Assembly: GCA_947074185.1 (NCBI GenBank)
Contig: CAMTOO010000007.1
Location: 1-42,361, forward strand
Source: an uncultured Negativicutes bacterium
GTDB lineage: Bacteria > Bacillota > Negativicutes > Acidaminococcales > Acidaminococcaceae
Reading direction: 5' to 3'
DNA: 42,361 nt
The notes under the pieces were generated by a model. The model made no database searches. It was not told the origin of the DNA and was given only the letters and a program-made list of their open reading frames with translations. Of this stretch, positions 1 to 42,361 are shown in pieces. How positions within the stretch are numbered: the stretch's first letter is position 1; every line of letters starts with the position of its first letter. The translations under genes were made by a program, and so were the position numbers.

Positions 1-30
1 CTATTATAACATCTCTAGTTATAATCACAA

Positions 31-966
31 CTATTTTAATAAAAAAATTATAGAAGTGGTATATAATCTTAGAAATTTTTCTAAATTAACTTTAAAACTC
101 GCATCAATTTCATCTAGTTTTTCAAATCTTCTACGATGCTGTGCGCGTTTCGAAGGCTTTAGTTCACTCATATCCTTACGATATTCAGCAAGAGGCATAG
201 CATAGAATCTGTTGTCTGAACAAGGTTCTCCTTCGCATTCTTGCCAAAAATCTTCAAATACTACTTTTAATTTTCTGTCCATACGAATGTGGTTCATAGC
301 ATAGTAGCCAGCATTTGTTACTGCATAGATTTTTTCTAATTTTAAGCAACGTGCTAAATTTCTGATACCGTAGAAAATTAAATTTTTCGTACGATAACCA
401 AAGAAATGTTTTGTTAGAGCCTTAATCAAGTCATTATTATTTTGACTACCTTGTATTGCTCCTATCCATAAACACATCTTGCCTTCGCTATTTGGCGAAA
501 TCCAAAACATTATTTGATACAAATCTTCATCAGCCAGGGTTAATGTCAATGACAAACATCCTTCTTTACGCTGCCCACCATGAAACCATAAATCCATGTG
601 AATAGGCTTTTCATCATAAATATCTTCCCATAAGGTAATCCGTTTGTTTTGCACATATAATATATCTAAAAATTCATCATTGCACATATTTTCTAAATAG
701 GAAATATGATTCTTAACAATATTAACACGTTCCAAATAAGTAGATTTATTATAGAAAAACGATCTTGTAGTCTGCTCTAATAAACTTGGTGTATTTTCAA
801 GTATATTCTCTCTCAAAGGTGTCACTTCAAAAAATCTTAGTAGATCATCGATTTCTTTTTTATGAAGTTTACAACGCACTTTAAACACCAAATATCTCTT
901 ATATTCTTTTAATATTTCTGTCTTATATAATTTTTTACCAACACTATCAATGATATTATTTGTCAT
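31..966 (-). CDS. DUF535 (VirK/YbjX family) protein
   Basis: A 311-residue soluble protein of the DUF535 family, which includes VirK and YbjX of enterobacteria; the biochemical role is unknown. The family signature is visible: a HGGQRKEG segment near residues 129-136, then LSLTLTL, and a C-terminal block with FYAMPLAEYRKDMSELKPSKR followed by an HRRRFEKLDE motif (about residues 254-286). No signal peptide or membrane segment is seen. Length matches the family. The ATG at 966 follows an AGGAGTG ribosome site and a good promoter (994-1022). It is a monocistronic gene whose end lies 30 bases from the window edge; the last 20 or so residues are poorly conserved. Family assignment is from motif recognition; function is not inferred. 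Confidence 0.8.
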   Translation of the reverse strand: MTNNIIDSVGKKLYKTEILKEYKRYLVFKVRCKLHKKEIDDLLRFFEVTPLRENILENTPSLLEQTTRSFFYNKSTYLERVNIVKNHISYLENMCNDEFLDILYVQNKRITLWEDIYDEKPIHMDLWFHGGQRKEGCLSLTLTLADEDLYQIMFWISPNSEGKMCLWIGAIQGSQNNNDLIKALTKHFFGYRTKNLIFYGIRNLARCLKLEKIYAVTNAGYYAMNHIRMDRKLKVVFEDFWQECEGEPCSDNRFYAMPLAEYRKDMSELKPSKRAQHRRRFEKLDEIDASFKVNLEKFLRLYTTSIIFLLK

Positions 967-993
967 AATACACTCCTAATAAATTATCAACAT

Positions 994-1022
994 ATTATAC
1001 CATTTTCTCGTGATTTAGACAA
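994..1022 (-). promoter_or_regulatory. Promoter of the DUF535 gene
   Basis: Read on the minus strand, a -35 box TTGTCT (1017-1022) and a perfect -10 TATAAT (994-999) are separated by 17 bases. Transcription would start about 20 bases before the ATG at 966. Confidence 0.6.
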
Positions 1023-1056
1023 ACAAAAAGCACAATTAAATTAATAATTGTGCTTT
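1021..1056 (-). terminator. Intrinsic terminator of the small exported protein gene
   Basis: A perfect 12-bp stem (1027-1038 with 1045-1056) with a 6-base AATTAA loop lies just after the stop codon at 1069. On the minus strand the stem is followed by a U-rich TTTTGTTT stretch. Confidence 0.8.
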
Positions 1057-1068
1057 CATAATTTCAAA

Positions 1069-1611
1069 TTATTTAATTTTAATAATTTTTTTCATTTCTC
1101 TAGTAGTGAAATTTTTAAATTCTCTTTCTAAACTAATTTCACGTCTAAATAATACTTCTTCATAAATATCATCGATTTTATAATCGCTATTTGAATATTT
1201 GTTAGTTAGTTTGTTTAAATATGCAAATTTACCAGAAATATCCAATTGTAAAGCTTCTTCTCTACGGAACATTAAAGATTTGGTTTCAAAAGTATCTAAA
1301 GACATTGCAATTACAATATCAGCACCTGTTTCAGTAGCAACTCTTTCTAAAGTAGCACGACTAAAATCAGACAAACCTTTACCTACAGCAGCATCTAAAT
1401 CTTCTTCTTTTACAAAATCAAAATCAGGGAATTTGAAAAGTTCAACTGCTGATTCCATATAAAGAATTGGTGGATCAACAAACTCTTCTCTATCAGTTTG
1501 AAGTGACACAACAGCTACTTTTGCTGCTTCTGCAGTACTTCCTACTGGTAATGTGATGCAAATAGCTACTAAAGCCATTAATAAATAACTAAATATTTTT
1601 TTCATTTTCAT
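1069..1611 (-). CDS. Exported protein of unknown function
   Basis: A 180-residue protein I do not recognise. It begins with a clear Sec signal peptide: MKMKK, a hydrophobic core LLMALVAICITL and a likely cut after AEA near residue 29, leaving a mature protein that starts AKVAVVSLQ. The mature part is mixed and charged with one likely alpha/beta region (GADIVIAMSLDTFETKSLMF, about residues 95-114) and a Lys/Arg-rich C-terminus. No Cys lipobox, no transmembrane segment. An AGGAGG site precedes the ATG. It has its own terminator and sits between the DUF535 gene and the SLH porin. It probably acts in the periplasm; the role cannot be inferred from sequence alone. Confidence 0.7.
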   Translation of the reverse strand: MKMKKIFSYLLMALVAICITLPVGSTAEAAKVAVVSLQTDREEFVDPPILYMESAVELFKFPDFDFVKEEDLDAAVGKGLSDFSRATLERVATETGADIVIAMSLDTFETKSLMFRREEALQLDISGKFAYLNKLTNKYSNSDYKIDDIYEEVLFRREISLEREFKNFTTREMKKIIKIK

Positions 1612-1699
1612 CCTCCTAAGACATTTCTTTCTACAACGTTTATTCTAACACATTTTCAAAAAAAAATATAGTCTTTTTTTAAAAATATCTTAGATAAAA

Positions 1700-1727
1700 A
1701 TAAGGCAGGGTAACAAGTACCCTGCCT
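1700..1727 (-). terminator. Intrinsic terminator of the SLH porin gene
   Basis: A GC-rich stem (GGCAGGGTA, 1704-1712, with TACCCTGCC, 1718-1726, plus one outer A-T pair) and a 5-base loop lie downstream of the porin stop. On the minus strand it is followed by TTATTTTTATC. Confidence 0.8.
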
Positions 1728-1764
1728 AAATTTCATTAAATTAAGCTATCGCTTAAAGCTCAGA

Positions 1765-2973
1765 TTAGAATGTGAATACTAATTGGCTCCAGATAGTTTT
1801 AGCTTTAATGTCGCTCATTTCTTTACCTTTAAGGTCATAGTATTCTACACGACCAACGATGTTTTTAGCTACTGTATAACCAGCACCTACAGAGAAACCT
1901 TTGAAACCGTCTTGGATAGATGCATAATCTTGACCCATGCCGTTCATAGTGTGAGCTACGAATGTACCAGCACCTTGGTTGTAGTATTTAGCATCTAAGC
2001 CCCAGCTACCTGGTTTGGAAGCTTTAGCTCCGCCTAAAGTACCAGTTACTACGAAACCGCTGTTAGAAGCACCGATAGCACTGTCTAAGTTAGATTTTAA
2101 GTACATAGCACCTAAAGTTGCGTTACCGAAATCATATACTGCGTTGAGGTTCCAGATACCGAGGTTACCACTCCACATACCATCAGAGTTAGTGAAACGA
2201 TCATAACCAGCGCCTAAATCGAAAGAACCGATTTCAGTGCTAGCTTCTAAGCCCCAAGCTTTGTTGAAGTCATAAGTTGAATCTTGGTTAGTTGGGATAC
2301 CATAGTAAGCGCTGAATTTAGCTTCTTTACCGAAACCAACTTGGATACCGTCCATACGAGTATCGTATACGTTACCATCAGCAGTGAATTTACCGAAACG
2401 GCCTGCAGTTAATTTAGCGCCGCCAAGGTTACCTTGAACATAAGCACGTTGGAAGTTAGTAGTTTCATTTCTAACTCTGTCAGAGAAATCTTGAACGTTT
2501 TCTAACATACCAACATATTTCCAGTTGTCGTTAACTTCGCCAGTGAACCAAATACGGGAACGTAATTTGTTTTGGTAGCCTTTTGCTTTTTCACCAGAAA
2601 CTTTTACTTCGTCATCAGCATAGTGGTAACGAATTTGACCAGTGATTTTAACATTATCAGAATTTTTTTCTAATTTAGCTACACGAACGCCAAGAGCGTC
2701 GAGTTCTTTAGCGAATTCAGAAGCAAGACGATCAACGTTTGCACCTTTTGCTAAAGCTTTAGCTACGATTTGAGCCATTTCATAACGAGTCATAAGTTGG
2801 CCACCACGATAAGTGCCATCACCATAACCGTCGATGATACCAGCAGCTGCTAATTTAGAGATGCTGTCATAAGCCCAATGTCCAGCAGGAACATCGGAGA
2901 ATGGGTTTGCAGCGTATGCGGAAGCAGTTACGCCAAGAGCCATTGCCATTGCAAGTACTAAAGATTTTTTCAT
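1765..2973 (-). CDS. SLH-domain outer-membrane porin (OmpM-like)
   Basis: A 402-residue outer-membrane protein of the type known in Negativicutes as OmpM or Mep45, which both tethers the outer membrane to the cell wall and forms a porin. Seen in order: signal peptide (residues 1-21, cut after AYA), one SLH domain (about 22-76, with FSDVPAGHWAYDSI and IIDGYGDGTYRGG), a short predicted coiled coil (about 78-108, DRLASEFAKELDALGVRVAKLEK), then a beta-barrel rich in alternating aromatic strands and ending in a terminal Phe (LVFTF), the usual outer-membrane insertion signal. The SLH domain in this group binds polyamine-modified peptidoglycan (family knowledge). The start is supported by an AAAGGAGG site. 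A leader of roughly 150 bases precedes it. Probably one of the most abundant proteins of the cell. Confidence 0.93.
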   Translation of the reverse strand: MKKSLVLAMAMALGVTASAYAANPFSDVPAGHWAYDSISKLAAAGIIDGYGDGTYRGGQLMTRYEMAQIVAKALAKGANVDRLASEFAKELDALGVRVAKLEKNSDNVKITGQIRYHYADDEVKVSGEKAKGYQNKLRSRIWFTGEVNDNWKYVGMLENVQDFSDRVRNETTNFQRAYVQGNLGGAKLTAGRFGKFTADGNVYDTRMDGIQVGFGKEAKFSAYYGIPTNQDSTYDFNKAWGLEASTEIGSFDLGAGYDRFTNSDGMWSGNLGIWNLNAVYDFGNATLGAMYLKSNLDSAIGASNSGFVVTGTLGGAKASKPGSWGLDAKYYNQGAGTFVAHTMNGMGQDYASIQDGFKGFSVGAGYTVAKNIVGRVEYYDLKGKEMSDIKAKTIWSQLVFTF

Positions 2974-3133
2974 TTTAATTTCCTCCTTTAAGGAATGTTT
3001 TATTTATTATAAAACGTTTGGAGAAAATCTAGACCTGCATCATTCCTAAGAGTATCCATGTTCCCTCTTCATCAATCCGCTGTCCATCTTATTTCCGCCC
3101 GTATTATAATCGGCATAAACCTTAACCGTGCTT

Positions 3134-3162
3134 ATTTTAACATGACTTTTTAAATTTTGCAA
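3134..3162 (-). promoter_or_regulatory. Promoter of the SLH porin gene
   Basis: On the minus strand, TTGCAA (3157-3162) and TAAAAT (3134-3139) are spaced by 17 bases. The predicted start near 3127 gives a 5' leader of about 150 bases, long for a single structural gene. Confidence 0.55.
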
Positions 3163-3183
3163 GTATTTCAAGGGTTTTTCACG

Positions 3184-3206
3184 AAAAAATCACATTTATC
3201 GATTTT
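3184..3206 (-). terminator. Weak terminator after the Gly-rich secreted protein gene
   Basis: A 6-bp AAAATC/GATTTT stem (3186-3191 with 3201-3206) with a 9-base loop and a short U-run on the minus strand lies just after the stop at 3217. It is AT-only apart from one G-C pair, so it may be leaky toward the porin gene. Confidence 0.35.
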
Positions 3207-3216
3207 AAAAAATATA

Positions 3217-3633
3217 TTATCTACGACGTTGCCATCTTTTATTGCGATTAATAAAATCATCAGCAATACGTTTATTAGCATTTCCACGAGGACCAATTCT
3301 ATAACTTCCATTATCATGTTTAACCGCATCAAACGGAGGATTAACGTGATCAGGACCTGGTCCAACTGCTGGACCTGAAGGATATGCACCTGAACCAATG
3401 CCACCACCTGAAGGTTGTCCACCACTTGGAGCTGCACCTGATCCGATGCCACCACCTGAAGGTTGTCCACCACTTGGAGCTGCACCTGATCCGATACCAC
3501 CACCTGAAGGTTGAGCAACACTTGGTTGTGTACCAACTCTTGCGCCATCACCGATAGCTGCAAATGCTGTGCCCAATACACTAGTAGCTAAAATTAAACT
3601 TAATGTGATACTTCCAATTAATTTCTTTTTCAT
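3217..3633 (-). CDS. Secreted Gly/Ser/Pro-rich repeat protein
   Basis: A 138-residue exported protein of unknown function. Signal peptide: MKKKLIGSITLSLILATSVLGTAFA with a cut near residue 25. Residues about 38-92 are built from a 16-residue repeat, PSGGGIGSGAAPSGGQ, present in two exact protein copies plus a divergent third. The remainder (about 100-138) is polar, with a very basic tail ending NKRWQRRR. No enzymatic motif, no lipobox. The ATG is preceded by GAGGTG. A second frame is also open across the repeat, but it lacks a signal peptide and a good start, so this frame is preferred. The low-complexity mature part suggests a flexible envelope or surface-exposed linker; that is inference. 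It is upstream of the porin in the same direction. Confidence 0.7.
   Translation of the reverse strand: MKKKLIGSITLSLILATSVLGTAFAAIGDGARVGTQPSVAQPSGGGIGSGAAPSGGQPSGGGIGSGAAPSGGQPSGGGIGSGAYPSGPAVGPGPDHVNPPFDAVKHDNGSYRIGPRGNANKRIADDFINRNKRWQRRR
3395..3513. repeat. 48-bp tandem repeat in coding sequence
   Basis: Two copies (3395-3442 and 3443-3490) differ by a single base, and a truncated third follows (3491-3513). A degenerate fragment is visible before them (3371-3394). The unit is a multiple of three, so copy-number change would lengthen or shorten the secreted protein without a frameshift. Confidence 0.85.
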
Positions 3634-3667
3634 AAACTACACCTCATTTCTTTGTTTTCACAAAAAT

Positions 3668-3696
3668 ATAATACCATATTTTATTTTATTTTTCAT
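3668..3696 (-). promoter_or_regulatory. Candidate promoter of the Gly-rich secreted protein gene
   Basis: On the minus strand ATGAAA (3691-3696), 17 bases, then TATTAT (3668-3673). The region is almost pure A/T, so other placements are possible. Confidence 0.35.
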
Positions 3697-3789
3697 TAAT
3701 ATAAATATACTTTTTATTTATTTCTTTATAAATATATTTATGTTAAAATATTTAAGATAGAAATTTATTATATATTAAGGAGAATTCTC

Positions 3790-4899
3790 ATGAGTAATTT
3801 ATTAAAAAAATCACTAATTCTATCTCTAACAGCTACAGTTTTATCTATACCATTAATTTCTACTATGCCTAAAGTTGAAGCTTTTAACTTAGGAACTTTC
3901 AATGCCATTATGGACAGTACGAAAGTTGCATTAAGATATGAAGCTTTTAACCAAGTAATATCTTATGTAAATGGTGAAGGGCGTATTGAGTTCTATGAAG
4001 CATTACAAAAACGAACTGGCATAAGTGATGAAACAGAAGCAAATGAACTGCTTTCTAAAATAATGAATAGCTTAACTGACTCTATTGCTAAAAGTGATTC
4101 TTCTGTAAAAAAACCTCCTTATAACTATTATGTAAATGGTAGAGAAAAATTTAATGCCTTCTCTACTTTAGGACACAACCTTACTGTGAACATTGGTGTC
4201 TTTAAATCCTTAAACTATAATGAAGATGAAATAGCTGTTATTGTTGCCCATGAACTCGCTCACGGTCAACGCAACCATCCGTCTCAAGCTATACGCAAAA
4301 CTTTGCCCGTGGAATCTTTAGGCGCATTAGATCCTGTACATTCCAATACTAGTCTTGCATACCAAAAAATTGTTTCTAAAATATTAGATAAAGTAGGAAC
4401 TTCAACTGGCTATAATACTGCGATGGAAAAAGACGCTGCTATTACTGCTTTTCAATACATAACTGCAGCCGGTTATAATGCAGGTGCACCTGCTGCCACT
4501 TGGCAAAAAATATCTGAATTAATGCATCATACTAATACTAATTTTGCAAATTCCAGATTTAATCCATCTAATTCCTCAGCTATTACAACTAGAATAAATA
4601 CTCATTCCCGTTCTCTTACTTTCTGGAGCAATCAAAAAGTTGCTGTTAACCCAACAACTGGCATGATTAGTGTTAATAATAAACCTTTCTTTATTCCTAC
4701 CGCTACGGATACACAAAGCAGTCTAGAGCAAGCTTACTTAATAGCTGGTAACCTAGCAGCAGTTTATCATAGTAGCCCAACTAATCTAGATGTTAATGTA
4801 AACAACAACATTTTAACACTTTCTTCTATAGACATTCTTGATCTTAGTAATTTTGCTAATCCAGATGAACTAGTTGAAACTCTAAATAAAATTAAGTAA
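3790..4899 (+). CDS. Exported M48-family zinc metalloprotease
   Basis: A 369-residue peptidase of family M48. It has an N-terminal signal sequence (residues 1-32, MSNLLKKSLILSL...). The zinc-binding helix HELAH is at residues 154-158 in the context VIVAHELAHGQRNH, and the third metal ligand is probably E213 in AMEKDAAITAFQYITAAGYN, the usual position in this family. The C-terminal third has no clear domain. It most resembles the single-domain periplasmic M48 proteins (YfgC/LoiP-type) rather than the multi-pass HtpX. Likely role is turnover of misfolded envelope proteins (inference). The ATG follows AAGGAG. It diverges from the Gly-rich protein gene across a 156-base A/T-rich gap. Confidence 0.85.
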   Translation: MSNLLKKSLILSLTATVLSIPLISTMPKVEAFNLGTFNAIMDSTKVALRYEAFNQVISYVNGEGRIEFYEALQKRTGISDETEANELLSKIMNSLTDSIAKSDSSVKKPPYNYYVNGREKFNAFSTLGHNLTVNIGVFKSLNYNEDEIAVIVAHELAHGQRNHPSQAIRKTLPVESLGALDPVHSNTSLAYQKIVSKILDKVGTSTGYNTAMEKDAAITAFQYITAAGYNAGAPAATWQKISELMHHTNTNFANSRFNPSNSSAITTRINTHSRSLTFWSNQKVAVNPTTGMISVNNKPFFIPTATDTQSSLEQAYLIAGNLAAVYHSSPTNLDVNVNNNILTLSSIDILDLSNFANPDELVETLNKIK

Positions 4900-4943
4900 T
4901 CTAGGTTGTATTCGTATTGTTTTCTCACAATTATAAAAAAGTG

Positions 4944-4972
4944 TTGACAAATACAATACTCTTTATTATAAT
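4944..4972 (+). promoter_or_regulatory. Near-consensus promoter of tRNA-Arg
   Basis: TTGACA (4944-4949) and TATAAT (4967-4972), both perfect sigma-70 consensus, with an ideal 17-base spacer. Transcription should start near 4979, about 20 bases before the mature tRNA. Confidence 0.9.
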
Positions 4973-4979
4973 AACCTTG

Positions 4980-4995
4980 TTGTCAAATTTGACAA
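4980..4995. promoter_or_regulatory. 16-bp perfect palindrome in the tRNA-Arg leader
   Basis: TTGTCAAATTTGACAA is a perfect palindrome at or just after the predicted start site. Its right arm is part of an 11-base direct repeat (TTGACAAATAC at 4944-4954 and again at 4989-4999) shared with the -35 region. It may be an operator or a processing signal; the function is unknown. Confidence 0.45.
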
Positions 4996-4999
4996 ATAC

Positions 5000-5076
5000 G
5001 ACTCCGTAGCTCAGCTGGATAGAGCGTTTGACTACGAATCAAAAGGCCGCAGGTTCGAATCCTGCCGGGGTCACCA
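5000..5076 (+). tRNA. tRNA-Arg (anticodon ACG)
   Basis: A complete cloverleaf: acceptor GACTCCG/CGGGGTC (one G-T pair), D arm GCTC...GAGC, anticodon stem TTTGA/TCAAA with loop CTACGAA giving anticodon ACG, T arm GCAGG/CCTGC with loop TTCGAAT, and an encoded CCA end. A34 would be deaminated to inosine by TadA to read CGU, CGC and CGA (known for this tRNA). It is a single tRNA gene, not part of a cluster. Confidence 0.97.
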
Positions 5077-5085
5077 TAAAAAAAC

Positions 5086-5118
5086 AAAAGCTTTCGAGAT
5101 TATCTCGAAAGCTTTTTT
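5086..5118. terminator. Bidirectional terminator, tRNA-Arg and channel gene
   Basis: A 14-bp perfect stem (5086-5099 with 5103-5116) with a 3-base loop, T6 on the plus side and TTTTGTTTT on the minus side. It ends the tRNA transcript and, on the other strand, the channel-protein transcript. Confidence 0.9.
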
Positions 5119-5120
5119 AT

Positions 5121-5777
5121 TTATTCATCATCTAGATTATTTCCTGATTTAATACTTTCTGTAGCACTGGCAAAACATAAACCAACTGCAACCACCGTTA
5201 TCATTTGTCCACAAAAGGATTCTAATACTGCAAACATTTTTGATAACATCGTTGTTGGAAGAATATCTCCATACCCTACAGTAGAAATAGTTACACCACT
5301 AAAATAAAGGCTATCTACATAATTTTCTAATCGATTAACAGTTGTATAGCCACCAGTACTTGGATCGAATGCCCAAAAATCTTTTAGTCCACTCAAAAGA
5401 ATTCCTGCATCATTGCCCATTGTAGCAGAGGTTTTTGCCATAAAGTTAAAAACTACTCCATCAAAATAGTAAAAATTACCAAAAACCATCCAAATTAACA
5501 CATAAGCACTCATAATCATAAAAATTCTATCTCCGCCAGAGATATGACTTTTAAAAGTAACCCATATGGTCAAAGACAAGAAAGAAAACAGTACTATGAT
5601 TAACCAAGCAGCAATAAACATTACTAAATAGTCACTAATTATATTCGGATATCTAGCTGCTAGCGTATCAAAAACAAAGGCCATTGCTAATGGGCCTTGA
5701 GCTAACATAACCCAGCCTATAATAAATTTTTTCAAGTTTTCTTTTAGAAGTTTTTTGTAACGGTTTACTAAAAACAT
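5121..5777 (-). CDS. Potassium-channel-like membrane protein
   Basis: A 218-residue integral membrane protein with the K+ selectivity filter TVGYGD at residues 166-171, preceded by the pore helix (LYFSGVTIS) and followed by an inner helix (about 178-204). Earlier hydrophobic segments lie near 18-36, 50-75 and 84-104. The long stretch between the third segment and the pore (about 105-155) is probably extracytoplasmic. There is no RCK/TrkA_N domain and no voltage-sensor arginine ladder, so it is a minimal ion-channel-family protein; gating cannot be inferred. The ATG is preceded by GAGGTG. It lies 62 bases after leuA with no terminator between, so some leuA read-through is likely in addition to its own promoter. 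Confidence 0.85.
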   Translation of the reverse strand: MFLVNRYKKLLKENLKKFIIGWVMLAQGPLAMAFVFDTLAARYPNIISDYLVMFIAAWLIIVLFSFLSLTIWVTFKSHISGGDRIFMIMSAYVLIWMVFGNFYYFDGVVFNFMAKTSATMGNDAGILLSGLKDFWAFDPSTGGYTTVNRLENYVDSLYFSGVTISTVGYGDILPTTMLSKMFAVLESFCGQMITVVAVGLCFASATESIKSGNNLDDE

Positions 5778-5809
5778 GAGGGCACCTCGCTGAATTTATT
5801 CATGCTTAT

Positions 5810-5839
5810 ATCATACCACAATTAGAAACCAAACTTCAA
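5810..5839 (-). promoter_or_regulatory. Candidate promoter of the channel gene
   Basis: Minus-strand TTGAAG (5834-5839), 18 bases, TATGAT (5810-5815). The -35 box directly abuts the leuA stop codon. Confidence 0.45.
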
Positions 5840-7486
5840 TTATTTATGATGAGCGATCGAACGATTGATTGCACATAGTACACCTAATAAAGATGCAATA
5901 TTGATATTACTATGAACACCTACACCAAATACATGTCCGTTATTAGGCACTTTAAGTTCGATGTAACAAATAGCTTTCGCATCAGAACCTCTAGAAATCG
6001 CATGTTCGGAATAATTAACAAATTCATAACCATTAATACCTACCATAGTAAGCGCTTGGAAGAAGGAGTCAATCGGTCCATTACCAACACCGAGGACTTC
6101 TTTTTTATTACCATCCACAGAAACAACACCTTCAAAACGTGTATGTACTGTTCCATCAGCATCATGCTCTTCAACGAATTTATGTTGGATTAATTTATAG
6201 TGACCTTCAAATTCAACATATTCTTTTTGGAACAATTCAATAATTTGAATTTCAGATAGCTCATCACCATATCTATCTGCTTCAGCTTTAACAATATCAC
6301 CAAATTCTGGATGCATTGCTTTCGGAAGATCGTAACCTATAGCTTGTTCAAGCACGAAGGCTGCACCACCCTTACCAGATTGACTATTGATTCTAATAAT
6401 AGGCTCGTATTCACGCTTAAGATCAGCAGGATTTATTGGTAAATAAGGAACTTCCCAATAAATTGTTTCACTTGCTTTCATGTAATCATAACCTTTTTTA
6501 ATAGCATCTTGGTGAGAACCAGAGAATGCCGTAAACGCTAATTCACCTGCGTATGGTTGACGCTCTGGAACACGCATTTTAGTAACTGCTTCATATACTT
6601 TTTTAATTTCTAAAATATTACTGAAATCAAGTTCTGGATCTACACCTTGTGTAAACATATTAAGAGCAACTGTTACTATATCAAGATTACCAGTACGTTC
6701 ACCATTACCAAACAAGGTACCTTCAATACGATCAGCACCTGCCATAAGAGCAAGTTCTGCAGCTGCAACACCAGTACCGCGATCATTATGTGGATGCAAA
6801 CTAATAATTGCTGCTTCTCTATTTTTCATTGTTTTGCAGAAATATTCTATTTGGTCAGCATAAGTATTAGGAGTACACATTTCAACAGTTGATGGCAAGT
6901 TCAAAATAATAGGATTTTCTTTTGTTGACCCCATAGTTTCCATAACTTTTTCACAAATTTCAATGGCGAAATTCATCTCTGTTCCAGTAAAGCTTTCAGG
7001 AGAATATTCATAACGAATATTCATGCCACTACGTGCAACTTCCTCTTCAGTCAATTGACGAATGAGTTTTGCACCCTCTACTGCAATATCGATAATTCCA
7101 TCCATTTCCTTTTTAAATACTACTTTTCTTTGCAAGGTAGAAGTAGAATTATAGAAATGTATAATAACATTTTTAGCACCACGTACAGCTTCAAAAGTTT
7201 TCTTAATAAGCTCTGGACGTGCTTGTACTAAAACTTGAATAGTTACATCATCTGGAATGTGATCTTCTTCAATTAAAGTTCTAAGTATTTCATATTCTGT
7301 ATCAGATGCAGAAGGAAATCCTACTTCAATTTCTTTAAACCCAATGTCTACTAGAGTTTTAAACATCAAGATTTTTTCATCTAATTGCATAGGTGTAATC
7401 AAAGCTTGATTACCATCACGCAAATCAACACTACACCAAACAGGCGCTTTAGTGATTACCTTATCTGGCCACTCACGATTTTTCAA
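5840..7486 (-). CDS. leuA: 2-isopropylmalate synthase; 5' end interrupted by amber codon
   Basis: Condenses acetyl-CoA with 2-ketoisovalerate, the committed step of leucine synthesis. The 548-residue frame shows the HMGL-like TIM barrel with WCSVDLRDGNQA (17-28, with the metal-binding Asp), the HxH metal motif in SLHPHNDRG (H231, H233) and a C-terminal regulatory domain for leucine feedback (about 420-548). It belongs to the longer LeuA2 type. The start is problematic. A well-placed ATG at 7531 behind GGAGG reads MKSPEKA, then TAG (7508-7510), then APFEQIK in the same frame into the TTG used here. Homologues of this type usually have a YxPF segment just there, so the TAG probably replaces a Tyr codon. 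Translation could still begin at TTG 7486, which has only a weak upstream GAG. Confidence 0.9.
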   Translation of the reverse strand: MKNREWPDKVITKAPVWCSVDLRDGNQALITPMQLDEKILMFKTLVDIGFKEIEVGFPSASDTEYEILRTLIEEDHIPDDVTIQVLVQARPELIKKTFEAVRGAKNVIIHFYNSTSTLQRKVVFKKEMDGIIDIAVEGAKLIRQLTEEEVARSGMNIRYEYSPESFTGTEMNFAIEICEKVMETMGSTKENPIILNLPSTVEMCTPNTYADQIEYFCKTMKNREAAIISLHPHNDRGTGVAAAELALMAGADRIEGTLFGNGERTGNLDIVTVALNMFTQGVDPELDFSNILEIKKVYEAVTKMRVPERQPYAGELAFTAFSGSHQDAIKKGYDYMKASETIYWEVPYLPINPADLKREYEPIIRINSQSGKGGAAFVLEQAIGYDLPKAMHPEFGDIVKAEADRYGDELSEIQIIELFQKEYVEFEGHYKLIQHKFVEEHDADGTVHTRFEGVVSVDGNKKEVLGVGNGPIDSFFQALTMVGINGYEFVNYSEHAISRGSDAKAICYIELKVPNNGHVFGVGVHSNINIASLLGVLCAINRSIAHHK

Positions 7487-7507
7487 TTTAATTTGCTCAA
7501 AAGGAGC

Positions 7508-7531
7508 CTATGCTTTCTCTGGACTTTTCAT
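7508..7531 (-). other. Seven-codon frame ending in amber, in frame with leuA
   Basis: ATG at 7531 with a GGAGG site, then K-S-P-E-K-A and TAG. The next seven codons (A-P-F-E-Q-I-K) continue in frame to the TTG start of leuA. It is best read as the natural 5' end of leuA interrupted by one nonsense codon. Alternatives are a true leader peptide or a sequencing error. Confidence 0.6.
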
Positions 7532-7560
7532 TTTTTTCCTCCATTCATTAGGGCGTCAAT

Positions 7561-7835
7561 AAAAAAACTCGCCACTATTAAAAATATAGGGGCGAGGATA
7601 AATTCCACGCGGTACCACCCTAATTTAGTCATTCACGACAAATGACCCTCTCAGCCTCCATCAAGGCATTGGCTTGTAACGAAGCCACTCGTTCTGCTCT
7701 ACATATCAAGCAGACGACTCAAGGATGAGCTATACATACAAACAACACCACTGGTTCGCACCAAACACCAGCTCTCTTAGATAATTAATTTGTATCTTGT
7801 TCCTATCACAGTCTTTGTGGTAATAATATTAAGTT
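7561..7835 (-). promoter_or_regulatory. T-box riboswitch (tRNA-Leu) of leuA
   Basis: The 14-base T-box AGGGUGGUACCGCG is at 7608-7621 on the minus strand. Its UGGU bulge pairs with the ACCA end of an uncharged tRNA with A73. Upstream is a Stem I with the conserved apical GGTGCGAACC. A specifier region reads AGCTCAT, giving a CUC leucine codon (7727-7729) followed by A. The mutually exclusive terminator (7561-7597) has a CTCGCC/GGCGAG stem plus an inner CTAT/ATAG stem and seven U. Leucine starvation should favour the antiterminator and leuA expression. This covers the 326-base gap between leuA and the permease gene. Confidence 0.93.
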
Positions 7836-7841
7836 AAAATG

Positions 7842-7871
7842 ATTATACTAAATTGCTTTAAGCCTTGTCAA
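7842..7871 (-). promoter_or_regulatory. Promoter of the leuA T-box transcript
   Basis: Minus-strand TTGACA (7866-7871), 18 bases, TATAAT (7842-7847). The -35 box lies inside the last codons of the upstream permease gene, so the leader starts only about 22 bases after that gene's stop. Confidence 0.8.
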
Positions 7872-9222
7872 TAGATTTAGCGCCTTGATTTAAAAATTTA
7901 CCTGCTAACATAATAACTATAAATATAGTTAAATAACCAACCATTTCATGACTATGAGCATAGAATGCTGCTAAAACCATGAAGCCGCAAGATATAATTC
8001 CTAAGAATGGCATAACCTTACCTTTAAATGTTCCTAACTCTTTACCGTTTTTCATTAAAGAGAAAAACATTGGTACATACATAGCATATAAGCTTACGAT
8101 TGGTAGCTCTGAGCTATCAAAGCTAAACATACCAAACCATGGATGTTCCACTAAATTTGCACCATAGAAATACATGAGCCAAAATCCAGCAAAGAGTAAA
8201 CCTAAAACTGATGCATTGGTAGGCATTTCTGTCATTTCATCCATTTGTTTAAACACTTTAGGATTAGGACCTTCGTTATTAACTGCGATAGCATAGAAAC
8301 CACGTACACAGCCCATCATAAGACCATTTAAAGTTCCTAAACAAGAAATTACTACGAATACAAACAAAATTGTGCCCGCCCAAGCAGGGAATACTGTTGT
8401 GAAAGCAATACGAGCACCTTGCTCGCCGCCTTTCATCATAACTTCATTAGGAACAGCACCAGCTAATCCAATATAATAAAGAATATAAATTACAGCAACA
8501 AACATTGTACCGAAAGTTAATGCTTTTGGTAAATTTACTTTAGCATTGTCAAGTTCGGCATTTATTGTTGTAGCAAGAATCCATCCTTCATACGCAAAAG
8601 CAGTAGCAACTACTGCTGTAAAGAGTGGATATTGTGTTGTCACACCCTCTGTTACAACTTTGAAGTTTTCCATCATTACACCATTACTTAGACCAACAAT
8701 AGTACCACCTATTGCCATTAAAAATAACGGAATTAATTTTATAACAGTTGTACTTACTTGGAATTTACCAGCTAGACGTGGAGCTAAAACATTTAGAGCA
8801 AAAGATGCTACTAAATAGAAACAGCTTATTGTCATAGCTTCGCCACCTACAATGCTCCAACCAAGTAATACGCAAGTATAACGAGCTGAAACCCAAGCTA
8901 ATACAGAAGTTAAAGTTGGACTATATATTGTAGCTAAAAACCAACCAATATAATAACCATAAGATTTACTTACACTTGCCTCAGCATAATCAACTACGCC
9001 ATTTACTTTTTCATAGTGATTAGCCATAATAGAGAATACGTAAGCACAAGTGATCATGATGCAAGCACCAATAATCCAGGCTAGAATTCCTAAAGGCAAA
9101 TCACCTCCGGTAGCATTTAAAACTTTTTCAGCTTTAAAAAATACACCACTACCAATAACAATACCAATTACCATGGCAACAGCTGTAGCTAAGCCATATT
9201 TTTTTTTCATTTCTTGACTCAT
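7858..9222 (-). CDS. APC-family amino acid permease
   Basis: A 454-residue transporter of the amino acid-polyamine-organocation superfamily, with about 12 hydrophobic segments. The first helix has the characteristic unwound substrate-binding motif GIVIGSGVFF (about residues 20-29). The overall pattern is closest to SteT/LAT-like exchangers, but the substrate cannot be set from sequence. It is followed directly by the leuA promoter and T-box with no terminator between, so its mRNA may read into the T-box leader. It has no T-box of its own. The ATG follows GGGAGAGGG and a 17-base-spaced promoter. It shares a short divergent control region with the CorC-type gene. Confidence 0.88.
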   Translation of the reverse strand: MSQEMKKKYGLATAVAMVIGIVIGSGVFFKAEKVLNATGGDLPLGILAWIIGACIMITCAYVFSIMANHYEKVNGVVDYAEASVSKSYGYYIGWFLATIYSPTLTSVLAWVSARYTCVLLGWSIVGGEAMTISCFYLVASFALNVLAPRLAGKFQVSTTVIKLIPLFLMAIGGTIVGLSNGVMMENFKVVTEGVTTQYPLFTAVVATAFAYEGWILATTINAELDNAKVNLPKALTFGTMFVAVIYILYYIGLAGAVPNEVMMKGGEQGARIAFTTVFPAWAGTILFVFVVISCLGTLNGLMMGCVRGFYAIAVNNEGPNPKVFKQMDEMTEMPTNASVLGLLFAGFWLMYFYGANLVEHPWFGMFSFDSSELPIVSLYAMYVPMFFSLMKNGKELGTFKGKVMPFLGIISCGFMVLAAFYAHSHEMVGYLTIFIVIMLAGKFLNQGAKSIDKA

Positions 9223-9283
9223 TTTTACACCCTCTCCCTTGTTGTAAACAGAGCAACATCTCCAAAGTTAAACCAATATGATT

Positions 9284-9312
9284 ATTTTAGCACATTAAAC
9301 TACTTTAGACAA
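9284..9312 (-). promoter_or_regulatory. Promoter of the permease gene
   Basis: Minus-strand TTGTCT (9307-9312), 17 bases, TAAAAT (9284-9289). It is back to back with the plus-strand promoter starting at 9322. Confidence 0.6.
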
Positions 9313-9321
9313 CTTGAAAAC

Positions 9322-9350
9322 TTGACCGTTTTAGGACACAGCCTTATAAT
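9322..9350 (+). promoter_or_regulatory. Promoter of the CNNM/CorC-type gene
   Basis: TTGACC (9322-9327), 17 bases, TATAAT (9345-9350). The two divergent -35 boxes are only 9 bases apart. Confidence 0.75.
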
Positions 9351-9373
9351 ATTGATAAAGAAAGGTGGTTTTA

Positions 9374-10672
9374 ATGGATACTTCTGACAATAGTACCTAT
9401 ATCTACATCATATCGTTATTAGTGCTGTTGTTTCTTTCAGCGATTTTTTCTGCGTCAGAAACAGCCTTATCTACATGTAATAAAATACGTTTGAAAAATA
9501 TGGTTAAAGACGGCGAACGTCGTGCTGAAAAAGTTCTGCATTTAACCGAAAATTTTGATGAAACTTTATCGACAATCCTTATAGGTAATAACATTGTTAA
9601 TATTGCTGCAGCATCTATCGCTACAGTTCTTTTCATTAAATTATTTGGCCAAGCTGGTCTTACTATATCTACTGCAGTAATGACAATTTTAGTATTGATT
9701 TTCGGTGAAATTTGTCCTAAAAGTTTAGCTAAGGAACACCCTGAAACATTCGCTATGTTTATTTATCCTTTCCTAAATCTTCTAATGACTGTTTTCACTC
9801 CACTTAATTATTTCTTTCTAAAATTAAAAGAATTGGTAAGTGACCAATTCACTAACAAAAACAATCGTACAGCTATTACTGAAGAAGAATTAAAAGTAAT
9901 GATTGACGAAGTTACAAACGAAGGGGTAATTAATCAAGCTGAAAGCGATTTAATAAAATCAGCAATTGAGTTTGATGACATTAGAGCTAAAGAAATTCTT
10001 ACACCTCGTGTAGACTTAGTTACTTGCTCCCTTGAAAATAGCAACGCCGAAATTCTAAGAATATTTGCATCCCATGGTTTTTCACGTCTACCTCTCTATG
10101 ATGAAGACGAAGAAAATATTATTGGTATTATTCATGCCAAAGATTTCTATGATGCCTATTTAAAAGATCGCAAATTTCGACTTACAACTATTGTAAAAGA
10201 TATCGCTTATGTTCACCGCTCTACTAAAATATCTTTGGTCCTTAAAAATATGCAACGCACCAAAGTTCAAATGGCAGTTGTAATGGACAGTTATGGTGGT
10301 GTTTCCGGTGTAATTACTATAGAAGATATTATCGAAGAGTTAGTTGGGGAAATTTGGGACGAACATGATACTCAAATATCTGTTTTCCATAAAATTGGTC
10401 TTAACAAATATCTTGTTTCCTGTGACTCTAATGGTCGTAATGCTAATTTGCGAGATATGTTTGAATATATGCAACTAGATTTTGATAGCTATGATTTAGA
10501 AAACCAAGCTATTAGTGGTTGGGTAGTAGAAACTTTAAGTGAAATACCTAAAAAAGGTGATTACTTCACCTACCGCAATCTAGACGTAACAGTAAATAAA
10601 ACAAATATGCACAGGGTTCTTGAAATAATCATTGATGTAAATCCTGTTGAAGAAGACACAGAAAAAGAGTAG
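9374..10672 (+). CDS. CNNM/CBS/CorC-domain transporter (HlyC/CorC family)
   Basis: A 432-residue membrane protein of the hemolysin C/CorC family, whose members are linked to Mg2+ (and Co2+) export. Domains in order: N-terminal CNNM/DUF21 membrane domain (about 1-185) with an early SASETALS motif and IFGEICPKSLA; a CBS pair (about 205-325), ending in VSGVITIEDIIEELVGEIWDE; and a C-terminal CorC_HlyC domain (about 345-420). I chose the ATG at 9374 with its AAAGGTGG site at 9361-9368; a GTG at 9365 lies inside that site. The gene is monocistronic with its own promoter and terminator. The exact ion is not shown by the sequence. Confidence 0.9.
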   Translation: MDTSDNSTYIYIISLLVLLFLSAIFSASETALSTCNKIRLKNMVKDGERRAEKVLHLTENFDETLSTILIGNNIVNIAAASIATVLFIKLFGQAGLTISTAVMTILVLIFGEICPKSLAKEHPETFAMFIYPFLNLLMTVFTPLNYFFLKLKELVSDQFTNKNNRTAITEEELKVMIDEVTNEGVINQAESDLIKSAIEFDDIRAKEILTPRVDLVTCSLENSNAEILRIFASHGFSRLPLYDEDEENIIGIIHAKDFYDAYLKDRKFRLTTIVKDIAYVHRSTKISLVLKNMQRTKVQMAVVMDSYGGVSGVITIEDIIEELVGEIWDEHDTQISVFHKIGLNKYLVSCDSNGRNANLRDMFEYMQLDFDSYDLENQAISGWVVETLSEIPKKGDYFTYRNLDVTVNKTNMHRVLEIIIDVNPVEEDTEKE

Positions 10673-10697
10673 GTTCTTTTGAACCTACTCTTTTTTT
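10662..10697. terminator. Bidirectional terminator between convergent genes
   Basis: Stem AGAGTAGGTTC (10666-10676) with GAACCTACTCT (10681-10691), loop TTTT, flanked by A4 and T-runs, so it works in both directions. The TAG stop of the CNNM/CorC gene lies inside the left arm. It also ends the P-type ATPase transcript. Confidence 0.92.
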
Positions 10698-10702
10698 ATT
10701 TC

Positions 10703-13336
10703 TTAATGAATATCCAATGCTTTAAATATTATTTTGCGAATTACATCAACAACTATAACTGAAATCGCTGCCACAATTACTACAAACCATTCATTCATAA
10801 GTAGTGGTGTTGTACGAAGTAAAGAACCACCTATATATGTAAGAATTACTTGAATAACTATTATTAAAGCCATAACCTCAATAAAGCCTTTATTTTTACT
10901 TAAATGATGGAAAATATTAATACCTGTGACTCTAACATTAAATCCGTTAGCTACTGCCATAAATATATATGCACAGAAGAAACCTGTATAAGTATAAATA
11001 TGATCAGGAGCATCTCTAAACAAGCTATCCACCCACGCACTCTTATAGAAAGCAATTGCTATAACAGTCATATAGATAGCACCTGTCACGATAGTTATTG
11101 CCATTTGTTTACTAACAATCGGTAAATCTCTGCGTTTTGGCTTTTCGTCAAGATATTCATCTAGTGCAGGTTCGCCACCAAAAGCTAACGCTGCTAATGT
11201 ATCCATAACTAGATTTATCCATAATATTTGCACTATTGTTAAAGGTTTGTCTATGCCAATAAATGGTGCAATAATATTAATAGCAACTGCAGAAAGGTTA
11301 ATGGTTAACTGGAACATAATGAATTTACAAATAGAATTATATATTGTTCTTCCGTAAAGAATAGCTTGCTTAATACTCAAGAAGTTATCATCTAAAATAA
11401 CTATATCGCCAGCTTCTTTTGCTACTTCTGTACCGCTACCCATAGCAAAACCTACATCTGCTTTTTTTAGTGCTGGTGAATCATTTACACCATCACCTGT
11501 CATACCTACTACTAAATCACACTCTTGCGAAATACGTACTAAGCGCGATTTATCCATAGGTAAAGCTCTAGATACTACACGCAAATCTTTTATATGTAGT
11601 TTGATTTCTTCATCTGTCATTGCAGCAAGTTCTTCTGAAGTCCAAACTATTTCATTATCATTTTTTAGAATACCTGAATCTCTAGCAATTGCTACTGCTG
11701 TTTCCTTACGGTCACCAGTAATCATAACAATTTGCACACCTGCTTCTTGCACTGCATGAATAGCTTCTACTGCTTCAGGACGAACATCATCACGGATAGC
11801 AAGTATACCTAATAAGGTAATTCCTGTTTCTGGAAGACCTACAGCATCATCAACTACATCCTCATGAGTACATAAAGCAATCATTCTCATTGCATTTGAT
11901 GCTAATTCTAACATCTTATCATCAAGCGCTTTTTTCATTTCAGCAGTTAATTCAACTTTATTTCCATTAGAGTCCCAATGAAAAGATGCTTGTACTAACA
12001 AACGCTCTGGCGCACCCTTGATCAAACAATAGTTATTTCCGTCTTTTTCTACTTGAGCATAAGAGTACTTGTTTGCACTATTAAAAGGCATAAAGCTTGT
12101 ACGATTAGGACTTCCTGCTGCTCTATAATCACCAATATATTTATTGATTGCTTGTTCTGTCATGTTTCCGCCTAAGATTTTACCCTCAGTTACAGAAGCA
12201 GATGTATTGAGAATAGCATTTTCATAAGCTAACTGTTTGATTGTTTCTGGCAAAACCTCAAAACTTGCAAGTTCTTCACCAGCACCAGTTATAAAACTAA
12301 CTACTTCTAATTTTCCTTTAGTAATAGTGCCTGTCTTGTCTGTAAAAAGTATATTTAAACTACCAGCAGTTTCAATCCCCATCAAAGTACGTACCAAAAC
12401 ATTATCTTTAAGCATCTTCTTCATATTTAAAGAAGATACAATAGCAATCATAAGAGGAAGACCTTCTGGCACAGCCATAACAATAATAATAACTGCTAAA
12501 ATAATTGCTTGTACTAAATCTGATACTACTTGAGTTGTATTAGCTAGATATAAATCAAGACCACCTGCTAATAACATCTTATGGATCATAATAGCTACAG
12601 CGATAAAAATACCACCACCATAACCAAAATAACTAATTTGTGTTGCTAAACCTTTAAGTTTTAACTTTAAAGGACTATCACGTTCATCATCTTTAAGCTC
12701 TTGTGTTAGTTGTCCGTAAATAGAATCCGCACCTACTTTTACAGCCTTCATAATACCTTGTCCTTCAACAACTACAGAGCCTCTATACAGACGGTTTTTA
12801 TCTAAAAAGTCAATTTGCTCAGCCCAAACAAAACCTTCTGGAGCTACTATTTTTTTCGCTTCTTCACTTTCTCCATTAAGAGTTGCTTGGTCTACTTTTA
12901 GATTTCCTTCTAATAAAATACCATCTACTGGAATTTTATCACCAGCTTCTAAAACAACAGCATCTCCAACCACAATATCATCTATATGTATTTCTTCTAA
13001 ATCATTGTTTCTCCATACCTTGCAACTAATACGACTTGCTTCTTCTTGCAATTTTTGGAAAGCATTTTCATTACTATATTCTGAATAAGTAGATACCAAT
13101 GTAGCTAAAATAATAGCAGCAAAAATACCTATCGTCTCTATCCACTCACCATGCCCCATCATAACAAATATCGCATTTACCACTAATGCAAATATCAATA
13201 TTTTTATAATAGGATCATTAAAATTACCTATAAATTTATCCATAAAGGTTTCTCTAGGTGGTTGTGGCAAAGAGTTATTTCCATATTCATTTAATGATTT
13301 ATTTACTTCCGCAGAAGAAAGTCCATAATTTGTCAT
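10703..13336 (-). CDS. P-type calcium-transporting ATPase
   Basis: An 877-residue P2-type ATPase that exports Ca2+ at the expense of ATP. Seen in order: N-terminal cation-ATPase domain (LSSAEVNKSLNEYGNN), first membrane helices, actuator domain with the TLNGESE loop, PEGLP ion-site motif in the fourth helix (290-294), the phosphorylation site DKTGT with D333, the nucleotide domain with the KGAPE motif, the hinge TGDGVNDSPALKKADVG, and a six-helix C-terminal domain. Length and motifs fit the PMCA-type bacterial calcium pumps; a heavy-metal pump is excluded by the lack of a CPx motif. The ATG is preceded by TTTTGGAGG. The promoter region holds an 11-bp tandem repeat. It is convergent with the CNNM/CorC gene, another cation transporter. 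Confidence 0.92.
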   Translation of the reverse strand: MTNYGLSSAEVNKSLNEYGNNSLPQPPRETFMDKFIGNFNDPIIKILIFALVVNAIFVMMGHGEWIETIGIFAAIILATLVSTYSEYSNENAFQKLQEEASRISCKVWRNNDLEEIHIDDIVVGDAVVLEAGDKIPVDGILLEGNLKVDQATLNGESEEAKKIVAPEGFVWAEQIDFLDKNRLYRGSVVVEGQGIMKAVKVGADSIYGQLTQELKDDERDSPLKLKLKGLATQISYFGYGGGIFIAVAIMIHKMLLAGGLDLYLANTTQVVSDLVQAIILAVIIIVMAVPEGLPLMIAIVSSLNMKKMLKDNVLVRTLMGIETAGSLNILFTDKTGTITKGKLEVVSFITGAGEELASFEVLPETIKQLAYENAILNTSASVTEGKILGGNMTEQAINKYIGDYRAAGSPNRTSFMPFNSANKYSYAQVEKDGNNYCLIKGAPERLLVQASFHWDSNGNKVELTAEMKKALDDKMLELASNAMRMIALCTHEDVVDDAVGLPETGITLLGILAIRDDVRPEAVEAIHAVQEAGVQIVMITGDRKETAVAIARDSGILKNDNEIVWTSEELAAMTDEEIKLHIKDLRVVSRALPMDKSRLVRISQECDLVVGMTGDGVNDSPALKKADVGFAMGSGTEVAKEAGDIVILDDNFLSIKQAILYGRTIYNSICKFIMFQLTINLSAVAINIIAPFIGIDKPLTIVQILWINLVMDTLAALAFGGEPALDEYLDEKPKRRDLPIVSKQMAITIVTGAIYMTVIAIAFYKSAWVDSLFRDAPDHIYTYTGFFCAYIFMAVANGFNVRVTGINIFHHLSKNKGFIEVMALIIVIQVILTYIGGSLLRTTPLLMNEWFVVIVAAISVIVVDVIRKIIFKALDIH

Positions 13337-13365
13337 TTAATCCTCCAAAACTTATGTAATGATTA

Positions 13366-13393
13366 ATTATACCATAAGAAAACCATAAGAAAA
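13366..13393 (-). promoter_or_regulatory. -10 box and 11-bp tandem repeat upstream of the Ca2+ ATPase
   Basis: A perfect minus-strand TATAAT (13366-13371) is followed upstream by two exact adjacent copies of CCATAAGAAAA (13372-13382 and 13383-13393, plus-strand reading). There is no good -35 box, and the repeats fill its place, which suggests an activator or repressor site. Confidence 0.45.
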
Positions 13394-13417
13394 AGCTGTG
13401 CAATTTGCACAGCTTTT
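13391..13417 (-). terminator. Terminator of the YbjN-like gene
   Basis: A 12-bp stem (13391-13402 with 13406-13417) with a 3-base loop, directly after the stop at 13428. It ends in UUUU on the minus strand, followed by CUUAUGG, so the U-run is short. Confidence 0.7.
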
Positions 13418-13427
13418 AGTGTTTTAA

Positions 13428-13859
13428 TTAGTTGCCCCAAACTTTACGCATTAAGTTTGGATATTCTTCTGTTAAGTGTTTGAGGATAACGTCAATAATA
13501 GCATGAACGATACCTGGTTCAAAACCTTCATCAGTAGTAGTAATGCAGCTATCAAGGCAAATGTTTCCGCCTTCGCCTACATAATATTTGAATACTTTAT
13601 ATTTTTTATTCATTTCGTTAAGATAAGATTCTACTTCAGCTTGGTTTGCTTCTTTTACTGTTCCTTGGCTTACTAGAACTTGAATCATTGTATAGATACT
13701 GTCATCAATAACTACCATTGCAGGTAAGTTTTGACCACTTACTTCCATGTGAGCTCTATAGACAATAGAATTCATTTCATTTTCAATAGCTTCTTTATTG
13801 AAAACTTTAATTTCTGTTTCCTCTAAAAATTTATCAAACTTATCAGATTTAATACTCAT
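13428..13859 (-). CDS. YbjN-like small protein (tentative)
   Basis: A 143-residue soluble acidic protein without signal peptide or membrane segment. The pattern, alternating amphipathic helices with a central beta-sheet (MVVIDDSIYTMIQVLVSQ, then YKVFKYYVGEGGNICLDSCI) and a C-terminal helix, resembles the YbjN / type III secretion chaperone-like fold. That is a weak match by eye. A GAGTGTTC segment precedes the ATG as a possible, weak ribosome site. It has its own terminator and is upstream of the Ca2+ ATPase. No function should be assumed. Confidence 0.55.
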   Translation of the reverse strand: MSIKSDKFDKFLEETEIKVFNKEAIENEMNSIVYRAHMEVSGQNLPAMVVIDDSIYTMIQVLVSQGTVKEANQAEVESYLNEMNKKYKVFKYYVGEGGNICLDSCITTTDEGFEPGIVHAIIDVILKHLTEEYPNLMRKVWGN

Positions 13860-14017
13860 AATTGAACACTCCTTATTTTTTTTAGATTACTTTTCCATTT
13901 TACAATATTTTAATTTGTTTGTATAGTAGAATTTTCAATAGTGTTCTTATAAAAAACCACTAAAACTGTTTATTTCTTTACACTATTAAATTGTTTTTTT
14001 AAATATAATGTATACAA

Positions 14018-14047
14018 TTTGCAAACCTAATACTTTGACCATATAAT
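14018..14047 (+). promoter_or_regulatory. Candidate promoter of gltBD
   Basis: TTTGCA (14018-14023), 18 bases, TATAAT (14042-14047), giving a leader of about 45 bases with an AGGGGGAT ribosome site before the ATG at 14100. A second TATAAT at 14004-14009 lacks a spaced -35. I saw no riboswitch in this 240-base gap. Confidence 0.4.
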
Positions 14048-14099
14048 TATTCTGTAGCTTTGTGAGCTCGTATTTTATTGATTTTTAGGGGGATAAGTT

Positions 14100-17000
14100 A
14101 TGCAAAAGAATTTTTTACCGCCAAAACAAGGGCTTTATGATCCTTGGTTTGAACATGATGCATGCGGTCTAGGGGTTGTCGCTAATATCAAGGGCAAAAA
14201 GTCCAACAAGATATTACGTCAAGCTCTTGTTGTATTGCGCAATATGGACCATCGTGGTGGTCAAGGCGCAGATATGAACTCTGGTGATGGTGCAGGCGTT
14301 CTTTTCCAAATACCACATGATTTTTGTGTGAAAGAATGCACTAAATTAAATTTAGAATTACCACCAGCAGGCAAATATGCTATTGGCTTCATGTTTTTAC
14401 CACCTGACGTTGTAGAGAGAGAAAACACACAACGTCATTTCGAACGCATTGTTGCTAGTTGTGGTCAAGAAGTATTAACTTGGCGTACAGTTCCAGTTAA
14501 TCCTGAGGTTCTAGGTGAAAAATCTAGACAAGCACAACCTTTTATGGCACAAGTATTCATTAAACCAAGTGCGCAAGTTTTAGACCGCCTTGCAATTGAT
14601 GAAAATGCTTTTGAACGTGAATTATATCGTATTCGTCGTTTAGCGGAAAATAACATTCGCTATGGCAATTTACGTGGCGGAAAATTCTTCTATATCGCTA
14701 GTTTATCTTCACGTACAATTATATATAAAGGAATGCTTACTACAGAACAATTAAGTTCTTTCTATTTAGATTTACAAGATGCTTCTATTGAAACAGGTAT
14801 GGCACTTGTCCATTCTCGTTTCAGTACAAATACGTTCCCAAGTTGGGAAAGAGCTCATCCATATCGTTATTTAATGCATAATGGTGAAATAAACACTTTA
14901 CGCGGAAATATTAACTGGATGCGTGCACGTCAAACAATGTGTGGCAACAGTCTTTGGGGACGTAAAATCAAAGATGTTATGCCAGTAATTGACGAAACAG
15001 GTTCTGATAGTGGTATGTTTGATAACTGCTTAGAATTCCTCGTAATGAGCGGACGTAGTCTTCCTCATGCAATTATGATGATGGTTCCAGAACCATGGGG
15101 AAAAAACCCTCATATCGATCCAGAACTAAAAGCATTCTTTGAATACCACAATTCCCTTATGGAGGCTTGGGATGGTCCTGCTGCTATGGCCTTCACTGAT
15201 GGCCGTACTATTTGTGCTGCCCTTGATAGAAATGGTCTCAGACCTTCTCGTTACTACATTACTAACGATGATACTATTGTTTTAGCATCTGAAGTTGGTG
15301 TTGTAGATATTGACCCAAGTACTATTGTAAAAAAAGATCGCTTGCGTCCTGGTAGAATGCTTGTTATCGACACTGTTGAAGGTCGTATTATTGGCAACGA
15401 TGAAATTAAACGCCAAATTGCTAAAGAACAACCTTATCAAAAATGGTTAGATGCAAATTCAATCAAACTAAACAACATAAAACTTACTGGAAAAGTACCT
15501 AAAATCGACCCTAAAAATCTTTTCCGTCACCAAATAACTTTTGGTTATACTTTAGAAGACTTAACAAAATTCTTAAAACCAATGGCAGAAAAAGCACTTG
15601 ATCCAGTTGGAGCAATGGGTAATGACGCGCCACTTGCAGTCTTGTCTGATAAACCTCAATTATTATTTAATTACTTCAAGCAATTATTTGCACAAGTAAC
15701 TAATCCACCAATTGATGCTATCCGTGAAGAAGTATTTACTGATACAACAAGTGGCATCGGACCAGAAAAAAATCTTATTGACCCACAACCTGATAGTTGT
15801 CGTCAATTAAGTGCTGAGTCCCCTATTTTAAGTAATATCGAACTTGCAAAATTAAAAGTTATTAAAAAACCTAATTTTGAACACGCAACTATTAATACAC
15901 TCTACCCAGTAGCTAAAGGTGGAGCAGGTCTCAAAAAAGCTTTAAATGATATGTGTAAAGAAGCAGATAATTTAATCGATAGTGGTAAATGTATTCTTAT
16001 TTTATCTGACCGTGCTGTTTCTAAAGATATGGCTGCTATTCCATCCCTTTTAGCAGTAGCTTGCTTGCATCATCATTTAATTAGAAAAGGTACCCGCTTA
16101 AAAGCTTCTCTCATTGTTGAATCTGCTGAGCCTAGAGAATTACATCACTTCGCTTTATTGTTAGGTTATGGTGCAAGTGGCATCAATCCATATCTTGCTT
16201 TTGAAACAATTGAAGACATGTGCTCTAATGGCATGATCAAAAACATTAAATTTGAAAAAGCTACCGAAAACTATATTGATGCTTGTACTCATGGCATTTC
16301 TAAAGTGCTTTCTAAAATGGGTATTAGTACTGTTCAATCTTATCGTGGCGCTCAAATATTTGAAGCAATCGGCATTAGTAACGAAGTTATAGACGAATAC
16401 TTTACTGGTACACCTTCTCCTTTAAGTGGTATCGGTTTGGAAGAAATTGCTAAAGAAACTGCTATGCGGCACGAAGCAGCTTATACAACTAAAGCTCTTG
16501 ATTTATGCAGCTATGAATCTGGTAGTGCATACCAATGGCGTAGTGACGGCAATAAACACGTATTCAATCCAGACACTATTGTCAAATTACAACAAGCTTG
16601 TAGAGAAAATAACTACAACTTGTTTAAAGAATTTACCCACGAATTACACAGCAATAAATATGCTGGTATTAATTTACGTAGCCTTTTAGCTTTCAATCCA
16701 CAACGTTTATCTATTAATATAGATGAAGTTGAATCTGTTGAAAGTATTTGCAAACGTTTTAAAACAGGTGCAATGAGTTACGGTTCACTTAGTAAAGAAG
16801 CACATGAATGTCTTGCTATTGCTATGAATCGTATCGGCGGTAAATCTAATACAGGTGAAGGCGGTGAAGATTCTTCTCGCTTTACTCCAATGCCAAATGG
16901 CGATAGCAAACGTAGCTCTATTAAACAAGTTGCGTCTGGCCGTTTTGGTGTAACAAGCAACTATCTTGTTAATGCAGATGAAATTCAAATTAAAATAGCT

Positions 17001-18692
17001 CAAGGTGCAAAACCTGGTGAAGGCGGTCAATTACCTGGCGGAAAAGTATATCCATGGATTGCTGAATGCCGTGGTACTACTGCCGGTATCGGACTTATTT
17101 CTCCACCACCTCATCACGACATTTATTCTATCGAAGATTTAGCAGAACTTATTCACGATTTAAAAAATGCTAATCCTCGTGCGAAAATCAGCGTAAAACT
17201 CGTATCTGAAGTTGGTGTTGGCACTATCGCAGCAGGTGTTGTTAAAGCCTGCGCTGACGTAGTTTTAATTGCTGGTTATGACGGCGGTACTGGTGCATCA
17301 CCACGTACAAGTATTAACCACGCAGGTCTTCCTTGGGAACTTGGTCTCATGGAAACACATCAAACTCTCTTGCTTAATAACTTACGTAACCGCGTTACTT
17401 TAGAAACAGATGGTAAACTTATGTCTGGTCACGATGTTATTATTGCAGCACTCTTAGGTGCAGAAGAATTTGGTTTTGCAACAGCTCCACTTGTAACACT
17501 TGGTTGTATTATGATGCGTGTATGTAATCTTAATACTTGCCCTATGGGTGTTGCTACTCAAGACCCTGAACTTCGTAAAAACTTCCAAGGCAAACCTGAA
17601 TATGTTGTTAATTTCATGCGTTTCATTGCTCAAGAAGTTCGCGAATACATGGCAGAGCTTGGCTTCCGTACTATTGAAGAAATGGTTGGTAGAACAGAAG
17701 TGCTTATTGCAAAACAAGATCGTAATTGGAAAAATAAAAGTCTTGACCTTAGCCCACTTCTCTATCAACCAGAAGTTGAAGCTGGTGCAAGTCAAGTTTG
17801 TACTACAAAACAAAATCACCAACTAGATAAATCTTTAGACGCTAAAGAACTTCTTGCAATCTGCAAAACGGCTCTTGAAACTAAAAAGTCTATAACCGTT
17901 TCTCTTCCTATTAAAAATACTGACCGGGTTGTTGGTACTATCTTAGGTAGTGAAGTTACACGCCTCTATGGTAAAGCAGGTCTTAAAGAAGATACTATTA
18001 AATTAAACTTTAAAGGAACTGCTGGTCAAAGCTTTGGCGCATTCCTTCCACCTGGTATCTCCTTGAAACTTGAAGGTGATGCAAATGACCATGTTGGTAA
18101 AGGTTTAAGTGGCGGTAAAATCATTATTAAACCTCACAAAGATGCTCAATTCAAACCTGAAGAAAATATTATCATTGGTAACGTTGCCTTCTATGGTGCA
18201 ACCAAAGGTGAAGCTTATATTAATGGTATTGCTGGCGAACGTTTCTGTATTCGTAACAGTGGCGTTAATGCTGTAATCGAAGGTGTTGGGGATCATGGTT
18301 GTGAATATATGACTGGTGGTACTGTTGTTATTCTAGGTAAAACTGGTCGCAACTTTGCAGCTGGTATGAGCGGCGGCATTGCCTATGTGCTTGACGAACA
18401 TGGTACTTTCGCTTCCTATTGCAATAAAGAGTTAGTGCTTTTAGAAAAAGTAAAAGACGCTACTGACAGTTTACAACTTCAAAAAATGATTTTAAGACAC
18501 TATAATTGCACAAATAGTCCTTTGGCTAAAAAAATTCTTGATAATTGGACTAAATACTTGCCTAAATTCGTAAAAGTTATTCCAGCTGAATATAAAGCTA
18601 TTATGAATAAAATGGCTATTTACTTACAAAATGGTATGACTGAACAAGATGCCATTATTAAAATTTTCGAGGAGGGACAAGCAAATGGCTAA
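14100..18692 (+). CDS. gltB: Glutamate synthase large subunit
   Basis: The alpha subunit of NADPH-dependent glutamate synthase: it takes the amide of glutamine and transfers ammonia to 2-oxoglutarate, giving two glutamates. The 1530 residues match the family length. The N-terminal glutaminase domain has its catalytic Cys at position 22 (in HDACGLGVV), so a 21-residue propeptide should be removed. Later motifs include the FMN-binding synthase barrel ([26 protein letters not shown]) and the 3Fe-4S cysteines C1136, C1142 and C1147 in the C-x5-C-x4-C pattern. The C-terminal GXGXG beta-helix domain runs from about 1270 to 1450. It overlaps gltD by 8 bases, so the two are translationally coupled. 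Confidence 0.98.
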
Positions 18693-20163
18693 AGCAACAG
18701 GATTTTTAGATTATAAACGCCAAGAGTTAGATGAACGTCCCGCTGGAAAACGTATCAAAGATTGGCACGAAATTAAAACTTCAAGCATTCCAAAAAAAGC
18801 AAAATTACAAGAACAAGCAGCACGTTGCATGGACTGTGGCGTTCCATTTTGCCATAGCGGCACAATGATTGGTGGAGCAGTTTCTGGTTGCCCACTTCAC
18901 AATCTAATGCCAGAATTCAACGATTTTGTTTACCAAGGTCTTGATCAATTCGCTTATGCAAGACTTAACAAAACTAATAATTTTCCTGAATTCACTTCTC
19001 ATGTCTGCCCTGCTCCTTGTGAAGGCGCTTGTTGTGCAGGTGTTGTTGCAGAACCTGTAACAGTTCGTAATATTGAGCAGTATATTATAGAAAAAGCTTT
19101 TGCAGAAGGTTGGGTTCAACCTAACACTCCTGAAACACGCACTAAAAAGAAAGTTGCGGTTATTGGTAGTGGTCCTGCAGGACTTGCCTGTGCTGATGAA
19201 CTTAATAAATTAGGACATACAGTAACAGTATATGAACGCGACGATCGTCCTGGCGGACTTTTAATGTATGGTATTCCTAATATGAAATTAGACAAAGAAC
19301 TTATTTTACGCCGTGTTGAACTCTTAAAAAAAGCTGGCGTAAAATTTGAACTCAATAGCGAAGTTGGTAAAAATGTTTCTTCTAATACCCTTACTAAAGA
19401 GTTTGATGCAGTAGTTCTTTGTACTGGTAGTACCATTCCAAGAGATTTGCCAGTTACTGGACGCAATCTAGATGGAATCTATTATGCGAAAGATTATCTT
19501 CACAAAGCAACTAAAAGTTTATTGGATTCTAAATTCAAAGATAAAAAAGCAATTAGTGCAAAAGATAAAAATGTAGTAGTTATTGGTGGCGGTGATACTG
19601 GTACTGACTGTGTAGCAACTGCAATTAGACAAGGTTGCAAAAGTGTTAAACAACTTGAAATCATGCCTTGTTTACCACATTCACGTACAGACTCTAATCC
19701 TTGGCCAGAATTTCCTCGTGTATTTAAAACAGATTATGGTCAAGAGGAAGCCTTCCATCTTTATAAAGAAGATCCACGCGAGTACTGCATTATGACTAAA
19801 GGCTTTACTGGAACAAAAGGAAAAGTATCTAAAATCTCTATTTGCCAAGTTACTTGGGAAAAACAAAGAGGTGGCGGAATGATTCCAGTAGAAATTCCTG
19901 GTACAGCTAAAGAAATTACTGCAGACCTAGTGCTTCTTGCAATGGGCTTTGTAGGAACTGAAAAACAACTCTTTGATGAGTTTAAATTCACGTCTACTCC
20001 TCAAGGTAATATTGCTGCAGACGAAACTACCTATGCTACAACTGCTCCTGGCATATTTACTGCTGGTGATGCAAGACGCGGTCAAAGTCTTGTAGTTTGG
20101 GCGATTAAAGAAGGTCGCAATGCTGCACTTGCTGTTAATGAATATTTGATAAGCAAAAAATAA
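18685..20163 (+). CDS. gltD: Glutamate synthase small subunit
   Basis: The beta subunit, which passes electrons from NADPH through FAD and two 4Fe-4S clusters to GltB. At 492 residues it has the normal length. The cluster cysteines are visible at C48, C51, C56, C69 and C108, C112, C116, C117. The FAD motif is [10 protein letters not shown] (157-166), and the NADPH motif [12 protein letters not shown] follows at roughly 290-305. The C-terminal [14 protein letters not shown] is the usual FAD-closing segment. I chose the ATG at 18685, with GGAGGGAC inside the gltB end as ribosome site; a longer in-frame start at 18649 lies inside gltB and lacks one. Confidence 0.97.
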
Positions 20164-20173
20164 CCCTTATACT

Positions 20174-20209
20174 AAAACAACTACAATTTAATAATTGTAG
20201 TTGTTTTTT
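20174..20209 (+). terminator. Terminator of the gltBD operon
   Basis: A 15-bp perfect stem (20174-20188 with 20193-20207), TAAT loop and a run of T, 10 bases after the gltD stop. Confidence 0.9.
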
Positions 20210-20275
20210 GTCTTAGTTTTAGTTGATTATTTTAAAAAGTTTTTTAAAATTGTTTTAAAAAATAACACAATTTCA

Positions 20276-20304
20276 TTGTATTATTATATATTTTTTGATA
20301 TAAT
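20276..20304 (+). promoter_or_regulatory. Candidate promoter of the autotransporter gene
   Basis: A perfect TATAAT (20299-20304) lies 17 bases after a poor TTGTAT -35 (20276-20281). It would give a leader of about 110 bases. The 256-base gap between gltD and this gene otherwise shows only A/T-rich sequence. Confidence 0.4.
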
Positions 20305-20419
20305 AAATGCATAGGTTCAATATACTTATATAATAAAATATAATTAGGAAAATAAAATTTGAAAAGAAGGTGAAAACTAAAAAAACGCTTTGTTTGTACT
20401 AATTTTGAGGAGGAAAAAA

Positions 20420-23400
20420 ATGACAAGTAATCAATTAAAGAAAAAACTTATTATTTTAGCGTTAGCTGTTGGTGCAACATTTACTACTATTCCAAGTGTA
20501 GCATTAGCAGATAGCGGTCAAATCGGATCTGATACTACGCCAATAACTTGGCAATATTACAGTACAGATCCTACAGGGGAAATTGCAAACAACAGAACCG
20601 ATAAATCTGGTTCTAGCGTTTTTGTAGCACAGTTCCATCAAAACTTCAACGATGCTGCGTATGGTGCTTTTGGTAACAAAGGCGGCGCAACTTTAACTTT
20701 AAATAGTATGACTGTTGAAGCTATCCAAGGTAAAGATGGCGTTGGTGCTGATCCTGGCGAAACCGTAAAAGACGGTGGTTTCGGTCAAGACGGTGGTCTT
20801 GCTTCAGGTATGGGGGTATACTCAACAAGCATGAGCAATGCAACTATTGCTTTAAATGGTGCTGTTGATATTAAAGTTATCGGTGGTAAAACTTTTAGCG
20901 ATGCTATGATTGGTACTCAATACCAACATCAAGGTCTCGCTGGTATAGACTACGTTGTTGATATAGCTAACAACGGTGGTGAAGGTGCTAAAGGCGGTGT
21001 TGGCGGTAACGCAATCGCTAGAGGCATCGATGTTTCTAATGGTTCCGGTATTACTATTACTGGTTCTTCCCTATCTGTTTCTGCTACTGGTGAGTTAGGC
21101 GGCCATGGTGGTTACGGTGGTGCTGGTGGTATTGGTAAAACTGGTGATGCAGGAACTGATGGTAAGGACGCTAATAGTTTAACACCTGATAGACTTGGAG
21201 CGCAAACTGGTCAAACAACTGCTCAAGCAGCTCAAAATGGCCGTGGTGGCGAAAAAGGTGGAGATGGCCTCGTTGGTATTGTAGGTAATACTGGTGGTAC
21301 TGGCGGTAAAGGTGCTGATGGTGGTAACGGCGGATATGCTAATGCTACTGGCATTAAAACTGCAAGTATGTCTAATTTAAATGTTGTCGTTTCTAATATA
21401 ACTGTAGATGCTACTGGTGGTAATGGTAATAACGGCGGTACTGGCGGCAAAGGCGGTACTGGCGGTACTGGTGGCGTTGGTGGCGATGGTGGTCAAGGTT
21501 TTGAAGGCGAAATCGGTGGCGATTTAGAAACAGCACAGCTTACAGTAACACCTGATGGTGCTTATGTTGTTTCTGGTGGTCTAACAGCACCAACAATAGG
21601 AGCTGGTTCGGTTGCAGCTGGCGCATCTTATACTGTAACTGCATATTATACACAAAACCAAATTTTATCTGGTACCACTTATGGCGGCGAAGGTGGCGAT
21701 GGTGGCTTAGGTGGCGACGGCGGCGCTGGTGGCGTTGGTGGTACTGGTGGCGACGGCGGTAACGGTGGTAACGGTGGCGTTGCAACTGCTACTGGCTTTA
21801 GTGGTACTGCTGTCCAAGGAAAAATTACTGCTAACGAAGTTGCTGTAACTGCTACTGGTGGTAATGGTGCAAGAGCTGGGTTCGGTGGCGCTGGCGGTGA
21901 CGGTGGCGTTGGTGGCGCTGGCGGTGACGGTGGTAAAGGCGGCGAAGCTGGTAAAAACCAAATTTATTCTGGCACTCAAAAATCAAATTATTCCGTTGAA
22001 CGCGTATATAAAGCAATTCATACTTATAATTCTGTTACTGGTACTTGGTCATATTCGTGGCAACTTCTGACTACACATCCGCAATCAAATACTACAGTAA
22101 CTAACGAGCAAGTTTCTGTTAATAATACTACTCGTACTGATGCTAATGACGGCACAGGCGGTAAAGGCGGTACTGGTGGTACTGGCGGCGATGGTGGCGT
22201 TTCTGGTGAAAACGGTATCAATGGATTTGGTGCTAGTGCTTATGCTACTGGTATAGAGTTAGAAAGTTCTAATGTTGAACTTACTACTTCAAAAATTACT
22301 AGTACTGCTATTGCTGGTAAAGGTCTTGGTTCAATCACTGGTTCTGGTACAGACCTAACAGCTGGTACAGCTGGTGATCCTGCTAGTGTTCCAACTGATA
22401 TCAATGGTACAGCTGGTGGTGCTGGTGGTGCTGGCGGTACTGGTTCTACCTTACTTGGCACTATTGCACAAAGCTTCAACGGTGATGAAGCAATGGCTGT
22501 TGGCTTTGTAAGTACTGGCAACACAACAAATATAATTGGAGCAAGCGGTCTTGAAATTGTTGCTTTAGCACAAGATGGTGCTTCTTACGATAGTGCTGTA
22601 GGTGTCCTCGCTAAGGGTTCAACTGATACTTATAACGTATCTGGTGATTTCAAAATCACTGCAGATGCTATTGGCGATATAGATGCTGGCACCTATATCG
22701 CAAGTTTGACTCGCACAATTACTGATGCTGCTGGTGTCGATATTGAAGGCGGCGTAATGAAAGTTGTTGCAACTGGTGCTCTTGACATCATAGCTTCTGC
22801 TACAAAAGGCGAACATACAAATGAAGCTGATGGTATCTCAGCTGATGGTGCAGAGCTTGACTTCTACAGTGAAGGTCCAATGACAATTCAAGCTTCATCT
22901 GAAAATACTATTGTTGATGATGGTTATGCAAGAGCAATTACTGCTGTAAACAATAAAACAATGTTATTTAAAACTAAAGACCAAGACATTAAAGTAATTG
23001 GTGGCGATAGATCAACTGACCATGCTATGTCTGTTGATGGTGGTTTAACATCATTTGATGCTGGTACTGCTACAATTGGTTTTGAAGGTTATACTACTGC
23101 GAAAAACGGTACTTTAAATTTCAAATCTAACACTACCGTTAAACCAAATGTTTCAGATCCTGGTGATTTCTACATTGAAAACGTGGTACTTACTCTTACT
23201 GATAAATTAGAAACAGTAGAAGTTGAAGGCATTTCAACTTTCAATGCATCAACTGCATACTTCTATGATGATTTAAATGATCTTGATAAACACGATACTT
23301 ACACTTATCGTAAATTCAAAACAAATGATTTAGTTACAGATGGTGACAACACTTTATACATGCGTACTAATGTAAACGGTGCAATGGATCGTCCTGTTGG

Positions 23401-24652
23401 TAACGACATGATTGAAGCAACTAACGTTGGTACTGGTACTGGTACTTATGAAACTTTTGTTTTCGATCAAGGCATGCGTATTGGTTACGACAATATTATG
23501 CAAGCAGACGGAAACTTCATTGATCCTGCTGCTGCTCCTGTAATCCTTGTGAAAAATGCTGGTACAGCGACTGTTAAAGGCGCTGGCGAAACAGTTACTT
23601 TCTACGATAATGGTGTATGGAACTACGAATATGTTGTTACAACTGAAAAAGTTGGTAACGATATCGTTTTAAAATCTATCACTAAAGATCTTTTAAGACA
23701 TTCTACAGCTCAAAAAGTTGCACGTGATTCTTACAAAGTTGCAGCTGGCGCAGCAGTTACATTCTTTGGAAATGATGAAACATTAAGAGACCGTTTAGGC
23801 GATCCTGCTAACTTCACTTATACTTTCGAAAGAGAAAATGGTACTGACGGCGAATCAAAAGGTTCTGTATGGGCTAAATATCTTGGCGGCAAATACGATG
23901 TAGATGGCGTTGACGGTGATGCTAATACAAAATATAATGGTTTCGCTGGTGGTTATGACCACAACATCGGTAATGGCTGGAGATTAGGCCTTGGTTTCCA
24001 ACATGTTAAAGGCGATGCGGATTTCGCTGAAGGTTCTGGCGAAATTAAATCTAACGCAGGTATGCTTTACGGAACTTGGGTTGGCGGAAAAGGTCATTAT
24101 TTAGATATTCTTGGTAAATTCGGTAAAGTAAACTCTGACACTGAAGCATACGGCGGAACAGTTCCACAAAGAATGTATGGTTCATACGGCGGAACAGCTT
24201 TCGGTCTTAGCGCTGAATACGGTTACCATAAAAGATTAAATGATAATTGGTTCATCGAACCAATGGCACGTTTAAGTTGGGTTCGTTTAAGTGGAGATGA
24301 TTATACTGTAAATACATTCGATGGCAACATGGATGTTAGCAATGATACAGTGAATAATCTTATCCTCCGTGGCGGATTCTTAGTAGGAAGACAATTCGGA
24401 AGAGGAAATAGTCTTTACCTCAAATTAGCTATAGCTCATAACTTCGGTGGTGATGCTGATTCTAATATCTATGCTGATGGTAAAAGCATGCTTCACGAAG
24501 AATCTGTTGGTGGAACTAGCTTCGAATACGGCCTTGGTGGAACACACAAATTTAATGATAAATCTAGCTTCTATCTAGACGTTAAACGTTCAAGCGGTGG
24601 TGATATCACTAAAACTTGGGGCGTAAACGCAGGTTTCCGTTTCAACTTCTAA
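20420..24652 (+). CDS. Autotransporter with glycine-rich passenger
   Basis: A 1410-residue type V secreted surface protein. Signal peptide 1-30 (cut after VALA). The passenger, about 31-1145, alternates long glycine runs of the GGxGGxGGDGG type (about 187-690) with beta-strand units of the form AxATGI...IxVxATGG. A non-repetitive region follows (about 690-1145). The C-terminal autotransporter beta-barrel starts near GSVWAKYLGG (about 1148) and ends in RFNF, the expected terminal Phe. The ligand is unknown; adhesion or aggregation is a guess. I chose the ATG at 20420 because GAGGAGG lies at 20407-20413; an in-frame start 30 bases upstream would put that site inside the gene. The gene stands alone with its own terminator. 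Confidence 0.93.
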   Translation: MTSNQLKKKLIILALAVGATFTTIPSVALADSGQIGSDTTPITWQYYSTDPTGEIANNRTDKSGSSVFVAQFHQNFNDAAYGAFGNKGGATLTLNSMTVEAIQGKDGVGADPGETVKDGGFGQDGGLASGMGVYSTSMSNATIALNGAVDIKVIGGKTFSDAMIGTQYQHQGLAGIDYVVDIANNGGEGAKGGVGGNAIARGIDVSNGSGITITGSSLSVSATGELGGHGGYGGAGGIGKTGDAGTDGKDANSLTPDRLGAQTGQTTAQAAQNGRGGEKGGDGLVGIVGNTGGTGGKGADGGNGGYANATGIKTASMSNLNVVVSNITVDATGGNGNNGGTGGKGGTGGTGGVGGDGGQGFEGEIGGDLETAQLTVTPDGAYVVSGGLTAPTIGAGSVAAGASYTVTAYYTQNQILSGTTYGGEGGDGGLGGDGGAGGVGGTGGDGGNGGNGGVATATGFSGTAVQGKITANEVAVTATGGNGARAGFGGAGGDGGVGGAGGDGGKGGEAGKNQIYSGTQKSNYSVERVYKAIHTYNSVTGTWSYSWQLLTTHPQSNTTVTNEQVSVNNTTRTDANDGTGGKGGTGGTGGDGGVSGENGINGFGASAYATGIELESSNVELTTSKITSTAIAGKGLGSITGSGTDLTAGTAGDPASVPTDINGTAGGAGGAGGTGSTLLGTIAQSFNGDEAMAVGFVSTGNTTNIIGASGLEIVALAQDGASYDSAVGVLAKGSTDTYNVSGDFKITADAIGDIDAGTYIASLTRTITDAAGVDIEGGVMKVVATGALDIIASATKGEHTNEADGISADGAELDFYSEGPMTIQASSENTIVDDGYARAITAVNNKTMLFKTKDQDIKVIGGDRSTDHAMSVDGGLTSFDAGTATIGFEGYTTAKNGTLNFKSNTTVKPNVSDPGDFYIENVVLTLTDKLETVEVEGISTFNASTAYFYDDLNDLDKHDTYTYRKFKTNDLVTDGDNTLYMRTNVNGAMDRPVGNDMIEATNVGTGTGTYETFVFDQGMRIGYDNIMQADGNFIDPAAAPVILVKNAGTATVKGAGETVTFYDNGVWNYEYVVTTEKVGNDIVLKSITKDLLRHSTAQKVARDSYKVAAGAAVTFFGNDETLRDRLGDPANFTYTFERENGTDGESKGSVWAKYLGGKYDVDGVDGDANTKYNGFAGGYDHNIGNGWRLGLGFQHVKGDADFAEGSGEIKSNAGMLYGTWVGGKGHYLDILGKFGKVNSDTEAYGGTVPQRMYGSYGGTAFGLSAEYGYHKRLNDNWFIEPMARLSWVRLSGDDYTVNTFDGNMDVSNDTVNNLILRGGFLVGRQFGRGNSLYLKLAIAHNFGGDADSNIYADGKSMLHEESVGGTSFEYGLGGTHKFNDKSSFYLDVKRSSGGDITKTWGVNAGFRFNF
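21005..22470 (+). repeat. Glycine-rich repeat region of the autotransporter
   Basis: Degenerate GGT/GGC-rich repeats coding for GGxGG units, interrupted by similar beta-strand units starting near 21005, 21331, 21776 and 22228, with two weaker ones near 22483 and 22588. Local GC content is clearly higher than in the neighbours. The reverse strand is open in several frames because GGN triplets give CCN; these are not genes. Confidence 0.8.
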
Positions 24653-24663
24653 TTAACAAAATT

Positions 24664-24693
24664 AAAGGCACCTCGTAAGAGGTGCCTTTTTTT
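24664..24693 (+). terminator. Terminator of the autotransporter gene
   Basis: An 11-bp stem (AAAGGCACCTC, 24664-24674, with GAGGTGCCTTT, 24679-24689), GTAA loop and T7. On the minus strand it may also end the convergent ABC transporter gene. Confidence 0.92.
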
Positions 24694-24704
24694 ATTTACC
24701 ATTT

Positions 24705-26426
24705 TTATTTTTCTATTAATCTATGAGTTGGTTTATCAAGCCAAAGTGTTTTATCATGGAATGCTAGTAACGTTCCGCGATGACCAATACTTACATAAGT
24801 TGTTTCTGGCATTTGCGTTTTTAACAAGGTATAAACTTTTTCTTCTGTTTCCTCATCTAAAGCAGAAGTTGCTTCATCCAAGAACAACCACGTTGGTTTA
24901 TAGATCAATGCCCTCACAAACGCTAACCTTTGTTGTTCACCTACAGAAAGTACATGACTCCAATCAGCTTCAAGGTAAAGTTTTTCATGCAAGTAGCCAA
25001 TCGAACAAGCTTCCATAAGTTCTTTTAACTCTTCGTCAGTTCTTGTTTCAGTTCCAGGATATAATACTGACTCTTTTAATGTTCCTAGTGGTAAATACGG
25101 TTTTTGTGGAATAAACATAATTTTTTCAGCTGCTGGCATTGTTAATGTTCCACTAACATACGGCCAAATACCTGATACTGCTCTTAAGAAAGTACTCTTT
25201 CCGCTACCACTTACACCTTGCATAAGAATATTAGTGCCTGGTTTAAGGGTAAAGTTCATATCTTCTAATATTATTCCCCCATCCGGCAAATAGATATTCA
25301 TATTTTTACCAACAATATCATTTGTATTACCAATATTACGTTCTAAATTCTGCTGAGGATTTTCTTGTTTAACATCCCTCATATGTAATCCAAAACCTGT
25401 TAAACGTTCTACTACTGCTTGCCACTCGGCAATAGATGCATACATATCTACAAAATAAGATAAAGAATCTTGTACACGTCCAAATGCTCCTGCTACCTGC
25501 ATTAATCCACCTAAAGTAATTTCCTTACTTAAATATCTTGGCATTACTACAACATAAGGAAAAATTATTGCAATTTGAGAATAGCCTGAATTGATCCATA
25601 CCAATTGCTTTTGTTTCTGTACAATACTCCAAAAATTATCTAGGAGCAGTTTAAATCTTTTCTTAAATACACCGCCTTCATGTGTTTCACCAGCATAAAA
25701 GGCTACACTTTCAGAATTCTCACGCATTCTCATCATACTAAAACGAAAATCAGCTTCATATCGTTGCTGTACATAGTTAAGACCAACTAATTTATTACCA
25801 ACTTTGTGTGTAATCCAAGTTCCTAGTATTGAATATATAAGAGCTGTCCAAACTAGGTAACCCGGTATATGAATATCCATACCTGCAATTTTGAAATCTA
25901 ACGGACCGGATAAATTATATAAAATAAATACAAAAGAAATAAATGTTGTTAACGCTTTTAAAAGTCCTATTGAAAATTTGATAGTCATCTCTACAAACAA
26001 TCTTACATCTTCGCTTATACGTTGGTCAGGATTGTCTGTATGAGCTCCAAACATCTGCAGACGATAATATGTCTTATTCTTAAGCCATTCGTCTATATAA
26101 CGATTTGTGAGCCAGCGACGCCAATTTACAATCAGTATTTGTTGAAGGTAAAAAGAATAAACTGCTAATAATATATATATGAATGCTAATTTAGCAAAAT
26201 TTATAAGTTCATTAAAAATAGTTTCACTTTCATAATTCTGCAAAGCACTATAAAACGCATTATTCCATTTGTTTAATAGTACTAACATATAAACTACACC
26301 TAATGTAAGCGCAATAATGGCAAATAATAGCAAAAATGCTTTTTTCTTTTCTTCTGACTGCCAATAGCTTTTTGTTAAATGCCAAACATCTTTTAAAAAT
26401 TTTGTGCTGATTGAAAATTCCTGCAT
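24705..26426 (-). CDS. ABC transporter, YddA/SbmA-BacA-like fused permease-ATPase
   Basis: A 573-residue half-transporter with the membrane domain and ATPase in one chain. The N-terminal part (about 1-330) has the helices and the NRWRRWLTNR-type conserved segment of the ABC_membrane_2 family (SbmA/BacA, peroxisomal ABCD). The ATPase part has Walker A GVSGSGKST (about 404-412), signature SVGEQQRLAF and Walker B LFLDEATSALDEE. It should work as a homodimer in the inner membrane. Relatives are linked to uptake of peptides or cobalamin and very-long-chain acids; the substrate here is not determined. The ATG follows AGGAGGG. Its promoter overlaps the terminator of the RND operon upstream. Confidence 0.88.
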   Translation of the reverse strand: MQEFSISTKFLKDVWHLTKSYWQSEEKKKAFLLLFAIIALTLGVVYMLVLLNKWNNAFYSALQNYESETIFNELINFAKLAFIYILLAVYSFYLQQILIVNWRRWLTNRYIDEWLKNKTYYRLQMFGAHTDNPDQRISEDVRLFVEMTIKFSIGLLKALTTFISFVFILYNLSGPLDFKIAGMDIHIPGYLVWTALIYSILGTWITHKVGNKLVGLNYVQQRYEADFRFSMMRMRENSESVAFYAGETHEGGVFKKRFKLLLDNFWSIVQKQKQLVWINSGYSQIAIIFPYVVVMPRYLSKEITLGGLMQVAGAFGRVQDSLSYFVDMYASIAEWQAVVERLTGFGLHMRDVKQENPQQNLERNIGNTNDIVGKNMNIYLPDGGIILEDMNFTLKPGTNILMQGVSGSGKSTFLRAVSGIWPYVSGTLTMPAAEKIMFIPQKPYLPLGTLKESVLYPGTETRTDEELKELMEACSIGYLHEKLYLEADWSHVLSVGEQQRLAFVRALIYKPTWLFLDEATSALDEETEEKVYTLLKTQMPETTYVSIGHRGTLLAFHDKTLWLDKPTHRLIEK

Positions 26427-26452
26427 TATTCACCCTCCTATCTATAACTTAT

Positions 26453-26481
26453 ATTGTATAGAAAAAGAAAAGGCTTGGCAA
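26453..26481 (-). promoter_or_regulatory. Promoter of the ABC transporter gene, inside a terminator arm
   Basis: Minus-strand TTGCCA (26476-26481), 17 bases, TACAAT (26453-26458). The -35 box is part of the stem of the RND terminator. Confidence 0.55.
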
Positions 26482-26502
26482 GAAAAACTCTTGCCAAGCC
26501 TT
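26461..26502 (-). terminator. Terminator of the RND efflux operon
   Basis: A 13-bp stem (26470-26482 with 26490-26502) with a 7-base loop, then TTTCTTTTTC on the minus strand. Confidence 0.88.
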
Positions 26503-26510
26503 AATTTATA

Positions 26511-29500
26511 TTAGTTTTTTTCTTTGTGGAATAATTTTTCAACTACTACAAACATTACTGGAATCAAGAATATACCAACAAATGTTGCGAAAGTCATACC
26601 ACCAACTACCGCATTACCCATAGATACACGAGAACCAGAACCTGCACCAGTTGCAATTGCAAGCGGTACACAACCTAAGATAAATGCAAAGGATGTCATT
26701 AAGATTGGACGTAAACGTAAACGAGCTGCATCAATAGCTGCTGTTACAACGTCTTCCCCATTTTCTAAGTTCATCTTCGCATACTCTACAATCAAGATTG
26801 CATTTTTCGCAGCAAGACCGATAAGCATGATCATTGCTACTTGCATGTATACGTCATTTTGTTGTCCACGGAGCAATTGAGAACCAAAGCAACCCAAAAT
26901 AGCTGGTGGAATAGATAACATAACTGCAATAGGAATAGTCCAAGATTCATACAATGCCGCTAAGCAAAGGAATACGAATACAAGGGAAATTGCGTAGATA
27001 TAAATAGCTTGGTCACCAGATTCGCGTTCATCACGACTTTGGTCAACCCATTCATAAGTATATGTGTTAGGCAATACTTCAGCAGCAACTTCTTCTAAAG
27101 CTTTCATTGCCGCACCACTTGAGTAACCATCTGCCGGAGAACCTGCTATTTTAAATGCAGATGCGCCATTATAACGAGTTACTGATGGTACAGACATGTC
27201 TGACTCAACATTTACCAATGTATCAAGTGGAACCATTTCTCCAGTGTTACTTCTAACATAGAAGAAACTCATTAATTTTACATCATTTCTAAATTCTGGA
27301 GTAGATTGCATTACAACTTTCCAAGTACGTCCAAAGCGGTTAAAGTCATTTACTTCACTACCACCAAGGAAGGTTTGTAAAGATGTGAATACACTTGCTA
27401 CAGGCACATTTAAAGATTCAGCTTTTTCACGATTAATATCAAATTTTAAAGCTGGAGTATCTGTGTTAAACGTAGTATAGGCAACACCGATTTCAGGACG
27501 TTGATTAGCTTTTGCTAAAAATTGTTTAGCATAACCATCCATTTCTTGAACGCTATCGCCAGCTAAATTCATAATATACATACCCAAACTACCAGTTGAA
27601 GATAAACCTGGTAATGCAGGGTTGTTAAATGCCATAATGTTCATTTCTGGAACTTGCGCCGCCATACCATAAACTTGATTAATCAAATCAAAAGAGGTAA
27701 CTTTGCGCTCAGCAAAGTCATCTAGAATTACAGGAATAAGGCCAGCACTAGATTTAGGAGCTCCTGAAAGAATATCAAATCCAGATACTGTCATAACATG
27801 TTTTACGCCTTCTAATTGTTTTAGTTTCTTACCAAATTCATTCATTTGATAAATACCACGGTTACTAGAAGCACCTTCAGGTAAGTTATAAGAAATCATG
27901 AACATACCTTGATCTTCTTCTGGAACATAACCACTAGGTAATACTCTTGCAACAACAACAATTAATATACAGATTACCGCAAGACCTACTAACATAAGTT
28001 TTGTATGTCTAATACATAGTCCAACTTTAGAAACATATTTATCTAAAGTTTTATTAAACCATACATTAAATTTATTGATAATTTTATCAATACGGCTCAT
28101 TTCAGCTTCAGATTTTTCATGATGTGGTTTCAATAACATTGCACAAAGTGCTGGTGTTAGAGAAAGCGCGATAACAGCCGATAACATCATGGATACAGAA
28201 ATCGTAAGAGCAAATTGTTTATAAAGTTCACCAGTTGAACCACCCATAAACGCCATTGGTATAAATACCGCTGAAAGTACGAATGCAATCGCTACAACTG
28301 GACCTGATACTTCTTGCATTGCGCGGTATGTAGCTTCTTTTGGTGAAAGTTTAGTTTCTTGAATATGATGCTCTACTGCCTCAACAACAACGATAGCATC
28401 ATCGACAACAAGCCCGATTGCAAGAATCATTGCAAACATTGTCAATGTGTTAATTGTAAAGCCGAGAATTATGAAAGCACCAAAAGTACCTACTAGAGAA
28501 ACAGGTACAGCAAGCATTGGAATTAAAGTTGAACGCCAGTTACCAAGGAATAAATAAACTACTAACAATACGAGAACTAATGCTTCGAAGAATGTTCCTG
28601 CTACTTTAGACAAGGACTCTTTAATAAAGAGTGTATTATCTTGAGCGATAATCAATTTCATGTCTGGAGGGAAACGACTTTCCGCATCTGCTAACGCCAA
28701 ACGAATATTGTTAACTGTTTCTATCGCATTAGCATCAGAAGTTAAATATACTGGATATACTACTGCGTCACCACCATCAAGCATAGAGATAGGAGCATCC
28801 GCACGTTCGCCTTCTTTTACATTTGCAACTTCTTTTAATTTGAGGTTTTTACCATCTTGTGAACGAACAATAATATTTTCGAATTCCTCAACTGTTTGTA
28901 AACGCCCTTGAGCCGTTGCAGTATATTTGAATTCTTGTTCTGTAACACTTGGTCTAGAACCAATAGAACCTACTGGTGCTTGGATATTTTGAGATTTAAT
29001 CGCATTGGAAATATCTGTTGCTGTTACACCAAGTTGTGCCATTTTATCAGGCATAATTTCTACACGCATCGCATACTCTGGACCAAATTCATTAATCGCA
29101 GATACACCTTTTACGCGTTTTACAGCATCAAGGAAGTTAGTTGATGCATAAGTTTTTAAGAACATACTATCATACGTGTTATTTGGAGATGTTAACGCCA
29201 AGAACATGATAGTTTGTGAAGATTGTTTAGTTGTTGTAACACCATAGTTAATTACTTCTGTAGGCATAGAGGAGCTGGCTTGTGAAACACGGTTTTGTAC
29301 TTCTACCGCGCCAATATCAGCATTCTTACCAAGATTAAAATAAACGTCTAGAGTATAACCACCTGTACTTGTGGAAGTAGAACGCATGTCAAGCATGTTT
29401 TCTACACCATTTACTTTTTGTTCGATAGCTTGAGCTACAGATTCTTCTACCGTAAGCGCTGACGCACCTACATAGTTAGTGTCAACAGTAATCTGAGGCT

Positions 29501-29618
29501 TTGTAATATCTGGATACTGAGCTATCGGTAAACTAAAAGCTGCAAGCGCTCCCATAAGAGTAATTATAATCGCTAGAACTATTGCAAAGACCGGACGGTC
29601 TATAAAAAATTTAGCCAC
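26511..29618 (-). CDS. RND efflux pump, HAE1 (AcrB/MexB) family
   Basis: A 1035-residue inner-membrane proton antiporter that extrudes hydrophobic compounds across the outer membrane. Landmarks: MAKFFIDRPVFAIVLAIII first helix, the two large periplasmic loops, the charged helix with ILAIGLVVDDAIVVVEAVE carrying the paired Asp of the proton relay, GGSTGELYKQFALT, and a second set of six helices ending near LFHKE. Length is normal. Translation starts with GTG at 29618, after AGGAGG. The gene is 13 bases after the adaptor gene in one operon. No outer-membrane factor (TolC-like) gene is in the window, so one must be supplied from elsewhere. Confidence 0.96.
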   Translation of the reverse strand: MAKFFIDRPVFAIVLAIIITLMGALAAFSLPIAQYPDITKPQITVDTNYVGASALTVEESVAQAIEQKVNGVENMLDMRSTSTSTGGYTLDVYFNLGKNADIGAVEVQNRVSQASSSMPTEVINYGVTTTKQSSQTIMFLALTSPNNTYDSMFLKTYASTNFLDAVKRVKGVSAINEFGPEYAMRVEIMPDKMAQLGVTATDISNAIKSQNIQAPVGSIGSRPSVTEQEFKYTATAQGRLQTVEEFENIIVRSQDGKNLKLKEVANVKEGERADAPISMLDGGDAVVYPVYLTSDANAIETVNNIRLALADAESRFPPDMKLIIAQDNTLFIKESLSKVAGTFFEALVLVLLVVYLFLGNWRSTLIPMLAVPVSLVGTFGAFIILGFTINTLTMFAMILAIGLVVDDAIVVVEAVEHHIQETKLSPKEATYRAMQEVSGPVVAIAFVLSAVFIPMAFMGGSTGELYKQFALTISVSMMLSAVIALSLTPALCAMLLKPHHEKSEAEMSRIDKIINKFNVWFNKTLDKYVSKVGLCIRHTKLMLVGLAVICILIVVVARVLPSGYVPEEDQGMFMISYNLPEGASSNRGIYQMNEFGKKLKQLEGVKHVMTVSGFDILSGAPKSSAGLIPVILDDFAERKVTSFDLINQVYGMAAQVPEMNIMAFNNPALPGLSSTGSLGMYIMNLAGDSVQEMDGYAKQFLAKANQRPEIGVAYTTFNTDTPALKFDINREKAESLNVPVASVFTSLQTFLGGSEVNDFNRFGRTWKVVMQSTPEFRNDVKLMSFFYVRSNTGEMVPLDTLVNVESDMSVPSVTRYNGASAFKIAGSPADGYSSGAAMKALEEVAAEVLPNTYTYEWVDQSRDERESGDQAIYIYAISLVFVFLCLAALYESWTIPIAVMLSIPPAILGCFGSQLLRGQQNDVYMQVAMIMLIGLAAKNAILIVEYAKMNLENGEDVVTAAIDAARLRLRPILMTSFAFILGCVPLAIATGAGSGSRVSMGNAVVGGMTFATFVGIFLIPVMFVVVEKLFHKEKN

Positions 29619-29631
29619 TATTAATTACCTC

Positions 29632-30807
29632 CTAATTAGCTTTTTCATCAGCTGCAGTACGATCAGTGGATAAATCAGCTTCTGTTATTGTAGTAGGTTT
29701 TACAGCAGTTCCTTTGTTAACTTTTTGAACACCTTCAACAACAATAGTTTCATTACCTTCTAATCCGCTTTCAACTAACCATAAGCGACCAACACGAGCA
29801 CCAAGTTTAACTTCTTTCATATCAACTTTGTTTTCGCCATCAACTGTATATACGAATGTTTTATAAAGCATTTCTTTTACAGCACGTTGTGGAATTAGGA
29901 TTGCATCTTTTGTAATGCCAGAATCAGCATTTACACGAGCAAACATACCTGGTAATAATAAACGGTCTGGGTTATTAAAACGAGCTTTTAATGTAATCGT
30001 ACCAGTACCTTCACTAACACCACGATCAAATTGATCTACAACACCTTTTGTTGGATAAACACTACCATCAGAAAGGATTAAGCTTAAATTATCAAAAGCT
30101 GCTGAACCACCGGTGCTTTTTGCTTTAGAAAGATTTAAGTATTCATTTTCAGACATGCTGAATTTTACTCTTACTGGATCAGTATTAGATATAGTAGCAA
30201 GGAGTGTTTGACCTTGAACAACATAGTTACCTACTGATAAATCAGTTGTATCGATACGACCAGTAAAAGGCGCTCTAACTTCTGTTTCACCCATTGCAAC
30301 TTCTGCATTAATTACCATAGCTTCATTAGCACTTACGCTTGCTGCAGCTTGGTCACGTTGAGCAATGATTTGATCATACATTTGTCTAGAAACAGCATTT
30401 TTTTCTAAAAGCATGCTATAACGTTCTGCATCTTTATTTAAACGATGATATTCCGCTCTAGCATTAGCAAGACCTGCTTTTGCATTTAAAAGATTGGCTT
30501 GATAAGTACGTTGATCAATTGTAAATAAAGATTGACCTTCTTGTACTGTATCCCCACCTTTAAAATGTCTAGCCATAATTTGCCCACTTACTTGAGACAC
30601 TAGTTTAGCTTCTTTATCAGCTTCTACGAATCCTGTAAATTCGAACACATTAGGTGTGTCACGTCTAATTACATTCATAGTTTTTACAACTACTTCACCA
30701 CTACCTTGGTGCTGTTTGCTTCCACAGCCTGCAAATGCAAACATACTAGAGAGCACTAACGCTAGCGCAATACCTTTCTTGGTATTGCCCTTTATTTGTT
30801 TCAACAT
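29632..30807 (-). CDS. RND periplasmic adaptor, lipoprotein (AcrA/MexA family)
   Basis: A 391-residue membrane fusion protein that links the pump to an outer-membrane channel. A lipoprotein signal ends at FAGC, with C28 as the acylated residue. It is followed by a biotinyl-lipoyl half (about 70-95, GQIMARHFKGGDTVQEGQSLF), an alpha-helical hairpin (about 100-165), the second lipoyl half (EVRAPFTGRIDTTDLSVGNYV), a beta-barrel and a membrane-proximal domain. The ATG follows AGGAGG with a promoter at 30868-30896. It is the first gene of the pump operon. Regulation may involve a palindrome at 30967-30980. Confidence 0.94.
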   Translation of the reverse strand: MLKQIKGNTKKGIALALVLSSMFAFAGCGSKQHQGSGEVVVKTMNVIRRDTPNVFEFTGFVEADKEAKLVSQVSGQIMARHFKGGDTVQEGQSLFTIDQRTYQANLLNAKAGLANARAEYHRLNKDAERYSMLLEKNAVSRQMYDQIIAQRDQAAASVSANEAMVINAEVAMGETEVRAPFTGRIDTTDLSVGNYVVQGQTLLATISNTDPVRVKFSMSENEYLNLSKAKSTGGSAAFDNLSLILSDGSVYPTKGVVDQFDRGVSEGTGTITLKARFNNPDRLLLPGMFARVNADSGITKDAILIPQRAVKEMLYKTFVYTVDGENKVDMKEVKLGARVGRLWLVESGLEGNETIVVEGVQKVNKGTAVKPTTITEADLSTDRTAADEKAN

Positions 30808-30867
30808 ATTAAAAATCCTCCTAAGACTTTGATACCTTAATAAATAAACATATTTTATAACAGTATA

Positions 30868-30896
30868 ATTATATTGTAAGTTTCAATAAATTGCAA
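30868..30896 (-). promoter_or_regulatory. Promoter of the RND operon
   Basis: Minus-strand TTGCAA (30891-30896), 17 bases, TATAAT (30868-30873). An A-rich tract lies upstream of the -35 on the minus strand (30900-30965) and could act as an UP element. Confidence 0.7.
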
Positions 30897-30966
30897 ACCT
30901 CATCTATCAAATTATTGTCTGTTTTTCTTCATTTTTCTTTGTTTTTCTTTGTTTTTTGTTTTTTAT

Positions 30967-30980
30967 TGACTGGTTAGTCA
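30967..30980. promoter_or_regulatory. Inverted repeat, possible TetR-type operator
   Basis: TGACTGGTTAGTCA, two 5-base arms around GGTT, lies 5 bases after the stop of the DUF3298-like gene and 70 bases upstream of the RND -35 box. The minus strand has no U-run after it, so it is not a terminator for the gene before it. The shape resembles TetR-family sites; no regulator gene is nearby. Confidence 0.35.
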
Positions 30981-30985
30981 TTTTT

Positions 30986-32266
30986 TTATTCCGCTGGCAA
31001 AGTTTTTTCTTTAACAAAACTATAAAGTTTAATAGCAGGAACTCCTATTTCTACGCGTTCTTTCAAAAGTTCTTCCTGATGTTCCTTTGCTTCACTATAA
31101 GTAAAAACAAATTTGCTTCCCACATAATACCAGTCATTAGGAAGTTTATTAATCTCTTCTTCTGGTTTTGGGTCACCTAAAACTTTAATTAACTCTAGAA
31201 AATCTTTATTTTTAACATCAAACATTTTGTTTAAAGAAACTAATTCTCCAGTCTTCATGTCAAAATTATAAATCGTTTCTAAAGGAACTTGCCCTTCTTC
31301 TTTGCGGAATAGGTGCATACTGAGAAGTTCCGGTCCAGCAAAATCTATCCTATATGCTCTCTCGTCTACATCTTTACTTAATTCAATCCATTTTGTAATT
31401 TTTTCATTAATTTTATTTTGAATTTCAGGTTTTCCACTGACATATATTAACGGAATTGATGTATCGATCCAATCTTGTGGGTGTATTTGCCATTTTCCTT
31501 TGTCGGCACTAGCGTTTACACGAGTAGGTTTACTAGAGGAAGCCTTAATCCTAGCTGACTCAATATACCACTTATCATCGTCACCCATTTTCCAAACAGT
31601 GTAAACTTTACCTAAGACATTATTAGAACTTTCATCTTTAATGTTTTGAACACCATATAAATCATCGCTATAAGTTAGACTATAAATATTCTCTACTTTC
31701 GGCTGAATATAGCTTTTTTTAACATTACCAGCACCATCATATATTCCTAACATATCTATCTCATCGTCAATTTTTATGGTATTGGTTAGGTTCTGTCCGT
31801 CTATGGAAAATTGCGTTTCAATTTTTTTATCAGGCAAGTATTTAGTTTGCACCGCCATACCCATATTATCCACTTGATCAAATAATACCTTCACGTTCCC
31901 GCTAGTATCAATGTCATAAATACGATACTCAACAGGAGCCTTATACGAACCTTGAGGCACACTTAAAAGAATTCTTTCCTTTTGATCAAGAACAGGATAA
32001 ATTTCTAGCACTGCGCCATAACCACCTTTTATATTAGGTTCATAAGCAGTTTTTATAGAACCATCGCTATTTTTAATAAATAACATTAAATTCGTATAAT
32101 AGTCGCCATTTTGAGCTATTTTATTCCCATGCAATTCGATGATTTCTTTTACTTTATTTCCGTCCACATCTGCTTGAGCAGTTGCAATAACAGCAGCATT
32201 TGCAACAGTTATCTGTAAAAGTGTTGCTCCTACGAAAGCTCCGCATAACAAAAACTTTTTGAACAT
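30986..32266 (-). CDS. Exported DUF3298-like protein
   Basis: A 426-residue exported protein. Signal peptide 1-24 (MFKKFLLCGAFVGATLLQ..., cut after ANA). The N-terminal half (about 25-200) has a VIATAQADVDGNKVKEIIELHG start and repeated beta-strands with the look of an FG-GAP-like repeat domain. The C-terminal half (about 265-420) resembles DUF3298/RsiV-like domains, with the motif FDMKTGELVSLNKMF and a terminal IGVPAIKLYSFV strand. No catalytic residues are obvious. An AAAGGAAC site precedes the ATG. It is third in an operon after cca and the C39-like gene, 38 bases after the latter. The function is unknown and domain calls are by eye. Confidence 0.6.
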   Translation of the reverse strand: MFKKFLLCGAFVGATLLQITVANAAVIATAQADVDGNKVKEIIELHGNKIAQNGDYYTNLMLFIKNSDGSIKTAYEPNIKGGYGAVLEIYPVLDQKERILLSVPQGSYKAPVEYRIYDIDTSGNVKVLFDQVDNMGMAVQTKYLPDKKIETQFSIDGQNLTNTIKIDDEIDMLGIYDGAGNVKKSYIQPKVENIYSLTYSDDLYGVQNIKDESSNNVLGKVYTVWKMGDDDKWYIESARIKASSSKPTRVNASADKGKWQIHPQDWIDTSIPLIYVSGKPEIQNKINEKITKWIELSKDVDERAYRIDFAGPELLSMHLFRKEEGQVPLETIYNFDMKTGELVSLNKMFDVKNKDFLELIKVLGDPKPEEEINKLPNDWYYVGSKFVFTYSEAKEHQEELLKERVEIGVPAIKLYSFVKEKTLPAE

Positions 32267-32304
32267 ATCTCGTTCCTTTCTTCTCGACTCAACTTACTGG
32301 TATT

Positions 32305-33036
32305 TTATTTAATAGGCTCCACTGTAAGCCATTGTTGATTTTGCATTTCTTTCGGAAAAAGTTTTGCGTCAAACCACATATGAAAAAATCTTTCGGCTGG
32401 CACAATTCCATATCCATCTTGCTTATGATCAGTTGTATCATAGGGATCAGCAACAATAAGCACATCATTAGCTGTTAATTCACTACCCATAGTATCATAA
32501 CCTATAATTACGCGCCAATGTCCGCCCCAATCTACATTTTCAACAATAATCGGGACATTATTTTTAAGATTTGTTAAAACAAATTCTTTAAATGCTTTCA
32601 TGTCGGCAGGTGTTTTATCGGTTAAAGAAGATTTTACTTTCCACTTTTTAGTGTCAAAATACTTAACCATGCCTTTTGTATCAGTGCCTGTTGTAGTTGA
32701 AGTACCCATAAGCTTTGCCATTTCCATTTCAGAATGTTCTGCTTTGCCATTTAGGTATTCTACTACAGTTAATGCGGCAACAGGTCCACAGGTATATCCT
32801 GTTGTTTGCTGATAGGTTTTGAAATTGGTTAGCATTACTAATGAGCCATTGTTTTTCATATTATAAAAATCAACGTCTTTGTAGTAGGGTGAATTTGGTA
32901 CATCCACCTTACCTTGCAAAGAGGCGGCTCCACCGCCATCTCGCGCTACAATTTCCATCACTTTTTGCCCTGCAACAGCAAGACTAAAAGTCGCAACTAA
33001 AAGAGCTGCACCAATTAATATATTTTTTTTATTCAT
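32305..33036 (-). CDS. Exported C39-like cysteine peptidase family protein
   Basis: A 243-residue protein with an N-terminal signal sequence (about 1-23). It carries a papain-like Peptidase_C39_2 domain. The triad is visible: C83 in TTGYTCGPVAALTV, H173 in DWGGHWRVIIGYD, and D197 in VADPYD. No ABC transporter domain is attached, so it is not a bacteriocin exporter. Members of this family are common in diderm and monoderm Firmicutes, but their substrates are mostly unknown. An AAAGGATG ribosome site is present. It starts 17 bases after cca, so it is probably co-transcribed with it. Confidence 0.8.
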   Translation of the reverse strand: MNKKNILIGAALLVATFSLAVAGQKVMEIVARDGGGAASLQGKVDVPNSPYYKDVDFYNMKNNGSLVMLTNFKTYQQTTGYTCGPVAALTVVEYLNGKAEHSEMEMAKLMGTSTTTGTDTKGMVKYFDTKKWKVKSSLTDKTPADMKAFKEFVLTNLKNNVPIIVENVDWGGHWRVIIGYDTMGSELTANDVLIVADPYDTTDHKQDGYGIVPAERFFHMWFDAKLFPKEMQNQQWLTVEPIK

Positions 33037-33053
33037 GCTTCAACATCCTTTTT

Positions 33054-34502
33054 TTATAACCGCTCTAATCGTTGTTTAACAGCACTCAGTAATACATCTA
33101 ATTTATTTTCTAACTCACCATTTTGCACTCTTTTAAGCAAATACTCTAAGATATCTCTTATTGATACATCCGGTTTAGTCGCTAATAATTCTTCTAAATC
33201 TCTGCCTCGAATATCTAAATCAGAAGTATGCACTGGCATTTTTTCTTTAGCAATTAATTCTACTTCATCCCCAAGTTCTCTAGCTTCTGCCATTAATTTA
33301 GGATTATCATAGCCCGCAATAGTTGCACCCATATCCGCTAAGAACATATCTTTCAACTGCGCATAACCTTCGCCTAATTCTTTTGCAGATTTAAAATTAC
33401 CACTATTAGCCTCTGCTCGCACCCAACGATAAAGAGTTTTCTGCTTTGTGAAAAGCATCGGTGCAAATCTCATATGCTGCGCGATTACCCATACAACGCG
33501 TTTTATAAAAGCATCACTATATTCTAAACGAGTTAATATTTCTTTAGCCATTTTTGCGCTAATAGCTTCGTGTCCATGATCACTTGGTTGTCCGTAATCA
33601 TTTATTTTGCGCACACCTTCCGTACCTTTGCCAATATCATGTAAAAGCAAAGACCATCTGATGACTAAATCAGGACTGGAGTTTTCTAGTGCCACTAAGG
33701 TATGTTGCCAAGCATCAAAGCAATGAAATCTTGCATTTTGCGGGAGATTTTCTAAATGAGCTAGTTCTGGCAACAAGGCTACTTCTTTCACTACACCTGC
33801 AATTTTAGCATTACAAATAGTATTTACAAGTTTGCTTTTCATAAGTAAATCTAAACCTTTGCGCGCATGTTCAGTCACTAAAAGTTTATCTACTTCTTTT
33901 TTTATTCTATCTAAAGAAAGTATTTTACACTTTTCAACGTCAAATTCACTGTAATCTTTATTTCCCTGGTAATCAAATCCTAATTGTCCTACAAAACGAC
34001 AAGCTCTAAACATCCTTAGTGGATCTTCTGCATAACGTTCCTTTGGATTGCCTACCGTTCTTAAAGTTTTATTTTTTAAATCTTCTTGACCATCAAAATA
34101 GTCGTATAAATTGCCATGCAAATCTAATGCCATTGCATTTACAGTAAAATCTCTTCTTGATAAATCTTCTTCTAAAGTTTTGCAAAAAGAAACCTCATCT
34201 GGTCTATGTGAATTGCCATAATAAGATTCTTTGCGAAATGTTGCTATCTCAATAGGATTTTCATCAACGCTAACTAAAACAACACCTAAATTTTGACCTA
34301 ATTTATCAATAACTAGCCAGCCTTCGTTTTCAGCTAAAGCTACTACTGTTTCTGGCACAGCATTTGTACAAATATCAAAATCTTTCGGAGGAATACCTAA
34401 TAAAAGGTCGCGTACTCCGCCACCAACTAGGTATGCTTCGTGACCTTCACTTGTTAAAACTTCTAAAATTCTTTTCACATAATAAGGTATTTTTTCTAAC
34501 AT
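33054..34502 (-). CDS. cca: CCA tRNA nucleotidyltransferase with HD domain
   Basis: Adds or repairs the 3' CCA end of tRNA. The 482 residues show the class II nucleotidyltransferase head YLVGGGVRDLLLG (about 20-32) with the metal-binding DFDICT (37-42), the RRDFTVNAMALD motif, the EDPLRMFRACRF basic motif and an HD phosphohydrolase domain with LLLHDIGKGTEG. Its length and HD domain match the bacterial CCA-adding enzymes of Firmicutes. The tRNA-Arg gene in this window already encodes CCA, so repair or other tRNAs may be its main load. A -10 TATAAT precedes it, but no clear -35 box. It leads a likely three-gene operon. Confidence 0.92.
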   Translation of the reverse strand: MLEKIPYYVKRILEVLTSEGHEAYLVGGGVRDLLLGIPPKDFDICTNAVPETVVALAENEGWLVIDKLGQNLGVVLVSVDENPIEIATFRKESYYGNSHRPDEVSFCKTLEEDLSRRDFTVNAMALDLHGNLYDYFDGQEDLKNKTLRTVGNPKERYAEDPLRMFRACRFVGQLGFDYQGNKDYSEFDVEKCKILSLDRIKKEVDKLLVTEHARKGLDLLMKSKLVNTICNAKIAGVVKEVALLPELAHLENLPQNARFHCFDAWQHTLVALENSSPDLVIRWSLLLHDIGKGTEGVRKINDYGQPSDHGHEAISAKMAKEILTRLEYSDAFIKRVVWVIAQHMRFAPMLFTKQKTLYRWVRAEANSGNFKSAKELGEGYAQLKDMFLADMGATIAGYDNPKLMAEARELGDEVELIAKEKMPVHTSDLDIRGRDLEELLATKPDVSIRDILEYLLKRVQNGELENKLDVLLSAVKQRLERL

Positions 34503-34544
34503 TAAAAGTTCTCTCTATCTTTTAGTTCACTATATATTATAACA

Positions 34545-34590
34545 TAAAAAAACGCTTTAAGAATTAGATATTTCTAAAACTTAAAGCGTT
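34545..34590 (-). terminator. Terminator of the ilv-leu operon
   Basis: An 11-bp AACGCTTTAAG/CTTAAAGCGTT stem (34551-34561 with 34580-34590), with an inner TTAGA/TCTAA stem, after the ilvB stop. The minus strand then runs into TTTTTAT. Confidence 0.85.
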
Positions 34591-34595
34591 AATTT

Positions 34596-36248
34596 TTATT
34601 TTTCAAATTTTACAAAAGCATTAATGCCACCTGTTGCTGCCACCATAGGTTCAACCATGTTTTTAGGGTTGATTGCAACTTCAATCAAGTATGGTTTATT
34701 CATTTCAAGAGATTTTTCTACTGCTTTAGCAAAGTCTTCAGGTGTAGATACATGTTCACCTTCAACTCCAAAAGCATTTGCATACTTAACGAAATCTACA
34801 TAACCAGGCATTTCACAAGCAGTAAAACGTTTATCAAAAAATACTGTTTGCAATTGACGAATCATTCCTAAACCGCTGTTGTTAAATACAACTACAGTTA
34901 CTGGAACATTGTAAGAAGCAATAGTGAAAAGTTCGGAGCCAGTCATTTTAAACCCGCCATCACCACTAATACTAATTACTCTGCTTTTCGGTCTAGCGAT
35001 TTGCGCTCCCATTGCTGACGGAAGTCCAAATCCCATAGTTCCTAAACCACCAGAAGTGATCCATTGTCTTGCAAATTCAATCTTAATATGTTGTGCAGCC
35101 CACATTTGATGCTGTCCTACATCTGTCGTAATAATATAATCTTTATCCTTAATTACGGGATTAAGTGCATCAAAAAATTGAGGTGCTTCATTACCTTCAC
35201 CGCCATCTTCATGTGGTTCAGGCCATTTTTCAATAATACTCCACCATTCATCTAGATCATTAGGCGTACATTCTTTTTCTAAAAGTTGTAAGCTTAAATT
35301 CATATCTCCTGCAATACCAAACTTAGACAAAATATTTTTATCTAATTCTGCTGGATCAATATCTAAATGAATAATAGTTTTATCGATACTATAACTATGA
35401 CGTTCACCAGTTAAGCGATCATTAAATCTTGCACCAACTGCCAAAATCAAATCAGCGTCTTTGATAGCATTATTAGCTCTTTCGTGACCATGAAGACCTG
35501 TCATGCCCAAGAACAATTTACGATAAGCACTGATTGCTCCTAGTCCCATAAGTGTACTTACTACAGGAATACGCATTTTTTCACAAAGATGCATTGCATC
35601 ATATTCACCATCGCTAGAAATTACACCACCACCAATAAGCATTACTGGTTTTTTAGCTTTGCTTATTGCATCTGCTGCTGCAGTTATTAAGGCAGCATCT
35701 GGAAGTACTCTTTCTGGTTCTGCTATTTTACCTGGTTCATATTCAACCATTGCTGTTTGAATATCTCTTGGTACGTCAACTAAAATAGGACCTGGTCTAC
35801 CAGATTTTGCTAATTGGAAAGCAAGTCTCATAATACCAACTAATTGATCAGGATGTTTTACTAGAAAATTATGCTTGGTAATAGGCATCGTAATGCCTGT
35901 AATATCAACTTCTTGGAAAGCATCTCGGCCTATTAAATCCTTAGCAACTTGTCCTGTGATAGCTACTAAAGGCGTAGAATCAAGAAACGCAGTTGCTAAA
36001 CCTGTAACAAGATTTGTTGCACCAGGACCAGAAGTTGCAACGCATACACCGACTTTACCAGCAGCACGACCATAACCATCTGCAGCATGAGCTGCGCCTT
36101 GTTCATGCGCTGTTAAAATATGTCTTACTTCAGAAGCTCTTACAGCGTCGTAAAAGGGAAGTATTGCACCACCTGGATAACCAAATATAGTGTCTACTCC
36201 ATGCTCTTTTAAAACCGCTACCATTGCTTCAGCACCAGTCATTTGCAT
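34596..36248 (-). CDS. ilvB: Acetolactate synthase large subunit
   Basis: The catalytic thiamine-diphosphate and FAD subunit that makes acetolactate (or acetohydroxybutyrate) from pyruvate. The 550 residues show GYPGGAILPFYD (23-34), the catalytic E49 in HEQGAAH, GPGATNLVTGLA, and the ThDP motif GDGGF beginning at 429 with its NNSG partner. I chose the ATG at 36248: the GGAAGGA ribosome site sits upstream, and a TTG at 36266 would place that site inside the gene. It is the last gene of the operon, far from ilvN, its regulatory partner, which is first. The gap to leuB is 37 bases. Confidence 0.96.
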   Translation of the reverse strand: MQMTGAEAMVAVLKEHGVDTIFGYPGGAILPFYDAVRASEVRHILTAHEQGAAHAADGYGRAAGKVGVCVATSGPGATNLVTGLATAFLDSTPLVAITGQVAKDLIGRDAFQEVDITGITMPITKHNFLVKHPDQLVGIMRLAFQLAKSGRPGPILVDVPRDIQTAMVEYEPGKIAEPERVLPDAALITAAADAISKAKKPVMLIGGGVISSDGEYDAMHLCEKMRIPVVSTLMGLGAISAYRKLFLGMTGLHGHERANNAIKDADLILAVGARFNDRLTGERHSYSIDKTIIHLDIDPAELDKNILSKFGIAGDMNLSLQLLEKECTPNDLDEWWSIIEKWPEPHEDGGEGNEAPQFFDALNPVIKDKDYIITTDVGQHQMWAAQHIKIEFARQWITSGGLGTMGFGLPSAMGAQIARPKSRVISISGDGGFKMTGSELFTIASYNVPVTVVVFNNSGLGMIRQLQTVFFDKRFTACEMPGYVDFVKYANAFGVEGEHVSTPEDFAKAVEKSLEMNKPYLIEVAINPKNMVEPMVAATGGINAFVKFEK

Positions 36249-36285
36249 AAGTTCACGTCCTTCCAAATCTTGTATCGTAATTTTC

Positions 36286-37350
36286 TTAAATTGCGTCTGC
36301 TACTAATTTACCCATTTCGCTTGTGCTTACACGTTTCAAGCCTTCTGCATATAAATCTGGGGTACGGTAACCTTCATCTAAAACTTTTTCAACAGCAGCT
36401 TCAACAGCAGCTGCAGCTTCATCTTTACCTAAAGAATAACGTAACATCATCGCTACGGAATAAATTGTTCCTAATGGATTTGCAATGCCTTGACCTGCAA
36501 TATCAGGAGCACTACCGTGGATTGGTTCATAAAGACCAGTACCATCTCCAAGACTTGCACTTGGTAAAAGTCCGATAGAACCTGCGATTACAGACGCTTC
36601 ATCAGAAAGAATATCACCAAAAATATTGTTAGTTAAAACAACATCAAATTGTCTTGGTCCAAGCACAAATTGCATAGCGCAATTATCTACATAATAATGA
36701 TTTAATTCTACATCAGGATATTCATTAGCTTGCATTTCAGTAACGATTCTTCTCCACATACGGGAAGATGCAAGTACATTTGCTTTATCTACAGAAGTAA
36801 CTTTTTTACCGCGTTTACGAGCAGATTCAAAAGCGAATCTAGCAATACGTTCTACTTCTGGACGAGTGTAAAGTTCGATGTCAGATGCAGTTTCTACACC
36901 GTTAATTTCTTTGGCTTCATTGTGTTCACCAAAATAAATGCCACCTGTTAATTCACGAACAATAAGCATATCAGTGCCTTCTGCACGTTCAGATTTTAAT
37001 GGTGAAAGATGAGCTGTATATTTAGATACACTCATAGGGCGTAAATTGCAATACAAACCTAAATCTTTACGAATTTGAAGTAAGCCCTTTTCTGGGCGTA
37101 AAGTTGGATCAACATCATCCCATTTTGGACCACCAACAGCACCTAATAATACTGCATCTGCGGCTTTAGCAGAAACTGCTGTAGCTTCTGGATAAGGAAC
37201 GCCTGTCCCATCAATAGCTGCACCGCCAATTAATTGTTCATCATATTCTATTTCAAAATTAAATTTTTTCGCTGTAGCATTTAATACGTCAACTGCTGCC
37301 GCTACTATTTCAGGACCTATGCCATCGCCAGGTAATAATGTGATTTTCAT
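36286..37350 (-). CDS. leuB: 3-isopropylmalate dehydrogenase
   Basis: Oxidises and decarboxylates 3-isopropylmalate to 2-ketoisocaproate with NAD+. The 354 residues have the normal family length. Visible motifs: LLPGDGIGPEIV at the start, GAVGGPKW, the substrate region ERIARFAFESARKRGKKVTSVDKANVL, and the C-terminal DGTGLYEPIHGSAPDIAGQGIANP adenine-binding stretch. Its ATG overlaps the leuD stop (TAATG), which indicates translational coupling. Confidence 0.97.
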   Translation of the reverse strand: MKITLLPGDGIGPEIVAAAVDVLNATAKKFNFEIEYDEQLIGGAAIDGTGVPYPEATAVSAKAADAVLLGAVGGPKWDDVDPTLRPEKGLLQIRKDLGLYCNLRPMSVSKYTAHLSPLKSERAEGTDMLIVRELTGGIYFGEHNEAKEINGVETASDIELYTRPEVERIARFAFESARKRGKKVTSVDKANVLASSRMWRRIVTEMQANEYPDVELNHYYVDNCAMQFVLGPRQFDVVLTNNIFGDILSDEASVIAGSIGLLPSASLGDGTGLYEPIHGSAPDIAGQGIANPLGTIYSVAMMLRYSLGKDEAAAAVEAAVEKVLDEGYRTPDLYAEGLKRVSTSEMGKLVADAI

Positions 37351-37832
37351 TATTTAGTTTCTCCCTTTACATATCCAATTAACCCACCACTATCAGAAAT
37401 ATTTTGAATGAATTCAGGTAATGGTTTAGTCATAATAGTAATATCTTTATTAACGATTTTAATTTCGCCTTTTGCCATATCAACTTCGATCTGGTCACCA
37501 GCACTGATTTTTTCTACATCTTCGCCGATTTCCATAACAGGAAGTCCTATGTTAATTGCATTACGATAAAAAATACGAGCAAAACTATCAGCAATAATGC
37601 ATTTAATGCCTTTAATTTTAATAACTACTGGTGCATGTTCACGAGAAGAACCACAACCAAAGTTTTTACCAGCTACCATTACATCGCCATCTTCTACATT
37701 TGTTGCAAAGGTAGTATCAATATCTTCCATAGCATGTTCTGCTAATTCATTAAAATCCGCAATAGCTAAATAACGTGCAGGAATAATTACATCTGTATCT
37801 ACATGATCACCATAACGCCATACTTTACTCAT
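37350..37832 (-). CDS. leuD: 3-isopropylmalate dehydratase small subunit
   Basis: The swivel-domain partner of LeuC. At 160 residues it is the short type typical of Firmicutes and archaea. It shows [19 protein letters not shown] at the start and [16 protein letters not shown], the conserved active-site loop. It overlaps leuC upstream and leuB downstream by TAATG junctions, so the three are tightly coupled. Confidence 0.96.
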
Positions 37833-39091
37833 TATAATACCTCCTCTGGTGAAGCAATATATCCTTTAATTGCGCTTGCTGCAGCTGTATAAGGGCTTGC
37901 TAAATATACTTCACTATCTACGTGTCCCATACGGCCACGGAAATTACGGTTAGTTGTGGAAACAGCACGTTCTCCATCAGCTAAGATACCCATATATCCG
38001 CCTAAGCAAGGACCACAAGTTGGTGTGGAAACAGCAGCATTTGCATCAATGAAAATATCAATGTAACCAAGTTTCATAGCTTCTTGATAAATTTCTTGAG
38101 TTGCTGGAATAATAATCGCTCTTACATCTGGATGTACTTTTTTACCTTTTAATACTTCTGCTGCTTGCGCTAAATCTTCAAGACGTCCGTTAGTACAAGA
38201 ACCAACTACGATTTGATCGATTTTAATATGTCCAGATTCACTAACAGGGTGAGTATTTTCTGGTAAATGTGGATAAGAAACCACTGGAACTAATTCAGAT
38301 AAATTAATGTTAATTTCTCTTTCATATTTTGCATCAGCATCTGCTTCAACAGCTTTCCAAGGTCTTGTAACACGACCTTTTAAATATGCTTCTGTTTGTT
38401 CATCTACTGGGAAAATACCATTTTTTGCACCAGCTTCGATTGCCATGTTGCAAATAGTGAAACGATCTGCCATAGTAAGAGCTTTTACGCCTTCACCACA
38501 GAATTCTAAAGATTGATATCTTGCACCATCTACACCAATCATGCCGATTAAAGTAAGAATCAAATCTTTTCCTTTTACATATTTAGGCAAAGTTCCTGTG
38601 AGATTAACTTTAATTGCTGAAGGTACTTTAAACCAAGTTGTACCACTTGCAAAAGCTGCACCAATATCAGTTTGTCCCATGCCTGTGCTAAGTGCATTAA
38701 GAGCACCATAAGTACATGTATGAGAATCTGCGCCAATTATAATTTCACCTGGTGCTACAAGTCCTTGATCAGGCAGTAATGCATGTTCAATTCCCATACG
38801 ACCAACTTCAAAATAATTAGTAATTTCATGTTTACGTGCAAAATCACGCATACGTTTGCACATCATAGCAGATTGTATATCTTTACATGGAGAAAAATGA
38901 TCAGGCACTAGTGCTATTTTATCTTTATCAAAAACTGGTTTACCAATTTTTTCAAATTCTGTAATAGCAGGTGGTCCAGTAATATCATTTGCAAGAACTA
39001 GATCTACTGGAGCAATAATCAAATCTCCTGCTTCAACAAAATCCTTACCAATGTGACTCGCCAATATCTTTTCTGTCATTGTCATACCCAT
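37832..39091 (-). CDS. leuC: 3-isopropylmalate dehydratase large subunit
   Basis: With LeuD it isomerises 2-isopropylmalate to 3-isopropylmalate using a 4Fe-4S cluster. The 419 residues match the short LeuC type. Cluster ligands are visible: C299 in [13 protein letters not shown], and C359 and C362 in TCGPCLGG. Other landmarks are [20 protein letters not shown] and the C-terminal [10 protein letters not shown]. The ATG is preceded by AGGAGG. A 72-base gap with a hairpin (39120-39146) separates it from ilvC, in the same transcript. Confidence 0.97.
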
Positions 39092-39119
39092 AGTTATAGC
39101 CTCCTAAAATTTTGAAAAG

Positions 39120-39146
39120 TATCGGATGGGACTTGCCCACCCGATA
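39120..39146 (-). other. Hairpin between ilvC and leuC
   Basis: TATCGG/CCGATA (39120-39125 with 39141-39146) plus TGGG/CCCA inner pairs around a 5-base loop. The minus strand after it is ACTTTTCAAAATTTT, a poor U-run, so it looks like a partial terminator or mRNA-stabilising hairpin rather than the end of the operon. Confidence 0.55.
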
Positions 39147-39163
39147 GTTATTCTTTGTAAATC

Positions 39164-40195
<1,032 letters not shown>

Positions 40196-40216
40196 CTAGC
40201 TACTTTAGTAGTTGCT

Positions 40217-40753
40217 TTAAACCATTTTATGTTCAACATGTACTGGCCATTCAAAACGAGATTCTGTAACATTTAATGCTTCAGTACCACGCTCTAGAGC
40301 AACAACACCTGTTTGAACCATTTCTAAAATACCATAAGGTTTTAAAATATCAACGAAAGCATTTAATTTGCTTTCATCGCCTGTTGCTAGAAAGATCAAT
40401 GCATCTTCACTAACGTCAACTGCATTAGCTCTAAAAACATCCCCTAAACGCAACAACTCTAGTCTATTATTAGTTGCTTTTACTTTAACCATTGTCATAC
40501 TACGTCTAGTGCTTTCTTTCGGAGATAATACTTTAACAGCTTCTACCTCAACAAGTTTTGCAAGTTGCTTGCAGACTTGAGTGATGATTGCATCATCTGC
40601 TTCCATAGTTACAGTCATTCTTGAAAATTCAGGGTTTTGAGTTGTGCCAACTGCCAAGCTATCAATATTATAGCCTCTACGAGAAAACATCCCAGCAACA
40701 CGCATAAGTACGCCTGGCTGATTTCTTACAACTATTGATAAAATCTGTTCCAT
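40217..40753 (-). CDS. ilvN: Acetolactate synthase small (regulatory) subunit
   Basis: The ACT-domain subunit that activates IlvB and confers feedback inhibition, usually by valine. 178 residues: ACT domain (about 3-75, LSIVVRNQPGVLMRVAGMFSRRGYNIDSLAVG) and a C-terminal ALS_ss_C domain (about 85-160). I chose the ATG at 40753 because GGGGGATT lies just before it and the protein then starts at the conserved MEQILSIVV. The frame stays open 51 codons further upstream, but that part is the T-box leader. It is first in the operon, whereas its partner ilvB is last, almost 4 kb away. Confidence 0.94.
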   Translation of the reverse strand: MEQILSIVVRNQPGVLMRVAGMFSRRGYNIDSLAVGTTQNPEFSRMTVTMEADDAIITQVCKQLAKLVEVEAVKVLSPKESTRRSMTMVKVKATNNRLELLRLGDVFRANAVDVSEDALIFLATGDESKLNAFVDILKPYGILEMVQTGVVALERGTEALNVTESRFEWPVHVEHKMV

Positions 40754-40776
40754 AATAATCCCCCTTGCTTTGATAT

Positions 40777-41060
40777 AAAAAACGCCCCCATCTGAATTAA
40801 CAGATAGGGGCGACATTAACCGCGGTACCACCCTATTTTGACCTCTTTGTCCCGGATATTTTCCGGTAGCATAACGTGCTTCTACGTCATCAACTACTTT
40901 ATTCATCGATGCAGCTCCTGGGTGAGTTTCACTTAAATGTTGTTAAGGCTTGCACCAACCGCCTTTTCTCTAAGAACATTGCACATAAGCTTTAATCCCA
41001 ATCTCAGCCTTTACCATATTCAAAATATATTGGACATATTTCTAAAAATTTCCTTGCTGT
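40777..41060 (-). promoter_or_regulatory. T-box riboswitch (tRNA-Leu) of the ilv-leu operon
   Basis: The T-box AGGGUGGUACCGCG is at 40821-40834 (minus strand). Stem I shows the apical GGTGCAAGCC and a specifier region GTGAAACTCACCC, read as CUC leucine codon (40924-40926) followed by A. The terminator is an 12-position stem (40783-40794 with 40801-40812, one mismatch) followed by a U-run. Uncharged tRNA-Leu should therefore switch on the whole operon. It fills most of the 411-base gap between ilvN and serA. Confidence 0.95.
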
Positions 41061-41066
41061 TTTTAC

Positions 41067-41095
41067 ATTATCCTAAATATTTTGATATAAGTCAA
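41067..41095 (-). promoter_or_regulatory. Promoter of the ilv-leu operon
   Basis: Minus-strand TTGACT (41090-41095), 17 bases, GATAAT (41067-41072). It begins 70 bases after the serA stop. No clear terminator lies between, so serA transcripts may enter the T-box leader. Confidence 0.75.
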
Positions 41096-41164
41096 GGCTT
41101 TTTTGTATCATGTTACAAAAGTTGTGTTTTTTAATATTTTCTGTAATTATATTTACATTTTATA

Positions 41165-42361
41165 TTAGATTTTAACCATATTAACTTCTGTAATTCCTTC
41201 TATTCCTTTCAATAGATCAATGGTTGGTTTTTCCACATCACTATCAACAGTTAAGAACATCATAGCAATTCCATTTTGTTGGTTACGACTTACTTGCATA
41301 GTAGCAATATTAACTTTGCTAGCACCAAGGAATGTACCAATTTGACCAATCATACCTGGTTTATCTTCATTACGTACTACTAGCATAAATTCAGTTGGCT
41401 TAATATCAAATTGATAGCCTTCGATTTCTGTAATACGAACTTCGTCTTCTGAAATTACTGTACCTGCAGCAGTAAACACTTTGTCTTTGCTATAAACATT
41501 TACTTTTAAAATGTCATATTTAGAAGTTTGTTTACTTTCAATAACTTCTACCCCTCTATTTTCAGCAATTATCATAGCATTTACATAATTTACATGTTCT
41601 TTAAGCACTGGTTCAAAAACTCCTTTAAACACAGCTCTTGTAATCATATCTGTTTCCATTTCTCCTAATACGCCTGTGTAAATTACTTCTACTTTATCAA
41701 TAGCATCACGATTTAATTGATAATAGAGTTTACCTAAGCTTTCACCAAGTTTCAAATAATCTTTCATTGCATCAAGTTCAGATGCTTGTAAAGTCGGTAA
41801 ATTAACAGCATTAGGAACCATTTCGCCGCGTAAGGCAGAGATAACTTCTTCAGCAATTGCAATACCTACATTATCTTGAGCTTCTGTTGTATCTGCACCA
41901 AGATGAGGTGTTAATACACATTCTGGTAAATCAATTAATGGAGAAATAGGTTGTGGTTCATCAACTAAAACATCTAAACCAACACTAGCAACAATGCCAT
42001 CTTTAATAGCTTGCGCTAATTCATCTTCATTATATAAACCACCGCGTGCACAGTTTACTACACGTACACCTTTTTTACACATTGCCCATTCTTTTGCACC
42101 AATTATATTGAAGGTTTCTTCAGTTTTTGGTGTATGGATAGTAATAAAGTCAGCTTGTTTTAAAAGTTCTTCTAATGTTTCGCATTTTTCAACATTAAAC
42201 TTTTTAAAACGAGCATCTGCAATATATGGATCATAAGCAATAAATTTCATTCCAAATGCTTCAAGTCTTGTAGCTACAAGACTACCAATACGAACAAGAC
42301 CAATAACACCTAAAGTTTTACCAAATAATTCACTACCTTTTAAACCACTTCTATCCCACAC
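41165..42361 (-). CDS. serA: D-3-phosphoglycerate dehydrogenase, 5' end outside window
   Basis: Catalyses the first step of serine synthesis. The window holds 398 residues; the N-terminal substrate domain (about 130 residues) lies beyond the edge, so the apparent GTG at 42361 is not the start. Visible parts: NAD-binding domain, NCARGGLYNEDEL and the catalytic HLGADTTEAQ with its His; an intervening ASB-type domain (about 205-320); and a C-terminal ACT domain (LVVRNEDKPGMIGQIGTFLG). Total length would fit the long, ACT-containing type of about 530 residues. The dinucleotide motif reads GLVRIG instead of GLGRIG: Val replaces the second glycine (codon 42293-42295). Confidence 0.93.
   Translation of the reverse strand: MWDRSGLKGSELFGKTLGVIGLVRIGSLVATRLEAFGMKFIAYDPYIADARFKKFNVEKCETLEELLKQADFITIHTPKTEETFNIIGAKEWAMCKKGVRVVNCARGGLYNEDELAQAIKDGIVASVGLDVLVDEPQPISPLIDLPECVLTPHLGADTTEAQDNVGIAIAEEVISALRGEMVPNAVNLPTLQASELDAMKDYLKLGESLGKLYYQLNRDAIDKVEVIYTGVLGEMETDMITRAVFKGVFEPVLKEHVNYVNAMIIAENRGVEVIESKQTSKYDILKVNVYSKDKVFTAAGTVISEDEVRITEIEGYQFDIKPTEFMLVVRNEDKPGMIGQIGTFLGASKVNIATMQVSRNQQNGIAMMFLTVDSDVEKPTIDLLKGIEGITEVNMVKI

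Follow-up and report, generated by a model that had tools for sequence, protein, structure and literature searches.

The window analysed here, a 42,361 nt stretch of contig CAMTOO010000007.1 from an uncultured Negativicutes bacterium, contains a large autotransporter gene on the forward strand (20420–24652; Table 1), which runs from an ATG start as one uninterrupted frame for a protein of 1410 aa. The gene encodes a type Va (monomeric) autotransporter, an assignment that is supported by the sequence. The C-terminal barrel (residues 1150–1388) matches PF03797 at 141.6 bits against a cut-off of 26 (E 5e-41) and is also matched by TIGR01414 of NCBIfam; in Pfam and NCBIfam at E≤1 the barrel alone was recognized, with no match to a passenger-family model. 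The surrounding genes are ordinary. The upstream neighbours, including a gltD-like gene, were assigned by inspection of the sequence as glutamate synthase subunits. Downstream are an SbmA/BacA-like ABC transporter, a large gene resembling an inner-membrane pump (assigned from sequence) and an HlyD-like gene. Terminator-like stems follow both the gltD-like gene and the autotransporter gene, and the latter is therefore probably transcribed alone, as a single-gene transcript; seven terminator-like sites were observed in the region against 3.5 expected by chance.

Elsewhere in the window, a gene for an SLH-porin (1765–2973) fits an outer membrane of the Negativicutes type. A small protein of 138 aa with a signal-peptide-like start (3217–3633, reverse strand) contains 2.9 copies of a 16-residue Gly/Ser/Pro repeat, which corresponds to a 48 bp tandem repeat at 3385–3525 (93% match). 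There are also two T-box leaders on the reverse strand, at 7585–7818, directly upstream of an isopropylmalate-synthase-like gene, and at 40803–41014. The genome itself (1.57 Mb in 82 contigs) contains 21 autotransporter barrel matches, several of which share a contig (C5, C12, C13, C23, C33 and C48). One of these, an autotransporter of 1496 aa on C33 (7583–12073, reverse strand), has its barrel at residues 1088–1341 and an OmpA-type domain (PF00691) at 1392–1487; because this domain comes after it, the barrel is not at the extreme C-terminus.

Table 1. Features of the autotransporter locus, in window coordinates. Rung borders were taken from the structure model where it covers them, and those of rungs 0–3 from unit alignments.
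Feature	Residues	Position	Strand	Basis or remarks
Terminator-like stem		20174–20207		3' of gltD-like gene, upstream of autotransporter
Autotransporter gene, whole		20420–24652	+	ATG start; listed TTG start (20390) lies upstream
Putative signal peptide	1–30	20420–20509	+	By eye: basic N-terminus, then a hydrophobic core and small residues ahead of Asp
Rung 0, degenerate	88–103	20681–20728	+	Alignment to other units
Insert 0 (23 aa)	104–126	20729–20797	+	Unit alignment
Rung 1, degenerate	127–155	20798–20884	+	Unit alignment
Insert 1 (42 aa)	156–197	20885–21010	+	In-phase glycine non-significant
Rung 2 (AIARGI...LSVSAT)	198–223	21011–21088	+	Relaxed pattern, unit alignment
Insert 2 (83 aa)		21089–21337	+	Out arm 224–250, loop 251–273, back arm 274–306 (9/11 triplets)
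Rung 3 (ANATGI...ITVDAT)	307–332	21338–21415	+	Relaxed pattern, unit alignment
Insert 3 (122 aa)		21416–21781	+	Out arm 333–368, loop 369–421, back arm 422–454 (12/11 triplets)
Rung 4 (ATATGF...VAVTAT)	455–479	21782–21856	+	Model strands 455–463, 466–470, 473–479
Insert 4 (127 aa)		21857–22237	+	Out arm about 480–513 (phase from 487), loop 514–577, back arm 578–604 (9/9 triplets)
Rung 5 (AYATGI...ITSTAI)	607–631	22238–22312	+	Model strands 607–615, 618–622, 625–631
Insert 5 (59 aa)	632–690	22313–22489	+	Alignment with relatives
Rung 6 onwards and barrel-proximal passenger	691–1094	22490–23701	+	Model up to residue 905
Autotransporter beta-barrel, PF03797	1150–1388	23867–24583	+	Pfam; C-terminal residue Phe
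Terminator-like stem, 11 pairs		24664–24689	+	Directly 3' of autotransporter gene

The first-pass annotation described the passenger, between 20980 and 22690, as an alternation of glycine loops with at least four, perhaps six, units of the form AxATGI...IxVxATGG. Such units are present, but the literal consensus is rarer than was claimed, AxATG[I/F] occurring three times (residues 307, 455 and 607) and IxVxATGG once (residue 327). A relaxed pattern (AxAxG[IFVML], 9–16 residues, [IVLM]x[VSAIT]xA[TIA]), picked after the protein had been inspected, matches four units starting at residues 198, 307, 455 and 607 (nt 21011–22312); in 5000 shuffles of the passenger it gave a mean of 0.006 matches and a maximum of one, and four was never reached. 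Degenerate copies at residues 127 (rung 1) and 691 (rung 6) can be added to these four, in agreement with the number first proposed. The four units fall within the span originally given, but the feature as a whole is wider, with inserts from about nt 20729. For a less circular comparison, an HMM was derived solely from three units that belong to two related proteins (described below). Unit 5 scored 11.0 bits with it, and the highest score among 1000 shuffles (630 of which had any match) was 7.0; units 3 and 4 scored just 2.4 and 2.0 bits, respectively, below several shuffles, and unit 2 was unreported. A profile from seven units finds, by construction, the four in this gene and the three of the relatives.

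The sizes of the inserts at successive junctions are 23, 42, 83, 122, 127, 59 and then 6 residues. The glycine runs described in the first-pass annotation are real, with glycine in phase as Gxx triplets at residues 224–250, 274–306, 333–368, 422–454, 487–513 and 578–604 (9, 11, 12, 11, 9 and 9 triplets, respectively). The three longest inserts (2, 3 and 4) are hairpins, each comprising a glycine-triplet arm, a non-repetitive loop of the kind already noted there, and a second arm; within each pair, the arms are near-equal in length (9/11, 12/11 and 9/9 triplets). Shuffling within the insert matched the longest in-phase run in 7, 18 and 10 of 20,000 cases for inserts 2, 3 and 4, respectively. 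For inserts 1 and 5 the in-phase run was non-significant (1637 and 895 of 20,000 shuffles), and in a control stretch (691–1094) it never rose above 2. When the region 181–680 is taken as a whole, the longest run, of 12, is barely over the maximum of 2000 shuffles (11; mean 4.9). The runs of 9–12 triplets in inserts 2–4, many of them GGX, are in-phase triplets of the PE_PGRS type.

Recent slippage is unlikely to account for the arms on its own, since the glycine codons are mixed (mainly GGT and GGC) and the DNA repeats match at only 67–87%. The in-phase glycine may partly stem from expansion of a 9-base unit. Gxx periodicity is also that of collagen, and self-association is common among autotransporters; the arms could in principle form collagen-like or silk-like assemblies between molecules and so cross-link cells in a biofilm. 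We regard this as improbable, given that the in-phase runs listed contain no proline, that the third residues in runs of at least six triplets (overlapping phases both counted) are, besides glycine, most often Asp, Asn, Ala and Thr, and that the arms are tied as hairpins to the rungs of one chain.

The fold was predicted with AlphaFold2 for residues 446–905, from an alignment of one relative and three fragments of the protein's own repeats, and these own-repeat rows helped the model; a model of the whole passenger made without an alignment had a pLDDT of 30.5 and was discarded. The 446–905 model (pLDDT 64.4, pTM 0.67) has three strands per rung to its end. It places strands at the unit positions of rungs 4 and 5, as expected from the beta-solenoid suggested at first, and in rung 6 at 690–699, 703–708 and 710–718. 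In blocks of ten residues, pLDDT is 62–80 for rungs 4 and 5 and mostly 72–96 for residues 691–905, with one block at 67 and one inter-rung loop at 45. The ATGI of the unit lies in strand 1 and the IxVxAT in strand 3, each ATGI...ATGG unit being one rung of the modelled solenoid. That rungs are separated by inserts was also correctly seen; more exactly, the inserts share a single junction, between strand 3 and strand 1 of the next rung. A pertactin-like parallel beta-solenoid passenger is supported for the modelled residues 446–905, as is the position of the inserts at one corner, and rungs 0–3 would be expected to fold like rungs 4–11.

With the model as query, Foldseek found nothing at E≤0.001, the best E value being 0.12. 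When 279 Foldseek candidates were realigned by VIA-align, from which the following Z scores come, the best was Vag8 (7akv; Z 20.2, 2.1 Å over 208 residues) and the second pertactin (1dab; Z 16.9, 2.6 Å over 200 residues), with tailspikes and pectate-lyase-like enzymes ranking next (Z about 13–16). Proteins with polyglycine-II helices are absent among the best 50 realigned matches; this is uninformative, because the arms lacked modelled structure. Arms and loops score pLDDT 28–45, and no ordered arm is therefore predicted; a beta-hairpin at 528–551, in the loop of insert 4, is drawn at low confidence.

This passenger is rare. It was found in two of the 59 genomes of the family, this one (G000) and G006, and the autotransporter barrel in 53 of them (362 matches, summed by hand). 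Three of 380 genomes of the class encode it (G000, G006 and G346), the same three being found by the unit profile at E≤1e-5, and among 398 genomes sampled from the phylum the profile matched G000 only. G006 and G346 represent genera other than that of G000. An initial scan of genome contigs with the protein alone gave no match; with the N-terminal third as query, only the same gene was found in G346 (two matches) and in G006 (one match), and there was a weak match in G012 (E 0.05). Phage and plasmid collections gave no match at E≤0.01 (with the low-complexity filter on for plasmids), and no relative was found in viral contigs. Compared by sequence with solved structures, the whole protein matched through its barrel alone (other rows E 0.04 or worse), the unit profile matched none at E≤10, and a two-row passenger alignment gave 19 rows, the best of which (E 0.02) was taken as chance.

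The G006 relative (contig JAAYAE010000018.1) is cut by the contig end and shares 37% identity over the passenger; with the barrel included, identity is 43% to G006 and 43% to G346. The unit survives alignment with these relatives from two other genera, of which G006 contains two copies and G346 one. The G346 gene (contig C41, 2083–4449) lacks a signal peptide and has a purine stretch resembling a ribosome-binding site just upstream; its product is probably truncated at the N-terminus. The missing signal peptide and the rarity of the passenger in the class (3/380) would be compatible with a decaying or recently expanded gene of unconstrained architecture. This is, in our view, very improbable for a 1410-codon open frame with an intact barrel, the insert and unit of which are retained at 36–43% identity in other genera.

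The length of insert 4 is 127 residues here and 123 and 88 in the two relatives. Its out arm aligns without gaps in all three, and between positions 489 and 502 each triplet has two invariant glycines. In the back arm, one glycine per triplet is kept at 584, 587, 590, 596, 599 and 602; in G346, position 593 is disrupted, the longest unbroken run is four and the placement of the arm differs between alignments A3 and A5. The G006 back arm has ten consecutive Gxx triplets in which x varies and hardly any other glycine occurs, a run reached in none of 20,000 shuffles of the 40 residues before the next rung (a stretch picked post hoc); shuffling of whole inserts reached the in-phase runs of the relatives in 2 (G006) and 12 (G346) of 20,000 cases. 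Loop sequences vary between the relatives, and units and arms are kept. Insert 5 has 59 residues here against about 15 in both relatives (hand count from the alignment). Together with the lengths of insert 4, this indicates that changes fall inside the inserts and that rungs 4–6 stay; further alignment gaps occur later in the passenger, most of them in G346. Conservation of paired in-phase arms in the relatives is supported.

These observations bear on whether the inserts are flexible, as the first-pass annotation had it. The arms could be disordered spacers that extend the loops or shield the rod, the triplet phase being a by-product of repeat expansion; this is a possible but less probable reading, consistent with the low pLDDT and the glycine-rich, low-complexity sequence of the arms and with the differences in insert length between relatives. 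It does not readily account for the ten successive triplets of a relative in which one glycine is held and the remaining positions vary, for arms paired at similar length, or for an out arm that aligns gap-free across relatives. Glycine of period three is more in keeping with ordered polyglycine-II arms than with a loose linker, although in the model these arms are of low confidence.

Vag8 and pertactin of Bordetella are, like this protein, autotransporters with a parallel beta-helix in the passenger. Pertactin carries a short GGXXP loop; neither of the two is known to have long paired glycine-triplet arms on consecutive rungs. The protein described here differs from both in that Pfam matches its barrel alone.

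In Shigella IcsA, the beta-helical passenger has glycine-rich repeats in its N-terminal half (aa 117–307), and a segment that includes them (aa 103–433) is sufficient for binding of a host partner protein in vitro (excerpts of PMC9769942 and PMC3566212). The earlier statement that no named passenger family has such a layout was therefore too strong in this respect. The glycine-rich region spans about 190 aa in IcsA, against about 590 aa here (104–690). The plasmid collection, which may lack icsA, gave no match at E≤0.01 with the low-complexity filter on.

The PE_PGRS proteins of Mycobacterium share with this protein in-phase GGX triplet runs and variable loops; in the excerpted text of PMC9436101 and PMC10216338, loop-joined helices are predicted to form a polyglycine-II sandwich, or 'sail', one edge of which is irregular and made up of variable loops. 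Such sandwiches require a glycine that faces inward in every triplet, and they tolerate the gain or loss of complete arm pairs (excerpts of PMC10216338 and PMC9436101). The glycine pattern of the present protein is of this type. The conserved glycine of the G006 back arm would correspond to the triplet position described as inward-pointing (PMC10216338, excerpt). This protein differs from PE_PGRS in having no PE domain (Pfam, E≤1) and another secretion route, and in that its glycine arms hang on a beta-solenoid, whereas in PE_PGRS they form the whole domain. Bundles of packed left-handed polyglycine-II helices are described for snow flea antifreeze protein, Obg, acetophenone carboxylase and the phage S16 adhesin, and in Obg and acetophenone carboxylase the bundle is part of a larger protein (PMC8409303, excerpt). 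No sequence relation to these was found, the unit profile having matched no solved structure at E≤10, and the packing proposed here is putative. Glycine arms on an autotransporter solenoid were not described in the titles and abstracts among the matches listed by a literature search that covered few subscription journals. The protein is a passenger variant of autotransporters, for which the closest known counterparts are the glycine-rich repeats of IcsA and the PE_PGRS proteins.

The interpretation that we favour, by a modest degree, is a pertactin-like solenoid autotransporter with polyglycine-II arms stacked as a lateral adhesive fin. The barrel would be embedded in the outer membrane, outside of which the passenger would fold as a pertactin-like parallel beta-solenoid. 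The insert-bearing rungs 0–6 form the N-terminal part of the passenger, and the N-terminal end of an autotransporter passenger is the end distant from the membrane; these membrane-distal rungs would carry inserts at one corner, with sizes that rise and then fall along the rod. In the three long hairpins, the arms would most likely be left-handed polyglycine-II helices that stack on their neighbours to give a thin, lens-shaped fin alongside the rod; the variable, partly aromatic loops would form its outer edge and act as a binding surface. As the arms score so low in the model, we only infer that they are ordered and adhesive; the polyglycine-II geometry, the stacking and the binding edge may all apply. 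The likely role would be adhesion to surfaces or other cells, by analogy with IcsA and with the autotransporters of the Negativicute Veillonella parvula, which are its main adhesion determinants (PMC7549365, excerpt); those named in this text are trimeric, in contrast to the monomeric type Va protein described here.

The rise of a beta-helix is about 4.8 Å, as is the spacing of polyglycine-II helices, and successive arms could therefore pack without strain. A more specific and tentative proposal is that the solenoid acts as the template for a polyglycine-II sheet, to which each rung contributes a hairpin at a fixed corner, the arms of successive rungs zipping into a lens-shaped distal fin that exposes a row of variable loops. 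If this is true, the result would be a composite fold in which the solenoid sets the register of the glycine sheet.

If the arms are disordered, this is an ordinary autotransporter with unusual linkers. If they are ordered, the solenoid would keep glycine helices in register by a simple natural design, and this would shed light on the display of variable loops by glycine-rich surface regions, among them those of PE_PGRS and IcsA. The protein adds a rare type of passenger to the diderm Firmicutes, the many autotransporters of which are little studied.
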